A stretch of DNA of 64,000 bases from NCBI GenBank assembly GCA_012517475.1, contig JAAYUV010000027.1, positions 1-64,000 on the forward strand, read 5' to 3'. Below the pieces are notes generated by a model. The model was not told the DNA's origin. It made no database searches and saw only the letters and a list, made by a program, of their open reading frames with translations. Below, in pieces: positions 1 to 64,000 of the stretch (position 1 is the stretch's first letter; the number at the start of each line of letters is the position of its first letter). Source of the stretch: Peptococcaceae bacterium (lineage in GTDB: Bacteria > Bacillota > Desulfitobacteriia > Desulfitobacteriales > Syntrophobotulaceae). The position numbers and the translations under genes are program-made.

Positions 1-203
1 CCCTATCACTAATTATAAGGAATTTTTTTGTGGTTTTACAGGAATAATCAGGAATTTCTTCTGTTTTTGTTCAATCTCTTCGTTTTAGACTCTTAAGCAA
101 GAGTTGACATTTAAATTTTATTTTTATGCAACGCTAATGATATATTATGATAATTCTACCTAAAAGTATTTTACATTTAAATGCTGCTCGTGGAAATGTT
201 TTT

Positions 204-232
204 TTGTCCAATATTTAATATTCTGTTATGAT
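204..232 (+). promoter_or_regulatory. Probable sigma-A promoter for the 277 gene
   Basis: TTGTCC at 204-209 and TATGAT at 227-232 are separated by 17 bases, a good match to a vegetative -35/-10 pair. The pair lies 45 bases before the start at 277. A second TTGACA at 104-109 has no well-spaced -10. This was judged by eye only. Confidence 0.45.
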
Positions 233-276
233 AGTTATTATATAAATGAAAATAAACCTTCCTAGGAGGAGTTAAC

Positions 277-531
277 TTGGATTTCAACCTTGAAGAGATT
301 ATTGAAAACCTTGAAAAAACAAGAATAAACTTAGAAAACGAAACAAACTATGCGGTGATTTGGCTTAGCGAATCGATCGACTTTTTAAATAATGACGATT
401 TAAACATGGCCATGTGGTCTTTTGAAAAATATCTGGAGGTTTTAAATCATATCGATGTAGAATTGCACAAAAGAAATGGGCAATATCTTATGGAAAAATT
501 ACAGGCACTAAGGAAGCAGACAGAGGGATAA
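277..531 (+). CDS. Small hypothetical protein (84 aa)
   Basis: I do not recognise this family. It is a short, acidic, mostly alpha-helical soluble protein rich in Asn, Glu and Leu, with no signal peptide, membrane segment or cysteine. It starts with TTG at 277; the start is supported by AGGAGGA at 264-270, six bases upstream, and by a promoter-like pair before it. It is transcribed alone and ends in a hairpin that overlaps its stop codon. Real gene status is likely because of the strong ribosome site; the function is unknown. Confidence 0.65.
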   Translation: MDFNLEEIIENLEKTRINLENETNYAVIWLSESIDFLNNDDLNMAMWSFEKYLEVLNHIDVELHKRNGQYLMEKLQALRKQTEG

Positions 532-552
532 AAATATGCTTATCCCTCTGTC
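519..552 (+). terminator. Terminator hairpin, possibly bidirectional
   Basis: Twelve-base arms at 519-530 and 541-552 pair perfectly around a 10-base loop and are followed by an AT-rich stretch. The hairpin overlaps the stop of the 277 gene and sits between convergent genes, so it may also stop transcription of the hemolysin III-like gene on the minus strand. Confidence 0.7.
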
Positions 553-585
553 TTGCCTATAATTTTATTATTAACTTAACCCCGC

Positions 586-1233
586 TTACCCCAGTACATA
601 ATTATAAACAAAGATATAATGGGCTATACTCCCAGCCAGGATAAATAAATGAAAGATCTCATGGAATCCAAATTTCCATAGCTTCAAGCGTTTAGGTTTT
701 AGCGCATAAAAAACAGACCCGGCAGAATATAGAATACCTCCAAATACAAGCATGAAAACTCCCTTTCCAGGCAGAGCCTGGGAAATGGGATAGATAAAGA
801 ATACGGCCAGCCAACCCAACAGCAGATAGAAGCCCGTATAAAGCCACCTGGGAGCATCAAACCAAATAAGTTTTAATATAATTCCCAGAACTGTTAGGGA
901 CCAAATCGCAATTAGGAGCCCAATCCCCAGCTTTCCTTTTAGGGTAAGAAGACAAACGGGGGTATATGTACCGGCGATTAATACATAAATCATGCAATGA
1001 TCAATTTTCCTTAACGTACGAATCACCTCGGTACTGGAAACAACCCAGTGATAGATGCTTGAAGAAGAATAAAGAAAAAGGAGACTTAACCCAAAAACTG
1101 CTGCTGAAAAAAGATGAATCATGCTTCCTGCTTCAACAGACTTAAACAGCAAAAAGACTAAACCTGCAATAGACAGAACTGCTCCCAAAAGATGTGTCAA
1201 AGAATTCACCGGTTCCCGAACACGCAAATACAT
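586..1233 (-). CDS. Hemolysin III / TrhA-family membrane protein
   Basis: Member of the hemolysin III (TrhA, YqfA) family related to eukaryotic PAQR receptors: a seven-helix integral membrane protein. Family marks seen are EPVNSLTHLLG near the N-terminus, SSSIYHWV and DHCMIYVLIAGTYTP in the middle, and FHEIFHLFILAG near the end, carrying the Ser, Asp and His residues thought to bind metal. I place the start at the ATG at 1233 because AAGGAG lies nine bases before it; the reading frame runs further upstream (to an ATG at 1254), but without a comparable ribosome site. Family members have been linked to membrane fluidity and energy homeostasis. The hemolysin name is historical and the role here is unknown. 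It is convergent with the gene at 277. Confidence 0.85.
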   Translation of the reverse strand: MYLRVREPVNSLTHLLGAVLSIAGLVFLLFKSVEAGSMIHLFSAAVFGLSLLFLYSSSSIYHWVVSSTEVIRTLRKIDHCMIYVLIAGTYTPVCLLTLKGKLGIGLLIAIWSLTVLGIILKLIWFDAPRWLYTGFYLLLGWLAVFFIYPISQALPGKGVFMLVFGGILYSAGSVFYALKPKRLKLWKFGFHEIFHLFILAGSIAHYIFVYNYVLG

Positions 1234-1411
1234 AATGTCCATCTCCTTATACATGGTATTTAAAACTATATGTAAGAGTATATCTATATACTAAAATAAT
1301 TATGTATGTAATACAACTCTTTTCCTTAATCATTTTCCATAATTTTTATTTCCTGCAAAAAGAGACCATTGCCTTTACTTTAGGTTATTTAAATATGATC
1401 GGAGGATACTT

Positions 1412-1930
1412 ATGAATCAAAACGGAGAACAAACTCTATGGGACTACCGGGGGGTAGATTCCTCGGAAATCCCGAACATTGACATCTACATGGACCAATT
1501 ACTAACCTTCTTTGATACCTCTTATGGCTTTCTTCGAAGGGACCCCAAGGAGAGCGTCCTGACCAAGGCGATGATTAATAATTATGTCAAAGCGGGGATT
1601 ATGGATAAACCACTAAAAAAGAAATATAACCAAAATCAGGTTAAGAAACTTATTATGATTTATCATTTAAAACTGGTCCTTGCTATTCAGGATATCAAGA
1701 GACTGTTTCAGGGGGTTGAAAAAGCTAATAAATTGACAGGAGAATTCTATCAAAAATTTCTGGATATAGAGCATGCGGCTTATGAAGAGCTGGCTGTCCG
1801 TTACGCCCAAATAGATGCCCAGCAAAATAACAAAGAAGTATTAATTCATACCATTCTTTCCTTATCTACCGAAGCCTGTGCCAGAAAACGCCTGGCTGAA
1901 AAACTTCTGGATAAATTGCGCGATTGCTAA
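1412..1930 (+). CDS. DUF1836 domain-containing protein
   Basis: Soluble 172-aa protein. The block around LTKAMINNYVKAGIMDKP and the basic YNQNQVKKLIMIYHLK stretch that follows are typical of DUF1836, a Firmicute family with a MerR-like winged-helix appearance and suspected DNA binding. GGAGG at 1400-1404 lies well placed before the ATG. The gene is convergent with the GGDEF/HD-GYP gene, and the two stop codons overlap by four bases at 1927-1930. No partner gene indicates its target. Family assignment is firm; regulatory function is an inference. Confidence 0.75.
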   Translation: MNQNGEQTLWDYRGVDSSEIPNIDIYMDQLLTFFDTSYGFLRRDPKESVLTKAMINNYVKAGIMDKPLKKKYNQNQVKKLIMIYHLKLVLAIQDIKRLFQGVEKANKLTGEFYQKFLDIEHAAYEELAVRYAQIDAQQNNKEVLIHTILSLSTEACARKRLAEKLLDKLRDC

Positions 1931-3552
1931 TGATTCATAATCCAAACAAATTCTTCCAACAAATAAGGATCATAATGAAGTCCGGAATACCTCCTGAGTT
2001 CTTCCAGAGCTTGGGACTTCGTCATTGCTTCCTTATAAGGCCGGTTCGTTGTGATGGCATCATAACTATCGATAATTCTCAAAATTCTGGCCCCCAGCGG
2101 GATTTCTTCACCCTTTAGACCTTTTGGGTAACCGCTTCCATCATAGTTTTCATGATGATGGAGAACAATTTCGACAGTATTTTTAAGTGATTTCATTGGC
2201 CTGATAATATCTGCTCCCCATTGGGGATGTTGTTTGAGTATTTCCCATTCCTGAGTGTTCAACTTAGCCGGTTTATTTAATATTTCCCTTGCCACTTCAA
2301 TTTTTCCGATATCATGAAGGAGGGAACTGTAACAGAGTTCTTTAATGTCTTCATGATTTAATCCCACCTTTTCCCCAAGCTTCCGGGCAAGCAGCATGGT
2401 TCTTTCCGAATGGCCAAACGTATAGCGGTCTTTGGCATTAATAACCATGGTAAGGGTCCGGATCGAGTTAAATATATCCTTTTCCTCATCCATTAAACGA
2501 AGACTCAATTCATCAAACACTGAGTAATATGCTTCGACCTTGTTTTTGCTTACGAATTTTGCTTTATACAATGCTTCATCCGCTTTTTGTATTAGCTTTT
2601 CCTTGGTATTAGCCATCCGGGGATATTCAGCTACCCCGACGGAAATTGTTAATCGCCCTTTTGGCAGTACCTCCATACCTGGGATAACGGTATCTTCAAT
2701 TTTACTGCGAATCGTTTCTCCTACCGTCTTGGCGGTTTCCGTGGTTGTTCCCGGCAATATCATGGCAAATTCTTCTCCGCCGTACCTTGCACATTCACAG
2801 TGTTCCGGCGTACATTCCTTAAGAATCCCGGCGACCAACTTTAACACGAAATCACCTTTTTGATGACCGAAGGAGTCATTATAGACTTTAAAATAGTCTA
2901 AGTCAAACATAATCAGGCTTAATGGTTCTTTCTTTTTTTCCGCCTGGGCTATTGCCCGGTCCATAATCAGCTGAAATGACCGGTGGTTATGAAGATCGGT
3001 AAGACCATCATAGCTTGCCAGCCGCTCGAGTTTCCGGTGGATTTCTTTTTCCGTATCCCGCATATTCCCTAAAAGCCAGGCAACCAGAAAAAACACAATA
3101 AAATACATCATATCACTATCGATGGAAGTAAATAATTTTCGATAACTAACAAAGAACAGTACTGCTAGTGAACAAAAAGCAGTACTTAGCGCATGTTTTA
3201 CACCATATTTTAAAGCCATGATAATAACCGGCATAATAAGCAAAATTTCAAAAGAGCTGTTGTTTAAATAGACTAAAAATACTCCTGAGATAATAAAATA
3301 AAAAATATTAACTACATATTCTAAAATAATATTATTATATTGGTCACTCAAAAACCTCACCAGAATAATCAAGGGAAAAATCACGGCAAACATTACGGTG
3401 GAGTGATAGTAGCCGATTTGATAAGTAAGCTGGTTTTTAAAACTAACTGCTACCAGAATTACAATAGCTAACAAACAGAAGGAAATCACCTGGGAAGCCA
3501 GAATATATTTCTCCTGCTTGTTTTTATCTTCGTGATACATATTCTCCCTCAC
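1927..3552 (-). CDS. Membrane GGDEF / HD-GYP protein (c-di-GMP turnover)
   Basis: This 541-aa protein has about six membrane helices in the first 165 residues, a diguanylate cyclase domain with an intact GGEEF near residue 258, and a C-terminal HD-GYP phosphodiesterase domain with HDIGK near 410 and HHENYDGSGYP near 470. Both the synthetic and the degrading site look intact, so it could make and break c-di-GMP. The frame can start at GTG 3552 or ATG 3540; neither has an ideally spaced ribosome site. It lies directly after the agrD terminator on the same strand, so some read-through from the agr operon is possible. Confidence 0.88.
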   Translation of the reverse strand: MRENMYHEDKNKQEKYILASQVISFCLLAIVILVAVSFKNQLTYQIGYYHSTVMFAVIFPLIILVRFLSDQYNNIILEYVVNIFYFIISGVFLVYLNNSSFEILLIMPVIIMALKYGVKHALSTAFCSLAVLFFVSYRKLFTSIDSDMMYFIVFFLVAWLLGNMRDTEKEIHRKLERLASYDGLTDLHNHRSFQLIMDRAIAQAEKKKEPLSLIMFDLDYFKVYNDSFGHQKGDFVLKLVAGILKECTPEHCECARYGGEEFAMILPGTTTETAKTVGETIRSKIEDTVIPGMEVLPKGRLTISVGVAEYPRMANTKEKLIQKADEALYKAKFVSKNKVEAYYSVFDELSLRLMDEEKDIFNSIRTLTMVINAKDRYTFGHSERTMLLARKLGEKVGLNHEDIKELCYSSLLHDIGKIEVAREILNKPAKLNTQEWEILKQHPQWGADIIRPMKSLKNTVEIVLHHHENYDGSGYPKGLKGEEIPLGARILRIIDSYDAITTNRPYKEAMTKSQALEELRRYSGLHYDPYLLEEFVWIMNH

Positions 3553-3554
3553 AA

Positions 3555-3587
3555 AAGAATAAGGTGGGAATCCCCCACCTTATTCTT
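3555..3587 (-). terminator. Terminator after the agrBD genes
   Basis: Fourteen-base arms at 3555-3568 and 3574-3587 pair around a five-base loop and are followed on the minus strand by TTTTGTG. The stem begins within the agrD-like stop codon, so it ends the agr operon just before the GGDEF/HD-GYP gene. Confidence 0.8.
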
Positions 3588-3708
3588 ATTTTTGTAATGA
3601 CTTCGGTGTTTTGGGTTGATAAGCAAGGTAACCACAAGCAAAAACGGAACCGGCAGTAGCTAAGAGTACTAACATAGAAGCGATTAGAGTGTAGAGAATC
3701 CTTTTCAT
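3586..3708 (-). CDS. agrD: AgrD-like cyclic lactone autoinducer pre-peptide (40 aa)
   Basis: A 40-codon ORF directly after agrB. The product starts MKRILYTLIASMLVLL (amphipathic/hydrophobic leader), then SVFACGYLAYQPKTPK and a short basic tail. Cys25 sits where the thiolactone cysteine sits in clostridial AgrD-like peptides, and the tail resembles the YQPxxPxxL-K ending of that family. AAGGAGG lies inside the last codons of agrB, nine bases before the ATG, and the agrB stop is four bases upstream, so the two are translationally coupled. Known role of the family: AgrB cuts and cyclises the peptide and exports a secreted signal. The predicted ring is Cys25 plus four following residues; the exact mature form is inference. 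Confidence 0.88.
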   Translation of the reverse strand: MKRILYTLIASMLVLLATAGSVFACGYLAYQPKTPKSLQK

Positions 3709-3712
3709 TGAA

Positions 3713-4300
3713 TTAACCCTCCTTTTTCTTTTTATTAAATACCGGTAGCAAGGTCAAGGTTTGGTAACCGATTCCTAACACTACACTGGTATTTAGCAAC
3801 TGATTATTGCAGAAAAAAATTACAGCAATAGCAAAAGTCACAAAACCAACAGAAATTATCTTTAAATTCTTCTTTAGCTTTTGTGAAATTATTGGTTTTG
3901 CTTCACAATCTACGGGAGCTAAGAACGCAACAATCAATAAGGACATAAACAACAATATAAAAGCTATATGGAAATTATATAAGTTATGTTGAATAAGCTT
4001 TTGTGTAATAACACCTAGAGTAGAGTAAATCACCGCACCGAAAGTAAGACATTTTAGAGGAGTATTCATATGTGCACCACCAGAAACTTTACGCAACAAG
4101 CCACCAAAAACTGCCGAAATCGCAGTAGGAATGAGGGCATCAAAGAAAAACGCAACCAACAGTATTGCAAAAAAACCTACTATAGATAAAAATAAAGACT
4201 CAAGCCCAAAAGCTACTATTTCTTTCTTTTCATCGCTGTAATCTAGTTCTTCTGTGATTGTATCAGATAAACGTTGACTGATTTCCGATAAATTAATCAT
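3713..4300 (-). CDS. agrB: AgrB-type accessory gene regulator protease/transporter
   Basis: A 195-aa integral membrane cysteine endopeptidase that processes the AgrD pre-peptide. The family core RKVSGGAHMNTPLKC is present, with the catalytic His at residue 77 and Cys at residue 84, the same numbering as in Staphylococcus aureus AgrB. About four to six hydrophobic helices follow. Its start overlaps the stop of the 4297-4752 gene as ATGA, and it carries the ribosome site for agrD in its last codons. It is therefore the third gene of a tight minus-strand set: two small membrane proteins, agrB, agrD. No classical agrC/agrA pair follows. Confidence 0.92.
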   Translation of the reverse strand: MINLSEISQRLSDTITEELDYSDEKKEIVAFGLESLFLSIVGFFAILLVAFFFDALIPTAISAVFGGLLRKVSGGAHMNTPLKCLTFGAVIYSTLGVITQKLIQHNLYNFHIAFILLFMSLLIVAFLAPVDCEAKPIISQKLKKNLKIISVGFVTFAIAVIFFCNNQLLNTSVVLGIGYQTLTLLPVFNKKKKEG

Positions 4301-4752
4301 CTTCTACCCTTTACCTTTTTCCATTTATTAATAATAAAAGCTGTCAGGAATAAAGAAATAATTTGAGGCCAAGTTGTAAAAATTCTAATCGGCACATTAT
4401 TTTCCAGTGTAATTAAAGTAATATCAAACAGAACTTTGATCAAAATCAGAAAAGTTGTTTCAAAAAGGATTAAGGCCAAAAAACTGATCAGAGAAGCTAG
4501 TATTGAGGTGCTAATCGATATTTTATAAAAAAATATTAAAATAACAAATAATAATCCAATTAAAATGATAGTATGTACCCCAAAGGTGATGGGCAATAAT
4601 CTTAATACATAGGCAACAAGTGCCAAACACAGTCCTATTGGAACAATTTCTTTCCATTTAATTGGAACATTTGCAATGACAAATGCTAAGTATACCAACG
4701 CTATTTGTTCAGGAATACCCCCAAAAAGCAACGCCAAAAACGGGATTTTCAT
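4297..4752 (-). CDS. Small polytopic membrane protein of the agr locus (paralog 1)
   Basis: A 151-aa, very hydrophobic protein with about five membrane helices. It aligns along its length with the neighbour at 4854-5315: both begin MKIP, share GIPEQIA near residue 12, and share RLLPITFG-H near residue 50. That alignment and a GAGAGG ribosome site set the start at ATG 4752 rather than 4791. It has no enzymatic motif. Its stop overlaps the agrB start. It resembles in size and hydrophobicity the membrane sensor part of AgrC-type kinases, but has no kinase domain. A role in peptide sensing or export is an inference from context. Confidence 0.75.
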   Translation of the reverse strand: MKIPFLALLFGGIPEQIALVYLAFVIANVPIKWKEIVPIGLCLALVAYVLRLLPITFGVHTIILIGLLFVILIFFYKISISTSILASLISFLALILFETTFLILIKVLFDITLITLENNVPIRIFTTWPQIISLFLTAFIINKWKKVKGRR

Positions 4753-4853
4753 AGTACCTCTCTTACAATTATCTTTAAAGGTCCATTCCAATAGAAAACT
4801 GTGGTAATCAGATAATAATCTCTTTTAAAGAAGCATGGCATTAATTTCTAAAT

Positions 4854-5315
4854 TTATAACTTAATGTGCTTTTTCCTTGCTCTTATCCTAAATATTATAA
4901 AGCTTAGAACAAAAATAACTAATACTTGGGGTAATGTAATTAATATCCTAATAGTAGTATTAGAAAACAAAATCTCTGAAGTTATTCCAAATAGAGGCAT
5001 TAGTAACGTTAAACAAGCAGTCTCAACAATTATCAAAGTTAGAAAACTGATTAGACTTGCTATGAGGGAAGAGTTAATATTTCCTTTACCGATTAAAATC
5101 AATAAAACAAACAGTAAACCCATAATAAAAACCGTATGGATTCCAAAAGTTATTGGCAAAAGTCTTAAAATATAAGAAGTAAAAGCCAAAATTGCTCCAA
5201 TTAAAATAATCCTCTTCCAATTTTGTGTAATATTTGCAATAGAAAAGGCTAAAGCTGCAACCGCGATTTGTTCCGGTATTCCCTGAAATATTAAAGCCAA
5301 TAAAGGTATCTTCAT
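4854..5315 (-). CDS. Small polytopic membrane protein of the agr locus (paralog 2)
   Basis: A 153-aa membrane protein, the first gene of the agrBD transcription unit and a tandem paralog of the 4297-4752 product (shared MKIP start, GIPEQIA, and RLLPITFGIHT motif). The start has GGAGG eight bases upstream. The genes are separated by about 100 bases, unlike the overlapping genes that follow. Two diverged copies next to one agrBD pair suggest two recognition or partner roles, but no function can be read from motifs. It is not an AgrC as such, because there is no histidine kinase or ATPase domain. Confidence 0.75.
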   Translation of the reverse strand: MKIPLLALIFQGIPEQIAVAALAFSIANITQNWKRIILIGAILAFTSYILRLLPITFGIHTVFIMGLLFVLLILIGKGNINSSLIASLISFLTLIIVETACLTLLMPLFGITSEILFSNTTIRILITLPQVLVIFVLSFIIFRIRARKKHIKL

Positions 5316-5428
5316 TCATTTCCTCCGTTGGAATATTTATCCTTAATTTTATTCTACATATTTAGCAATAATCCTTGAGGGAAAATGAAAATAATACTTT
5401 TGTCCTAAAATTTCAACAATTTCTTCCT

Positions 5429-7213
5429 TTAGGCTTTTTCCAGAGGAAATTTTATATAAAAAACGGTTCCGTCACTCCCCGTTTTGAACTCAAATTTTGC
5501 TTTGTGTCTTTGGGCGATCCCAATGGAAATAGCCAGGCCAAGACCTGTACCCGTTTCTTTGGTGGTAATAAAAGGTGTCCCCATTTTATCCTGAACTTCC
5601 TGAGGTATCCCCCCGCCCTGATCTTCAATAGCAAGGATGGCATAATTTTCTTCCAGGTAGGTGCTGATGGATACCTTGCCATTCTCCGGTGTTTCTTCCA
5701 ATCCATTGCGGACCAGATTCAGTATTAACTGTCGAATCTCCGACTCATTCACTTCCAGTTCAGGAATATCTCCTAGATTCAGATCAATATCTTTACTGGA
5801 ATGAAAAGCATCTGCCTGGATCATTGGAAAAATGCGGTGAATAATTCCGTTAATATTTTCGTGCTTCGTACATTCTGCATTTGCCTTGGCTAATGATAAG
5901 AAATCAGTAATAATTCCGTTGGCCCTGTCAATTTCGGAAATCATGATCTCCATATATTCTTTGTTTTGCTCGGAATCAGACCTGGATTCGAGCATCTGGA
6001 GAAATCCCCTTACCGTTGTCATGGGATTTCTGACTTCATGGCTGATTCCTGCAGCCATTTGTCCAATTAAATTAAGTCTTTCCAGCCTGAGTAGTTCTCC
6101 TTTTTGTTTTTTGAATTCAGTAATATCTCTGATAAAAACACTTAAGCCCTGGACAAAGGGATAGGCATGAATTTCAAAATATCTTCCGCCTGATGCAGAA
6201 CTTGTTTCCCAATGCATTGATTGATTCTCATTCATAGCCTGTCTTAGATTGACCATTGTTTCCGAATTGAAAATCTCAGGCAATTCCTCCCAAAGATCTT
6301 TGCCTAATAGATCTATTTCCTCTTTTCCCGTCATCCTTTTTGCTTCTTCGTTAATAAAGGTAAAACACCAGTTCTTGTCCAGTGACAGGAACCCGTCGGA
6401 GATTCCTTCCATAATCGTTACAAGTTTATCATTGGATTCTTCCAATTCCACATTGAGTCTTTGGAGTGAATCCAAATGGGTTCGAATTCTGTCGTAGACC
6501 GGTTTTAATTCGGGTAATTTTTCCAGTTCTTCTTTATTATCGATACTTTCCTGGATAATCGTTTCCGCAAATGCATCCAGTGATATTTTAATTTGATCAA
6601 TATTCCTTTTAATTAATAAAAGCACCAATATCCATAAAACGATGCTCGGCACAAAAACCTGGCTGTAGTTAAGGTAGGACTTATAAAAGATATCCCCGGA
6701 AGCAATCAATGCTAAAGAATACCCCATTATTTGATCTCTGTAAATAACAGGAACTTTAACCCCGATTACTCCTTTGCCGTCCCAATCTACCACATCGGAA
6801 TCAGATATAAAGCTTGAAACCCTGGATTCAGTCATTCCTTGAGTAGGGATAAATTCGATTGAATCCTGAATGTTGGTTGATGATGCAAGCATGGTTTTCA
6901 GATTATTATCGTAATAACCTAGTATTACATTTGGCTTTTCCTTTGACAAATCTTTTATAAAAATTTGGAGTAAAGACTGCAAGTTTCTTGTTTTTTCTTC
7001 AACAGTAAGATTTTTATCTTGTTCATAGATTAACAGGTACTGCTCAACTCGTTGTTCAACAGAGGTAGCGACAGAAAGCAATTCCAACTGTCTGTTTAAT
7101 ACCTCTTTTTGCCAATAAATTCTGGCAATAAAAAAATAGAGCATGACCAGGATACAAAAAATGATTATGGTAATTTTGATCATCGTCGATTGAATAACGG
7201 AATGCTTTGCCAC
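5429..7213 (-). CDS. PAS-domain sensor histidine kinase, sporulation-kinase-like
   Basis: This 594-aa membrane kinase has a membrane helix at about 13-30, an extracytoplasmic sensing region, a second helix near 188-201, a PAS domain at about 260-370, and a HisKA domain with the phospho-accepting His392 in SHEVRNPMTTVRGFLQ. A HATPase domain follows, with N (NLVRNGLE), G1 (DQGGG) and G2 (GTGLGL) boxes. No receiver domain is attached. The H-box sequence is like those of Bacillus KinA-E kinases that feed Spo0F. The start is GTG at 7213. It lies upstream of the agr genes on the same strand, and two Spo0A-box-like sites lie about 100 bases before its start. A sporulation phosphorelay kinase is the best guess; an agr receptor partner is the alternative. 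Confidence 0.85.
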   Translation of the reverse strand: MAKHSVIQSTMIKITIIIFCILVMLYFFIARIYWQKEVLNRQLELLSVATSVEQRVEQYLLIYEQDKNLTVEEKTRNLQSLLQIFIKDLSKEKPNVILGYYDNNLKTMLASSTNIQDSIEFIPTQGMTESRVSSFISDSDVVDWDGKGVIGVKVPVIYRDQIMGYSLALIASGDIFYKSYLNYSQVFVPSIVLWILVLLLIKRNIDQIKISLDAFAETIIQESIDNKEELEKLPELKPVYDRIRTHLDSLQRLNVELEESNDKLVTIMEGISDGFLSLDKNWCFTFINEEAKRMTGKEEIDLLGKDLWEELPEIFNSETMVNLRQAMNENQSMHWETSSASGGRYFEIHAYPFVQGLSVFIRDITEFKKQKGELLRLERLNLIGQMAAGISHEVRNPMTTVRGFLQMLESRSDSEQNKEYMEIMISEIDRANGIITDFLSLAKANAECTKHENINGIIHRIFPMIQADAFHSSKDIDLNLGDIPELEVNESEIRQLILNLVRNGLEETPENGKVSISTYLEENYAILAIEDQGGGIPQEVQDKMGTPFITTKETGTGLGLAISIGIAQRHKAKFEFKTGSDGTVFYIKFPLEKA

Positions 7214-7308
7214 TAATCGGTTAACCCCCTCATCTGCAGGTTATACAACGAGAAACTTCAGGGTATTTCTTATTTTAATGAAAATTTTACCAAAAAGGAA
7301 GAACTAAG

Positions 7309-7359
7309 TTGTCGAAATAAAAAGGGTCCCGGCCCTTTTTTCTTTAAATGTTTCGACAA
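7309..7359. promoter_or_regulatory. Two inverted Spo0A-box-like sites flanking a hairpin
   Basis: TTGTCGAA at 7309-7316 and its reverse complement TTCGACAA at 7352-7359 each match the core of the known 0A box (TTTGTCRAA). Between them a hairpin, AAAAGGG with CCCTTTT around 7318-7341, could act as a terminator or extend a larger cruciform. The region lies between the divergent kinase gene (from 7213) and lipoprotein gene (from 7566), so either or both could be Spo0A targets. The match is seen; binding is inference. Confidence 0.5.
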
Positions 7360-7565
7360 TATTTAAAAAGACAAGAATATTTTTGTCTTTATTTTAAGTA
7401 CTGCTGGTTATCTGCAAACACTTTTAGTTCTTTTGGCCTGTTTTTAGAACAATAGAGTGTATAAAAATCAAATTGTATCTTTCTTTAAAAGTACAGTTTT
7501 TTTGAGGGGTATTTTATGTAGGAACTTTACAAATAATATTAGACAATACTATAGCAGTAAGGAAG

Positions 7566-8513
7566 ATGAACATGGAGAATTCTGTTTGGAGCAAAAAGAC
7601 ACTATTGGCAGGTTTAATAGGTCTCATCGTTTTATCCGTAATTATTTTGCCAGGATGCGGTCTATTGAAAAAAGTAACCGGCCAGCAGCCAAAACAAGAA
7701 CAGCAAAGTCAGCAAGATAATCCGAAACAATTAATGGAAATGGAAACAACCATCGAAAAGATATTTACGGATTTAGGCGGACCGGCATTAGAATCAGAAG
7801 AAGGCAAAAAAAATAGCGAGCAAAAGCAGAGTGACGATAAAACTGCCGGAAGCCAAAGCCAGGGGCAGGATCAGGGACAGCAAAAGGGACAGGAAGATAA
7901 GCAAGGTCAAGCTCAACAAAATAATCAGACTGCAGGAAAAGGCCAGGCTTCCGGTCAGCAAGGAGGCCAGGCCGCCGCTGATCCCTGGCAGCAGGTTTCT
8001 CAAGCAATTAAAAGTTTACACTTAAGTTGGAATGAATTAATGCCGGAGGCAACCAAGAAAGGAGCAAAGAAGGAGTTAATAGACCGTTTTAGTGATACCC
8101 TGAACAATTTAACAAAAACAGCAGATACCAAAGATAAAGATAAAGTGCTCCTTACAACAAATAGTCTTTATCAATATATTGCCGAACTTTATTCCCTTTA
8201 CCAAACCAAATCATCCCCGGAATTGAAACGGGTAATCTATTATTCCAGAAATATTACATTAAATTCCAAAATCGAAAACTGGAACAAAGTGTCTTCAGAT
8301 ACCGAAGAATTGAAATCTTTATGGTCTTTGATGAAAAATACCATAGGAAAAGAGCAGCAGGAAGACGCGGTGAAGCTTGATCTTTCAATTTATGAACTTG
8401 AGAAAGTGGTAAAAGAGAAAAACAAAGCACTTGTAGATATCAAAGGAAAAATTATTCTGAGCAATATGCAAGCATTGCAAAAATCAATGCAAAAATCAGG
8501 TGGCAGTCAATAG
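7566..8513 (+). CDS. Secreted lipoprotein with Gln-rich linker
   Basis: This 315-aa protein starts with a hydrophobic signal and the lipobox LPGC near residue 31, so it should be a membrane-anchored lipoprotein outside the cell. Residues about 38-140 are low complexity, dominated by Gln, Gly, Ser and Lys, followed by a Lys-rich helical domain of about 170 residues without recognised motifs. The helical domain could be a four-helix bundle like those of other Firmicute surface lipoproteins. It is transcribed alone, divergent from the sensor kinase. I do not recognise the family; a spore or cell-surface role is only suggested by the possible 0A boxes upstream. Confidence 0.7.
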   Translation: MNMENSVWSKKTLLAGLIGLIVLSVIILPGCGLLKKVTGQQPKQEQQSQQDNPKQLMEMETTIEKIFTDLGGPALESEEGKKNSEQKQSDDKTAGSQSQGQDQGQQKGQEDKQGQAQQNNQTAGKGQASGQQGGQAAADPWQQVSQAIKSLHLSWNELMPEATKKGAKKELIDRFSDTLNNLTKTADTKDKDKVLLTTNSLYQYIAELYSLYQTKSSPELKRVIYYSRNITLNSKIENWNKVSSDTEELKSLWSLMKNTIGKEQQEDAVKLDLSIYELEKVVKEKNKALVDIKGKIILSNMQALQKSMQKSGGSQ

Positions 8514-8582
8514 ATGCAACAAAAAAACTTCACTCCAAAATCCAATAAAAACCTATTAAATCCGGAATAAAGTTTAAACTTT

Positions 8583-9656
8583 TTAATTCTCGTAAGAATG
8601 AATCGTAGCTCCTCCCAATACTTCTTCACCCTGGTAAAACACTACAGCCTGACCAGGTGTAATGGCTCTGAGAGGCTCATCAAATTCAACCCTGACCCTA
8701 TTCTTATCCAGAATATGAACGACGGCAGGGACCTTCGGGGCATTATACCTGATTTTTACTGTAACGCGTAAGGGTGAAGCCGGAATATCCCCGGAAATAA
8801 AGCTGCAGTTTTCTGCCAATAATGCAGAATGATATAATTCCTCTTTCCTGCCAACCTGAACTGTATTGGTCACAGGATCTATTCGCATTACATAGACCGG
8901 ATAACCCAACGCCAGGCCCAACCCTTTATGCTGCCCGACGGTATACCTGTAAATCCCCTTATGTTTTCCTATTTTCCTGCCTTGAGAATCGACAAAGTCG
9001 CCGGGTGACGGGAGAATGTCACGGTAGTTCTCTACAAAATCAGCATAAGAACCTTCCACAAAACAAATTTCCTGGCTTTCCGGCTTTTCCGCAACGATTA
9101 GGCCTTTTTCCTTAGCCAAAGCACGGATCTCTGTTTTCCGGTACTCCCCCAAAGGAAAAAGGGTATGTTCCAGCTGGGCTTGGGTCATATGATATAATGC
9201 ATAACTTTGATCTTTCGTTTGATCAAGGCCTGTTTTTAAGATGAACCTGCCTGAAAGGGAATCAAATTCCCGTCTTACATAATGTCCGGTGGCAATGTAA
9301 TCTGCTGTCAGGGCCTGCGCTTTTTTAAGCAGGGAATCAAACTTGATAAACCGATTACAGGAAATACAGGGATTTGGAGTCCTACCAATCAGATATTCAT
9401 TACAAAATTCCTGAATTACTTTCTCTTCAAATTCTTTACGAAAGTTCATGACATAGTGAGGAATTCCAATTTTCCAGGCAACACGCTGTGCATCACCGAC
9501 CGCATCCAGACTGCAGCAGGCCTTGGCCTGATCCTCCTGCTGGGGCCAGATTTGCATGGTGACACCAATTACATTATATCCCGCCTCTTTTAACAATAAG
9601 GCAGCTACAGAGCTGTCTACACCGCCGCTCATGGCCACGATTACCGTTTTACCCAT
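8583..9656 (-). CDS. mnmA: tRNA-specific 2-thiouridylase MnmA
   Basis: This 357-aa enzyme puts sulfur on the wobble uridine of tRNA-Lys, -Glu and -Gln. It has the N-type ATP pyrophosphatase loop SGGVDSSVAA at about 10-19, the catalytic-cysteine motif NPCISCN at about 100, and the second catalytic cysteine in ESQEICFV at about 200. Length is normal. The start has GAGGGAG seven bases upstream. A cysteine desulfurase partner gene is not adjacent; it stands alone between the lipoprotein and the coat cluster. Confidence 0.95.
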   Translation of the reverse strand: MGKTVIVAMSGGVDSSVAALLLKEAGYNVIGVTMQIWPQQEDQAKACCSLDAVGDAQRVAWKIGIPHYVMNFRKEFEEKVIQEFCNEYLIGRTPNPCISCNRFIKFDSLLKKAQALTADYIATGHYVRREFDSLSGRFILKTGLDQTKDQSYALYHMTQAQLEHTLFPLGEYRKTEIRALAKEKGLIVAEKPESQEICFVEGSYADFVENYRDILPSPGDFVDSQGRKIGKHKGIYRYTVGQHKGLGLALGYPVYVMRIDPVTNTVQVGRKEELYHSALLAENCSFISGDIPASPLRVTVKIRYNAPKVPAVVHILDKNRVRVEFDEPLRAITPGQAVVFYQGEEVLGGATIHSYEN

Positions 9657-9772
9657 AATTCTCCCTCATCCGTTCCTTTATATGGTTATTATACCCAGCT
9701 TCATAGGAAGTTGAACACAGTTAAAATCAGTTTAACCTCCTTTGTTTCACAAGGCAACTCCATTATTATCAA

Positions 9773-9812
9773 AAAAGAACTCTCAACGGTAATGAAAGTT
9801 AAGAGTTCTTTT
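9773..9812 (-). terminator. Terminator of the coat gene cluster
   Basis: Arms at 9773-9783 and 9802-9812 pair over 11 bases, with a possible extension inward, and the minus strand continues in T-rich sequence. It sits just after the last coat gene and before mnmA, so it ends the coat operon. Confidence 0.7.
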
Positions 9813-9832
9813 CTTGGTCATTTTGACTCCTA

Positions 9833-10195
9833 TTATGACCTCAGAATAGGAGTGTCTTCTTGTTCTCTTCCTGAGAGTTCTTCATCCTGCTGCAGCTTCC
9901 AGGCTTCAAGGTCCAGGGCCATGTATGCGCCTTTCAGGTCGTCTTTAAACTGTTCAGGCGGATCTAATGGATGGTAGTAACCCTTGGCAAGTGCATAGTC
10001 AGTAATTTGTCCCAGGCCGTCTATAATTGTATTTAAATGTCTTCTCATCGTTTCCCTTACTTCGGGAGTAGTACTCTCGCTTATTGCGGAAGAGTACTTG
10101 CTCAATGCACTTTTTGTTGTAAGTAGGAGTTCAGTGACAATATCTTTTTCCGTCATGAAATCTACACCTGCCACATTCTGAATTATATTCGTCAT
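9833..10195 (-). CDS. CotF-family spore coat protein
   Basis: A 120-aa protein with the coat F domain: a helical bundle in which MTEKDIVTELLLTTKSALSK opens helix 1, with TTPEVRETMRRHLN and ALAKGYYHPLDP further on. This pattern is typical of CotF-like proteins and related small coat proteins of clostridia. It is the last gene of a three-gene minus-strand cluster with the 66-aa and 60-aa ORFs. The role is structural, in the outer layers of the spore. A mother-cell sigma factor is expected to drive it, but I did not find a clear promoter. Confidence 0.85.
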   Translation of the reverse strand: MTNIIQNVAGVDFMTEKDIVTELLLTTKSALSKYSSAISESTTPEVRETMRRHLNTIIDGLGQITDYALAKGYYHPLDPPEQFKDDLKGAYMALDLEAWKLQQDEELSGREQEDTPILRS

Positions 10196-10230
10196 ATTGA
10201 CAGACTCCTCAACACAAATAATTTTTACTT

Positions 10231-10431
10231 TTATTGCATGAATTCCCGAAGCTCTTTGATTTGCGTCTGAGAGTTTTCAAGTTCCGTCTCCAGGATTACT
10301 CTTAACTTGGGATCATCCACCATTCCTGTCAAGCTTGACACTTTCAGCGCGCAAATATTCTTGAGCTGTAAGAGTTCATGCACCTGAAATTTTTCGTGAG
10401 GTGCTATTCCGCTTTTGGACAAGAAACTCAA
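10231..10431 (-). CDS. Small spore-coat-associated protein (66 aa)
   Basis: A short helical protein with HEKFQVHELLQLKNICALK and a Gln/Glu-rich end. The pattern resembles one repeat of CotF-like helical coat proteins, shortened. It lies 35 bases upstream of the CotF-family gene and 18 bases downstream of the 60-aa gene, all on the minus strand. It is too short for a full coat F domain and may pair with the larger protein. Function is inferred from neighbours. Confidence 0.65.
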   Translation of the reverse strand: MSFLSKSGIAPHEKFQVHELLQLKNICALKVSSLTGMVDDPKLRVILETELENSQTQIKELREFMQ

Positions 10432-10449
10432 CTCCTTAACGTTTTGATC

Positions 10450-10632
10450 TTAGAGCTTCCCACCGTTCTTCAATTGCTGCTCCGCAAACTCAATCATTCT
10501 TTTCACCATATTTCCTGCTTCTCGCGAAGTAATATCGCCGGCATCCCCTTCAAAGAACTGAACGCCCATTTGTTTTTCACTGCCGGTTGCCTGAGCCGGG
10601 TTAATTGGCCTGAATCTTGCCATGTTGTTCAC
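10450..10632 (-). CDS. Small hypothetical protein of the coat cluster (60 aa)
   Basis: First gene of the coat cluster. The product is small and polar: MNNMARFRPINPAQ at the start, an acidic middle FFEGDAGDITS, and a helical end. There is an alternative start at codon 4 (MARFRP), just after the first, and a GAGGTGAAC ribosome site upstream. I do not recognise it outside this context. Its conserved-looking position before two coat-like genes suggests a spore role. Confidence 0.6.
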   Translation of the reverse strand: MNNMARFRPINPAQATGSEKQMGVQFFEGDAGDITSREAGNMVKRMIEFAEQQLKNGGKL

Positions 10633-10732
10633 CTCAATTTCAATTATTTCTATTAGTAATCTTTACATTTTTGTTAAATAAATACGAGCTAATTATTGGT
10701 TGTTTTGTTTCAAATCATTGCATAAAAAAGGA

Positions 10733-10986
10733 GTTGCTGCAAAACTACCTAAGAAGGTTTCCATAATGTATAGCCGCTCTCGGCAGATCGTGAAGGCCAC
10801 TAGCCTTCACGCATCCGTGGCGAGCCGCTCAATGCCATCCATGGCATCGCAGCACTAGTCCATCCCGTGAAGGCTATCGAAAGCCTTCACGCGTCGAAAC
10901 AGCCGCGCTCCGCATCGCGTTACGCATGCGTAACGCGCGTGACGCTGTCTATACATTACGGAAACTAGTCGTTTTGCAACAACCCC
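10733..10986. repeat. Palindromic MITE-like element, copy 1
   Basis: A GC-rich island of about 250 bases in AT-rich DNA. Its ends are imperfect inverted repeats: GAGTTGCTGCAAAAC at 10731-10745 with GTTTTGCAACAACCCC at 10971-10986, then GTTTCCATAATGTATAG with CTATACATTACGGAAAC. Inside lie two hairpins built from GTGAAGGC arms (about 10790-10811 and 10866-10891) and a perfect 22-base palindrome at 10916-10937 centred on GCATGC. It has no ORF. A nearly identical copy in opposite orientation lies at 62638-62946. The structure fits a non-autonomous mobile element; no transposase is in the window. Confidence 0.8.
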
Positions 10987-11038
10987 ATGGAGTGCCTTAT
11001 TCCCTATTTTTTGGTTAAAAAAGATTCGCTAAGTTTTT

Positions 11039-11398
11039 TTATGGAAAAACTCTTTTTAATGTCCGCACAACATGATCTTCCTTAAAAGGTTTCAAAATAA
11101 ATGACTTTGCGCCGAATAACATGGCCTCTTTTACAATGGCCTCCTGCCCCATGGCAGAAACCATGACGACCTTGGCTTTTGGATCATAAGCGAGTATGGC
11201 TTTCAAAGCCTCGATTCCATTCATCTCGGGCATCGTAATATCCAAAGTAACAAGATCGGGCTTACACTGCTTGTATTTGATTAACCCTTTAAAACCGTTT
11301 TCTGCTTCCCCTACGATTTCAAAACCATTCATTTCAAGGATATTCTTAATAGCGATTCTCATAAAGGCCGAGTCATCAATAATGAGTACACGTGCCAA
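11039..11398 (-). CDS. CheY-like single-domain response regulator
   Basis: A stand-alone receiver domain of about 119 aa. Acid pocket DDSAFMR near residue 8, phosphorylated Asp at about 53 in LDITMPEMNG, Ser in VMVSAMG, and Lys in FILKPF are all present. The frame opens at GTG 11407, but TTG at 11398 (MARVLIIDD) has GGAG eight bases upstream and is the more usual start for this family. No chemotaxis gene is near; it lies between the repeat element and plsC. It could serve chemotaxis or a phosphorelay. Confidence 0.85.
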   Translation of the reverse strand: MARVLIIDDSAFMRIAIKNILEMNGFEIVGEAENGFKGLIKYKQCKPDLVTLDITMPEMNGIEALKAILAYDPKAKVVMVSAMGQEAIVKEAMLFGAKSFILKPFKEDHVVRTLKRVFP

Positions 11399-11560
11399 AG
11401 ATGTCACTCCAATCCAACTTCAGTATCTGGGTTCAAAGATGTAAGCATCGTGAATGTTTCCTGATACTTTAAGTGTATATTGATGTCACAGATAGTCAAT
11501 ACAATTATTCAATTTTTGAAAGAGTTCAGGTATAATATCTAAAAAAGACAGGAGTGTTGT

Positions 11561-12277
11561 ATGGTTCGTACAATCGTTTGGTTTATTTATTTTTGGCTGT
11601 ATCTTGTTTTAATCCTTCCCGACCTTTGGAAAGTCAATAAAATGGAGAAACTTGGACAAAAAGAGAAACACGACAGTGTTGTGTTTCAAATCGTCCGGAA
11701 ATGGGCACGTTCCCTTCTTTCCTTAGCCGGTGTCACTGTTGACGTTCGCGGTTCGGAACACATCCCTGATCATGAAGCGGTTGTTTTTATCAGCAATCAT
11801 CAGGGTAATTTTGATATTCCGATCCTCCTGGGTTTTATTGATAAACCAAAAGCCTTTATTGCCAAGGTAGAGATACTTAAAATGCCTTTGATTCGGACTT
11901 GGATGACTCATATGAAATGTGTTTTTATGGACAGGTCCGATATCAGGCAATCTCTTAGGACGATAAGTCAAGCTGCAGATTATGTGAAGCAAGGGTATTC
12001 CATGGTGATTTTTCCCGAAGGAACCAGAAGCAAAGGAAATTCTATCGGAGAATTCAAACCGGGAAGTTTTAAGCTGGCCTTAAAAGCCGGAGCCCCAATC
12101 ATCCCGGTTACCATTCGCGGTTCTTATCGGATTATGGAGCAACAGGGTTTTATCATCAAACCCGGAAAAGTTGAAGTCATTATCTCCGAACCAATTTCTA
12201 CTAAAAGGCTATCCAAAGAGGAAGAGGCCCTTTTGCCGGACCGCGTTCGAGGAATCATTGAAAAAAACTTAACATGA
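11561..12277 (+). CDS. plsC: 1-acyl-sn-glycerol-3-phosphate acyltransferase
   Basis: This 238-aa enzyme adds the second acyl chain to lysophosphatidate to make phosphatidic acid at the membrane. One membrane helix sits at about 3-22. The catalytic motif NHQGNFD lies near residue 79 and the phosphate-binding FPEGTRS near 150, followed by the family's VTIRGSYRIM segment. AGGAG precedes the ATG. It abuts the convergent small ger ORF, its stop ending at 12277 and the other ORF's stop at 12278. Confidence 0.93.
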   Translation: MVRTIVWFIYFWLYLVLILPDLWKVNKMEKLGQKEKHDSVVFQIVRKWARSLLSLAGVTVDVRGSEHIPDHEAVVFISNHQGNFDIPILLGFIDKPKAFIAKVEILKMPLIRTWMTHMKCVFMDRSDIRQSLRTISQAADYVKQGYSMVIFPEGTRSKGNSIGEFKPGSFKLALKAGAPIIPVTIRGSYRIMEQQGFIIKPGKVEVIISEPISTKRLSKEEEALLPDRVRGIIEKNLT

Positions 12278-12451
12278 TTATTCATTCCCCGTCAACATAA
12301 AGACAACTGTAGCCGCTGCACTCAGAAATGATATGAGTACGGCTCCGAAGCCGCCAATTTTGTTCTGATCATCTGTCCACAGGCTTTTTCCGAAGGTGAA
12401 TGTGTAATAACTGCTGGCAAAAACAAACAACAGCAAAATATATTTTATCAC
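12278..12451 (-). CDS. 57-aa membrane ORF at the end of the ger operon
   Basis: A short ORF. The product has two hydrophobic segments (VIKYILLLFVFASSYYTF and GAVLISFLSAAATVVFML) joined by GKSLWTDDQNKIGG. Its GTG start overlaps the stop of the gerC-type gene as GTGA, which implies translational coupling. Some germinant receptor operons have a small extra membrane subunit of this kind (GerD/2TM 'D subunit'), so a role as an accessory receptor subunit is plausible. It is not a truncated piece of gerA, gerB or gerC. Confidence 0.75.
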   Translation of the reverse strand: MIKYILLLFVFASSYYTFTFGKSLWTDDQNKIGGFGAVLISFLSAAATVVFMLTGNE

Positions 12452-13764
12452 GTGCTTCCCTGCCCTCCCTCTGAGGTACCCCTTATCGGCTTGGCCTCAT
12501 AGATATATCCTGATCTTCTTAGATTCACATTGACTTGGGTACTGATCTTTGCTTCCTTATAATGGCTAAGCCAGTTGTACTGCTCGAACTCCTGAATTGT
12601 TTGGAATTCACCGGCTATTTTTTTGCCGAAATGAAAAATATCCGAGTTCCATTCCTGCTGAGTCCTTTCAATGGTTTTGGTTAACCCCGTTGTGAAATAA
12701 TCCTCGATTATTTTCTCTAACCCTTTGATATGATCCAAATTTTCATAACTATTGCGACTTTGAATAGAGACAATATCCGCATCAAGGGTTAATTCCAGAT
12801 CGAGAACGGGACGCCCCCCTTCCATATTCCCTTTCATTTTAGGGCTCTTGGATAATTCTGCTTCAATGACAAAAATGAAACCGGGTTTCTCCGGATCTTC
12901 CAGGACAAAAAAGCCCCTTCGGAATTCCCCTATCCCCATCAGGAAAAACCTCGTCTCGTCCGGGGTCAGGGAGCCCACCATTTTGTCCCCGTCAAAGACT
13001 ACGGTTCCAAATAACTCATTTTTAGTTCCTCCCTTCCTCGGAATATCCCCCGGCTCCATATCTTGCTTGGTATTAAGAGGCGGATTCTTCCCCCCTGTAT
13101 CTTGCGGAAAATGCTGAAAATCATTTACTCCTGCATAGATTGCACAAGACTGGCCATAAGGGGCAAGCAACGCAATATAAAAATCATTAAAAAAAACATC
13201 CGGGAAATAACCTGAGTTTTTAGACTGCTCAAACATGAGCTCAATGTTTTTGGCCGAGTTAGTACCGATAAAGGTTTTGTTCTCCATAATAAAATCTTCG
13301 GCCTTGCCTTTACAGACCACGACCCGCATGAATTCCCTGACTTCGCGAAAACGAGCAAGGGGTTCAACATATCTGGCTATACCCTCCCGCGCATATTCTT
13401 CAGAAAACACCAGCATTTTGGCATGCATCAGGGAGATTTGCCTGTTGACGGCGGCATCCAGCAGATTGATTGCTCCAAGAAGGGAAGAAGCTTCGACTGT
13501 CGAAACGATCGTACCATCTACTTCACCAGACTCCTCACTGCCTCCCCCGTCACTGCCGCCTCCTCCCGCTTTCCCGCCTCCTCCGTCCTTATAGGTTGCA
13601 TATTGGAAAGTGATCCTCACCATATTATTTACCCCTTTATCCACCCCGATCACCAGGGCATAGACCTCTTCATCAATCTCTGTCGCATCGTAACAACCAC
13701 CCAAGGGAAGGAAGAAACATAGAACAATCCCTATAGCGATCAGCTTTCTAATTGGTATTGGCAT
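12448..13764 (-). CDS. Ger(x)C family germinant receptor lipoprotein
   Basis: C subunit of a GerA-type spore germinant receptor, 438 aa. It has a signal peptide with the lipobox PLGGC near residue 24, followed by YDATEIDE and ALVIGVDKG, both typical of the family's N-terminal domain. A Gly/Ser-rich insertion (GGGGKAGGGGSDGGG-like) lies near residues 63-80 and is unusual in length. The third domain (TRTIERTQQEWNSDIFHFG region, about 365-385) is normal. It overlaps the gerB-type gene by 17 bases upstream. The protein sits on the outer face of the spore inner membrane. Confidence 0.93.
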   Translation of the reverse strand: MPIPIRKLIAIGIVLCFFLPLGGCYDATEIDEEVYALVIGVDKGVNNMVRITFQYATYKDGGGGKAGGGGSDGGGSEESGEVDGTIVSTVEASSLLGAINLLDAAVNRQISLMHAKMLVFSEEYAREGIARYVEPLARFREVREFMRVVVCKGKAEDFIMENKTFIGTNSAKNIELMFEQSKNSGYFPDVFFNDFYIALLAPYGQSCAIYAGVNDFQHFPQDTGGKNPPLNTKQDMEPGDIPRKGGTKNELFGTVVFDGDKMVGSLTPDETRFFLMGIGEFRRGFFVLEDPEKPGFIFVIEAELSKSPKMKGNMEGGRPVLDLELTLDADIVSIQSRNSYENLDHIKGLEKIIEDYFTTGLTKTIERTQQEWNSDIFHFGKKIAGEFQTIQEFEQYNWLSHYKEAKISTQVNVNLRRSGYIYEAKPIRGTSEGGQGST

Positions 13765-14857
13765 TACGCATTACCCCCTTTTTGCCCCGCACGACAGCAA
13801 GGATAAAAACCATAACCGGAATCAGCATCAGAATTACCGAACTGAACTCCCGGAGGATCATAATATGCACTTCGATAATCTCAGCAAGTGTACTGGGATA
13901 GAGAGCCAGCACAAAGGTAAGAATGCTGAAAGGAAGCAGCAAGGGTCTATGATTGTTAATTTCAAAGGCCCTGCAATAGGAACTGAGAGCAAGGTAAAAA
14001 GTAAATGAGACAGTGATGATAGAAGTGATTACCCAGATGAACAGGAAAATCGCCTCGATCCTTTGGAAAAAGCGGGAAAAATAAATAATCCGGGTCAATT
14101 GATACATCCCTGAGACGTGTTCACTTCCCACCGTATACTGAAACGCTGCAACAATACAGGCCAAACAAGTGCTGAAAACAATTCCTGTCAGCAGAAGACT
14201 GGAGAAACCTGCTTTTTTGAACAGCTTAAGCCCATGGATTGATCTGATGATCACTGCTAAGAAAACGATCTCATCATAGGCCGAACTCCGCAGGGTTCCG
14301 ATAAAAAGCGTATGCATTAATCCATAGCCGAAATAAGGTTTCAGGTAATCGAAATCGTAACTGGGAATCGATAAGATAATAATAAGAAATAATGAGCCGA
14401 TGACAGGATAAAAAAAGACGAATGCTGTACGGGCGATCCCCTCCAAGCCTACATACGCCAAAGCGGTTACCACAAGCAAAAAGGCAAAGATCAAGACCCC
14501 GGGAGGAGTAAAGGGCATGCTGTATATCTTTAGAACAGTTATGAACTCTCTCAGGTTTACCGCGGCACTGTAAAGAAGAAAGATCCCAAAAATTATAATC
14601 AAAGACTTACCAACCATCTTCCCTGTGACGCTTTCGAAAATCTGATACAAATCCTGCTGAGGAAAACGCTTCATTAAGGAATACAGGATAAAAAAGAACA
14701 CGATTGAAGTTGCGCAGGAGACCAAGGTCCCTAACCAGGCAGCCGTACCTAACGTTTTGATGATCACCATGGGACTGGCGAAAAAAATTTTTGTGATTAG
14801 AACAATAGTCATCAGACTAAATGCTTCGTAGAAACCAAAATGCCCTTCTTTAATCAT
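13748..14857 (-). CDS. GerB-type endospore germination permease
   Basis: B subunit of the germinant receptor, 369 aa, of the amino acid-polyamine-organocation transporter-like spore permease family. About ten membrane helices fill the protein. The N-terminal HFGFYEAFSLM segment and the helix-1 region GTAAWLGT are family-typical. It sits between the A and C subunit genes, 13 bases after gerA, and overlaps gerC. It likely binds the germinant; the ligand cannot be read from the sequence. Confidence 0.93.
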   Translation of the reverse strand: MIKEGHFGFYEAFSLMTIVLITKIFFASPMVIIKTLGTAAWLGTLVSCATSIVFFFILYSLMKRFPQQDLYQIFESVTGKMVGKSLIIIFGIFLLYSAAVNLREFITVLKIYSMPFTPPGVLIFAFLLVVTALAYVGLEGIARTAFVFFYPVIGSLFLIIILSIPSYDFDYLKPYFGYGLMHTLFIGTLRSSAYDEIVFLAVIIRSIHGLKLFKKAGFSSLLLTGIVFSTCLACIVAAFQYTVGSEHVSGMYQLTRIIYFSRFFQRIEAIFLFIWVITSIITVSFTFYLALSSYCRAFEINNHRPLLLPFSILTFVLALYPSTLAEIIEVHIMILREFSSVILMLIPVMVFILAVVRGKKGVMRNANTN

Positions 14858-14870
14858 CTTTTACGCTCCT

Positions 14871-16739
14871 TTAGGCTTCATCCGCGTCTTGTTGTGCCCA
14901 CTCCCTGGCAATCTCAGGCTGGCGCTGCCGGTCCAGAGGATTAAGAAAATCCGGCCTTGACTCCTGCAGCCAAAGAGGCCAGCGAAAGATAACATCTTTA
15001 CTCTTTTTATTTTTGGGCGCAATAATAGAGAAAAATGGAATTCCAAACGACTTCAGGTTGACGAGCATTAAAACAAATCCAATCAAAGCCAGGGCAATTC
15101 CGTAAAAACCCAATAATGTTCCGGCCAAGATATAGTAAAACCTTAAAAGCCTGACTCCAAAAGCTAAACTATAATTAGGAATGGCAAAATTGCTTAATCC
15201 GGTGACGGCTACAATAATAATGAGAATAGGACTGACGATGTTGGCTGTGACCGCGGCATCACCGAGAATTAAAGCCCCGATAATACCTAACGTATTACCA
15301 ATTATCCCGGGAATTCTGATTCCCGCCTCACGAATTAACTCAAAGCCCAATTCCATAAGCAGGATTTCAACCAATGTCGGAAAGGGCACATTCTCTTTGG
15401 CTTTGGCTATTGCAATCAGCAGATCGGTTGGGATCATTTCCCGGTGAAAGGTTGTCAATGCGATATAGATTCCCGGCAGCATGGAACCCGCCAGAAAAGC
15501 AAAAAAACGAATAAGCCGCAATCCGGAAGTATACTGCCATTTTAAGGAGGCATCCTCCGGTGAATGCATCAGCTCGTTCATGGTTACCGGAACAATCATG
15601 GAAAAAGGTGTTCCGTCCACGAAGATGACGACTCTTCCTTCCACGAGATGCGAGGCTGCTCTGTCCGGCCTTTCGGTACTGAGAATTGTCGGGATAATGG
15701 TAAAAGGGGTATCCTCAATCAATTCCTCAAGCATACCTGCGCTAACCAGGAAATCTGTTTTGATATTGGTCAGCCTGCGGCTGACTTCTTTGACAAGGGC
15801 CGGATTAACAACATCTTTCAGGTAAATAACCGCAATAGTGGTACTGGTTTTTTCCCCCACCTCAAAAAATTCTGTAATCAGACTGCTGTTTCTGATAATT
15901 CTCCTCAACAGGGAAATATTCGTCCGGAGGTTCTCACTGAACGCTTCCTGCGGGCCTTTGACAATTCCTTCTGTCTTGGGAGATTCTACCCCTCTTTTAT
16001 CAAAGCCGATTGTTTCACAGGTAATAAAGTATGGAAGACCGTCAACATAAAGAGCAGTATTTCCTTTTAAAATTTCTGCCGCTACCTTTTCGATACTGTC
16101 AAGATTTTTTGTGTCGTTGGTTTCGATCACGCTTCCCAAAGACACACCTGTAAGCTGTCCCGGCCGTTTTTCTTCCTGAGGATCTGACCTTTCCATATTA
16201 AATAAAGGACGCAGAATATAATTATTAATAATCTGCTTGTCGGCCATCCCATCTAAATAGGCAACAAACGCTCTTTTTTTATTTCCAATTTCGAACTCCC
16301 TGATAATCAGGTCCTTATTTTGCGGAACCCCAAAAAGCTGCTTGATCAGCTGCAGGTTGGAAACAATATCCGCTCTGACCTTATCTCCCTCCGTCCTGTT
16401 GGACCGAACCTGGGAAGCTGAAAGGGGCTTTTTGGCTCTTCTCCTTCGCGGGGTCCCGAGAGAGGGTTTGTCTTGTTCCTTATTATGGCTTTCATTTTGG
16501 CTTTCATCTTGGCTTTCGTATTGGTTTCCTTTTCGGTTTTCGCTTTGCTGCTGTTCTTTGTCTTCCTCTTGATTATTGCTCAGACCTTGTTTATTGCTGC
16601 TATCTCCGGAAGAACTCATGGGTACGCCCTGGTCCTGTCCTTTTGTCATCTCAGCAAGAGTAAAAGTCTTTGGTCTTTTGGTTTTCTTGTACGTAATAAG
16701 TGCAAGCGCTTGTTGCAGTACCCCTTGTTGTTTCTTCAT
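14871..16739 (-). CDS. GerA-type germinant receptor A subunit
   Basis: This 622-aa subunit has a long hydrophilic N-terminal region (residues about 30-115) very rich in Gln, Asn, Ser and Glu, with repeats of SQDESQNESHNKEQDK type. The conserved GerA N-terminal domain follows (about 120-400), then about five membrane helices (400-580). The motifs RGRIILLV-type 'GRVVIFVDGTPFSMIVP' and PFPTLVEILLMELGFELIREAG are those of the family. A run of basic residues, RRRRAKKP, ends the polar region. It is the first gene of the operon gerA-gerB-gerC-57-aa ORF. Confidence 0.95.
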   Translation of the reverse strand: MKKQQGVLQQALALITYKKTKRPKTFTLAEMTKGQDQGVPMSSSGDSSNKQGLSNNQEEDKEQQQSENRKGNQYESQDESQNESHNKEQDKPSLGTPRRRRAKKPLSASQVRSNRTEGDKVRADIVSNLQLIKQLFGVPQNKDLIIREFEIGNKKRAFVAYLDGMADKQIINNYILRPLFNMERSDPQEEKRPGQLTGVSLGSVIETNDTKNLDSIEKVAAEILKGNTALYVDGLPYFITCETIGFDKRGVESPKTEGIVKGPQEAFSENLRTNISLLRRIIRNSSLITEFFEVGEKTSTTIAVIYLKDVVNPALVKEVSRRLTNIKTDFLVSAGMLEELIEDTPFTIIPTILSTERPDRAASHLVEGRVVIFVDGTPFSMIVPVTMNELMHSPEDASLKWQYTSGLRLIRFFAFLAGSMLPGIYIALTTFHREMIPTDLLIAIAKAKENVPFPTLVEILLMELGFELIREAGIRIPGIIGNTLGIIGALILGDAAVTANIVSPILIIIVAVTGLSNFAIPNYSLAFGVRLLRFYYILAGTLLGFYGIALALIGFVLMLVNLKSFGIPFFSIIAPKNKKSKDVIFRWPLWLQESRPDFLNPLDRQRQPEIAREWAQQDADEA

Positions 16740-16928
16740 TCTCTCAATCCTTTTATGCTGATGATATACTAGTATTTGCTTAAATTTTATTTTTAACCTT
16801 ACCCCTCCAAAGAGATTACTGCCTTCTGCCTCAAGTCCATATAAAAAAACAATGATTTAAATTAATAATATTTCGTTTTTGAGAAGGAACAGAAAACAAA
16901 ACGTAGAATGATTTATTATTCAACCCTC

Positions 16929-16937
16929 TTGTCGAAC
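16929..16937 (+). promoter_or_regulatory. Spo0A-box-like site before the spo0F-like gene
   Basis: TTGTCGAAC matches the 0A-box core TGTCGAA and lies 40 bases upstream of the Spo0F-like start. In Bacillus subtilis spo0F is also under Spo0A control, which makes the site more interesting than its chance frequency in AT-rich DNA would suggest. Not tested. Confidence 0.4.
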
Positions 16938-16976
16938 AAATCATTATTTTACCTGATAGTACCCAGGAGGAACACC

Positions 16977-17366
16977 ATGAATAGACGCCTACTGATTGTT
17001 GATGATAATCGCGGAGTAAGATTTTTACTCAGAGAGTTGTTAAGTACTGAAGGATATGAAGTATTGGAAGCAGCGAATGGTCGGGAGGCATTGTTTTACT
17101 CAACAAATTCTGATTTATCTTTGGTTTTACTGGATGTTAAAATGCCGGGAATGACCGGTCTTGAGGTTTTGGACAAGTTAAAAAGCTCAAATCCTGATCT
17201 CCCTGTAATTTTGATGTCCGCTTACTCGGAAATGGAACTGTTGAATAAGGCCTTGGAATTTCATCCAAAAGTCCTGTTCCTAAGCAAGCCTTTTGACCTC
17301 AATAATGTTCGCGAACTTATCAAAAACACTTTTATCTATACCCCGCCGCTTGACAAATTGGAATGA
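16977..17366 (+). CDS. Spo0F-like single-domain response regulator
   Basis: A 129-aa receiver domain with acid pair Asp9-Asp10, phosphorylated Asp53 in LLDVKMPGMTG, Ser81 in LMSAYSE, and Lys104 in FLSKPF. These positions nearly equal those of B. subtilis Spo0F (Asp54, Thr82, Lys104). The frame extends upstream to 16908, but AGGAGG seven bases before ATG 16977 decides the start. It is monocistronic, lies just upstream of the pyruvate carboxylase gene, and has a strong terminator. A role as the phosphorelay intermediate between kinases such as the one at 5429 and Spo0A is an inference from residue pattern and the 0A-like box. Confidence 0.75.
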   Translation: MNRRLLIVDDNRGVRFLLRELLSTEGYEVLEAANGREALFYSTNSDLSLVLLDVKMPGMTGLEVLDKLKSSNPDLPVILMSAYSEMELLNKALEFHPKVLFLSKPFDLNNVRELIKNTFIYTPPLDKLE

Positions 17367-17390
17367 AGGCTAACTGCTCATAGGGATTGA

Positions 17391-17424
17391 AAATACCGGA
17401 TACATTATTATGTATCCGGTATTT
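17391..17424 (+). terminator. Rho-independent terminator of the spo0F-like gene
   Basis: Fifteen-base arms, AAATACCGGATACAT at 17391-17405 and its complement at 17410-17424, close a four-base loop and run into a T tract of over ten bases. One of the strongest terminators in the window. Confidence 0.9.
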
Positions 17425-17506
17425 TTTTTTTTTAAACTTCTTTTGGCTGGTTCCATGAATTATAATAGGTATAAAATTATATTATGGATAGAGCAAAGGA
17501 GATTTT

Positions 17507-20500
17507 ATGGGAGTAAAAGCTTTTAATAAAATACTTGTAGCAAACCGCGGAGAAATTGCTATCCGAGTATTTAGGGCGTGTAAAGAACTTGGAATCAGAA
17601 CCGTCGCTATATATTCAGAAGAAGATAAATATTCTTTATTCAGAACCAGAGCAGATGAATCCTATCTCATTGGAAAAACGAAAAAACCGATTGACGTTTA
17701 CCTGAGTATGGGAGAAATTATTGATCTGGCCTTAAAAAAAGGGGTCGACGCCATTCATCCGGGATACGGTTTTCTTTCTGAAAATCCTGAGTTTGCCCAA
17801 AAATGTCTTGAGGCCGGTATTGAATTCATAGGACCTTCGGTGCACACTTTAGAGAACCTCGGGGACAAGATTAAATCCAAATTACTTGCCGTGAGTGTTG
17901 GCGTTCCAACCATCCCCGGAGTCGATAAGCCAATGTCCTCTGTGGAAGAAGCCAGGGAGTTTACCCAAATACACGGTTTCCCGGTTATCTTAAAGGCTGC
18001 TGCCGGTGGAGGCGGCAGGGGAATGAGAGTGGTGTACAGCGAAAAAGACCTGGAAAGGGAATTTTTCAATGCCAAAAACGAGTCCAGAAAAGCCTTTGGC
18101 ATTGATGATATCTTTATTGAAAAGTATTTGGAAAAACCTAAACATATAGAAGTACAGGTTCTCGCTGATAAATACGGCAACCTCGTACATCTCTACGAAA
18201 GGGATTGTTCCGTTCAGAGACGGCATCAGAAGATCGTAGAGTTCACACCCGCTTTTGCTGTCCCCAGCGAATTAAGGGAAAAGCTATACCAGGATGCTTT
18301 GAAGCTTTCCAGGGCCGTAAACTATGTAAATGCCGGAACTGCAGAATTTCTGGTGGATAAAAACGGCAATCACTATTTTATTGAAATGAATCCAAGAATC
18401 CAGGTAGAACACACCGTTACAGAAATGATTACCGGGATCGATATTGTCCAAAGCCAAATTTTGATTGCCCAGGGTTACCCGCTGAGTTCTCCGGAAATCG
18501 GTATCCCTTCCCAGGAATCAATTGAAACAAGGGGTTACTCCATTCAATGCCGGATCACGACAGAAGACCCCCTATCTCATTTCTTGCCGGATACCGGGAA
18601 AATTGATATTTATCGTACCAGTTCCGGATGCGGAATCAGGCTGGACGGAGGAAACGGTTATACCGGTTCCACCATCTCTCCCTATTATGACAGTCTTTTG
18701 GTCAAGATCATCTCCTGGTCCAGAACTTTTGAAGACACCACAAAAAAGGCAATCCGCTCGATTAAAGAGATGAACGTCAAAGGGGTTAAGACCAATGAAG
18801 CGTTCCTGATCAATGTCCTGAATCATGAAAAATTTTTAAGCGGAGAGTGCGATACGCACTTTATCGATGATACACCGGAACTGTTTGATATTAAGCCGAA
18901 GAAAGATTATGAAACCAAAATTCTGAAATATATCGGTGAAAAAGTCGTCAACGAAGTCAAAAATACCAAGCGCGATTATAATATTGCCCCGGTTCCTAAA
19001 CTCCAAATCCCCTCGGAACGAACCGGTTTAAGACAAATTCTTCAGGAAAAAGGTCCGCAGGGGTTTGTCTCCTGGATCAGGGAACAGGATCGGCTTTTAC
19101 TCACCGATACCACATTCAGGGACGCTCACCAGTCCCTCCTGGCAACCAGGGTACGTACCAAAGACATGATCCGGATCGCCGAGGCTACCTCGGTTCTGGC
19201 TAAAGAACTGTTCTCACTGGAAATGTGGGGTGGCGCCACTTTCGACGTCTCGTACCGCTTCTTAAGGGAATCACCTTGGAGAAGACTTCAGGCCTTACGA
19301 CAGCTAATACCCAATATACCCTTTCAGATGCTTCTTCGGGGATCAAATGCCGTAGGTTATACCAATTATCCTGATAACCTGATCAGGGCCTTTATTCGGG
19401 AAGCTGCAGATCAGGGAATCGATATTTTTAGGATTTTTGACAGCTTGAATTGGCTTAAAGGTATGGAAGTTGCTTTTGACGAAGTGATGAAAACCGGTAA
19501 AATTGCCGAGGTCTGTGTTTGTTACACAGGGGATATTCTCAACGAACGGCGGGATAAGTATTCACTGAAGTATTATCTCCGTATGGCCCAAGAAATTGAA
19601 AAGATGGGCGCGCATATTCTGGCCATTAAAGATATGGCCGGGCTTCTTAAACCATATGCCGCGGCCAAATTGATAAAAGCCTTAAAACAGGAAATTTCCA
19701 TTCCAATTCATCTCCATACCCATGATACCAGCGGAAACGGCTTGGCTACCCTGCTTATGGCTGCCGAAGCGGGAGTGGATATTGTGGATACAGCGATTAA
19801 CCCGATGGCAGGGCTGACCAGTCAGCCTGCTTTGAACTCAGTCGTTGCGGCTCTGGAAAATACGGAATTCGAAACCGGGATAAAACTGGAGAACATTCAG
19901 AAAATCTGTGATTACTGGAGAGAAACCAGGAATGTGTATGAACAATTTGAGTCCGGGCTCAAATCCGGTACAGCGGAAATCTATAAATATGAAATTCCCG
20001 GAGGACAGTATTCCAATCTTAAACCTCAGGTTGAGAGCTTTGGGTTAGGTCATAAATTCAGAGAAGTAAAAGAAATGTATAAGGAAGTTAATGAACTCTT
20101 GGGGGATATTATAAAAGTTACCCCTACTTCCAAGGTTGTAGGAGATTTTGCTATCTTTATGGTTCAAAACGGATTAACCAAAGAAAACCTTTTGGAAAAA
20201 GGGAAAAACCTTGCTTTCCCTGACTCTGTAGTCGATTACTTTAAAGGGATGATGGGACAGCCGGAAGGGGGATTCCCGGAAGAACTGCAGAAACTCGTGC
20301 TTAACGGACAAGAGCCGATCACCTGCCGGCCAGGAGAAATCCTGGAGCCGATCGATTTTGACTCTATCAAACAAAAACTTAAAGATGAATTAGGGGTTGA
20401 AGCCAATACCCGCAACGCGTTAAGTTACGCGCTCTATCCTAGGGTTTACAGCGACTATCTGAAGTCTTTAAATGATTACGGACCACTTCATAATCTTGAG

Positions 20501-20941
20501 AGCCACGTTTTCTTCTATGGCCTCAAAGAAGGGGAAACCAGTGAGATCGATCTGGATGAAGGCAAAATTATGATTGTTAAGCTTGTCGAAATCGGCGATG
20601 TCGATGAGGACGGGCGCAAGACCGTAGTCTTTGAAGTCAACGGGAATAGAAGAGAAATCCGGATCTTGGATCATAGTTTTGAAGAAAAGGTTAAAACGGA
20701 TATTACCCCGATGGCTGACCCCAATAACCCGAAGGAGATCGGCTCATCCATTACAGGTAATATCACGAAAATCTTGGTAAAAGAGGGAGAATCCATTACC
20801 AATAAACAAAGTCTGCTGATCATAGAAGCCATGAAAATGGAAACCAATGTTATCGCCCCGGCTAAAGGGGAAATCGAAACAATTTTTGTTACCGAAGGCC
20901 AGCCGGTTAAAACCGGACAGCTGTTAATGAAACTTAAATAA
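17507..20941 (+). CDS. pyc: Pyruvate carboxylase (single-chain)
   Basis: This 1144-aa biotin enzyme makes oxaloacetate from pyruvate, bicarbonate and ATP, feeding the incomplete TCA cycle and gluconeogenesis. Domains in order: biotin carboxylase (about 5-455, with the ATP-grasp glycine loop AAAGGGGRGMR and EMNPRIQVEHTVTE), carboxyltransferase TIM barrel (about 530-800, opening with LTDTTFRDAHQSLLATR and ending with metal ligands in HLHTHDTSG), the tetramerisation/PYC domain, and the biotinyl domain with the biotinylation lysine in EAMKMET close to the C-terminus. Full length and intact. It starts at ATG 17507 with AAAGGAG upstream. It is transcribed alone. Confidence 0.97.
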   Translation: MGVKAFNKILVANRGEIAIRVFRACKELGIRTVAIYSEEDKYSLFRTRADESYLIGKTKKPIDVYLSMGEIIDLALKKGVDAIHPGYGFLSENPEFAQKCLEAGIEFIGPSVHTLENLGDKIKSKLLAVSVGVPTIPGVDKPMSSVEEAREFTQIHGFPVILKAAAGGGGRGMRVVYSEKDLEREFFNAKNESRKAFGIDDIFIEKYLEKPKHIEVQVLADKYGNLVHLYERDCSVQRRHQKIVEFTPAFAVPSELREKLYQDALKLSRAVNYVNAGTAEFLVDKNGNHYFIEMNPRIQVEHTVTEMITGIDIVQSQILIAQGYPLSSPEIGIPSQESIETRGYSIQCRITTEDPLSHFLPDTGKIDIYRTSSGCGIRLDGGNGYTGSTISPYYDSLLVKIISWSRTFEDTTKKAIRSIKEMNVKGVKTNEAFLINVLNHEKFLSGECDTHFIDDTPELFDIKPKKDYETKILKYIGEKVVNEVKNTKRDYNIAPVPKLQIPSERTGLRQILQEKGPQGFVSWIREQDRLLLTDTTFRDAHQSLLATRVRTKDMIRIAEATSVLAKELFSLEMWGGATFDVSYRFLRESPWRRLQALRQLIPNIPFQMLLRGSNAVGYTNYPDNLIRAFIREAADQGIDIFRIFDSLNWLKGMEVAFDEVMKTGKIAEVCVCYTGDILNERRDKYSLKYYLRMAQEIEKMGAHILAIKDMAGLLKPYAAAKLIKALKQEISIPIHLHTHDTSGNGLATLLMAAEAGVDIVDTAINPMAGLTSQPALNSVVAALENTEFETGIKLENIQKICDYWRETRNVYEQFESGLKSGTAEIYKYEIPGGQYSNLKPQVESFGLGHKFREVKEMYKEVNELLGDIIKVTPTSKVVGDFAIFMVQNGLTKENLLEKGKNLAFPDSVVDYFKGMMGQPEGGFPEELQKLVLNGQEPITCRPGEILEPIDFDSIKQKLKDELGVEANTRNALSYALYPRVYSDYLKSLNDYGPLHNLESHVFFYGLKEGETSEIDLDEGKIMIVKLVEIGDVDEDGRKTVVFEVNGNRREIRILDHSFEEKVKTDITPMADPNNPKEIGSSITGNITKILVKEGESITNKQSLLIIEAMKMETNVIAPAKGEIETIFVTEGQPVKTGQLLMKLK

Positions 20942-21033
20942 GTTCCATAACAAAATTTTTGAACCCAGACAGAAGACTATATATAATCCAATATATTCCA
21001 GAAAGAGAAGAATGCAAATTGTCCGCCTTATTC

Positions 21034-22785
21034 TTATGCTTCTTTCATTGTTTCCAGAAAAACAGTAATCAGATAGGGGTCGAATTGAATTCCGGAAAAC
21101 CTTTTTAATTCCCGGATAATGTCTGTATTGCTCATCGCTTTGCGATAAGGCCGGTCATTGCTCATACTGTCATAAGCATCAGCAATTGCAAGAATCCGGC
21201 ATTCCAAGGGAATATCATTTCCGGCAATCCCCAATGGATATCCTTTTCCATTCCACCATTCATGATGTTTTAGGATCAAATCAGAGATGTGTGCCAGATC
21301 AGGGGAGGCATTGGCGATTCTAAACCCAATTTCGCTATGTTTCTTCATTTCTTCAAATTCTTCTGAATCAAGTTTTCCAGGTTTAAATAGTATCGCATCA
21401 CGTATTCCTACTTTTCCGATATCATGGAAACGGGCAAAAAGGCTCAGCCTGCTTTTTTCTACTTCACTCAAACCCAGATGAATTGCCATTCCTTCAATAT
21501 TTTTCTGCAGCCTGTCGGTATGCCCTTCTGTAATATAGTCTCTGGCTTCCAATGTTTTCATCAGAAGATCGACCGTTCTGCTTCTGGTGCTTTGACTGTG
21601 TAAAAGTTTATCAAAATACATTTTTTCTTCAGCTTCTTTTAGGACTTCATTAATCCTGTCCTGGTCAAAATCGTTGCAGAAAGAACATCCAACCGAAAGA
21701 CTTAGTGGGATGGATGTCTTCAGAAAGTTATATTGCTCCACCTCTTTGCCGATTAGATTGCAAATATGCATAACCCCATCCTGGTCAACATCCTTCAGAA
21801 GAACGGTAAACTCATCCCCACCTGTCCGGGCTATTATGCTGCCCGGCGGGCATGACTTGCAGAGGATTTGGGAGCAGGCTATAAGATATTGGTCTCCTGC
21901 CTGATGTCCTAACGTATCGTTAATCAGCTTAAGCCCATCTACATCGCACACTAAAATTCCTATTTTCTTCATATATTTTATACTGCCTGAAATTTCGCGC
22001 TCAAAAATTCTACGGTTATATACTCCTGTAAGAGCATCATGTTCCGCAAAAAATCTCATTTGTCTTTCCGCTTCATTCTGCTCCGTAATATCCCGAATTA
22101 CTCCCAAAACTTTATGGGGATTACCATTTTCATCCTTTTCCAGAATGCCGACGGAATGAATAATACGCTCTTCACCGCTGTCTTCCCTATTAATCCTGAA
22201 TATCACATCATACTTTTGCTCATTCTCAATCAGGTGCTTTAATGCCAAATCTAAATTCGTTCTGTCTTCCGGGTTAACAACTGCTTGGGCTTTAGCCAAG
22301 GGCAGAAAGGCAGATTCCTGATTTATACCGTAAATCCTGAATGCCTCGGTCGATGCCCACATTGTATTGCCACGCAGGTCCAATTCCCAATTACCGACAT
22401 GCGCAAGTGCTTGGGCCCTGTTTAATCTATCCTCATTAATTTTTAACTGAATGGAATAAGACTTTAATTCCTCATATTGCTGATTAATCTCTTCATTATT
22501 AGCCTCAAGCTCCTCATGTGCAGCAACCAATTCCTCATTCTTTTGAAGGGTTCTATTCTCCGCCTCTTCGATGGTATTGAGCAATTTCCCAACAAAAAAA
22601 TATAACATGAAAGCAGTAATAATTACATAGAACCACCCTTTGTACGTACTAAGGACAGTCAACATTTCCTTATCTGCAGATAATAAATTGGCAAGTTTAT
22701 CCGAAAATAAAATCCAGACTGCCCCTACTGCCAAATAAATTACACTTATTTTCTTGGCTTCTTGGTTATACTTTTTTTTATTCAT
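21034..22785 (-). CDS. PAS / GGDEF / HD-GYP sensor protein
   Basis: This 583-aa protein has two membrane helices at about 14-65, a coiled-coil of Glu and Asn-rich heptads to about 120, a PAS domain with PAC-like end (about 125-245, WELDLRGN to VIRDITEQNEAE), a GGDEF domain with intact TGGDEF near 330, and an HD-GYP domain with HDIGK near 475 and HHEWWNGKGYP near 525. Both c-di-GMP activities may be present. It follows pyc convergently and has no operon partner. The signal sensed by the PAS domain is unknown. Confidence 0.9.
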   Translation of the reverse strand: MNKKKYNQEAKKISVIYLAVGAVWILFSDKLANLLSADKEMLTVLSTYKGWFYVIITAFMLYFFVGKLLNTIEEAENRTLQKNEELVAAHEELEANNEEINQQYEELKSYSIQLKINEDRLNRAQALAHVGNWELDLRGNTMWASTEAFRIYGINQESAFLPLAKAQAVVNPEDRTNLDLALKHLIENEQKYDVIFRINREDSGEERIIHSVGILEKDENGNPHKVLGVIRDITEQNEAERQMRFFAEHDALTGVYNRRIFEREISGSIKYMKKIGILVCDVDGLKLINDTLGHQAGDQYLIACSQILCKSCPPGSIIARTGGDEFTVLLKDVDQDGVMHICNLIGKEVEQYNFLKTSIPLSLSVGCSFCNDFDQDRINEVLKEAEEKMYFDKLLHSQSTRSRTVDLLMKTLEARDYITEGHTDRLQKNIEGMAIHLGLSEVEKSRLSLFARFHDIGKVGIRDAILFKPGKLDSEEFEEMKKHSEIGFRIANASPDLAHISDLILKHHEWWNGKGYPLGIAGNDIPLECRILAIADAYDSMSNDRPYRKAMSNTDIIRELKRFSGIQFDPYLITVFLETMKEA

Positions 22786-23339
22786 CTAAACGATCTTCTC
22801 CTAATCGTTCAAACAATATCATTCAGTAAATGACCTTTAAATAAAAGAAATTTTTAATTAAATTATATTCTAACTCATAAAGAAAATAAACAAATATTTC
22901 CTTTTTTCTTCTTTTTATCGCTTTATTATCCGATTATCCGTCTTAAATCCAATTCATTCTTTCAAAAATGATGGATTTTTTATTATACTCTTAATAGATA
23001 AACCTCCTGTTCAAAAAAGCCTTTTTGCAGGAGGTTCGTCAATTTTTTATTTGTTTTTATTTTGTATTACTCTACCAGCTTAGCTATGGACACATTCATT
23101 TTTTCATGTTTGTCTAAAATGGTCACCTCAGCCATATTACTGCTTTCCTGAATTTTTTATTACTTTTTTCTTCTTGCGGGCAACTGTGACCTTTGGAAAA
23201 GTCCCGGGTATTATCATTCTATTATTGAGTATGATCTTGATGTTTTTATATCTTTTTGGTACAGGGATTCCTCGTCTGGACGAGAACCAGAAAGCTGCCC
23301 TAAAAACTCGAATTCAATCTGGTGAAGCCAACAAAGAAG
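22786..23339. other. Gap between c-di-GMP gene and heme operon, with a long hairpin
   Basis: About 550 bases mostly without recognisable genes. A hairpin with AACCTCCTG at 23001-23009 and CAGGAGGTT at 23028-23036, extended by CAAAAA/TTTTTG, may end the heme operon on the minus strand or a small transcript of its own. A 22-codon ORF on the minus strand (23067-23135, MAEVTILDKHEKM...) lies just before it and has a weak ribosome site. A plus-strand ORF at 23174-23347 is listed separately. Confidence 0.5.
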
Positions 23340-23347
23340 CTAAATAA
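23174..23347 (+). CDS. Possible small membrane protein or gene remnant
   Basis: A 57-codon open frame from TTG 23174 (or GTG 23186) to TAA 23345. It encodes one clear membrane helix, GIIILLLSMILMFLYLFG, followed by a soluble basic tail, PRLDENQKAALKTRI. There is no convincing ribosome site, and the frame runs upstream without an ATG until a stop at 23081, so it may be the tail of a lost gene. Its end overlaps the end of the convergent siroheme decarboxylase gene. Not recognised. Confidence 0.3.
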   Translation: MRATVTFGKVPGIIILLLSMILMFLYLFGTGIPRLDENQKAALKTRIQSGEANKEAK

Positions 23348-24377
23348 TATTTTTATGGGGCTGTTCTTCAACAAAATAACGCATACTGCTCTTCTTTAAC
23401 TCCAATTGGCTGAATAACATGGAATAATCTCTGATTTTTGTTACCCGCGAAATCCTTTCCATGATTTCTTCACATTCCTTGACAGATTGTCCATGAACCA
23501 TGGTGAAAAGATTATATGGCCAATCAGGAAGTGCGGGCCTTTCGTAGCAGTGGCTGACTTCTTTAAATTCTGCCATTTTTGCTCCGGTTTGTTCAATCCT
23601 ATCCGGAGGCACAATCCAGACTCCCATGGCATTTGCGGTAAAGCCGGCTTTATGATGAACAAGCACAGCTCCAATCCTGCGCATCACACCAAGTTCCAAA
23701 AACCCTTTTGTTTGATCTATTACCTTTTGGATATCAGTGTGCAATTGCTCTGCCATATCGCAAAGCGGAGTTAAAGAATTGGGCAAGTCTTCCTGCAACA
23801 AACGAATAAGTGCTTTGCCTTCTTCCGTTATATCTGTCACCTGGGACACCCGGAGAGCATTAACAGTCCGGCTGGAAACGGGAGTCCTGCTGTTTAGATT
23901 TTTTCCCCTATTAAGTTCAACTTTCACATCATTGAGGTGAAAGTTCACTTCAATTTTAAACACTCTTTTTGCGGGAAGACTGTACACCTCATTACTGTTT
24001 AGTTCTTTTTTAACCCGCTTAATGATTTGCTCAAGACGATCGTATGATGCTGCAATGATGGTAAACCACATGTTATAGGCATGGTCACGGAGGTAGTTAT
24101 GCGTGATCTCTTGTATCCCGCCCATTACATCTGCCAAAACCTGAATCCTCTCAGAAGGAACTTTTGCAGCACAAAGCGTACTCACATAACCCAAACTGCG
24201 CGAATCAAAAATCCCTCCTATGCGGCGGATGATTCCCTTTGTTTTTAAGTTTTGCACACGCTGCCAGACCTCAGCTTCAGAAACCCCGGTCTCTACCCCT
24301 AATACATAATAAGGTCTTTCATGTAAGGGGAAGGAATCTTGTATTCTGTTCAGGATAAAACGATCCAGATTATCCAC
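23340..24377 (-). CDS. ahbAB: Fused siroheme decarboxylase (AhbA-AhbB type)
   Basis: Siroheme decarboxylase removes two acetate carboxyls from siroheme to give 12,18-didecarboxysiroheme. The usual enzyme is two Lrp/AsnC-like subunits of about 150-170 aa. Here one 345-aa chain holds both: an N-terminal half with RPYYVLGVETGVSEAEVWQ and IIRRIGGIFDSRSLGYVSTL, and a C-terminal half with TPLCDMAEQLHTD and VMRRIGAVLVHHKAGFTANAMG. Each half has the winged helix plus RAM-like domain. It starts with GTG 24377, with GGAGGGGAG six bases upstream, and overlaps the nirJ2-type gene by eight bases. It is the last gene of the heme operon. Confidence 0.88.
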   Translation of the reverse strand: MDNLDRFILNRIQDSFPLHERPYYVLGVETGVSEAEVWQRVQNLKTKGIIRRIGGIFDSRSLGYVSTLCAAKVPSERIQVLADVMGGIQEITHNYLRDHAYNMWFTIIAASYDRLEQIIKRVKKELNSNEVYSLPAKRVFKIEVNFHLNDVKVELNRGKNLNSRTPVSSRTVNALRVSQVTDITEEGKALIRLLQEDLPNSLTPLCDMAEQLHTDIQKVIDQTKGFLELGVMRRIGAVLVHHKAGFTANAMGVWIVPPDRIEQTGAKMAEFKEVSHCYERPALPDWPYNLFTMVHGQSVKECEEIMERISRVTKIRDYSMLFSQLELKKSSMRYFVEEQPHKNII

Positions 24378-25374
24378 TTAATTCTCCCCTCCTGCCATGG
24401 TATAAACACCACGGCTCTTCTGCCATATAGTCTCCCTCATGATAATAGGCGGCACGGGCTCGGCACCCCCCGCAAGCCTTTTTGAATCCGCAGGTTCCGC
24501 ACCCGCCTTTGTATTCCAGGGTCCGAAGTTCCCGAAACACAGGATGACCGGCCCAAATCTCATCAAACGGAACTTCACGAACGTCCCCGAGTGGAAGATT
24601 CAAATAGGCGCAGGGCTGTACTTGCCCTTTAGGGCTGATAATACAATAGGCTGTTCCGGCCAGACAGCCCCTGCTAAAGCGCATATTCATCCCCAACTGT
24701 TTGGCTATGCGCATAAATTGCGGAGCACAAGTCGGTTTTAACTCAATGTCAACGGTCTGCTGTTTCTTCATGATCCTTGTAAGGACATCTTCATAAGCCT
24801 CTGCCCGCAGGGATTCCTCTTCAATGGAAACAGCCCGCCCTGTTGGAACGAGAAAAAAAATATGGTGGGCAACGGCTCCTTCTTTTACTGCGAAATCTGT
24901 CAGAGCTTCCAACTCAGAGGAATTCCATTCCATGACCGTGGTATGAACCTGGAAGGGAAGTCCTGCTTCCTTGCAATTTCTCATCCCTTGAACGGTTTCG
25001 TCCCAGGCATCCTTATAACGGCGAAAGCGACCATGCTTTTCCCTATCCAGGGAATCCAGGGAGATACCCATCCCCATAGCACCGGCCTTTTTGAGTTCAC
25101 GTGCAAGCTCAAGTGTAAGGAGGGTTCCGTTCGTTCCAAAAACCGGTCTTAACCCGCGCTCTCTCGCGTAGGCTACCAGTTCAACGATATCTGCCCTCAT
25201 TAAGGGCTCTCCTCCACTGAAGATCATAATCTTAAAACCGGCTTTGGCAATCTGATTAAGCATTGCTTTGGCCTCGGATGTACTCAGTTCTTCTTCGGCT
25301 TTGCAGCCGGCATCCCGATAACAGTGGTCACAATACATGTTACAGGCATTTGTGGTATTCCAGGATACGATCAT
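24370..25374 (-). CDS. nirJ2: Radical SAM heme synthase, NirJ2/AhbD type
   Basis: This 334-aa radical SAM enzyme carries the iron-sulfur motif CNMYCDHC (Cys11, Cys15, Cys18), SAM-binding GGEP, and a C-terminal SPASM-type cluster region with CGTCGFKKACGGCRARA. In the alternative heme pathway, AhbD turns two propionates of Fe-coproporphyrin III into vinyls to give heme; NirJ2 of Firmicutes is thought to do this step. Assignment between AhbC and AhbD roles rests on size and gene order with nirJ1. The start overlaps the previous stop as ATGA. Confidence 0.82.
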   Translation of the reverse strand: MIVSWNTTNACNMYCDHCYRDAGCKAEEELSTSEAKAMLNQIAKAGFKIMIFSGGEPLMRADIVELVAYARERGLRPVFGTNGTLLTLELARELKKAGAMGMGISLDSLDREKHGRFRRYKDAWDETVQGMRNCKEAGLPFQVHTTVMEWNSSELEALTDFAVKEGAVAHHIFFLVPTGRAVSIEEESLRAEAYEDVLTRIMKKQQTVDIELKPTCAPQFMRIAKQLGMNMRFSRGCLAGTAYCIISPKGQVQPCAYLNLPLGDVREVPFDEIWAGHPVFRELRTLEYKGGCGTCGFKKACGGCRARAAYYHEGDYMAEEPWCLYHGRRGELSG

Positions 25375-26564
25375 TTTAGAAAACTCACTTCCTTGGTGGT
25401 GATTTCTTCATCCGTAAGATAGCAGGCGGGATCCGATTCCCACAGGTCACCTGTCGCCGCTTCCGCCCTTGTCCGGAAATTGCCGTTACAAAAACTCACA
25501 TATTGGCACCTGGAACATCTTCCCTTTAAAAGGGGCTTACGGTTCCGTAGTCCTGCCAGGATCGGATGATTCATATCCGTCCAGATATCCCCGAATTTCC
25601 TTTCCCGGACGTTGCCAAATGTAATGTGTTGTGTAAACTGGTCAGGGTGGACGTAACCCCAAGGATCTACTTCGCCAAAAGCTATTCCGGAGCGGTTCCC
25701 TCCATTAAGCCCGATTAGATTTTTAATTTTACAAGCCCTGATCGGGTCTTCTTTCAATGTGCGAAGATAGAGATATACCCCGTCACAATGGTTATCTACT
25801 GTTAAAATCTCTTTTTTTAACCCCCGCTGCTGAAAATCCAGGGTCCTGTCAATAATCACATCCATGGCCAGGCGGGACTCCTCGGGAGAAAGATCTTCTC
25901 CCATCATCCCCTGACCCCGGCCGGAATAAACAAGGTGATAAAAACAGACACGGTCGATATTTTCTTCTTCAATAAAGTCAAAAATACTGTCCAGCTCTTC
26001 ATAATTATGCCGGTTGATCGTAAAACGAAGCCCTACCCGCTGGCCGGCAGCGACACAATTTTGTATTCCTTCCATAGCAGCCTGAAAGGCCCCGTCCTTA
26101 CCGCGGAACCTGTCGTTAATTTCCCGCAGCCCGTCCAGAGAAATTCCTACATACCCAATGCCAATCTGTTTAATCCTCTCGGCAATCTCACGGGTGATTA
26201 ACGTCCCGTTTGTGGATAAGGTCGGCCTGATGCCCTTCGCAGCAGCATATTCCGCCAGTTCAAAGAAGTCCGGACGAATGAGCGGTTCCCCTCCGGAAAA
26301 AAGCAATACGGGAACCCTGAAATCAGCAAGATCATCAATAAACTTTTTTGCTTCTCCGGTAGAGAGCTCTCCCGTATACTTTTTGGAATCCGAATCCATG
26401 TAGCAGTGAACACAATGGAGATTACAGGTTCTCGTTGAATTCCAGACCACAACAGGACCGCTGCTTCCATTTGCCCCATGGAGAGTTTCCTGGCCTGTTT
26501 GGCTATAACGAAGGGTATCCCCGTAATATTCCGTATCAAATAATAGTTTGGTTACACTGATCAT
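25371..26564 (-). CDS. nirJ1: Radical SAM heme pathway enzyme, NirJ1/AhbC type
   Basis: This 397-aa radical SAM/SPASM protein has CNLHCVHC (Cys47, Cys51, Cys54) and FSGGEPL, and C-terminal cysteines CSRCQYVSFCNGNFR. The N-terminal 40 residues before the motif are characteristic of NirJ1/AhbC. AhbC removes the C2 and C7 acetate groups of 12,18-didecarboxysiroheme to give Fe-coproporphyrin III. Start and stop both overlap neighbours as ATGA (cobA-hemD upstream, nirJ2 downstream), so the three are strictly coupled. Confidence 0.85.
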   Translation of the reverse strand: MISVTKLLFDTEYYGDTLRYSQTGQETLHGANGSSGPVVVWNSTRTCNLHCVHCYMDSDSKKYTGELSTGEAKKFIDDLADFRVPVLLFSGGEPLIRPDFFELAEYAAAKGIRPTLSTNGTLITREIAERIKQIGIGYVGISLDGLREINDRFRGKDGAFQAAMEGIQNCVAAGQRVGLRFTINRHNYEELDSIFDFIEEENIDRVCFYHLVYSGRGQGMMGEDLSPEESRLAMDVIIDRTLDFQQRGLKKEILTVDNHCDGVYLYLRTLKEDPIRACKIKNLIGLNGGNRSGIAFGEVDPWGYVHPDQFTQHITFGNVRERKFGDIWTDMNHPILAGLRNRKPLLKGRCSRCQYVSFCNGNFRTRAEAATGDLWESDPACYLTDEEITTKEVSFLK

Positions 26565-28075
26565 GCCCCTACCCCCTGTATCAATCCCTGAATCAATCCA
26601 TCAATGGTATATTCTTCTGCTTCATAAAATATGTTCAGCCCTAGTTCTTTTGCTGTATTGCTGGTAACCGGCCCAATGGAAAAGGCCTTTACTCCTGATA
26701 AAAGTTCCCTTCTGCCGTCTAACAATTGCAGAAAATTTTTTACCGTGGAAGAGCTGGTAAAGGTCACCGCATCGACCCTCTTTTCCAGGAGTAACTGCTG
26801 CAGCTCATTTTTTTCAGCCTTTCCCGGAGCAGTCTTATAAGCAGGTATGTCGGAAACTTCAGCCCCCATCATTTTCAGGGCTTCCGGTAAGAAAGAACGT
26901 GCTTCTTCCGCCCTGGGTAAAAGGATATGCTCTCCGGGCCGGATCAGACTGCTCAGCCCCTCAACGATCTTTTCCGCCCTGTATTCCTCCGGCAGAAAGG
27001 ATACACGTAAACCCCGATCCTCTAAAGACCGTTTGGTGGCCGGCCCGATCGCGGCGATTTGTATTCCCGCAAGCTCACGGATGTCTTTTTCCTGCCTGAA
27101 TAACTCGTTTAGAAAAGCTTCAACCCCGTTCACACTGGTGAAAATGACCCAGGTGAATTTCCCGATATCCTCTATGGCCCGAGGCAAAAGGCTGGGATCG
27201 CTCGGATGGACAATATCAATGACCGGAAATTCCAGCGGTTCCCCTCCAAGCTCTTTAATTGCTTCAGAAAGGACACTGGCCTGATGCCTGGCTCTTGTAA
27301 CCACAATTCTCTTCCCGAAGAGAGGTTTATGTTCAAACCACTTCAGCTTTTCCCTTAATCGTACCACTTCCCCTACAATAATTACAGAAGGATTCCGCAG
27401 CTTTTCTTTTTCAACCAAATGCACAATGTTCTCCAGCCTGCCAGTTACTACTCTTTGTTCAGCCCGTGTTCCCCATTGAACAATTCCAACCGGAGTTGCA
27501 GGATGAAGTCCATTGGTCATTAGTTTGCGGCAGATATAGTTCAGGTTTTCCATCCCCATTAAAAAAACAAGGGTACTCCCGGATTTGGCCAAAGACTCCC
27601 AGCAAATTGCCGAATCGTTTTTTTCCGGTTTTTCATGTCCCGTGATCACTGTAAACGAGGAAGTAATATCCCGGTGAGTCACGGGGATTCCGGCATACGC
27701 CGGAACAGCGACGGCAGAAGTAATTCCCGGTACAACCTCAAAAGGAAGCCCTGCCTCTGCCAGTGCCTCCGCTTCTTCTCCACCCCTCCCGAAAACAAAT
27801 GGATCTCCCCCTTTTAAGCGGGTAACGATTTTTCCCTGCAAAGCTTTTTCTACGAGAACCTGATTAATTTCAAGCTGACTTAAAGTATGTCCATCGGGTG
27901 ATTTACCCGCATAGATGATTTCACATTCCGGTTTTGCCGCTTTGAGCAAACTCCCGGAAACCAACCGGTCGTAAACAAGGACATCGGCCTTGGAGATGCA
28001 TTCCAAGCCTTTTATCGTTATTAACTTTGGATCTCCAGGTCCTGCACCGACCAAAAAAACACGACCTTTACTCAT
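26561..28075 (-). CDS. cobA-hemD: Fused uroporphyrinogen-III methyltransferase / synthase
   Basis: This 504-aa bifunctional enzyme has an N-terminal SUMT half (about 1-245; [15 protein letters not shown], then [16 protein letters not shown]) that makes precorrin-2 by two SAM-dependent methylations, and a C-terminal HemD half (about 255-500; [21 protein letters not shown]) that closes the uroporphyrinogen III ring. The open frame extends upstream to 28225, but GGAGGGG before ATG 28075 ([10 protein letters not shown]) fixes the start; it overlaps hemC by eight bases. The fusion is common in Firmicutes. Confidence 0.93.
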
Positions 28076-29018
28076 GTAACCCCTCCTGTTTTCTTCCCAT
28101 CTGCCTGCGGATATCTGCCAGCAGTTCTTTTGCACCCAAGCTTTTGAGTTTCTCAGCGGCTTCAATTCCGGTTGTTTCCGGGTCCATGCCTTCCTGTGAA
28201 GTTTCCAGAATAATGGTCCCATCAAGGCTCGTCACATTTCCTCTCAGAGTGAGCTTTCCATCCTGGACGGCTGCCAGAGCGCCTATCGGCGCCTGGCACC
28301 CTCCCTCAAGCTGCTTCAGAAAGGCGCGTTCAGCTCGTGCAGCATATTCTGTATCCCGGTGGTTAAGCGGTTCAAGAATTTGCGTGATATCCGCACGCGA
28401 TGCGGCAATTTCAACCGCAATAACTCCCTGGCCAACTGCCGGGAGAATAATATTCTCAGAAATATATTCGGTAATCCTGTCTTCCCAGCCCAATCTATGT
28501 ACTCCGGCCGCGGCCAGAACAATTCCGGCCATAGCAGCAGATTCCTGCAGCTTTCGCCATCGCGTATCCAGATTTCCGCGCAAGTCAGTGAATGTAAGAT
28601 CCCGGCGGAAATACTGCAGTTGGGTTTTACGACGGAGACTGCTGGTTCCGATTAGCGAGCCTTCCGGCAGTTCAGCCAAAGGAGCCCCGTCTTTACCCAG
28701 GAAGACATCCCTGTGATCCTGTCGCTCACAAAAAGCCCCGATTTTTAAATCTCCGGATAATTTGGTTGGAAGATCTTTCAGGCTGTGAACCGCCATATCG
28801 ATTTCTCCCGAAAGAAGGCTTTTTTCCAATTCCTGCGTAAAAAGCCCCTTGTCACCGATTTCAGGAAGGGGGGTATCCAGGATTCTGTCTCCCTTCGTTT
28901 TCATGGGAACCAAAACAAAATCGATATCATGATGGTGCAGGGATAAATGTTTTTTTACCCATTCCGCCTGCCAGACAGCCAGTTTACTCTCTCTGGTACC
29001 AATTCGAATCGTCTTCAT
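28068..29018 (-). CDS. hemC: Hydroxymethylbilane synthase (porphobilinogen deaminase)
   Basis: This 316-aa enzyme joins four porphobilinogens into hydroxymethylbilane. The N-terminus [14 protein letters not shown], the middle [18 protein letters not shown], and the dipyrromethane cofactor cysteine in [10 protein letters not shown] are all present. It overlaps hemA by 35 bases and the cobA-hemD gene by eight. Confidence 0.96.
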
Positions 29019-30360
29019 TCTGCTTTCTCCATATGAGGTTTACTGGGGGGGCGCCATTTGAGTTTTCTCTTATATCGACAGAAATCAAGTCTTCGTTCAC
29101 ATCCAGTCTAAACGAGTTTTGCAATATTTCGGTATACAAATGACCCTGGGGGGTATCGGATACCTTTTTGAGGGTAGTGATTGGAACGTGAAGGAATTTG
29201 TTAATAATGGAACTGGCCAGAGAGCGGATCACTTTTTCCTGCTTAGGACTAATCTCCCCGAGTTTGGCCATGGCCTGATCCAGCTGGGCATTCTTAATTT
29301 CTTCTCCGCGCTGCTGCAGAGCTAAAATGGTAGGTAAGACAAATAATGAATTATGCCACTTCTTAAAAAGGGCCATCTCTTCCTCAATAATTATTTCTGC
29401 GTCCTGAGCCGCAGATTCTCTGGCACTCTGGTGGTGATCCACAACACTGCGCAAATCATCGATATCATAGAGGGTTACCCCTTCAATATCCCTGACGCCT
29501 GGATCAATATCGCGGGGAACAGCAATGTCTATAAGCAGCATTGGGCGGTGAGGTCTTTTCCTCATTGCTTTCCGTAAAGAATCAGCCGTGATGATAAACC
29601 CTTTTGATGCTGTTGCAGAGAAAACAAGATCCGCTTCTTCCAGACAGCTTTCTAATTCCAATAATGATACGGCTTCTCCCCCGCAACCTGCGGCAAATTC
29701 CCTGGCTTTTTCCAAAGAACGATTGGAAATCATGAGTGTCGCTGCACCCCTGGCAACCAAATGTTTCATGGTAAGTCCGCTCATTTCGCCCGCACCCAAA
29801 ACCAGGATTTTTTTATCCTTAAAACTTGGGATATACTGCCCCGCCAGCTCCACCGCCGTATAGCTGATTGAGGTAGAATACCGGTCAATGCAAGTTTCCG
29901 TTCTGACCCTTTTCCCAACTGCTAAAGCCTTTTGAAACATGACGTGGATGATCTTATTGTTCACTCCCGCTTTAGAAGATAATTCATAGGCTTTAGCCAC
30001 CTGCCCCAGAATTTGAGATTCTCCGAGAACCATAGAATCCAACCCCGAAACCACCCTAAACAAGTGACTTACCGCCGGGTACAAAGTATGGGTGTACAAG
30101 TACCGGTGGATGCTATGGCTTTCATCCTGAAATTTCCTGACAAAATAATCCTGAAGAAAACGCGTACCCAACTCGACATCGGTTGTAACCGCATAAACTT
30201 CCATTCGATTGCAGGTGCTCAGCAAAACAACGCCTTTCATTTCGGGATATATGCTTAATTCCTTTAAGGAGGAAACAATCTGCGAATGATGGATGTTTAA
30301 TTTTTCCCGGATTTCTACAGGGGCTGTCCGGTAGTTTAATCCAACAACGACTGGAAACAA
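28984..30360 (-). CDS. hemA: Glutamyl-tRNA reductase
   Basis: This 458-aa NADPH enzyme commits Glu-tRNA to tetrapyrrole synthesis. The catalytic cysteine sits in [10 protein letters not shown] near residue 50, the NADPH-binding GAGEMSGLT near 190, and the dimerisation helix domain is at the C-terminus (350-430). Full length. It overlaps the precorrin-2 dehydrogenase gene by 25 bases. The genes for the next two steps (hemL, hemB) are not in the window. Confidence 0.96.
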
Positions 30361-30974
30361 TTCTCGATCACCTCTTTCGCTTGATCCAGCTGTCCTTTTT
30401 TAATCAACTGCAGAACTCTTCCATCTGTCACCTGAGCCCAAAGCTTTTGACGTTTAATCCCGGGAAGCTTATTCTTAGCCTCTAGCCGCCATGTTCGAAG
30501 GAGCTCCAGATATTCCGCCATTTCGTTTCCATAGAAATTTTCCAATTCCTCCCGAATCTGACGGGCAACAAGCGGGCTGCTGCCGCCCGTTGACACAGCA
30601 ATGGAAAGATCTCCTCTCTTTAAAACAGAAGGAACAAAAAACGAACATTTCTCCGGATCGTCCACAACGTTAATCAATATATTGCGCGCTTTTGCATCCT
30701 GAGCTACCCGGGCATTTACTTCTTCTTTTTCCGTACAGGAGAAGACCAACACGGCGTTTTGTATATCTTCCCTTTCATATGTTTTGTTAATCCATATACA
30801 GTGTACTCCATCTATCAGAGGCTGCAAAGCAGGAATGATTTCTGGCGAAATAATTCTGACCATAGCCCCATACCGGAGAAGGGTTTCAACTTTACGGCAG
30901 GCTACCGTTCCCCCGCCTACTACTAACACAGGCTTATGATTCAGATCGATATAAACAGGATAGTAATTGGCCAT
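30336..30974 (-). CDS. Precorrin-2 dehydrogenase (SirC/Met8 family)
   Basis: This 212-aa protein oxidises precorrin-2 to sirohydrochlorin and, in some members, also inserts iron to make siroheme. The NAD-binding VLVVGGGTVACRKVE motif near residue 16 and ISTGGSSP-type AVSTGGSSPLVARQIREELE near 130 are diagnostic. It lies 42 bases downstream of resC and overlaps hemA. It is encoded with cobA-hemD, nirJ1/J2 and ahbAB, so it supplies siroheme for the alternative heme route. Confidence 0.92.
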   Translation of the reverse strand: MANYYPVYIDLNHKPVLVVGGGTVACRKVETLLRYGAMVRIISPEIIPALQPLIDGVHCIWINKTYEREDIQNAVLVFSCTEKEEVNARVAQDAKARNILINVVDDPEKCSFFVPSVLKRGDLSIAVSTGGSSPLVARQIREELENFYGNEMAEYLELLRTWRLEAKNKLPGIKRQKLWAQVTDGRVLQLIKKGQLDQAKEVIENCFQSLLD

Positions 30975-31016
30975 CTCAGAAACACCGCCTATCGGGAAAT
31001 ATCCTCGTGAGTTTTT

Positions 31017-31802
31017 CTATCCACCGTAACTATGCAGCCCCGATAATAAGAAGTTTACTCCAAAATACGTAAATAACACAAGGATAAAACCCCCGACCAC
31101 GAGCATATTGGATTTTTGTCCCTTCCACGATTTCTGCCGGTAAAGGTGAAGGTATACCGCATAGATAATCCACGTGACCAACGCCCAGGTTTCTTTCGGG
31201 TCCCAGCTCCAATACCGTCCCCAAGCCTGTTCAGCCCAAATCGCTCCCAGGACAATCGTTACGGTAAGCATCACAAAGCTGACTGCTACGATTTTGTAGA
31301 TCCATTCCTCTCCCTTGGAGGAATTTGCTCTCCACAGCTGGATAGCCGCAAGCCCGGCAGCAAGGGCAAAGCCCCCGTATGAGAAAATTGCAGTCAGAAC
31401 ATGACTTGTAAGCCAGGGACTTTTCAATGCAGGCATGAGAGGTTTGACATCTCCAAGCTGTTCCGGCATCAGGGTAACGATAGACCCTACCAGCATAGCC
31501 GCAATCATGAGGACAACCCCTCCGGCGTTATTGTTCCGGCTTTTCAGCTCATAAAATGCATAGGCTATCACAGTGAAACCCGAAAACGATAAGATAAACT
31601 CCGCGCCATTGGTAATCGGGAGCCTGCTGACTAAGAGGGCACGGGATATGAGTGCCATAAGATTTGTGGCTATTCCGGCAATGGCAATGAGCAAACCCGT
31701 TCTGGCAATACTTTTATTTTTATTTCCCAGGAAGTAGCACCCTGCGGCAAGCAGATACAATACCAGTGTTACATAGACAAAATCCTCAATATAGTTTGTC
31801 AT
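31017..31802 (-). CDS. resC: Cytochrome c biogenesis protein ResC/CcsA type
   Basis: Heme-handling membrane protein of System II cytochrome c maturation, 261 aa with about eight helices. The WWD-like signature WGRYWSWDPKETWALVTW near residue 195 binds heme on its way out. I use ATG 31802 because it overlaps the resB stop as ATGA and has GGGGG upstream; the frame extends further to 31847. The gene sits between resB and the precorrin-2 dehydrogenase gene, linking heme synthesis and cytochrome assembly. Confidence 0.93.
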   Translation of the reverse strand: MTNYIEDFVYVTLVLYLLAAGCYFLGNKNKSIARTGLLIAIAGIATNLMALISRALLVSRLPITNGAEFILSFSGFTVIAYAFYELKSRNNNAGGVVLMIAAMLVGSIVTLMPEQLGDVKPLMPALKSPWLTSHVLTAIFSYGGFALAAGLAAIQLWRANSSKGEEWIYKIVAVSFVMLTVTIVLGAIWAEQAWGRYWSWDPKETWALVTWIIYAVYLHLYRQKSWKGQKSNMLVVGGFILVLFTYFGVNFLLSGLHSYGG

Positions 31803-32797
31803 TGGACAACCCCCGTTTTTTTCTGTTTTAAGAACAAAGTAAGACATGTCCCTGCCATTAACATTAACATCCCTGCCATAGCAAGGGATAAGCCCGGGTC
31901 CCTTTTGACGGTGAGAACAGAAAATGGCTTGACACCATTAAATTGAACTGTTGTTCCCGGCTGAATTTCAACCTTTTCCCCGAAAGATACTGCCCCCACA
32001 TCCAATAAGGAACCTTTTTGGTATAAGGAATATACAATTCTGGGGTTATCCGGTCTAAGGGTTTTGGACTGCATGCCGTACTCCGGATCAAAATTAGGAA
32101 TATATTTATAAATCCTAATTGCCTTATCTGTTCCGGGTATCTGCAAAAATTCGCTTTCCTGAAGCGTCTTTTTTTCTTTCCATCCGGTATTTGATTCTCC
32201 CTGCAGTTCAACCCCGTAACCAAAAGATGACTGGTACGCCTTTATTCCGGCATATTCGAAGGGATTATTGACACTGATATCTTTTTCCCCTGTTACAGCT
32301 CCGTTCTCCACTAAGCTAATGTGGGAAAAATACTGAGAAGGGGACCCATCTGCGTTAAAATCAATATTGAAGTCGTCAAGTTTAATCATAAATGGTTTCG
32401 TCTGGTTGAATATGGTTTTCATATCCACAGTTTGTCCCTGGTCAATTTTAATTTGTGTACTCTCTCCCTGAAAGGAATAGACAGATCCTCCAATGAGGAT
32501 GAATACTACGCCGGCATGTAATGTCATCATCCCGATTTGCCGTAGAAGTATTTGACTGCTCTTCTCTGCCTTAAGCCCGTGCTTAAAGAATTTTGTGACT
32601 TGATTGGTTGTACACAATGCCATATTCAATAGTAAAAGACCAAGAATAACCTTAAAGGGTAAAGCCTGATAATATTTATCCGTGGAAATACCTGACCCTA
32701 TTGCTGCTAAGAGTCCTATCACAGCCAGTAAAGAAAGGCCAATTTTCATGGAAGACATGAAACGCAAAAAACGCTGAGTTTTCTTAATTAGAATCAT
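31799..32797 (-). CDS. resB: Cytochrome c biogenesis protein ResB type
   Basis: Partner of ResC in heme delivery and ligation to apocytochromes, 332 aa from ATG 32797 (AGAGGGG ribosome site; an upstream start at 32812 is possible). Membrane helices lie near 20-65, 80-100 and at the C-terminal end, with a soluble extracytoplasmic region between (about 110-290). The protein is shorter than the 500-aa ResB of Bacillus but matches smaller versions of anaerobic Firmicutes. Residues such as GLSLLAVIGLLAAIG and LHAGVVFILIGG are family-typical. Confidence 0.9.
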   Translation of the reverse strand: MILIKKTQRFLRFMSSMKIGLSLLAVIGLLAAIGSGISTDKYYQALPFKVILGLLLLNMALCTTNQVTKFFKHGLKAEKSSQILLRQIGMMTLHAGVVFILIGGSVYSFQGESTQIKIDQGQTVDMKTIFNQTKPFMIKLDDFNIDFNADGSPSQYFSHISLVENGAVTGEKDISVNNPFEYAGIKAYQSSFGYGVELQGESNTGWKEKKTLQESEFLQIPGTDKAIRIYKYIPNFDPEYGMQSKTLRPDNPRIVYSLYQKGSLLDVGAVSFGEKVEIQPGTTVQFNGVKPFSVLTVKRDPGLSLAMAGMLMLMAGTCLTLFLKQKKTGVVQ

Positions 32798-32947
32798 ATT
32801 TTCCCCTCTCATCCCGTATATTGCCTACTCTGAAAAGTTCTTTTACTTTTTTGCATACGAAAAACCCCTTAGGAGATATTTCTAACAGTATTTCCTTATT
32901 CTGGACATAAAATACTGTATAGCATGATAACCATGCCAGGTTCAGTT

Positions 32948-33058
32948 TCAGGCCAAGGCCTGGGGCAAAAAGAACCAGATCAGCCAAACCAACAACGCAC
33001 CGTAAATAATTATTTCCGCGATAATTAATAGAAGATTTTTTCGGTATCTTCCCAGCAT
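32948..33058 (-). CDS. 36-aa single-helix membrane peptide
   Basis: A short ORF starting at ATG 33058, immediately after the stop of the cytochrome b gene (TAAATG). GGAGG lies eight bases upstream. It encodes MLGRYRKNLLLIIAEIII and then LLVWLIWFFLPQALA, one basic cytoplasmic end and one long hydrophobic helix. Such small subunits often stabilise cytochrome complexes; that role here is inferred from position. It does not resemble a longer known gene, and an overlapping longer ORF (32784-32987) in another frame is less likely. Confidence 0.7.
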   Translation of the reverse strand: MLGRYRKNLLLIIAEIIIYGALLVWLIWFFLPQALA

Positions 33059-33745
33059 TTATTTTTCCTCCCTCTCCATTCTTTCAAGTTCCAACGGATA
33101 CTCATGTTCCATGACTTCCCGGCTGACTTTTCCTGTCAGCCATACCCTGTTCATCGGGAAATAATCAGGAACAAAATGAACGGCATAAAGATGCCAGGTA
33201 AAAATAACCAATATGGCTAAAAGCCCTTCCCCCTGATGCATAAAATGGGAACTCTCGATAACCCATCTGGGGAGAAAGGTGTTGGCTGTTCCCGGAAACC
33301 ACAAAATCAAGCCGGTTAAAACCATGACCGGTGTCCCCCAGTATTCCGCCAGATAATCGACTTTTTCTTTATAAGAGTATTTTCCAAAACGCGGGCCTTC
33401 TTTGGTTCTTCCGGTCAAATAGCCAATATTGGCATAAAGGTCTTTTAAATCCTGAAACCGTGGAAACATGGTTCCCCGCAGCTTCCCTTGGGAAAATTTA
33501 ATAATCAGATACACGATGTGGTACACTGCAGCAACAATCATGATAACCGCTGCCATCAAATGAATGTTAAACAGTACTTCAAAAGAGCCAAATACTTTAG
33601 CCAAACTTTGTGCCCATGGTTCAAAAGCAAATTTAATGAGCAAGCCCGTTATTGCCAGCAAAGTAAAGCTTAACATGATGAGCCAGTGTTGAAAGCGCTG
33701 GTGGAAGTCCCAACGGTCATATACTTTTGCAGAATCAAGATCCAT
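33059..33745 (-). CDS. Cytochrome b561-like membrane subunit
   Basis: This 228-aa di-heme cytochrome b of the formate dehydrogenase gamma/NiFe hydrogenase cytochrome type has four helices with His pairs: HQRFQHWLIM near 15, HLMAAVIMIVAAVYH near 65-80, and HQGEGLLAILVIFTWHLYAVH near 175-195. It should pass electrons from menaquinol to the periplasmic-side heptaheme cytochrome encoded just upstream. AAGGAGG precedes the start. No catalytic subunit is encoded nearby, so the terminal acceptor is unknown. Confidence 0.88.
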   Translation of the reverse strand: MDLDSAKVYDRWDFHQRFQHWLIMLSFTLLAITGLLIKFAFEPWAQSLAKVFGSFEVLFNIHLMAAVIMIVAAVYHIVYLIIKFSQGKLRGTMFPRFQDLKDLYANIGYLTGRTKEGPRFGKYSYKEKVDYLAEYWGTPVMVLTGLILWFPGTANTFLPRWVIESSHFMHQGEGLLAILVIFTWHLYAVHFVPDYFPMNRVWLTGKVSREVMEHEYPLELERMEREEK

Positions 33746-33790
33746 TTCCTGAACCTCCTTTTTCGCCGAAGGAAATTAAACCAAATAATC

Positions 33791-34612
33791 CTAGGAACGC
33801 CTTGTGCGTAATTTATGAAACAGGTCGAGCAGAATATGAATCAAAAAGAAACCAACCACGAGCAATATCAGCCACATAAATATTTTTTTAACCCAATACA
33901 TGGGAGCGCCAAATCCCTGTGGGGTCATGGCATAGTGCTCTACTGCATTGAGACCCAATACGGCTCCTCCATGACATTTACTGCACAGGGAAGGAGTCTT
34001 CTCTTCACTGGTTTGAGAGCCAGGATTCTTAGAACTTAAAACTTTATGCGCACCATGGCAGTCCGTGCAGCTTGGAGAAGTAGTTGCGCCAAGTGCTACG
34101 GCTTTTCCGTGAAAACTTTCCTGATACTGAACAGCAACTTTTTGGTGACAGTTTCCACAGGACTGAACCTGGTTTTTCTTATTGGCCGGTGAGTCTGCAC
34201 CAGCTACCTTGGTAATGTTATGCCCGCCATGACAGGTAGCACAACTTGCACTCATATTATTTCCGGCGTGAACACTGTCCCGATAACCTGACCAAGCCTG
34301 GTAATGGCAGCTTCCGCATTGTTCAGACATTCTTGACGGGTCGGTGGACATGCCGGTCTGATAAGGCTCTTTAAAATTATGGCAGGAAACACACTGCTTG
34401 GTTCCATGGACTGACTTTTCATATTGTGCCCTGTCAACATAAAGAGAAATCTTTTGATTATTCCGTGTGACCGTTAGATTCTGGTTTTGGTGGCAAGTAA
34501 AACATAATTCTTTATCCATGGTATTGGAGTGAGTTACCTGCTGGGCTTGGGCTATATCAACATTCAAAGAAAAAACGCAAAGAAATACCGTTAGAAAAAA
34601 AACCTTTTTCAA
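33791..34612 (-). CDS. Heptaheme c-type cytochrome, membrane-anchored
   Basis: A 273-aa exported cytochrome with seven CXXCH heme motifs (CFTCH, CVSCH, CGSCH, CATCH, CGNCH, CTDCH, CSKCH). The signal peptide is about residues 1-23; a C-terminal helix (FMWLILLVVGFFLIHILL) anchors it. It starts with TTG 34612 behind AAGGAG. Its partner is the cytochrome b encoded 45 bases downstream; together they resemble a menaquinol-cytochrome c electron transfer unit. Cysteine-His spacing is normal at all sites. Confidence 0.92.
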   Translation of the reverse strand: MKKVFFLTVFLCVFSLNVDIAQAQQVTHSNTMDKELCFTCHQNQNLTVTRNNQKISLYVDRAQYEKSVHGTKQCVSCHNFKEPYQTGMSTDPSRMSEQCGSCHYQAWSGYRDSVHAGNNMSASCATCHGGHNITKVAGADSPANKKNQVQSCGNCHQKVAVQYQESFHGKAVALGATTSPSCTDCHGAHKVLSSKNPGSQTSEEKTPSLCSKCHGGAVLGLNAVEHYAMTPQGFGAPMYWVKKIFMWLILLVVGFFLIHILLDLFHKLRTRRS

Positions 34613-34722
34613 TCCATTTTCTCCTTTCTTTTCATTTTAACCTGTTTTATTTTTTCCTTTTCTTGTTTAATTATCCAATCTAAAACAGCGATTCTTTATT
34701 TTATTTTCATAGATGAAAAAAT

Positions 34723-34749
34723 AAGGGCAGACAAAAAGCGTCTGCCCTT
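34723..34749 (-). terminator. Terminator of the hexaheme cytochrome gene
   Basis: Ten-base arms, AAGGGCAGAC at 34723-34732 and GTCTGCCCTT at 34740-34749, surround a seven-base loop. On the minus strand a TTATTTTTTC tract follows. It separates the lipoprotein cytochrome gene from the heptaheme-heme operon. Confidence 0.88.
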
Positions 34750-34767
34750 ACTTTCATATTGCTTGTT

Positions 34768-35814
34768 TTATTTTTTGACATTTGCCTCTATGTTTTTCAC
34801 ATAATCTGTATTGGTAATCTCAGTCTGTTTGGTGGCTTTATCGTCACCCAACTTATCATAAGGCATAGCGCCAAAACTATGATCTCGGGTGATATGGTCG
34901 CGTAAGTCGGTGGGGTTCTTCCACATTAGTTTTTCGAGATCAAAACTGACCCCTTTATGGCATTTGCTGCAGTTATCCTTAACCGGGTCATTTCCGATTA
35001 CCGTTTTACCGCTGTCGTTTACATTATGCGGGGAATGACAGGAAAGACAGTTGTTGGTTTGTTTGCTTGCAGCATGTTTACTGGCAAAATAGTCTCTTGT
35101 GCCATAATGGTTAGCGGCTTCCCATATGCCTGTCGTGGTATTTTTGGTAGGAACACTGGGATGACATTCCATACAGGCTTTTTGATCAACTTTCATAGTA
35201 CCTGCTTTGTTATCGGCCGCGACATGAGTTCCTCCCGGACCATGGCAGCTTTCGCAGCCTATCGTTAATTCCTTATCCGATTTTCCCAATCCCGGACTAT
35301 GACAGCTGCCGCATGTATAACTGGACCCGCCCCAGTCCTCCGTACCGTCCTTATTGAAATCACCTGTGCGGGCAGCCTGCAAGGTCCATTTATCCCCTTG
35401 CTTTTTAACAGCGGCAACCCTGTAAGTTTGACTCTTAAATCCGGCTGTTGCCGGAACAGGAGCAATAATATAATCATTCACCATGACTCCGTAGGCTTTT
35501 GAAAGATCAATGGTTGTAGATTTGGGATTGTCCGGAGTATCTGCATCGAAGATAGTTATTTCTTTGGGCAAATCAGCTATGTTGTAATCTGAGAGGGGTT
35601 TAAACGTGCCCATGTGCTTCGTTTTCATAAATCCCTCATATGCTTGGGCATGACAAGTTTTGCAAGCATCGCTCCCTACATAGTTTGCTGCTGTTGTTGT
35701 AGGTGTAGGGGTTGGGGTGGGTGTCGGAGTTGGCGTTGTCTTTTGACAGCCCACAACGACAAGAGCTACTACACAGATGAAGCATAGTAGTAAAATCAAG
35801 TATTTCCTCTTCAC
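34768..35814 (-). CDS. Hexaheme c-type cytochrome lipoprotein
   Basis: A 348-aa secreted cytochrome with six CXXCH motifs (CKTCH, CGSCH, CESCH, CMECH, CLSCH, CSKCH). The N-terminus has a signal peptide with the lipobox VVVGC, followed by a (Thr-Pro) repeat spacer encoded by a simple DNA repeat near 35700-35735 and then YVGSDACKTCH. It resembles the cytochrome c554-like family of multiheme proteins in arrangement of motifs. It starts with GTG 35814 behind AAGGAGG. It has its own terminator and probably its own promoter. Confidence 0.9.
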   Translation of the reverse strand: MKRKYLILLLCFICVVALVVVGCQKTTPTPTPTPTPTPTTTAANYVGSDACKTCHAQAYEGFMKTKHMGTFKPLSDYNIADLPKEITIFDADTPDNPKSTTIDLSKAYGVMVNDYIIAPVPATAGFKSQTYRVAAVKKQGDKWTLQAARTGDFNKDGTEDWGGSSYTCGSCHSPGLGKSDKELTIGCESCHGPGGTHVAADNKAGTMKVDQKACMECHPSVPTKNTTTGIWEAANHYGTRDYFASKHAASKQTNNCLSCHSPHNVNDSGKTVIGNDPVKDNCSKCHKGVSFDLEKLMWKNPTDLRDHITRDHSFGAMPYDKLGDDKATKQTEITNTDYVKNIEANVKK

Positions 35815-36063
35815 TCTCGGCTCGCCTCCTTAATGATTTGAGATCATTTAGAAATAGTTTTTTCATTAAGGAATTATTTTATCCGCAATAAATAAATAAT
35901 AATTGTATATTTTAATATCAACCAATGCCGGATCAATATCCTATCTGGCAACTTATCATGAAAACAGTTATTATAATATTACTGAACATATCAAAAAGAT
36001 TATTCACGCATGTAATATATCTGAGCAAAACATTCTGAATCCAAGGTAAAGGGGTGGGTAAAA

Positions 36064-36867
36064 ATGAAATTTGGATTTTCTACTTTAGGTTGTCCGGGTT
36101 GGCCTTGGGGAGAAATTATCACTTCCGCTGCCGATTTAGGCTATGATGGTATCGAGTTAAGGGGAATTGGGAGTGAAATGTATCTGCCTCATGTCAAGGA
36201 ATTTGCCCGGGATAATCTGCCTCACATCCACAGCAGGCTGAAAAAAATGGGCCTTACAATTCCTTGTCTCACCACAGGGGCCTTTCTATTTGATCCGGAA
36301 AGAAAAGAAAGTGCCCGTGAAGAAGTAATCGCTTATTTAGAATTAGCTGCTGATATGAAAGCACCCTATATCCGGGTTCTGGGAGATGCCAATCCCCAAC
36401 CTGGTCAAGTGGATGAAGATCTTTTGGAAGAGAATCTGGCTTTCCTGCTGCCCCTGGCTGCAGAGAGGAATGTCGTATTATTATTGGAAACAAACGGAGT
36501 TTACGCTTCCTCACCCCGAATCATAACTTTAATGAAAAAAGTTAATCACCCAAACCTTGGTTTATTATGGGATATCCATCACCCATACCGTTTTTTCCAG
36601 GAGCCGGTTGCAGAGACATACAATACCCTTAAACCCTGGATCAAACATGTCCATGTGAAAGATTCGGTCGTCTCCCAGGGCAAGATTCAGTATTGCATGT
36701 TGGGTTACGGTGATGTGCCGGTAGCTGAAGCGGTATCACTCCTGGCGGCAGACAACTTCTCCGGTTTTGTGGTACTGGAATGGGTCAAAAGGTGGAACAT
36801 GGATCTCGAAGAACCGGGAATTGTATTCTCCCATTATCTGAGTACCATAAAAAGAATGCTGACCTAA
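36064..36867 (+). CDS. Xylose isomerase-like TIM-barrel sugar isomerase/epimerase
   Basis: This 267-aa protein belongs to the AP endonuclease family 2 / sugar phosphate isomerase superfamily. MKFGFSTLGCPGWP opens the barrel, GYDGIELRGIG is the first strand-turn, then a metal-binding pattern with Glu in LLETNG, Asp-His in LLWDIHHPYR, His-Val-Lys in HVHVKD, and VVLEWV near the end. The substrate cannot be named; hydroxypyruvate or inosose-like sugars are typical. It is transcribed alone with GGGGTGG upstream and a terminator behind. Confidence 0.85.
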   Translation: MKFGFSTLGCPGWPWGEIITSAADLGYDGIELRGIGSEMYLPHVKEFARDNLPHIHSRLKKMGLTIPCLTTGAFLFDPERKESAREEVIAYLELAADMKAPYIRVLGDANPQPGQVDEDLLEENLAFLLPLAAERNVVLLLETNGVYASSPRIITLMKKVNHPNLGLLWDIHHPYRFFQEPVAETYNTLKPWIKHVHVKDSVVSQGKIQYCMLGYGDVPVAEAVSLLAADNFSGFVVLEWVKRWNMDLEEPGIVFSHYLSTIKRMLT

Positions 36868-36886
36868 AATCACAATACAAATAAAA

Positions 36887-36922
36887 AGCCCGATAGCTTG
36901 ATTTTGATTATGCTATCGGGCT
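36887..36922 (+). terminator. Terminator of the sugar isomerase gene
   Basis: Eleven-base arms, AGCCCGATAGC at 36887-36897 and its complement at 36912-36922, followed by a short T-rich stretch on the plus strand; AAAAA lies on the other side, so it could work in both directions. Confidence 0.75.
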
Positions 36923-36930
36923 ATTTGTCT

Positions 36931-37075
36931 TTAAGCTTCCGATTCCCACTCTCTGACCCGGGCTACTGCTTTTTGCCAGCCACTATAGTACTTGTTCCTT
37001 TCTTCTGCCGGCATTTGCGGACAACCTTCGTATTGATATATGTTCATATGTACATAAAGATTGCTTAATTCTGTT
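36931..37075 (-). pseudogene. glpK: Remnant of the 3' end of glycerol kinase
   Basis: The minus strand reads LYVHMNIYQYEGCPQMPAEE, RNKYYSGWQKAVARVREWESEA and then TAA. The ERN-YSGW-KAV-R--EW block matches the C-terminal end of glycerol kinase. Upstream the frame meets a stop at about 37081, so only some 45 codons remain. It sits next to a truncated receiver-domain gene, marking a deletion or rearrangement scar. Confidence 0.6.
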
Positions 37076-37256
37076 CCTTTTCTTTAAGATAGACAGAGAC
37101 AACCTCTAAAAACTTTACAACATTAATTGGTTTAATGATATACTCTGCAAACCCGGCTTTTAGTGCTTTTTCAATGTCTTTTTCCATCGCATTGGCACTA
37201 ATGGCAATCACCGGAATGTCTTTTGTTTCACACCTTTGTTGGTACTTCATTCTCAT
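37065..37256 (-). pseudogene. C-terminal half of a receiver domain
   Basis: A 63-aa ORF that contains only the last part of a CheY-like domain (IPVIAISANAMEKD, FAEYIIKPIN). The acidic pocket and phosphorylated Asp are missing. Its ATG overlaps the stop of the receiver-HD-GYP gene as ATGA, so it might still be translated, but it cannot be phosphorylated. It is probably the tail of a lost hybrid kinase, and its 3' end overlaps the glpK remnant. Confidence 0.7.
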
Positions 37257-38317
37257 GCGTGCTCTTCTTTTATTTTTAATATAGCAGGCAGAGCCTTCAG
37301 AAATGCCTCAACAATAAACGGGTCAAAGTGGGTTCCGCTTCCATTTTTTATCTCCTCAACCGCTTCTTTTTCTCCCCAGGCGTTTTTATATGGTCTTTCT
37401 GAAATAAGCGCATCAAATACGTCACAGATTGCCGTAATCCTCCCAACCAATGGAATCTCTTCTCCCTTAAGCCCTCTGGGATAACCGCTTCCATCCCATT
37501 TTTCATGATGAGATAGGGCAATAATCTCTGCCATTTGAATCAACTCCGAGGAACTTCCGGTAAGAATTTGTCCACCCAGAACCGTATGGGATTTCATCTT
37601 TTCCCATTCACTGTCGTTAAGTTTTCCGGGTTTCAGCAAAATCTCATCAGGGACCCCGATCTTTCCAATATCGTGCATGGTGCAGGCGTGCAAAAGCAAA
37701 CGGTTTTCCTTTTCAGAAAGACCTGCTGCTTTCCCTAATTCAAAAGAATACTTACTCATGCGCGTAATATGATCGCCGGTCTCATTATCCCGGAATTCTG
37801 CAGCCCGTAACAGACGATATATCAGCTCAAGCTGCAAATCCCGAAGTTCTTTGGTTCGTTCCTGAACTTTATCTTCTAATTCCTGGTTTTGTCTTTTCAC
37901 CTGATTATGTAAAAGACGGATTTCCAGCATATTATGAATTCGATTCAAAACTTCCGCATGATCAAACGGTTTACTGATAAAATCTTTTGCACCCTTTTCC
38001 AGACCTAATATCCGGTGTTCCAGATCATTTTGAGCAGTAACGATAACAACAGACAAATAGTCTTCACCTTTGACTTCATTCAGAAGCTCCAGAACCTGGA
38101 AACCATCCAGGTAAGGCATTTTATAGTCAAGTAATATTAAATCAGGCTGATATTCGAGATAGTACCGGACCGTTTCTCTCGAATCAGTAATGGTTTTCAT
38201 GTTTCGATAACCGGAAACCTTTAACAGCTTTGCCAGCAGGAGAATATTTGCCTGATGATCATCTACTATTAAAATTTTAGCATTGAAAATATCTTCGTTG
38301 ACCATGCTGGCCATGTT
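37253..38317 (-). CDS. Receiver-HD-GYP response regulator (RpfG type)
   Basis: A 354-aa cytoplasmic protein. Receiver domain: DDHQAN, phosphorylated Asp at about 63 in LLDYKMPYLDG, and Lys in FISKPFD. After a coiled linker comes an HD-GYP domain with HDIGKIGVPDE and HHEKWDGSGYPRGLKGEEIP, both intact, so c-di-GMP hydrolysis under phosphorylation control is likely. The frame opens at GTG 38326, but AAGGTGG is better spaced for ATG 38317. It could be the output of the hybrid kinase/Hpt set encoded 1-5 kb away. The truncated receiver gene overlaps its end. Confidence 0.9.
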   Translation of the reverse strand, partial: NMASMVNEDIFNAKILIVDDHQANILLLAKLLKVSGYRNMKTITDSRETVRYYLEYQPDLILLDYKMPYLDGFQVLELLNEVKGEDYLSVVIVTAQNDLEHRILGLEKGAKDFISKPFDHAEVLNRIHNMLEIRLLHNQVKRQNQELEDKVQERTKELRDLQLELIYRLLRAAEFRDNETGDHITRMSKYSFELGKAAGLSEKENRLLLHACTMHDIGKIGVPDEILLKPGKLNDSEWEKMKSHTVLGGQILTGSSSELIQMAEIIALSHHEKWDGSGYPRGLKGEEIPLVGRITAICDVFDALISERPYKNAWGEKEAVEEIKNGSGTHFDPFIVEAFLKALPAILKIKEEHA

Positions 38318-38672
38318 GGCCACCACCTTGTATGTATAGTACTTACCATTTGCGTTAAGTTGTGAGGATTATGCCAGAATAATCAAAACAATCTAATTAT
38401 TATGTTTGTCTAATAATTCGCTGCGAAGAATTTTTTTCCTTGTATTTTCTTAACACTTCGAAAATTTCTGTCCCTCTCAATACTATCATCCGAAATATTT
38501 TGGTCATTATTAATCTACAAAAATATTGGAATTGGTCAGAGGATATTATACCTCAACGATAACTTATTTCCTGATTCTTCATAAAAATATCTGAAGAAAA
38601 AAATTCACCCGGGTTGTATTGATAAAACAGACCCATATATTATGGTAAGAATTATTTTTGGGGTGATGTTTT

Positions 38673-39485
38673 ATGAAAGCAATCGTAAATTTAAACGATC
38701 ATTTGTTTCAGGCAGGCTTTATAGCCATTATTATCAATTTTATTTCAGTTTTGTTTTGCTTGCCGGTTAATTCCGATACCACCCTGGTTCATGATTTCGG
38801 TCACCCAACTACACCCTATGTCTTCAAATTCCCCGAAAAAGGAATACCTGTTTTGATGTATCACTCGATCAGCACCATCCCCAATAATACGCTCGGCATT
38901 CCCGTAGAACAATTTAAGGAAGAAATGCAATGGCTCTACAACCAAAATTATCATCCCCTGTCCCTGGAAGAATTTTATGAGGCCTTGGTTAATGAGGCTC
39001 CGGTCCCGGAAAAACCTATCCTGCTGACCTTTGACGATGGATATTTGGATAACTATAGTGCAGCGTGGCCTGTTTTACAGCAACATCACTTCCGGGCAAC
39101 CTTTTTCATTGTTACCGGTTCTCTTGGGCCCGGAATGATGGACTGGAAAGAACTCCAGGATTTAAAGGACCATGGAAATTCCATAGGAAGCCATACCGTA
39201 AACCATTATGATTTAAGGCAGCTTTCATCCGGCGGGCAGGAAGATGAGCTATCTGCGTCAAAACAAGTTCTTGACGAGCATCTTGGTATAAACGTCCAGG
39301 CTTTTTGCTTTCCTTCCGGACGGTATAATAACAGAACCCTGGAGTTAATGCCCCAATTGGGGTACAAACTAGGGTTTACAACAATACCAGGTAATGTTCA
39401 TCTGGGTGATAACCCCTTAACACTTAAGAGGGTACGTATTTCCGGAGGAATGTCGTTTGTATCCTTTCAAAAGTTATTTCCATAA
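38673..39485 (+). CDS. Membrane-anchored polysaccharide deacetylase
   Basis: This 270-aa NodB-family protein has an uncleaved N-terminal helix at about 14-34. The fold's motifs are present: VLMYHSIS, TFDDGYLDN (catalytic and metal Asp), and SHTVNHYDL (metal His pair). The catalytic domain faces outside and probably acts on N-acetylglucosamine in peptidoglycan or an exopolysaccharide. It is divergent from the receiver-HD-GYP gene and convergent with the hybrid kinase gene. Upstream 38327-38672 is AT-rich without genes. Confidence 0.9.
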   Translation: MKAIVNLNDHLFQAGFIAIIINFISVLFCLPVNSDTTLVHDFGHPTTPYVFKFPEKGIPVLMYHSISTIPNNTLGIPVEQFKEEMQWLYNQNYHPLSLEEFYEALVNEAPVPEKPILLTFDDGYLDNYSAAWPVLQQHHFRATFFIVTGSLGPGMMDWKELQDLKDHGNSIGSHTVNHYDLRQLSSGGQEDELSASKQVLDEHLGINVQAFCFPSGRYNNRTLELMPQLGYKLGFTTIPGNVHLGDNPLTLKRVRISGGMSFVSFQKLFP

Positions 39486-39530
39486 GTTTATGCCATATTC
39501 CTGACAGCACATTTATTGCGGGAATAAAAA

Positions 39531-39556
39531 AAGCAAGGGACCACAGCCCCTTGCTT
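39531..39556 (-). terminator. Terminator of the hybrid kinase operon
   Basis: Arms AAGCAAGGG (39531-39539) and CCCTTGCTT (39548-39556) pair perfectly and are followed on the minus strand by a T7 run. The stem overlaps the kinase stop codon. It ends the binding protein-kinase operon. Confidence 0.85.
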
Positions 39557-42320
39557 ATAGTGCCGCTACATATTTACTTAGAATACCTTCCAGTCTGGAA
39601 ATGGTAATCGGTTTTGTAATATAGTCATCCATTCCTGCGGCGATACACTTTTCTTTGTCCCCTTGCATAGCATAGGCCGTCATGGCTATAATCGGAGTCT
39701 GACTGTTCAGGGCGGATGATTTTTTTATGACTGCGGTTGCTTCGTATCCATCCATTACCGGCATTTGGCAATCCATTAAAATCAGACAGTATTTATTCTT
39801 GTTGCTTACTTCTACAGCCTGCTGTCCGTTTGACGCCAGCTCAGCTTCATAACCGAGCCTTTTTAGCATGATCATTCCCAGCTTTTGATTAGCCTCTTTA
39901 TCTTCCACAAGCAAAACCTTTTGACCATTGGTTTTATTAGGTTTTTGTTCAACAGTATAGCGGGTAACAAATTCTGTTTGTTCCTCCTGAAGATCTCTTT
40001 TGCTGACTTCAGAAATTACATTGATCAGCTCTTTTTTCCTGACCGGTTTGGATAGATATCCGTAAAAACCAATATTCCGGACTAATTTTGCTTCCCCCTT
40101 CTGAGCCGACGAAGTAAGCAGAATTAGACGGATTTCCTTTAGCCCCGGATCTGACATGATTTCTTTAGCCAGGTCAACACCATTCATTTCCGGCATTTGA
40201 TAATCTACAAGAATAATGTGCGGCAAGTTTTCGGGCAAGCTTTCCCCAAGAATACGCAGGGATTCCTTCCCATCCTTCGCCTCAAGCACCTTACAGCCCG
40301 TTTCCGCAAGATAAGCTTTGATGATCATCCGGTTCCTGGAATTATCATCCACAATCATGACAATAAGTTGTTCAGAATGACTCGTCTTAATCTTCTCTTC
40401 CTCTGCGGCAAGATGACTTTTCTCCAGTTCAAGGGTTATGACAAAAGTACTGCCTTTCCCTGCCTGGCTCCAGACTTCAATATGACCGCCCAGCAATTCC
40501 AAAAGCTTTTTGCTTATTGCCAGGCCCAGGCCGGTTCCCTCATACCTGCGGGTTGTCGAAGCATCAGCCTGTACAAAAACCTCAAACAACTTTTGTTTGG
40601 TCTCTTCCGTCATACCGATCCCTGTATCCGATATTTCAAATTGTAAAAGGACTTTTTCCTGGTTTTCCTGAAGTTTCCTTACTTGAACAGCTACTTCTCC
40701 CTTTTCTGTAAACTTAACCGCATTCCCCACAATGTTATTTAACACTTGCCTCAATCTCCCCGGATCTCCTTGAACACCTTCAGGAACATCCGCAGCGATA
40801 AAGGAAGAGATTTCAATCCCTTTTTCATCTGCTTTGGGAGAAAATAATGAAACTACTTCTTCCACAAGCCTTTGCAGGTCAAACGGGATATGATCGACCA
40901 ACATTTTTCCGGCCTCAATCTTGGAATAATCCAGGATATCATTAATCAAAACCATAAGGGCGTCTGTTGAACTCTTTACTTCCTGCAGATAACTTGCCTG
41001 CTCTTTATCCAGTCCCATGCCGGATAGCAATTCGATGAAACCAATGATTCCATTCATTGGTGTTCTAATTTCATGAGACATATTGGCCAAAAACTGGCTT
41101 TTGGCAATATTGGCTGCTTCGGCAGCTTCCTTTGCCTGCATTAATTCCAGCTCCGTCTGTTTTTGCTGTTCCAGGCTTTTAATGAATTCGTTAAACCATT
41201 TGCTTAATTCGCCAATTTCATCATCGGATGTTGCTTGTAAACGGGTACTGTAGTTAATGGTCCCTTTTTGGATCTCCTTAAAATAATTCGTTATCTGGCG
41301 GATGGGATCTACAAATTTTTGAGAAATGACCAATCCAATAATAAAAATTAACACAAATGAAACAAGCAAAAAGAGAATGGTGTTCTTTTTAATATCAAAA
41401 ACTTTAGCGGTTATGCTTCTTTCCGGAATAGCAGAAATCAGCAGCCAATCGTTATCATTTGACTTATCATAAGTAATGAGTTTGTCTTCACCATCTATGT
41501 TCTGGGTATAACTCCCGGATTCATTTACCAGATTGTTTAGCAGTATTGGGTCAAGTAAACTTCCAATGAGGAATTTATCGGGATGATAAACGATTCTGTT
41601 TTTCCTGTCTACGATCATGTAGACCGCATCATCCGCCGAAGAGTTAACAAAGTGATTATAAAAAACTTCCAGATTATAATTGATCAGCAACAGCCCGATG
41701 GGTTTTTCCTGCAAAGTATCCAGATCAAATTTTTTGAGGATTTTGGCAACAACAATAACCTTTTTATTCTTGGAATTGAGATTGATGTTATCTTCAATGC
41801 CTTCCCACAATACAGCTTTTCCCGAGCCCAATGTTTCCTGGTAAATGGCATCCTTAGTCTTGGTATTGATATCCTGGACATTGAGAGTATCCCCCACGTG
41901 ATAGTGGTCCCCTCTCAGAGAGTAGATATCAATGGACACAAGTCCTTTCAGATTGGTGAAATTACTCAGGATATACCCGATTTTGGCCTGGGTGTTTAAC
42001 CTTTCAAAATCACTGACGTCATTTTCCGTATTGGCCAAAACATTTTGAATATCTTCGATGCTGGATAAATTGGCAACAAGTCCTTCAACTTCTTCCATGA
42101 TCAGTTCCAGATAACGTTTTTTCTCTTCCATCAGCTGCAAAGAAGCATTGTTGATTTCGTTTTTCAAGATTGCTTTGGACTTGCTGTATGATGCCATTCC
42201 TAAAAAGGCCAGGGGAACGACGCTGGCCAATACGAGATAAATTAAAAATTTTTTGGTTATCGTGATTTTAGAAGGCTTCTTAAACATGAACGAACTTTTC
42301 ATCTCCAGGCTGCGCCTCAT
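39555..42320 (-). CDS. Hybrid sensor histidine kinase with dCache-like sensor
   Basis: This 921-aa membrane kinase has a first helix at about 25-45, a large extracytoplasmic region of 260 residues with a double-Cache look, a second helix at 312-334, HAMP to about 385, and HisKA with the phospho-accepting His416 in SHEIRTPMNGIIGF. A HATPase domain follows (about 520-640), then two receiver domains in tandem (Asp in LVDYQMPEMNG and LMDCQMPVMDG). It has no Hpt of its own; a separate Hpt gene lies two genes upstream. The gene follows the sugar-binding lipoprotein gene by three bases, implying joint function. Confidence 0.92.
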   Translation of the reverse strand: MRRSLEMKSSFMFKKPSKITITKKFLIYLVLASVVPLAFLGMASYSKSKAILKNEINNASLQLMEEKKRYLELIMEEVEGLVANLSSIEDIQNVLANTENDVSDFERLNTQAKIGYILSNFTNLKGLVSIDIYSLRGDHYHVGDTLNVQDINTKTKDAIYQETLGSGKAVLWEGIEDNINLNSKNKKVIVVAKILKKFDLDTLQEKPIGLLLINYNLEVFYNHFVNSSADDAVYMIVDRKNRIVYHPDKFLIGSLLDPILLNNLVNESGSYTQNIDGEDKLITYDKSNDNDWLLISAIPERSITAKVFDIKKNTILFLLVSFVLIFIIGLVISQKFVDPIRQITNYFKEIQKGTINYSTRLQATSDDEIGELSKWFNEFIKSLEQQKQTELELMQAKEAAEAANIAKSQFLANMSHEIRTPMNGIIGFIELLSGMGLDKEQASYLQEVKSSTDALMVLINDILDYSKIEAGKMLVDHIPFDLQRLVEEVVSLFSPKADEKGIEISSFIAADVPEGVQGDPGRLRQVLNNIVGNAVKFTEKGEVAVQVRKLQENQEKVLLQFEISDTGIGMTEETKQKLFEVFVQADASTTRRYEGTGLGLAISKKLLELLGGHIEVWSQAGKGSTFVITLELEKSHLAAEEEKIKTSHSEQLIVMIVDDNSRNRMIIKAYLAETGCKVLEAKDGKESLRILGESLPENLPHIILVDYQMPEMNGVDLAKEIMSDPGLKEIRLILLTSSAQKGEAKLVRNIGFYGYLSKPVRKKELINVISEVSKRDLQEEQTEFVTRYTVEQKPNKTNGQKVLLVEDKEANQKLGMIMLKRLGYEAELASNGQQAVEVSNKNKYCLILMDCQMPVMDGYEATAVIKKSSALNSQTPIIAMTAYAMQGDKEKCIAAGMDDYITKPITISRLEGILSKYVAAL

Positions 42321-42323
42321 GTT

Positions 42324-43325
42324 CTATTGGTTTAAGGCGCTGGAAGTAATCACCTTCATCGGAACATAGGTTTCGGGGGCTTGTTTTTCTCCGTTTAGCA
42401 TTGCAAAAGCAAATTTTATTCCGTTATAACCCTGAACATCTGCCTGCTGGTTAATTGTAACCTGCATTCTACCGGTTTTTATGGCCCTCAAAGCTTCTTC
42501 CAAGGCATCAAACCCGGCAACCAATACATTCTTCTTTTTTACACTGTCCAAATACTGGATAGCCCCTAAGGCCATCATGTCATTGGCGCAAAAAATCGCC
42601 CCTATATCAGGGTTTTTGGAAAAGATCTCAGAAGTTACATTATACGCTTCGTCGATCTTCCAGTTGGCGGTCTCCATGGCAACAACCTGAATATTTTTAT
42701 TCTCTTTGAAAGCCCTTAATGCTCCCTTTTTGCGCTGTTCAGCATTATCAGCGGACCGTATTCCTTCCAGAATTGCCACTTTGGTGGGTTTGGTAATTTT
42801 ATCGCTGATGTATTTAGCGGATTGGTAAGCCCCGGCTTCATTATCCACACTGATAAACGGCACATCGAGCAGGCCGATATTTTTCATGGTTTTGGGATCG
42901 AGACGGTTATCGATGTTAACAATCTGGATTTTTGCATCCTGTGCTTTTTTCAAAACCGGAATCAGATCCGTGGAACTGCCCGGAGCAATCACAATGGCGT
43001 CAACTTTGGCATTGATTAACTCTTCAACAATCGCAATCTGCTGGTCAATGGAAGTTTCCTTGGCACCGGTTTTTACAATGAGATTAATCCCCAATTCATT
43101 TTCCGCTTTCCGCGCGCCTTTTTCCATTTCAATAAAAAACGGATTGGTCAGCGTTTTCATCACAAGGGCTATATTTTTTTTCGAACCCGCCGCATTGGAA
43201 TTTTCTTTCTGCTCACTTTTGGCCGTATTATCGGTTGCAGCCGGAGTGGGATTCTTCGCACAGCTTATCAGGAGAAAAGAAACACAAATTAGAGTTACGC
43301 ATAACAGAAACCCTTTTTTCTTCAT
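42324..43325 (-). CDS. Ribose-type sugar-binding lipoprotein
   Basis: This 333-aa periplasmic binding protein type 1 of the RbsB/LuxP class has a signal peptide with the lipobox LLISC, then the typical IALVMKTLTNPFFIEMEKGARK strand-helix start and GAIFCANDMMALGAI in the hinge half. No permease or ATPase gene is nearby, so it is probably not a transport subunit. It is followed by the hybrid kinase at three bases' distance and preceded by the Hpt gene. A sensory role like LuxP with LuxQ, or like chemotaxis receptors, is the best reading. Ligand unknown. Confidence 0.9.
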   Translation of the reverse strand: MKKKGFLLCVTLICVSFLLISCAKNPTPAATDNTAKSEQKENSNAAGSKKNIALVMKTLTNPFFIEMEKGARKAENELGINLIVKTGAKETSIDQQIAIVEELINAKVDAIVIAPGSSTDLIPVLKKAQDAKIQIVNIDNRLDPKTMKNIGLLDVPFISVDNEAGAYQSAKYISDKITKPTKVAILEGIRSADNAEQRKKGALRAFKENKNIQVVAMETANWKIDEAYNVTSEIFSKNPDIGAIFCANDMMALGAIQYLDSVKKKNVLVAGFDALEEALRAIKTGRMQVTINQQADVQGYNGIKFAFAMLNGEKQAPETYVPMKVITSSALNQ

Positions 43326-43355
43326 AGTAAACTCTCCTCGTTTTATTTTTACGTT

Positions 43356-43712
43356 TCAACCTGTTTGTTCCCACTGAAAATAAGCGTAAAGCTGCTCGAT
43401 CACTTCATCAATAAGGCCTAATAGTACAGACATATTGCCGTCCATATTTTCATAATCTCTCTGTTTAAATCTCATATCGCATTGGACGGCATGCTCATAT
43501 ACCTTCAACGCATGATAGTTCCCGGCAATCCCTTTTACGGTATGCGTTGATTTTTCAAGCCGTTCCAGATTTCCGGATAACAAATTCTCTTCGATGTTTT
43601 GCCGTTCAACCTTAATATCTTCCACAAAGACAAGATATAACTCTTTGATTGTATCATCATCTAATCCCAACTGGTCTTGAACCTCATGCAGGTTTACAAT
43701 GCTGGAATTCAT
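43356..43712 (-). CDS. Stand-alone Hpt phosphotransfer protein
   Basis: A 118-aa four-helix Hpt protein. The phospho-accepting His57 lies in STHTVKGIAGNYHA, the family motif. ATG 43712 has GAGAGGAG upstream and fixes the start, although the frame extends to 43739. It sits 30 bases upstream of the sugar-binding lipoprotein, so the order is Hpt, binding protein, hybrid kinase. It should carry phosphate from the kinase's receivers to another receiver, possibly that of the RpfG-type protein at 37253. Confidence 0.87.
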   Translation of the reverse strand: MNSSIVNLHEVQDQLGLDDDTIKELYLVFVEDIKVERQNIEENLLSGNLERLEKSTHTVKGIAGNYHALKVYEHAVQCDMRFKQRDYENMDGNMSVLLGLIDEVIEQLYAYFQWEQTG

Positions 43713-43868
43713 CTCATCACTCCTCTCCCAAACAACCAAAAATCAGACCCATTGAAAGTGTATGACTTAATAAACCATCTCAAGGTAGGGCTACGTAATG
43801 TATTGACGCTTTCGGTTGTCGGAATAGTATTTAAAGTCATTAAAGATGTATTTTGATTATACATACAT

Positions 43869-43905
43869 AAAACCCAACAGCTACCCTTCGTAACTGTTGG
43901 ATTTT
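43869..43905 (-). terminator. Terminator after the HD-GYP gene
   Basis: Arms near AACCCAACAG (43871-43880) and CTGTTGGATT (43894-43903) form a hairpin between the HD-GYP gene and the Hpt gene on the minus strand, with GTTTTATG after it. It separates the two units. Exact ends are approximate. Confidence 0.6.
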
Positions 43906-43928
43906 TAATTGCCTTACTTGCTTTGCAC

Positions 43929-45266
43929 TTAGCTTTTAATGTCATAAAGATCACCTAAAGCCTCAGAAATCGTGTTAAGCTCATTTGCAAGATATACCTT
44001 TTCAAATGCCTCAACCAGTAAGGGATCAAACTGGGTACCGGAATTAATCTTCAATTCTTCGACTGCCTGTTCCATTGTTCTTGACATTGGCCTATAGGTA
44101 CGGGGTGAAGTAATTGCATCTACCGTATCAGCTACACTGACGATTCGAGCCAGAAATGGGATATCATTGCCCTGGAGACCGTCAGGATATCCCTTACCAT
44201 CATAGCGTTCATGGTGATACCGAATAATCGGCAAAATTTCATGGGCAAATTTCAATTTTGAACAAATAACTTCTCCCCGATGCGGATGTGATTTCACAAT
44301 GACCCATTCCTCTTCCGTCAATGCCGATGGTTTATTCAGAATAGCATCCGGAATGCCGATCTTTCCGATATCATGAAGGATTGCCGCGCGCCAAAGGTCA
44401 ACCATATCTTTTTGATTCAAATTCAGATGCTTGGCAATGGCCATGGCATACTGCGCCACTCTCTCCGAATGCCCATGAGTGTTGGTATCTTTGGATTCAA
44501 GCGCTAAGGTCAGGGAGAAAATAATATTTTGGGATTCGTCTAAAGCCAATAAAGAATCATGTAACTCTGCGTTGGCTACTGAAAGTTCGAGATTCTTTTT
44601 CTCCAATTCACTTTTTTGTATTTCAATCGTTTTTTTGCTATTAAAATCATTTACCTTGGCTATAAAGAGAATCCGGGAAACAAACACAGCCAGTATCACT
44701 AAAACCGTACCATTAAAGTAGTTCGCACTTAAGGCTGCAGGACTAGATTGGGTAAAAGTAATCCCTATAAGGAACACAATATGGCAAATGGCATACATTC
44801 CAAGATTACTTAACGGTTTTTGATAGTTTATGATGGCAAAAAGCCATATACAAAGAACATAAATCGTTATTTCCCCATGAATCAATTGATCTGCAATGGT
44901 AGTGAAGGAAGCGCCTAATAATATAATAAAGCTAAACGTTAGAACAAAGTGCTGTTTAAGTTGAAGTGTTAAGGCTTGAGAATAAGACCTCCTGACAAAT
45001 AGATACCCATATAATAAAAATAACAAAAGTACATAAAAAAAATGGGAGTAAAGAAGAAACCTATAGCCACCATTTTCTTGCCAAAGTCCTTGACGATATT
45101 TCATATAATCGGTAAAAAGTAAAATAATAAAAATAAAAAACAATAAAAAACTTAAGTTCCTGGATCGTATATAATTTGACTCGATTAGTTCTCTTTGGAA
45201 CTCCGGTTTATTTTCTTCCGGAATATTATAGTTTTGAAATTTCTTGAGCATGGAATTAAATTTCAC
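43929..45266 (-). CDS. Membrane HD-GYP phosphodiesterase
   Basis: This 445-aa protein has about six membrane helices in residues 35-225, a coiled coil to about 260, and an HD-GYP domain with HDIGKIGIPD near 310 and HHERYDGKGYPDGLQGNDIP near 355, both intact. It has no GGDEF or receiver domain. It is transcribed alone, upstream of the Hpt-binding protein-kinase genes on the same strand. TTTGTCAAAT upstream on the minus strand (45319-45328 on plus) is a possible 0A-like site. Confidence 0.88.
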   Translation of the reverse strand: MKFNSMLKKFQNYNIPEENKPEFQRELIESNYIRSRNLSFLLFFIFIILLFTDYMKYRQGLWQENGGYRFLLYSHFFYVLLLFLLYGYLFVRRSYSQALTLQLKQHFVLTFSFIILLGASFTTIADQLIHGEITIYVLCIWLFAIINYQKPLSNLGMYAICHIVFLIGITFTQSSPAALSANYFNGTVLVILAVFVSRILFIAKVNDFNSKKTIEIQKSELEKKNLELSVANAELHDSLLALDESQNIIFSLTLALESKDTNTHGHSERVAQYAMAIAKHLNLNQKDMVDLWRAAILHDIGKIGIPDAILNKPSALTEEEWVIVKSHPHRGEVICSKLKFAHEILPIIRYHHERYDGKGYPDGLQGNDIPFLARIVSVADTVDAITSPRTYRPMSRTMEQAVEELKINSGTQFDPLLVEAFEKVYLANELNTISEALGDLYDIKS

Positions 45267-45364
45267 CCTATTCCAAATACTTATTACGACAAATACCGCA
45301 GACTTGTATCGTTATAATATTTGACAAATAGAATGCAAATTCCTTTTTGTTTGTCGATTTTCGG

Positions 45365-48300
45365 CTATAAACTATAAATATTTTTTCGCTCGGACAGAAA
45401 TCCAACTTTCTTCATATAAGAAATTATTTGCATTAAATATTGATCACCAATGTCAGGCCATTCAAATCCCAATTGTTTTAAGAATTCAACTGTTAATGCG
45501 GATTTTACTTCAACCCCTGTACGGAAATCCAAATTAGCGTTGAGAGCTAAATCATTCACAATACCGGCGGTAATCTCCCTGCCTTCCTCACTTTGGAGAA
45601 GTGTAGAGATGACTGAGGAAAACTTCTCACCGGATACCCTTTGAATACTTATCCCATTCGCTCTTAACAATTTTAAAAAGTCCCCTATTTTAATAGTATG
45701 GTGATTGAAAATGTGAAAAATAAGCTGTTCTCTTGGGGCACTTAGTATGGATACAATCGCTTTCGCACAAGCATCTACTGGAGTGAACTCAATGGTATCT
45801 TCCAGGACACTTTCCGGAAGGCACCCTATGGAAAAAATACTTCTTAATCTGCGATAAAATGCATTCTCCTCTATATTCAACTGGAATTGACCATCAGAAA
45901 AACGCCCGGTTAGGTTTCCTACCCTGAAGATCGTTGCTTTCAGACCATTTTCTGCCGCCTTGATCATCAAGGACTCCGCCTCAATTTTGCTTCTTACATA
46001 GACATTGCTCCGGTAATTCTGCCCGCTGTACAAATTTTTCTCAGTAAAAGCGAAAGTATGTCCTTCAAACCTCATGTAATTTCCGGAAACACTGAGGGTT
46101 GAAATGTAGCTCAGGTGTTTGCCGTCATTCAGGCAAAAGTTGATCACTTCCCGGGTACCTTGAACATTGATTCGATCAAAATCCGAGTAAAAACCGAAAT
46201 GTTTCACCAGGGAGGCGGAGTGAATGACCGCCTCAATATTTTCTGCAAGCTGGTCATATTCCTGTTCTGAAAGGCCAAATCTCTTCTCCGAAATATCTCC
46301 AGGAATTAACACAACCTTTTTTTGTATAACGTTTAACGGTAAATTCGGAAAATAGAATTGGACTAAATCCCAAAACCTCTTTTCATAGTCTTGTCCCCTT
46401 ACCAAGCAGTACACGTTTCCGAAGGAGTTCTCTAAAAGCTCAGCAAGAATATGCATCCCTAAAAAGCCGGTTGCCCCGGTTAATAAAACATTGCCATTTC
46501 TCAAGGTTCCCGGGAGATAATATCTTTCCGATATTTCCCAATCAAGGGCTGAATAAGGATTTGTAACGTCAACCTTCTCTTTTTCCTTTAAAGTTTTGTC
46601 TTTGATTAAAGAGGCAAGCTCCCGGATACATGGGTATTCATAGAATTCCTGTGCTGATAAATTCCATTCCTTTGACAAGGTAGAGGATAATATCTCTAAA
46701 ATTGCCAAGGAGTCGCCGCCTAGAGTAAAGAAATTATCCTCGATACCTACTTTCGGGATTTCAAGCACTTTACTCCAGATTTCAGCTAAAGACTGTTCGA
46801 TTTCATCCCGGGGTGCAACATATTCATTTTCATCGCATTCTTCATAAATATTGGGGTCGGGTAAGGAATTCCGGTCTATCTTCCCGTTATAAGTTAGGGG
46901 TAAGACAGAAAGCCAGATAAATTTATGAGGGATCATATAATCCGGTAAATATTGCGCTAAATAATGGCGCAATTCCGTTACAGACATCTGTTGATCACCA
47001 ATAAGGTAAGCGCAAAGGAATACCCTCCCCGCTGTATTCGAATTACTGGTGACAACAGCCTGTTCAATATGGTTATTTCGTAAAAGGACATTTTCTATTT
47101 CGCCTAGTTCAATCCGGTAACCCCGTAATTTTACTTGATGATCATTGCGGCCGATATAGATTACTTCCCCATTCTTCTGCCATTTTCCAAGGTCTCCGGT
47201 CTTATACATTCTTGTTCCTGGGATAAAAGGATTCGGTACAAATCGCTCTGCCGTCAATTCAGGTTTGTTCACATAACCTCTGGCCAACCCGTTGCCCCCG
47301 ATAAAGATTTCACCTACTGCTCCTATTGGAACCGGTTTCTTACTTTCATCCAAAATATAAAGACGGGTATTGCTAAGGGGTCGGCCGATTGTAATCTCCT
47401 CAGGATACTCAAGCAGCTTCATAGAAGAAATAATTGTTGCTTCTGTGGGACCGTAAGCATTATAAATCCGGGCAGTTGTATATTTCTTAAGTTTTGTCAG
47501 TAGAGATACTGGAAATACTTCACCACCTATGATTAGGATAGATAACTGATCCAGATAAGATGTACTATTATTAAGCAATGCAATTATTCTAGATGGGGTT
47601 GTCCCTAAGACATCAATTTTATGTTGGGCCAGTAATTTCGTTTGCATTTCTGGATTCGCTTGTTCCATATTATTGGCAATAATTACTTTCATCCCTGCCA
47701 GTACAGGCAAGATGTTTTCTGTAAAGAAGATATCAAAAGATAACGTAGTTAATGAAAGGATGGTTTTATTCTGTAAATTTAACTTACAGGTAATTGCCTG
47801 GACATAACTGGAAAGCGCCCTATGTTCAATCATGGCTCCTTTGGGTAAACCAGTTGAGCCCGACGTATAAATAACAACAGCTAAATCAGATGGATTAGAA
47901 TAACAAACCAGGCTTTTCGTCTCTTCCGCCCATATGGTAGGTTCTTTCATATTAATGATCTCGACTCCTTCTCCATCTTTCGTTTTTTTGAAGGATAGAT
48001 TGGAGTTCGTTACACAAAAGCGACAATGGCTATCCTTGAGCATATAAGCGATTCTTTCCTCAGGATAACCCGGATCAATAGGCAAATACGCTGCCCCGGC
48101 CTTCAGGATCCCCAGGATTCCTATTACCAAATCCAGAGATCGTTCCACGCAGAAACCAATAATCTCCTCTTTTTTTGTCCCTCTCTTTAGAAGAAACCTT
48201 GCGAATTGATTGGACTTATCATCCACTTCTTGATAAGTTAATTTCTGGTCCTCAAACACTAAGGCAATGGCTGCCGGGCTCCTTTTAACTTGTTCAAGAA

Positions 48301-49678
48301 AAAGATCAATGATGTTTTTCCCGGGGTTATCATCAAAATTTGGGCTACTAAATTCATTCAGAATAAGGCGTTCTTCCTCTTCGGACAGCAAACTAAGCTC
48401 ACTGATATTGATATTAACATTGGATATAGCCCGGGCAATAAGGTTTAGCATACCTTCATGCATTGCTTGGATATCATCTTCTAACAATACTTCATCGCCA
48501 TAAAAATAGTCAAAATGAAATGCCCCCTCATTGTGCATATCATCAATATTTAAACGTAAAGTATTTACCTCTTGTTGAATAAAGTGGTGTTCAATGGTGA
48601 CAGATATTCGATCTTGCTCCAAGGACGCATTCAGATAGGCCAGAGAAAAATCGAATAATTCATTTTTGACTTTATGAAAATCCCGATAATTTTTTAAGAC
48701 ATTTACATAGGGAACACTGCTATGTCTTAATAATTCAAGCCATTCGGCGTTCAAATACTTTAGATAATCTTTAAAACTCAAACTAGAATTGACTTCAATA
48801 ATAAAAGGCAAGTTACTGAAGAAAGCCCCAAAGGTTTTTTTGTCTTGAATGGATGACCGGTTAATAACCGTTGTTCCAATCGCAATGATATCTCTGCCCA
48901 ATTTTTTCCAATAATACAGGGACGCCGCAGCGCTAAATAAAATAAACGGCGTTATTTTCCAATCTGCACAGATTTCTTTTATTTTAGAAGAGATGTCGGG
49001 TGTCAAGTAATAACTCTTTCCTCTGGCCGCTATACTATTGTTTTTTCTTTTATTAAATAATGTAGTCTGAAGGATTTTTTTGATTTTATTATCCCAATAT
49101 TCCATATCCCTGTAGTAACGGGAAGAAGCCAAATACTTCTGTTCGCTCTGAATATGGTCAATATAAGAACCGCAGGTGCTTTCTTTTAAAGTGCTTCCTT
49201 CCATGAGACGTTGATAGTTCTCCACAAGCTGATTCACTAAGAGAATAACCGACCAAAAATCGGCAATAACATGGTGACATTTCAGAAAAATACCGAATTC
49301 ATCAAGACTAAATTGTATAATCGCAAAATAATATAGATCCTCCTCGTAAAAGGAGAAAGGACTGAGTGTTTTTTCTTGTGTCCACCTGGAATAATCTTCC
49401 CTGCCGTTAGGATGACTGAAATCAAACAGCTCAATTTCTTGTTTCCGGTATCCGGCATAATACTGAACGATATGATTGTCTTTATTCAACATCCTTGTAC
49501 GCAAAGCAATATTGTTTTTGATTAAAGAATTGATTGATTCGTTTAATCGCTCATAGTCCAAGGATCCTTGAAACCTTAGGGTGGCTGCAAGATTTACATA
49601 ACTTGTACCTGGATAAAACTGTTCAATAATCAAAATAGATTGTTGGGATCCGGTAAGAGGATAGGTTTCAAACGCCAT
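45365..49678 (-). CDS. Single-module NRPS: condensation-adenylation-thiolation-reductase
   Basis: A 1437-aa synthetase. Condensation domain (about 1-430) has CHHVIADF at 134-141 (HHxxxD; Phe replaces the usual Gly). Adenylation domain (about 455-960) has YTSGSTGLPKGAM, NAYGPTEATI, and NGKIDR; the ten specificity positions read by eye are D I T G I G A I I K, not matching a code I know. The carrier site is LGGDSLAIL near 1000, and a thioester reductase domain (about 1070-1437) opens with VLLTGATGFLGMH. Reductase release gives an aldehyde or alcohol. The divergent carrier protein and acyl-CoA synthetase suggest an acylated amino acid product. Confidence 0.92.
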   Translation of the reverse strand: MAFETYPLTGSQQSILIIEQFYPGTSYVNLAATLRFQGSLDYERLNESINSLIKNNIALRTRMLNKDNHIVQYYAGYRKQEIELFDFSHPNGREDYSRWTQEKTLSPFSFYEEDLYYFAIIQFSLDEFGIFLKCHHVIADFWSVILLVNQLVENYQRLMEGSTLKESTCGSYIDHIQSEQKYLASSRYYRDMEYWDNKIKKILQTTLFNKRKNNSIAARGKSYYLTPDISSKIKEICADWKITPFILFSAAASLYYWKKLGRDIIAIGTTVINRSSIQDKKTFGAFFSNLPFIIEVNSSLSFKDYLKYLNAEWLELLRHSSVPYVNVLKNYRDFHKVKNELFDFSLAYLNASLEQDRISVTIEHHFIQQEVNTLRLNIDDMHNEGAFHFDYFYGDEVLLEDDIQAMHEGMLNLIARAISNVNINISELSLLSEEEERLILNEFSSPNFDDNPGKNIIDLFLEQVKRSPAAIALVFEDQKLTYQEVDDKSNQFARFLLKRGTKKEEIIGFCVERSLDLVIGILGILKAGAAYLPIDPGYPEERIAYMLKDSHCRFCVTNSNLSFKKTKDGEGVEIINMKEPTIWAEETKSLVCYSNPSDLAVVIYTSGSTGLPKGAMIEHRALSSYVQAITCKLNLQNKTILSLTTLSFDIFFTENILPVLAGMKVIIANNMEQANPEMQTKLLAQHKIDVLGTTPSRIIALLNNSTSYLDQLSILIIGGEVFPVSLLTKLKKYTTARIYNAYGPTEATIISSMKLLEYPEEITIGRPLSNTRLYILDESKKPVPIGAVGEIFIGGNGLARGYVNKPELTAERFVPNPFIPGTRMYKTGDLGKWQKNGEVIYIGRNDHQVKLRGYRIELGEIENVLLRNNHIEQAVVTSNSNTAGRVFLCAYLIGDQQMSVTELRHYLAQYLPDYMIPHKFIWLSVLPLTYNGKIDRNSLPDPNIYEECDENEYVAPRDEIEQSLAEIWSKVLEIPKVGIEDNFFTLGGDSLAILEILSSTLSKEWNLSAQEFYEYPCIRELASLIKDKTLKEKEKVDVTNPYSALDWEISERYYLPGTLRNGNVLLTGATGFLGMHILAELLENSFGNVYCLVRGQDYEKRFWDLVQFYFPNLPLNVIQKKVVLIPGDISEKRFGLSEQEYDQLAENIEAVIHSASLVKHFGFYSDFDRINVQGTREVINFCLNDGKHLSYISTLSVSGNYMRFEGHTFAFTEKNLYSGQNYRSNVYVRSKIEAESLMIKAAENGLKATIFRVGNLTGRFSDGQFQLNIEENAFYRRLRSIFSIGCLPESVLEDTIEFTPVDACAKAIVSILSAPREQLIFHIFNHHTIKIGDFLKLLRANGISIQRVSGEKFSSVISTLLQSEEGREITAGIVNDLALNANLDFRTGVEVKSALTVEFLKQLGFEWPDIGDQYLMQIISYMKKVGFLSERKNIYSL

Positions 49679-49893
49679 ATTTTATTCTCCTCGGTGAAAT
49701 CAATTTTTTTGGTCTTCCTGCAGATTCCAAGTAATTACTTTTCCCTAGTTCGACGCAAATAAGAAATCTCCTTGTTGGATTGTGATGATTGGGTTCTACA
49801 TAATAAAGAGAAGTTAAAATTATATTTTTTATTGGATTTCCATTAATTTTCAATTATAATAAAAAATTAAGAACGATTTGAGGAGAGTAAAAA
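49679..49893. promoter_or_regulatory. Divergent promoter region of the NRPS locus
   Basis: A very AT-rich stretch of about 215 bases between the NRPS start and the carrier protein start. TATAAT at 49854-49859 with AGGAGAG before the ACP start marks the plus-strand promoter side. The minus-strand NRPS has GGAG about seven bases before its ATG. No operator is apparent. Confidence 0.45.
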
Positions 49894-50130
49894 ATGACCT
49901 TAGAAGAGATAAAACCGTTGATTGATGCTCAGTTTATCTATGAAGGGGAATTGAAGGAGTCTACAAGAATTATTGAGGACCTGGGGGCTGATTCCTTTGA
50001 TATTCCGGTTCTTCTGAATGCCTTGGAGGACCATTTCAACCTGATCATAAGTACTGAAGAAATGATAGGTTTACGGACACTTGGGGATTTGATCTCTTTG
50101 CTTGAAAATCATTTAGAGGGGGAAAAATAA
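49894..50130 (+). CDS. Stand-alone acyl carrier protein
   Basis: A 78-aa acidic carrier protein. The phosphopantetheine attachment serine is Ser34 in DLGADSFDI, with the helix II LLNALEDHF after it. Closer to NRPS/PKS discrete carriers than to the fatty-acid ACP (no DSLD). AGGAGAG precedes the ATG. Its stop is adjacent to the GTG of the acyl-CoA synthetase gene, and both are divergent from the NRPS. It likely holds an acyl group for the NRPS condensation domain. No phosphopantetheinyl transferase gene is in the window. Confidence 0.88.
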   Translation: MTLEEIKPLIDAQFIYEGELKESTRIIEDLGADSFDIPVLLNALEDHFNLIISTEEMIGLRTLGDLISLLENHLEGEK

Positions 50131-51615
50131 GTGGGTATAGACCAATTTTTAAAAGCGTCTGCTTTGGCCAATCCGGAGAAAATTGCTTTTTTCTTTGAGA
50201 ATGAAAGTATTACATATGGCCAATTAGACCAAGAGGTTAATAACCTGGCCCAGGGTCTCATAGATAACGGGCTAAAAGCCAACGATAAGGTCGCTGTTAT
50301 TTTGGGGAATTGTTCCGCTTTTGTGAAGATCTATTTTGCTATTATGCGGGCAGGAGGAGCCATTGTTCCCTTAAACCTTCTTTATAAAGAAGAAGAAATA
50401 AAATATATCTTAAAGGACGCAGATATTCAATTTTTGGTGATCCATCAAAATAATCTGACGGATTTAGAGAAGCTCCTGAAAGAGTTTCCAGCATTAAAAG
50501 CAATCGTCATAGGAGGAACGAAGGAAAAAAATATTATTCCTTACGAAGAGCTCCTCAACAACCAGTCTGCCCCCGTAAATATCCCTATTGACGGAAATAA
50601 TATTGCCGCCTGTCTTTATACATCCGGGACAAGCGGCAAACCGAAAGGCGCCCTCCTTACTCACGGTAACCTGATGTTTTTAACCGAAACCTGCAGGGAA
50701 AGAATGGGTATTGGTAAAGATGATTCCGGCTTATGCTTCATTCCTCTCGCTCATATCTTTTCTCTGTTGGTAAATATGTTAATTCCTGTCTACTTGGGTG
50801 CAACTTTCACCATTCTCCCTCAATTTATCCCGCAATTGGTTTTAAATGAAATCAGCAAAAAGAAAATTACGTATTTTGCTGCTGTCCCTGCTATGTACGG
50901 GGCCTTATTGTCCCTTCTTTCCCAAGACCCGAGTTTTGATATTTCTTCATTAAAACTGTGTGTTTCAGGCGGATCTCCTCTTCCTATAGAAATAACAAAA
51001 ATATTCAATGAGAAATACGGTATTCCCATTATTGAAGGAAGCGGCCCGACCGAAGCTGTGGCTTGCTTAGGACTACCGGAAGCCAACAAACCCGGTACTG
51101 TCGGACTGCCTTTTAGAGGCGTTGAGGTAAAAATTATAGACGAAAATGAAGAAACCCTTCCCCCCGGAGAAGTTGGAGAGTTTTGCGTGAGAGGACCTAG
51201 TGTCATGCAAGGGTATCTAAATCTTCCGGAAGTGAATGCTGTAGCCCTCAAAGGGGGATGGTTCCATACCGGGGATTTGGCCAAAATCGATGAAGACGGC
51301 TATGTAAGTATTATTGGAAGAAAAAAAGATATGATTTTGGTAGGAGGCTTCAATGTTTATCCCGCAGAAGTCGAGCAGTGTTTATGTCAGCATCCGAAAG
51401 TTTTGGAAGCGGCAGTGATCGGCATCCCGGATAAAGACAGAGGGGAAATCCCGAAAGCCTTTATTGTTTTAAAACCTGGAATGGATGCCGAACCCAAAGA
51501 ATTTATCCTTTATTGCCGTAAACTATTGGCTAATTATAAATGCCCCAGGGAAGTTGTTATTGTGGAAAAACTTCCTAAAAACGAGATGGGGAAAATAGAT
51601 AAAAAGTTACTTTAG
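50131..51615 (+). CDS. Acyl-CoA synthetase / acyl-ACP ligase of the NRPS locus
   Basis: This 494-aa AMP-forming ligase has the P-loop LYTSGTSGKPKGALLTH near 165-180, the GSGPTEA signature near 305, the hinge TGDLAKIDEDGY, and the C-terminal lysine motif KNEMGKIDKK. No long insert between the domains, so it is closer to acyl-CoA synthetases than to typical fatty acyl-AMP ligases. It starts with GTG directly after the carrier stop. The neighbour suggests it loads a fatty acid on the carrier protein. Confidence 0.9.
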   Translation: MGIDQFLKASALANPEKIAFFFENESITYGQLDQEVNNLAQGLIDNGLKANDKVAVILGNCSAFVKIYFAIMRAGGAIVPLNLLYKEEEIKYILKDADIQFLVIHQNNLTDLEKLLKEFPALKAIVIGGTKEKNIIPYEELLNNQSAPVNIPIDGNNIAACLYTSGTSGKPKGALLTHGNLMFLTETCRERMGIGKDDSGLCFIPLAHIFSLLVNMLIPVYLGATFTILPQFIPQLVLNEISKKKITYFAAVPAMYGALLSLLSQDPSFDISSLKLCVSGGSPLPIEITKIFNEKYGIPIIEGSGPTEAVACLGLPEANKPGTVGLPFRGVEVKIIDENEETLPPGEVGEFCVRGPSVMQGYLNLPEVNAVALKGGWFHTGDLAKIDEDGYVSIIGRKKDMILVGGFNVYPAEVEQCLCQHPKVLEAAVIGIPDKDRGEIPKAFIVLKPGMDAEPKEFILYCRKLLANYKCPREVVIVEKLPKNEMGKIDKKLL

Positions 51616-51913
51616 ATTAAGTTCTAAATGACATGTTTAAAAAATCAATTCATCTATTTAGACAAAGTAAATAACTAGGATTACACCTCGACGAAGCACT
51701 TCTTTCGTTTCCTTTAGAATGAGTGGATGGTAAATATCACTATTAAACCCTGGAAACCTTATTAATAAGGATTTTAGGGTTTATTTCGAAATCCGAATTA
51801 GACCCAATAAAAATCATTTCGTTTCATTGAATAATTACCTACAAACGACCATTAACTTAAGTAGAACTTAATGAAATCAGGTTTTTGATTATCCCTTAGA
51901 CCATTAAAAATTA
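51616..51913. other. Gap after the NRPS locus, with a probable terminator
   Basis: About 300 AT-rich bases without genes. A hairpin at 51744-51783 (TAAACCCT with AGGGTTTA, plus an inner CCTTATTAATAAGG) is a plausible terminator for the acyl-CoA synthetase operon, or for the convergent GGDEF gene. Nothing else recognised. Confidence 0.55.
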
Positions 51914-53002
51914 TTAAGATGCAAGAACAACTTTATTTCTTCCTGTTTTCTTGGCAGTATATAAAGCCGAATCAGCTTTTTCAAATAGTAAATTAATATT
52001 ATCAACTGTATCTGGGTAAGTAGCTACACCAATTGATACAGTTATTTTTATTATTTTTTCCTCATTGATATTAAACTCATTTTTTTCGATAGTTTCTCGA
52101 ATTCTTTCTGCAATTTCTAAGGCTTCATTTTCAGGGATATTATGCAATAAAACTGAGAATTCTTCTCCGCCGTTTCTTGAAATAATATCTGAATTTCGGC
52201 AAACATTTAATAATAATTTACTCAAATCCTCAAGAACTTTATCACCGCTTTTATGCCCAAAAGAATCATTAATATTTTTGAAATGATCTATATCAATCAA
52301 AAGGATTGAAACAACTAATTTATCGATTAGGTCTTGATGTAGTTTTTTTATCTCCTGTTCAAATTTTCTTATATTATTTAAGCCTGTTAAGTGATCCTTT
52401 AATGAATCTTCTTTATACTTTCTATATAAAGTTTCAAGATGGAATTTTGCATAAATATCATGTTTGAACAATTTTAAAAATAAAACTGATACAAATATCG
52501 CTAGAAAGGTAAAAGAAAAACCGTTTATTAAGTTAACATTCAAAAGGATAGGATTTTTTTGAGTATTTGCCAATAATGCAAGAAAAACAATCCCAGTTTG
52601 AAAATACATAAAAACAATCATTCTAACACTTTGAATCAGCAATACAGCTGCAAAAAAACATATCATCAAAAAAACAATAATCTGACCGTGCCCCAATTGG
52701 TCACTATAACCGGAGATTACTGCAGTTATATTTAATAATACTAAATAGAATAAATTAGGTAAAAAGCTTATTCTGATTTTGGTTAACCGTAAAATAAGAA
52801 AAATTATACAAAGAATTTCCATCGCTATATGCTCATAAAACAATGATGGATAATCAGGGGTCTTGTTCCCCATGAAAAAATAATCCCTAATGATAAGAAT
52901 TAAACCAATAACGAAAACAAAATAAGTAAATTTCCAAAGCTTATTAAAATTTTGATTAGTAATCTCTTGTCTTAGATAGTCCTGGAAGTTTTGTTTCTCC
53001 AT
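51914..53002 (-). CDS. Membrane diguanylate cyclase
   Basis: This 362-aa protein has about six membrane helices in the first 190 residues and a GGDEF domain with LTGLNNIRKFEQE, DIDHFKNINDSFGH, and an intact active site NGGEEFSVLLHN near 280. No HD-GYP or sensory PAS domain is attached. It makes c-di-GMP; the membrane part is the likely sensor. It is transcribed alone. GGGG lies before the ATG at 53002. Confidence 0.9.
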   Translation of the reverse strand: MEKQNFQDYLRQEITNQNFNKLWKFTYFVFVIGLILIIRDYFFMGNKTPDYPSLFYEHIAMEILCIIFLILRLTKIRISFLPNLFYLVLLNITAVISGYSDQLGHGQIIVFLMICFFAAVLLIQSVRMIVFMYFQTGIVFLALLANTQKNPILLNVNLINGFSFTFLAIFVSVLFLKLFKHDIYAKFHLETLYRKYKEDSLKDHLTGLNNIRKFEQEIKKLHQDLIDKLVVSILLIDIDHFKNINDSFGHKSGDKVLEDLSKLLLNVCRNSDIISRNGGEEFSVLLHNIPENEALEIAERIRETIEKNEFNINEEKIIKITVSIGVATYPDTVDNINLLFEKADSALYTAKKTGRNKVVLAS

Positions 53003-53277
53003 GCTTTCCCCTTCATTTACTTGATTTTGTATCCATTCCTTAATACCTTTACGAGTAACAATTCTTCCTTTTATTGAGAATCTCTGTCATAAGACCAAAA
53101 ATCAACTTCTAAGTATAGTCATTGCCACATCTAAATCTTAAAGTTACTGAATATATATTGTTCTACATATATCCATAATTTCCTACATATTTTACCATAA
53201 TTAATTTGATAACATATTTAAAACGAAAAAATCGATCGCTCTTTTGATTACAAGTAATTCATAAATACATATATTCA

Positions 53278-53553
53278 GTAGAGTGAAAGGCTGAAAATTA
53301 TCAGCCCCTCCTCATCAAACCGTACGTGAGGTTTTCCCTCATACGGCTTTCCGATGTTCGTCATTTATGAGCATTCGGTTATGCAAGTTTTACGGTCTGA
53401 TAACTCGCTCGCCCTTTCTCTGAAAGGTACTTCCGTCGATACGCTTCAGTGCGGGGGTTTCTCCCTACACAGGCATCCTAGCTACGAGGCGTCTTGGTAC
53501 TTACCTCAACTGGACCTTCACCAGTTAGATAATGCGTGCTTAGCTGGGCACAC
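53278..53553 (-). mobile_element. Group II intron remnant with intact domain V, no reverse transcriptase
   Basis: On the minus strand the sequence starts with GTGTGCCC (53553-53546), typical of a group II intron 5' end. Near the 3' end it has a domain V hairpin (AGCCGTATGAGGGAAAACCT through CACGTACGGTTTGATG, 53350-53312 region), then a domain VI-like stem GGGGCTGATAATTTTCAGCC and the end CTCTAC (to 53278). Only 276 bases remain, so most of domains I-IV and the reverse transcriptase gene are deleted. It is joined directly to a fragment of the palindromic repeat family. Boundaries are by eye. Confidence 0.7.
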
Positions 53554-53690
53554 CGGATGCGGAGCGCGGCTGTTACGACGGCCATGGAAGCGTGAAGGTC
53601 TGAGTGACCTTCACGGTGCAGCAATGCCAAGGAGGGCAAGGAGCTGCTCGCCATGAAGGGCGCTATCTGCCGAAAGCGAAATTGTGGGAC
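53554..53690. repeat. Fragment of the palindromic element family, copy 3
   Basis: It contains GATGCGGAGCGCGGCTGTT then ACGACG, nearly identical to copy 2, a hairpin CGTGAAGGT-CTGAGTG-ACCTTCACG, a block GCAATGCCAAGGAGGGCAAG similar to the middle of the full copies, and ATCTGCCGAAAGCG near the end. The outer inverted repeats are absent. It lies immediately next to the 5' end of the group II intron remnant. Confidence 0.65.
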
Positions 53691-53761
53691 CCAGACCAAT
53701 CCCAGATACTTATGGGCTGCATATATTTGCTTAAAGAACATTGTACTAGGGATGAAATAAA

Positions 53762-55060
53762 TCAAATTGCTTTTTCCGCCTGAATATAGCCGGCTCCTTG
53801 TACATAAGGGGATAGTTTCCAATTTTCCGCTGTTTCCATCAGTTTTTTCTTCACATCATCAGGGAGCAGATCAGGATGCACTTGAAGAATCAGTGCGGCA
53901 ACACCCGCACATATCGGTGTCGCCATGGATGTTCCCGATAAGGAAAAATAATTATTTGCTACCCGATTTGCTTTGTTTAATTTATCCAGGTATGAGTTAG
54001 GTGACCGTAAGGATACTATATTCACTCCGGGGCTTATTACATCCGGTTTTACCAATCCATCAACGGTTGGACCTCTGCTTGAAAAGTCCGCTGCCTGGTC
54101 ATCAACACGTTCCTTCGTATTCTCATCGTCCATAGCCCCCACTGTAATAACCTTCGGACTGATTCCGGGGCTGGAAATCGTCTTTTCATCCGGTCCTTCG
54201 TTACCCGCTGCGACACAAACAATAATTCCTGCATCCCAAGCGGCTTCTACAGCTTTAACCATTGGGTCGTCTGCTGCCGGGACAGTTGCACTGCTTCCCA
54301 GGGATAAAGATAACACATTAATGTTAAGGAGTTTTTGGTTATCAATGCACCATTGGATACCGGACATGACGCTGGATAATGAGCCTGAACCCATTCTGTC
54401 CAGTACTTTTACACCGACAAGACTTGCTTTAGGAGCAATGCCGGTATACAGTCCGTTGGAAGCTGCGCCGTCTCCCGCTGCGTCCCCTGCACAATGTGTT
54501 CCGTGTCCATTATCGTCATAAGGATTCGTCTTATTCTTGACAAAATCCTTAAACGCTTTGATCCGGCCCAGTAAGTCCTGATGAGGATAGATACCCGTAT
54601 CGACAACAGCTATGGTGATGCCCTCACCCTTTATGGCTTGAGAATGCAAAACATCGGCTTTAATAGCGGACCTCGCAATATCAAGTAAGGCTCGGACTTT
54701 TCTGTCAGTGTGAATCTTTTTTACAGACCCATGGTTATCCAATAAGGCTTCAATTGCAGCAGGGGTTAAAACAGCAGAGCAACTGGAAAAACTGGGATAG
54801 TGGTGTTTTATTTCGGATCGCCATTTCTTTTTAATCACTGAACTTGCCAACGATACTTTATCATCATACAAAGCATCATCATGAAACTCGATAATAACGG
54901 AATGCTTTTTTACGTTTTTTACGGTTTTTTCTAAAAAATTATGCATAAAGCAAGGGACCCAGCGAAACGGACGATAAAGGTTAATAAATGCCTCTTTGAG
55001 TTCCCTGTCAAGCTTGGTAGGATGACGGCGCACTAATTTGATCATCGAAAAATGATACAT
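53762..55060 (-). CDS. aprX: Intracellular subtilisin-like serine protease AprX
   Basis: A 432-aa S8 protease. Catalytic residues sit in VVDTGIYPH (Asp), NGHGTHCAG (His) and SGTSMATPICAG (Ser). There is no signal peptide. The N-terminal region, including LYRPFRWVPCFMHNFLEK and SVIIEFH, matches Bacillus AprX along its length, which starts close to ATG 55060 (GGGAGGAA upstream); the frame extends to 55147 without such support. AprX is cytoplasmic and of uncertain role. The gene lies just downstream of the rnpB terminator. Confidence 0.92.
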   Translation of the reverse strand: MYHFSMIKLVRRHPTKLDRELKEAFINLYRPFRWVPCFMHNFLEKTVKNVKKHSVIIEFHDDALYDDKVSLASSVIKKKWRSEIKHHYPSFSSCSAVLTPAAIEALLDNHGSVKKIHTDRKVRALLDIARSAIKADVLHSQAIKGEGITIAVVDTGIYPHQDLLGRIKAFKDFVKNKTNPYDDNGHGTHCAGDAAGDGAASNGLYTGIAPKASLVGVKVLDRMGSGSLSSVMSGIQWCIDNQKLLNINVLSLSLGSSATVPAADDPMVKAVEAAWDAGIIVCVAAGNEGPDEKTISSPGISPKVITVGAMDDENTKERVDDQAADFSSRGPTVDGLVKPDVISPGVNIVSLRSPNSYLDKLNKANRVANNYFSLSGTSMATPICAGVAALILQVHPDLLPDDVKKKLMETAENWKLSPYVQGAGYIQAEKAI

Positions 55061-55153
55061 ATTGAGTTCCTCCCATAATCGGATAAACTGTTTATGTATT
55101 GTATGAGACGAACTCTCTGTTTGTCCCCAGATAAAGTGAAACTTCAATAAATC

Positions 55154-55194
55154 AAAGAACCCGGCAGCTACCTCATGTAACTGCCGGGTTCTTT
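55154..55194 (-). terminator. Terminator of the RNase P RNA gene
   Basis: Fourteen-base perfect arms at 55154-55167 and 55181-55194 flank a 13-base loop. On the minus strand TTTGATTTATTG follows. It ends rnpB seven bases after its last paired end and lies before aprX. Confidence 0.88.
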
Positions 55195-55200
55195 ATCTTT

Positions 55201-55558
55201 GGAAGTCAACCTGTAAGCCGAGTTCTGTACCTCTTGCGAGGTGATGATCATCTATCTGGGACTGCCGTTACCGGCAGCCTCTAGCGACCTAACCCGGGAA
55301 CAGAGCGGGCCGCTCCATTGTTCCTCTATTTGGTCTTGCTCCAGGTGGGGTTTACATGGCCAGCCAGTTACCTGACTGCCGGTGAGCTCTTACCTCGCCT
55401 TTCCACCCTTACCGCTTACAGCGGCGGTATATCTCTGTTGCACTTTCCTTGGGGTTACCCCCACCGGGGATTACCCGGCACCCTGCCCTATGGAGCTCGG
55501 ACTTTCCTCAGAGACGACCTTTCGGTACTTGTCCCCGCGATCATCCGGTTGACTTCGC
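55201..55558 (-). ncRNA. rnpB: RNase P RNA, class A
   Basis: Catalytic RNA of RNase P, which trims tRNA 5' ends. Read on the minus strand it has GAGGAAAGTCCGAGCTCC, CATAGGGCAGGGTGCC, GGTAAACCCC-type 'GTAAACCCCACC', GAGCAAGACCAAATAG and ACAGAACTCGGCTTACAG, all core pieces of type A RNase P RNA. The 5' GAAGTCAACC pairs with the 3' GGTTGACTTC, closing helix P1 and setting the ends. Note that this is the class A form, not the class B form of Bacillus. Confidence 0.93.
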
Positions 55559-55734
55559 CACACAATCTTACTAAATATCCTGGATTTGGTCAAATAAATC
55601 ATGCAAAAAATTTAGTAATGATTTATATAAAATTTAGTGTTTTACTATCATAACACTACAAAATAAAAGTTCAAGGATCAATTTTTGACAATCTAAGCAA
55701 ATTTTCACTCTCAATTTTCTTCTTTATGTTAATA

Positions 55735-55844
55735 GTTATGCACAAATTGTGGATAACGTGTGGATAATTATGATTGTTTTGCTGTTTTTTAAGTCATTTT
55801 ATCATATATGGCATTCTTAATCATGTTGATAACTTTATCCACGA
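55735..55844. promoter_or_regulatory. Cluster of four DnaA-box-like sites
   Basis: TTATGCACA (55736-55744), TGTGGATAA (55748-55756) and TGTGGATAA (55759-55767) match or nearly match the DnaA box TTATNCACA on one strand or the other. TTATCCACG at 55835-55843 is a one-base mismatch. The first three lie within 32 bases in very AT-rich sequence upstream of rnpB. No dnaA or dnaN gene is near, so this is not expected to be the origin; it might titrate DnaA or regulate rnpB. Confidence 0.5.
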
Positions 55845-57007
55845 CTTTGCCATGGAACTGTATTCGTCGAACTGATCACCAATTCTACCCCTGCCAATGA
55901 CTTATCCTCCCTCAGGTAGGTATAAAGCGACTGAATCATAGGAATTTCGCTAAGGAAATGCCCTAATTGAGCTACCGCCATGCCTCCTTCCAGAGCATCC
56001 AACACGCCATGATGGTCAATATCCCCGGTTATATAAAGATCCGCCCCCTTGCTGAGGGCCTTCTGAACAAAACTGCTCCCGCTGCCGTTTACGATCGCAA
56101 TTTTCCTGATTTTCTGCTGCGGATCACCGGCAAACCTCATTGATGAGAGATCATATTCATACGGGAAAATTTTGGGGTTATTCGAGGAAAGGGACGACAG
56201 GAATTTTTCCCATAAATCACCCAAAGCCATGGTTTCAGGCAAATAGCCGATCACCCCATACCCTCTTTTTCTCCCGGTATTCATGAGGGGAATCAGGTCG
56301 TAGGCAGGCTCTTCATATGGATGTGCTCTATGCAGGGCTTTAACCGCTCTCCCCAGGGATTTTTCCTCAATAATACTCTCCAATCTGATCTCCGGCACAC
56401 GGGTTAGTTCACCGATTTGACCGATTACCGGTTCCGATCCCAAAAGGGGCCTGAACATTCCCTCCCCTTTGGTCTGATAAAAACAATCGGAATAATTGTC
56501 GCTATGCTCCCCGTCTGTGATCCCGGAGCCTACGCCTTCAGCGGCCAGTGCTTTGCGGACATCTTCAGCTTGTTCTTCCGGAACAAAAGTTACGATTTTG
56601 ATCAGTTTCTCCGAGGACGTTACATGAAAAAATTCTGATTTCTGCAGCCCCAATAGTTTTCCGAAGGAGAGTCCCGAAGAAAGAACAGATTGGTCCAGGT
56701 TCGTATGAGCAGCATAAAAAGAAATCCCGTTGCGAAAAAGGCTTAACGGCAATAATGCTGCCTGATTGTCCATTCTCAGGTTTTTGAGGGGTTTAAACAT
56801 AAGGGGATGATGGGAGACAATCAAGTCAGCCTTCTCCTTAATCGCCTCATCAACCACTGCCATGGTAACATCCAGAGAAAGCAAAATCTTATATGCCTGC
56901 TGCGCACTGCTTCCTACCAAAAGCCCAGGATTATCCCATTCTTCCGCCCAGGAACGGGGCGCAACCTTTTCTATTAATTGTTCAACCTGACCTACTGAAA
57001 CAGACAT
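55835..57007 (-). CDS. Nif3-like dinuclear metal center protein
   Basis: This 390-aa protein of the Nif3/YqfO family forms hexameric rings with a two-metal site. Motifs: SHHPLMFKPLKNL near 65, AAHTNLDQS near 98, and TGDIDHHGVLDAL near 330, with metal-binding His and Glu. A PII-like insert (about 130-230) is present as in the long Firmicute form. It overlaps trmK by 16 bases, the order known in Firmicutes (trmK-yqfO). Function is uncertain; some databases call it GTP cyclohydrolase I type 2. Confidence 0.92.
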   Translation of the reverse strand: MSVSVGQVEQLIEKVAPRSWAEEWDNPGLLVGSSAQQAYKILLSLDVTMAVVDEAIKEKADLIVSHHPLMFKPLKNLRMDNQAALLPLSLFRNGISFYAAHTNLDQSVLSSGLSFGKLLGLQKSEFFHVTSSEKLIKIVTFVPEEQAEDVRKALAAEGVGSGITDGEHSDNYSDCFYQTKGEGMFRPLLGSEPVIGQIGELTRVPEIRLESIIEEKSLGRAVKALHRAHPYEEPAYDLIPLMNTGRKRGYGVIGYLPETMALGDLWEKFLSSLSSNNPKIFPYEYDLSSMRFAGDPQQKIRKIAIVNGSGSSFVQKALSKGADLYITGDIDHHGVLDALEGGMAVAQLGHFLSEIPMIQSLYTYLREDKSLAGVELVISSTNTVPWQSRG

Positions 57008-57789
57008 CGAATTCCCTCCATCACGGTTATTTCCTCAAAAAGTTCCTTTGCTTTTTCTTTTACCTCTATTCTGTCCGTCTGCTGCATTTCCTGAGCAACC
57101 TTTTTTCTTCTTTCCATCTGCGCTTCAAATAATTGCCTGCATAAACAATTATGGTTTCTAAGGATTAGGGGGCCAAAACCCCATACTTCTTTACCCAGGA
57201 TCATCTTAACACGTTTCTCGCCCATGGCATTGCAATGCCGCTCTATTTTAAGGTATAGGTCCTCAACCTGACTTTCCACATCGTCAAAAGTAATTCCCTC
57301 TGTCCTGGAGAAGTGAATAACCGAATAAATCCTTGCATCTTCCTCCACCAGAAGCTCATCTTTGATTTTCCAGCCTGCTTTTAATAATTCACGCCGGACC
57401 TTTCCTTCAGCCCCTTGAGGCTGCAAAACCAGTTCATTCACCTCCTGCAGGACATCCTTTTTTTCACCAAGAATTTGCAGGATGGTGTTTCCACCCATTC
57501 CGGCCAAAACCAGAAAATCCACTTCCCCCGGTTCTATCGGAAGCAGGCCATTCCCTTTCCGAATGTCGATTTTCTGATGATAACCATAGGCCTTAACCGT
57601 TTCCAAGGCAGATTGGTATGGTCCTTCGTGAATATCAACCCCTAATGCCCTGTTGATGATTCCCCGCTGCACCAGGTAAACCGGCAGGTAAGCATGATCT
57701 GTTCCTATGTCCCCCAAAACCGATCCTTCTTTTATAAACGAAGCAATCGTCTGCAAACGGGTACCCAGGGTTATCGGATGATTATTCAT
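56992..57789 (-). CDS. trmK: tRNA (adenine(22)-N(1))-methyltransferase TrmK
   Basis: This 265-aa SAM-dependent methyltransferase modifies A22 of tRNA. The SAM-binding LGDIGTDHAYLPVYL near 25 and the catalytic region LVLAGMGGNTILQIL near 91 are present; a long helical C-terminal tail (residues 180-265) is normal for the family. GGAGGCGGAA precedes the ATG. It is followed without gap by the Nif3-like gene. B. subtilis names this YqfN. Confidence 0.92.
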   Translation of the reverse strand: MNNHPITLGTRLQTIASFIKEGSVLGDIGTDHAYLPVYLVQRGIINRALGVDIHEGPYQSALETVKAYGYHQKIDIRKGNGLLPIEPGEVDFLVLAGMGGNTILQILGEKKDVLQEVNELVLQPQGAEGKVRRELLKAGWKIKDELLVEEDARIYSVIHFSRTEGITFDDVESQVEDLYLKIERHCNAMGEKRVKMILGKEVWGFGPLILRNHNCLCRQLFEAQMERRKKVAQEMQQTDRIEVKEKAKELFEEITVMEGIRCLFQ

Positions 57790-57844
57790 TTCCGCCTCCG
57801 GTTTTAATGACTATCATTATTTTACCATAAGTCGTAAAATAATA

Positions 57845-57869
57845 AACTCCGGCACTTTGTACCGGAGTT
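57845..57869 (-). terminator. Terminator after the tRNA pair
   Basis: AACTCCGG at 57845-57852 pairs with CCGGAGTT at 57862-57869 around a nine-base loop; TATTATTTTA follows on the minus strand. It lies 29 bases downstream of the tRNA(CAU) 3' end and before trmK. Confidence 0.7.
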
Positions 57870-57897
57870 CCGGGTCTTTTTCAATTGAGTAATAGAT

Positions 57898-57972
57898 TGG
57901 TGGGCCCACCTGGGATCGAACCAGGGACCAACCGGTTATGAGCCGGCCGCTCTACCGCTGAGCTATAGGCCC
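57898..57972 (-). tRNA. tRNA with CAU anticodon (Ile2 or elongator Met)
   Basis: A complete cloverleaf with encoded CCA. Acceptor GGGCCTA pairs with TGGGCCC, D-stem GCTC/GAGC, anticodon stem GCCGG/CCGGT with loop CTCATAA (anticodon CAT), T arm CCTGG-TTCGATC-CCAGG. CAU can be read as Met or, if modified to lysidine, Ile (AUA). The CTCATAA loop and G1-C72 pair are seen in Ile2 tRNAs, but the identity cannot be decided by eye. Confidence 0.93.
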
Positions 57973-57979
57973 AATGAAA

Positions 57980-58054
57980 TGGCTCCCCGAGCTGGATTCG
58001 AACCAGCAACCTACCGGTTAACAGCCGGTTGCTCTACCGTTGAGCTATCGAGGA
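57980..58054 (-). tRNA. tRNA-Asn (GUU)
   Basis: A complete tRNA with encoded CCA: acceptor TCCTCGA with TCGGGGA (one G-T pair), D stem GCTC/GAGC, anticodon stem ACCGG/CCGGT with loop CTGTTAA giving anticodon GTT, T arm GCTGG-TTCGAAT-CCAGC. It lies seven bases upstream of the tRNA(CAU) and is co-transcribed with it. Confidence 0.95.
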
Positions 58055-58358
58055 AAGCCTGCGTCGTTTATTATACGGAATTATTTCTGGATGGTCAAGT
58101 ATTTAAAACGATTTTTTATCGCATTTTATAGATGACTCATTAAAATCTAAAATAGTGAAGCGATACAAGGCTGCAAAAGAAAAGATGTTCATTAATGTAA
58201 TTGACATATCAAAAAACATCAAATGTTTATTGCCGATGTTGCTTATTCCATTTGTCGAATTTTGTACGCATTCACTAATTGTAGTTTAAACTTTCATCGA
58301 AAAAAGCTCAATATGAATTTGTTTCCATTATAAAATTAATAAATTTAGTTATTGCATG
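58055..58358. other. Gap between rpoD and the tRNA pair
   Basis: About 300 AT-rich bases without a recognisable gene. TTTGTCGAAT at 58251-58260 is a perfect 0A-box core, but no gene starts close by in a suitable orientation. The promoter of the tRNA pair must lie between 58055 and about 58110 on the minus strand. Confidence 0.5.
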
Positions 58359-59459
58359 TTAATCCAGGTAGTCTTTCAGTTTTTTACTGCGGCTGGGATG
58401 ACGCAGTTTCCGCAGGGCTTTTGCCTCGATCTGCCTGATCCTTTCCCTGGTTACGCCAAATTCCTGTCCGACTTCTTCCAGAGTTCTCGTTCTTCCATCG
58501 TCAAGACCAAAACGTAAGCGTAATACTTTTTCTTCTCTGGGAGTCAGTGTCTCAAGGACTTCTTCCAGCTGTTCCTTCAGCAGGATAAATGAAGCAGCTT
58601 CGGAGGGCGCCGGAGCATCCTCATCGGGAATAAAATCTCCCAGGTGAGAATCCTCTTCTTCTCCAATCGGGGTTTCCAGTGAAACAGGTTCCTGAGCAAT
58701 TTTTAATATTTCCCGCACCCGCTCTTCCGGTATATCCATCACTTTTGCCGTCTCATCAGGGGTCGGATCCCTTCCCAGTTCCTGCAGGAGCTGTCTGTTT
58801 ACGCGAATTAACTTGTTAATTGTTTCCACCATATGGACAGGTATACGGATGGTCCTGGCCTGATCCGCAATGGCACGCGTGATCGCCTGCCTGATCCACC
58901 AGGTTGCATAGGTGCTGAATTTGAATCCCTTCCGGTAGTCGAATTTTTCCACAGCCTTAATCAGACCCAGGTTGCCTTCCTGGATGAGATCCAGAAAGAG
59001 CATACCGCGGCCTACGTAGCGTTTGGCAATACTCACGACAAGCCGGAGGTTTGCTTCCGCCAAACGGCGTTTGGCAATCTCATCCCCTGCTTCCATCTTT
59101 AACGCCAAATCGATTTCTTCCTCCGCTGTTAAAAGGGGTACCCTGCCGATTTCTTTGAGATACATCCTGACTGGGTCATCAATCCCTACACCCTCAGGGA
59201 TAGAAAGATCAATATCGGTCTCATTTGCGATCTCGTCTGCCAGCTCTTTGGTTTCCTTGTCTATCTCTACATCCACGTTGTCATCTACCACATCAATGCC
59301 GAGACCGCTGAGTTGATCATAGATTTCCTCGATTTGCTCCTCTGAAAGGTCTACTTTTTGCAAGGCATTGGCAATCTCATCATAAGTAAGATTTCCTTTT
59401 GTTTTCCCCAATTCAATCAGGTTGGTGACATTTTCCTTTTTCTGTTCATCAACCATCAT
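58359..59459 (-). CDS. rpoD: RNA polymerase primary sigma factor SigA
   Basis: This 366-aa sigma-70 of the short Firmicute form has region 1.1-like start ([13 protein letters not shown]), region 1.2 with [16 protein letters not shown], region 2 with [21 protein letters not shown], region 3, and region 4 with [34 protein letters not shown] before ATG 59459 ([10 protein letters not shown]) is the best start; the frame continues upstream to 59519, overlapping dnaG. It follows dnaG, as in the conserved macromolecular synthesis operon. Confidence 0.96.
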
Positions 59460-59505
59460 GGAATTTCCCCCTTCCAGCGGGTAACTCGTAACAAATCCAC
59501 CGGTA

Positions 59506-61353
59506 TTATTTTTCGCCACGTTTCAACCGCTCTCCTATCTCCTGAAGCACGGCCAGCGCCCCGGCCATATCTCCGGACTTTTCTAATCTTATCATTTTAG
59601 CTTGCAGGTCTTCGACGGTCTCCCTGTTTTTAGCGGCAAGAATCGAAGTTATACAATCCTGAAGTAATATTTCCGCGTGATTGGTATCAATATCCAATTG
59701 GTAAATTTCCGCAAGCCTCCGTTGGATCTGTTCATACCAGGAATCATCATTTTCCGTATAATCCAAATTTTTTTCCGGATAATGAGTAAAAATATACTGA
59801 TGTTCCCGCAGTCTCCAAAAATCTTGTTTTAAGTTTTCCAGTACCCGGGCTTTTAAATGGGGGTACTCTAAAACAAGTCTCAAAATGATTTGTTCTGCAC
59901 GAAATACTCCTAAAGGAACAAAAGAATCCAAGGGGTAGTCAAATTCTGTCCCTTCTATAGTATTTCTTTTTTTTACAGAAATATCCTGTTTTTGTGAAAA
60001 ATTTTCTTGTTTCCCTTTGTTATCTCTGCTTTTCTTGTCTAGGCTGTTAATTTCGTGTTGTACAGCTTCCAAGGTAAGTCCAAGTTCAAGGCTTAAATAC
60101 CGTTCATACCCTTCCCGCTCAACTGGGCTGGGATTTTTTAGGATATCGGGCGCCAGCTTCCTGATTAATTCCGCCTTGTCCGGAATCGTTCTGGGAGGAT
60201 GCGCACGCGCCAGAACCTTGTATTTATACTCGATAAAAGTAACGGTATTTTCCAGCTTCCGCCGAAATTCATCCGGGGAATGTTTCCTCAGAAATTCATC
60301 CGGATCTTTGGCATCCTCCAAAACCAATACCCCAACAGTCATGCCCTCTTCCAGGAGAATCTCTCCGGCCCTTAAAGCAGCCTGAATACCGGCTTCATCG
60401 GAATCATAACCGATAATTATCCGGTTGGCATACTTTTTTAATATTTTAGCCTGATCCCTGGTCAGAGCAGTTCCAAGTGACGCAACGGCATTGGAAAAGC
60501 CTGCTTTATAAACTGCAATGGTATCCATATAGCCTTCAAGGAGTAAAGAATAGCCCGCTTCCCTGATACCCCGGGAGGCAAAATGGATGCCATATAAGTT
60601 TCGTCCTTTATGAAAAAAAGCTGTTTCCGGAGAGTTAAGATATTTGGGTAAGGACCCGTCAAGTACCCTGCCGCCAAAGGCAATCGGTGATGCATGAAGG
60701 TCTAATATGGTGTAAATAATCCTCCCCCGAAACCGATCATAAAAACTGTTACCGCCATCCTCGTTGATTTTTTGGATAGCGAGTCCAAAGTCAACCAATT
60801 CTTCCGGCAAAACACCTTTACCTGCCAGTTCTGAAAGCAGGCCGTCCCATCTGTCGGGAGCATACCCTAAGCGGAAATCTTTGATCGTCTTCTCTTCTAT
60901 CCCTCTGCCCTTAAGATACTCCAATCCGGCCTGCCCTTCAGGTCGGTGGAGAAGCAGCTCATGAAAATACGCAGCAGCCAACTCATGAATTTCTTTAAAT
61001 CGCAACCGCCTGCGTTCATTCTTTTTTTCCTGAGGAGAAAGCTCTTTTGCCGGCAGCTCAAGTCCTACTTTTTCTGCAACGCGCCGGACCGCTTCAATAA
61101 AAGAAAGATTCTCCTTCTTCATAAGGAAAGAAAAAACATTTCCGCCGGTTTGGCATCCAAAACAGTAGAACATTTGCCTATCGGGGTTGACATTAAAACT
61201 CGGTGTCTTTTCAGAATGAAACGGACAAAGCCCTTGAAAGTTTTTGCCCGTACGTTTTAATACAACATGCTCTGATATGATTTCAACAATATCCGCTTGC
61301 CGGCGCACTTCCTCAATAAAATCTTCAGAAATCCTATTGTCCACTTTTAGCAC
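59506..61353 (-). CDS. dnaG: DNA primase
   Basis: This 615-aa primase makes RNA primers at the replication fork. The zinc-binding N-terminal domain has [11 protein letters not shown] with CFGCQTGG; the TOPRIM catalytic core has [14 protein letters not shown] near 270 and [12 protein letters not shown] near 320; the C-terminal part (480-615) binds the helicase. It starts with GTG 61353 (MLKVDNRIS). It is followed by rpoD on the same strand. Confidence 0.96.
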
Positions 61354-61498
61354 GCCCTTTAATCCCTAAACACTTTGGACACACATTTACATCAAACCTT
61401 CTGACAGGCCTTTATCTTTTTCGATAAATTTTTAGTTTTTCCTTCTTTAGGTTATGTTAAATTTTATTTTTTTTTGATAAACTGAAGTATTGGAGTCG

Positions 61499-62488
61499 TT
61501 ACTCCTTTGGTATAAAAAAATGTTTAAATATGCTGATCGCATAATTGTCTGTTAATCCTGCAATATAATCTGTAATTGCCCTCTCGGCGTCCCCCTCCGA
61601 CCACTCCAGATATTCGGGGGGAAGCACTTCCGGATGATGCCGGTAATAGTCAAACAAGATCTCCAGGATTAAACGTCCTTTGCTGCGTTCTTCTTTCAGC
61701 TCATTAGATAAATACACTTTCTCAAACATAAACGTGCGAAACTCGTTCATGGCATTCCAGATTTCCCGGGAAAGGGAGATACTTTCCTTCCTCTCCGATG
61801 AACTGATCATATCGATAACCATGGCCGTAATCATTTCGCTTGTCGTCGTACCAATAGCCCTTTTTACTTCTGCCGGAAGGTCATTCTTGCTCAGCAGCCC
61901 GGCTCTTAAAGCGTCATCATAATCGTGACAAAGATAAGCAATCCGGTCTCCGGTTTTCACTACCTGACCCTCTAATGTTTTGGGTATACCGCTGCCGGTA
62001 TGATGAAGAATTCCATCGAGAACTTGCTCCGTCAGATTGAGTCCTTTTCCATTATTGGAAAGCACGGTTAAAACCCTTACAGACTGCTCGTTATGCTCGA
62101 AACGGCCAATAATGGAAGCAAGGGCTTCTTCTCCCACATGTCCGAATGGTGTATGCCCCACATCATGGCCCAGGGAAATGGCCTCAATCAAATCCTCGTT
62201 GAGCCTTAAACCTCTGCCAATCGTCCGGCAAATCTGTGCGACTTCCAGACTATGCGTCATTCTGGTCCGGTAATGATCCCCGGTAGGCGCAATATATACT
62301 TGGGTCTTGTGTTTTAACCGGCGGAAAGGTTTGCTGTGAAGAATACGATCCCTGTCTCGCTGAAATTTCGTCCTGATGGTGCATTCTTCTTCGTCATGAA
62401 GCCTTCGTGCCTCCGCACTTTTCGCAGCGAAAGGTGAAAGTCTTTGGTATTCTTCTTTTTCCGTTCTTTCCCTGATTAATAGGGACAT
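61499..62488 (-). CDS. Deoxyguanosinetriphosphate triphosphohydrolase-like protein
   Basis: This 329-aa HD-domain phosphohydrolase of the dGTPase family cleaves triphosphate from dNTPs. Signature residues: RLKHKTQVYIAP, RTRMTHSLEVAQICRTIGR (His), and SLGHDVGHTPFGHVGEEAL (HD pair), all intact. Shorter than E. coli Dgt, as in other Gram-positive members. GTAGGAG precedes the ATG. It lies upstream of dnaG, in the conserved order ppdK, dgt-like, dnaG, rpoD. Confidence 0.93.
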   Translation of the reverse strand: MSLLIRERTEKEEYQRLSPFAAKSAEARRLHDEEECTIRTKFQRDRDRILHSKPFRRLKHKTQVYIAPTGDHYRTRMTHSLEVAQICRTIGRGLRLNEDLIEAISLGHDVGHTPFGHVGEEALASIIGRFEHNEQSVRVLTVLSNNGKGLNLTEQVLDGILHHTGSGIPKTLEGQVVKTGDRIAYLCHDYDDALRAGLLSKNDLPAEVKRAIGTTTSEMITAMVIDMISSSERKESISLSREIWNAMNEFRTFMFEKVYLSNELKEERSKGRLILEILFDYYRHHPEVLPPEYLEWSEGDAERAITDYIAGLTDNYAISIFKHFFIPKE

Positions 62489-62637
62489 GCAGATCTCCTA
62501 CTTTTATCCTGAACCAAATAAGACTAAGAGTCGAGAAATCCGCCACATAGGGCGGAGTACAAGCTTCAGTCTTTGTAAGTATATTCAACATAGAGTTTTA
62601 TAATCCTCTTTTTGGGTATAAAATTGTAGCATATCTT

Positions 62638-62946
62638 AGGGGCAAAACGACTAGTTTCCGTAATGTATAGACAGCGTCAAGCGCGTTACGCATGCGTAAC
62701 GCGATGCGGAGCGCGGCTGTTTCGACGCGTGAAGGCTTTTAATAGCCTTCACGGGATGACCTAGTGCCGCGATGCCATGGAAACGGCACAGGATGTGCCT
62801 AATTTCAGCCATGCCATGGAAGGCATAAATGGCTGATGGCAATGAGCGGCTCGCCACGGATGCGTGAAGGCTAGCGGCCTTCACGATCTGCCGAGAGCGG
62901 CTATACATTACGGAAACCTTCTTAAGTAGTTTTCAGGGCTGCCCTT
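62638..62946. repeat. Palindromic MITE-like element, copy 2
   Basis: About 305 bases, inverted relative to copy 1. The ends are GGGGCAAAACGACTAGTTTCC and GGTTTCCGTAATGTATAG in inverted orientation. It shares over 200 bases with copy 1 with few changes, including the two GTGAAGGC hairpins and the 22-base palindrome (62682-62703). A block of about 50 bases in the middle (62776-62837 region) is absent from copy 1 and itself contains inverted repeats such as GGCACAGGATGTGCC. It has no coding capacity; an 85-codon frame across it is an accident of the palindromes. Confidence 0.8.
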
Positions 62947-62987
62947 AATTCACCGCCCAATTATTCCCATTTTCTTGCCAATTATTC

Positions 62988-64000
62988 TTATTTTCTTGAT
63001 TTTAACAGGCTTTGTGCGGCGCTTAATCTGGCAATCGGAACCCGGAATGGAGAACAGGAAACATAATCAAGGTTAATCTCCTGGCAAAACTCGATAGAAG
63101 AAGGATCCCCTCCATGTTCACCGCAGATTCCTATTTTGAGTCCAGGATTGCTCATCCGTCCTAACTCTACACAGATTTTCATGATCTTTCCTACCCCGTC
63201 CCTGTCCAAAACGGCAAAGGGGTTTTCCGCAAGGATTTTGTTATTGATATATACCGGCAAGAATTTCCCTTCCGCGTCATCCCGGGAAAAACCAAATACG
63301 GTCTGGGTAAGGTCATTGGTTCCAAAGGAGAAAAAGTCGGAATAGCGGGCAATCTCATCCGCTGTAAGGGCTGCTCTGGGCATTTCAATCATTGTCCCTG
63401 TTTTAAAAGGAATTTCTACTCCTTCAGACTCCATAACTTCCCTGGCAATATTTTCGGTTTGTTCACGGAGAATCTCCAGCTCTTTATAATGCACGACCAG
63501 GGGAATTTTGACCTGAGGGAATACTTCATAACCTTCCTTGACCAGCCTGGCGGAAGCTTGAAATATGGCCTTGGACTGCATCGCATAAATCTCGGGGTAA
63601 GTAATGCCAAGACGGCAGCCCCGGTGGCCGAGCATAGGATTCATTTCATGCAAGGCCTTTACTTTTTTCAGGAGCACCTCTTTCAAATAGAGGTCTTCCT
63701 GAATTTTTCTGTCTTCCAGGTCTTGAGTAAGCTTCAGTCTTAAGATATCTTCCGCCAGTTCTTCCGCATTAGGAAGGAATTCATGCAGGGGAGGATCCAG
63801 TAGCCTGATGGTAACAGGAAGCCCCGACATTGCTTTTAAAATGCCGTAAAAATCGTTTTCCTGCATCGGCAGTAACTGGGCCAGCGCCTCTTCTCTTTCT
63901 TCCAGAGTCTGGGCCAGAATCATTTTCTGGACAATAGGCAACCGCGCAGGATCCATAAACATATGTTCCGTCCGGCAAAGACCGATTCCTTGAGCCCCGA
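62988..64000 (-). CDS. ppdK: Pyruvate, phosphate dikinase, 3' part (runs off the window)
   Basis: The C-terminal domain of pyruvate phosphate dikinase, which interconverts pyruvate + ATP + phosphate with phosphoenolpyruvate. The frame continues past the window end; GAQGIGLCRTEHMFMDPARL at 63943-64000 is the family's conserved start of the PEP/pyruvate domain. GLPVTIRLLDPPLHEFLP, and the catalytic cysteine block GICGEHGGDPSSIEFC near the end, are present. About 337 of some 890 residues lie in the window. With pyruvate carboxylase it gives the cell two ways around pyruvate kinase. Confidence 0.96.
   Translation of the reverse strand, partial: GAQGIGLCRTEHMFMDPARLPIVQKMILAQTLEEREEALAQLLPMQENDFYGILKAMSGLPVTIRLLDPPLHEFLPNAEELAEDILRLKLTQDLEDRKIQEDLYLKEVLLKKVKALHEMNPMLGHRGCRLGITYPEIYAMQSKAIFQASARLVKEGYEVFPQVKIPLVVHYKELEILREQTENIAREVMESEGVEIPFKTGTMIEMPRAALTADEIARYSDFFSFGTNDLTQTVFGFSRDDAEGKFLPVYINNKILAENPFAVLDRDGVGKIMKICVELGRMSNPGLKIGICGEHGGDPSSIEFCQEINLDYVSCSPFRVPIARLSAAQSLLKSRK

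Follow-up and report, generated by a model that had tools for sequence, protein, structure and literature searches.

An Agr quorum-sensing locus, in which the AgrC receptor has probably been taken apart, was found on the minus strand of the window (the whole stretch of 64,000 nucleotides that was analysed, from a Peptococcaceae bacterium): two small membrane proteins, M1 and M2, would sense the peptide, and the neighbouring kinase and/or a membrane GGDEF/HD-GYP protein would respond. AgrB and AgrD are identified, M is homologous to the sensor half of AgrC, two kinds of output are linked to it, and the outputs have been switched among its relatives. The source genome is closely related to that of Candidatus Dichloromethanomonas elyunquensis (contig LNDB01000001, G001, same genus).

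The genes follow one another in the order PAS-HisKA kinase, M1, M2, AgrB, AgrD, hairpin and GGDEF/HD-GYP (Table 1), and about 37 of the 61 related genomes carry the cassette too. The stop of M2 overlaps the start of agrB by 4 nt; between the end of agrB (3713) and the start of agrD (3708) there is a gap of 4 nt, and a strong Shine-Dalgarno sequence, AAGGAGGG, lies inside the end of agrB. The first-pass annotation had recognised AgrB by its His77 and Cys84 and AgrD as a 40-aa peptide with Cys25 in FACGYLAYQP; both residues of AgrB stand at these positions, the peptide is as described, and the AgrB/AgrD assignment is far above chance. Translational coupling of agrD to agrB, claimed at the same time, fits the gap and the Shine-Dalgarno sequence but is not proved by them.

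Table 1. Features of the agr locus, in minus-strand gene order, with their positions in the window
Feature	Position	Strand	Basis
PAS-HisKA-HATPase membrane sensor kinase, 594 aa	5429..7213	-	Pfam HisKA 2.5e-18, HATPase_c 1.8e-18, PAS
M1, stand-alone AgrC-sensor-like membrane protein, 153 aa, 5 long helices	4854..5315	-	hhalign, AlphaFold
M2, tandem paralogue of M1, 151 aa, 54% identical to M1	4297..4752	-	
AgrB peptidase, 195 aa, His77 and Cys84	3713..4300	-	PF04647 E=1.7e-39
AgrD precursor, 40 aa	3586..3708	-	TIGR04223 quorum_AgrD 34.4 bits, cut-off 19
Hairpin between agrD and the GGDEF/HD-GYP gene, terminator/attenuator-like	3555..3587	-	14-bp stem
Membrane GGDEF + HD-GYP protein, 541 aa, likely ATG start near 3540	1927..3552	-	GGDEF 4.6e-42, HD_5 7e-44

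That AgrC is missing beside agrD, as had been noted, is right in the narrow sense: no GHKL kinase gene follows agrD, no GHKL/SPOB_a domain was found by Pfam in the neighbouring proteins of the locus, and an adjacent LytTR response regulator (AgrA) was likewise absent by Pfam, the neighbours being the HisKA kinase and the GGDEF/HD-GYP protein. Elsewhere, too, the window holds no M-type fused AgrC; profile matches across the genome (G000) fell on contigs C100, C60 and C88 only. The conclusion drawn earlier, that the receptor is unknown, is at best half correct: two AgrC sensor halves (M1 and M2), a HisKA kinase and a GGDEF/HD-GYP protein are all present; the ORFs of M1 and M2 occupy much of the very interval that was annotated and had been left unmentioned.

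A terminator had also been said to replace agrC. The hairpin is real, with a perfect 14-bp stem after agrD, but it sits between agrD and the linked GGDEF/HD-GYP gene, and replacement by a terminator is rejected as the full account. Relatives keep the hairpin behind agrD, with base changes on both sides of the stem (GGTGGG/CCCACC to GGCGGG/CCCGCC; ATAAGG/CCTTAT to ATGAGG/CCTCAT). It was scored as a terminator on the plus strand; in the agr direction a GC core precedes a U-rich arm, so the element is terminator- or attenuator-like both ways, and its probable role is to lower read-through to the gene downstream, not to close the system. The stem sequence around GGTGGG is conserved over several genera, perhaps more than a plain terminator requires.

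Searches of M1 and M2 against Pfam and NCBIfam gave no match, the NCBIfam AgrC models included. Relatives of M1 were found in 40/61 related genomes, frequently as tandem pairs; the same search also matched the N-termini of 450–485-aa ORFs, which are AgrC-type SPOB_a/GHKL kinases (best PDB match of these fused kinases: the S. aureus AgrC kinase module, 6e52, E 9e-25). Stand-alone M was aligned over its full length with positions 6–155 of fused AgrC-type GHKL kinases (hhalign 99.7%, E 5e-27, 150 columns), and M1 is likewise homologous to the gene for the sensor at split AgrC loci; residues invariant in M and fused AgrC alike (M1 numbering): P14, E15, R51, G58, H60, E98 and R123. The AlphaFold model of M1 (pLDDT 94) consists of five long helices and a short one; helices (AlphaFold) of: M1 – 5–26, 33–52, 57–74, 80–109, 113–118, 120–152; fused AgrC – 6–28, 34–53, 60–77, 81–109, 114–119, 121–145. 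The six helical elements coincide, after which the fused kinase continues with two more helices and the kinase; M1 and M2 (151–153 aa) end after helix 5, lack the DHp and GHKL ATPase half, and M is shorter than the full AgrC membrane domain by about 80 residues and two helices. A Foldseek search of PDB with the M1 model gave no meaningful match, hence no solved sensor fold served for comparison. On these alignments and models, M1 and M2 are homologous to the sensor half at the N-terminus of AgrC kinases from clostridia; they are best read as a detached AIP-sensor subunit with exchangeable outputs, which would bind the peptide and transfer its signal. M is under purifying selection, since dN is 0.21 against dS 1.8 in comparison with the sister species; on this and on conservation across families, M as a decayed AgrC is rejected. 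No M homologue was found in the phage collection, and the plasmid collection gave a single one in a record that is apparently contamination: L206 (NZ_CP061968.1, 27 kb, labelled Klebsiella pneumoniae plasmid) carries a complete M-AgrB-AgrD-GGDEF/HD-GYP cassette of clostridial type and is probably contaminated or mislabelled.

Three agr loci are present in the assembly to which the window belongs, each with a different state of the receptor: C60 – LytTR regulator (AgrA), fused 452-aa AgrC, AgrB, AgrD; C88 – LytTR regulator, M-like 152-aa gene, 286-aa GHKL kinase, AgrB, AgrD; window – M twice, GHKL kinase absent. The staphylococcal AgrC model of NCBIfam is matched by the short kinase of C88 from position 138 of 414 on and not before; this kinase corresponds to positions 176–457 of fused AgrC, exactly what M lacks; M and the short kinase therefore add up to AgrC. 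The same split into M and a short GHKL kinase is seen in other genomes, so many of them that a single-gene assembly error is an unlikely cause. In two split loci (L129 and L144) an ORF of 564 and 294 aa, respectively, is inserted on the opposite strand, probably as a mobile element. It had been stated that a canonical AgrC-AgrA pair elsewhere in the genome, if linked to the window peptide, would speak against a signal whose receptor is unknown; a canonical (C60) and a split (C88) system do exist, and no link of either to this peptide appears, as each carries a distinct AgrD of its own (endings: C60 – ..SLFMM-YQPEPPKKS; C88 – ..CFGWF-YEPQRPKEL). Cross-talk of these two systems with the window peptide is possible. 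Past agrD at C88 (L027:8130-8912) lies a gene for a protein of 260 aa that looks secreted, is rich in Cys at its C-terminus and matches nothing in Pfam; this protein may be the effector of the C88 system.

In the 594-aa kinase of the window, two N-terminal TM helices flank a poorly conserved extracytoplasmic domain (mean identity 27%, against 71% for HisKA), and no response regulator adjoins it at the locus. It is probably an orphan kinase that acts on a distant regulator; two genes of the Spo0A family are present in the genome, and Spo0A is the likeliest guess at the target. A kinase homologue adjoins the M/AgrB/AgrD block in a same-strand cluster in 31/31 assessable loci, i.e., related cassettes whose neighbourhood falls on the contig. 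The kinase lies upstream of the cassette in the family of the window and downstream in a second, presumably Desulfosporosinus/Desulfitobacterium-like family, so their adjacency has outlived rearrangement. Of 61 genomes, 35 contain the cassette together with the full-length kinase and 23 contain neither, the exceptions (2 with the cassette only, 1 with the kinase only) all being at contig edges (Fisher p = 2e-13, kinship of the genomes being ignored). Paired absence occurs within at least two genera (g2, g12). Several of the adjacency calls depend on HMM thresholds set in this analysis, and the linkage statistics are to be read as ignoring kinship.

The catalytic motifs of the GGDEF/HD-GYP protein (GGEEF, HD, HHE..GYP) are intact, and its gene follows agrD in the window as well as in L030, L031, L046, L047 and L048. 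Phylum-wide, 53 of 56 full-length matches to the subfamily, N-terminal membrane domain included, are Agr-adjacent (41/56 by coordinates and 12 more by inspection, with AgrB and/or AgrD alongside); of the remaining three, two are at contig edges and one is a true negative. Matches to the catalytic part only were Agr-adjacent in 1/44 cases. By this linkage and its intact motifs, the protein is a candidate second output, acting through c-di-GMP. Frameshifts or stops in single cassette genes (GGDEF/HD-GYP, M or kinase) were seen in L031, L041, G040, G049 and G050, which points to occasional decay or sequencing errors.

Across Bacillota, M was matched in 131/398 genomes. In 80 sampled loci essentially every stand-alone M off contig edges neighbours a GHKL kinase, a HisKA kinase or a GGDEF/HD-GYP protein on the same strand; in the one remaining case (L144) an ORF intervenes between M and its GHKL kinase. 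At L116 the order is M-AgrB-AgrD-GGDEF/HD-GYP-M-HisKA kinase, each output being preceded by one M. On the M tree at least 9 output switches were counted with weak nodes collapsed and 13 on the ML tree, against 58 expected for shuffled labels; outputs were thus swapped repeatedly, yet non-randomly. Pairing of M1 with the kinase and of M2 with GGDEF/HD-GYP was considered and not adopted, as no clear segregation was seen on the M tree. M-kinase pairs without AgrBD occur at L120, L130, L131, L134 and L152 (genes overlapping by 4–8 nt in L130, L134 and L152; receiver domains on the kinases of L120 and L134); such pairs are candidate solo receptors and could eavesdrop on the peptides of others.

For the signal itself, a guide is a C. 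thermocellum precursor of AgrD type, the mature product of which was identified by LC-MS/MS as a cyclic pentapeptide of residues 25–29 (S25–F29), cut before Y30 (PMC5322536). The window AgrD has the same register (ring 25–29, Y30, P35), from which cyclo-C25-G-Y-L-A29 follows as the predicted product; the AIP of the window would be a five-residue thiolactone ring, C25-G-Y-L-A29, cut before Y30, with secretion and cyclization predicted from register alone. Nearly all AgrDs of these loci have Cys (or Ser), four variable residues, an aromatic residue or His, and x-P-x-x-P; Cys, four variable residues and YQPKTPK are conserved in about 34 relatives.

In the mechanism proposed for the window, AgrB would process AgrD into the cyclic pentapeptide (predicted CGYLA thiolactone), which M1 and/or M2, matching the first five helices of the AgrC sensor, would sense; M would then relay the signal through membrane contact to a partner encoded alongside. 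The PAS-HisKA kinase would be one such partner, perhaps phosphorylating Spo0A, and/or the membrane GGDEF/HD-GYP protein would convert the signal into a change of c-di-GMP. A wider proposition is put forward with slightly more doubt than confidence: the stand-alone AgrC sensor subunit may be an interchangeable peptide receptor, which here drives the HisKA kinase and, by direct membrane contact and no phosphorelay, the GGDEF/HD-GYP protein, placing c-di-GMP under the control of a cyclic peptide quorum signal, and the same arrangement may supply the missing receptor of many AgrC-less clostridial Agr loci.

Several points count against a split receptor, the lack of a matching solved sensor structure among them. 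The kinase has an extracytoplasmic domain of its own, and its signal could be another ligand or the peptide itself; M mostly adjoins AgrB, and a role in making or exporting the AIP is possible; and M falls short of the full AgrC membrane domain by the residues and the two helices given above, of which the partners are the putative suppliers. It is conceivable, though unlikely, that the HisKA kinase receives the AIP by its own extracytoplasmic domain and that M1 and M2 are accessory proteins which help to mature or export the AIP or serve in self-immunity. In many loci M and agrB overlap, the linkage of the kinase is equally tight, and in C. perfringens a separately encoded kinase, VirS, is the proposed AgrD-peptide receptor (PMC7492741); however, the extracytoplasmic part is the least conserved region of the kinase, whereas M retains invariant residues of sensor type, is found with kinases in the absence of AgrBD, and in split AgrC loci stands where the AgrC sensor is missing. 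The last of these observations bears also on M1 and M2 as negative elements, decoys that titrate the peptide or inhibit the kinase and have no activating receptor role. The absence of an enzymatic domain and the tandem copies would suit decoys, but in split AgrC loci M should be a working sensor because the short GHKL kinase has no other sensor part, and the decoy function appears very improbable.

Another explanation takes the locus for an ordinary clostridial orphan AgrBD, with the AgrC-type kinase of C60 or C88 as the receptor, and M1, M2, the HisKA kinase and the GGDEF/HD-GYP protein as neighbours with no relation to it or as what is left of a decayed AgrC. Loci of AgrBD only are well known in clostridia, C. 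difficile agr1 and C. perfringens among them (PMC8534292, PMC7492741), and two further AgrC systems are at hand in the genome. The explanation is nevertheless judged quite unlikely, given that the linkage of M, kinase and GGDEF/HD-GYP is kept across families and phylum-wide, that M is under purifying selection, and that C60 and C88 each have an AgrD of their own which differs from that of the window.

Agr signals without AgrC are a standing puzzle in clostridia, to which this locus and related ones contribute a candidate receptor and two types of output. If the split receptor is true, the receptor is modular at the level of genes and an Agr peptide is linked to c-di-GMP; the recurrence of the M arrangement in many clostridia makes it a candidate for the listener that receptor-less Agr signals seem to lack. 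In the papers searched, subscription journals lying outside the search, neither a stand-alone AgrC sensor with exchangeable outputs nor a tie of Agr to a dedicated GGDEF/HD-GYP family or to c-di-GMP was found.

With the staphylococcal agr system (AgrBDCA) the locus shares the His/Cys pair of AgrB, the AgrD precursor and a putative receptor derived from the AgrC sensor fold; in contrast to that system, it is devoid of the AgrC kinase half and the LytTR regulator AgrA, the putative sensor takes the form of two small proteins, a HisKA kinase and a GGDEF/HD-GYP protein are present, and the predicted AIP is a tail-less five-residue ring of clostridial kind. In AgrBD loci of clostridia that lack agrC (C. 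perfringens with VirS; C. difficile agr1), no AgrC kinase adjoins AgrBD either, but the window locus has, in addition, a sensor half and output genes, all of them conserved; VirS, the receptor proposed for C. perfringens, is a complete kinase encoded elsewhere (PMC7492741). The C. thermocellum AgrD (Clo1313_2818) agrees with that of the window in ring residues 25–29, Y30 and P35, and differs in forming a Ser lactone instead of the predicted Cys thiolactone; no cognate AgrB, AgrC or AgrA was found in that study (PMC5322536). The kinase resembles clostridial orphan sporulation-type histidine kinases in its PAS-HisKA-HATPase architecture, in having no adjacent response regulator and in the presence of Spo0A in the genome; unlike them, it lies inside an Agr locus beside AgrC-sensor-like proteins, and its phosphorylation of Spo0A is putative. 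The GGDEF/HD-GYP protein has both domains and the catalytic motifs of known c-di-GMP enzymes, from which its subfamily is set apart by a distinct membrane N-terminus and by a place nearly always downstream of AgrBD.
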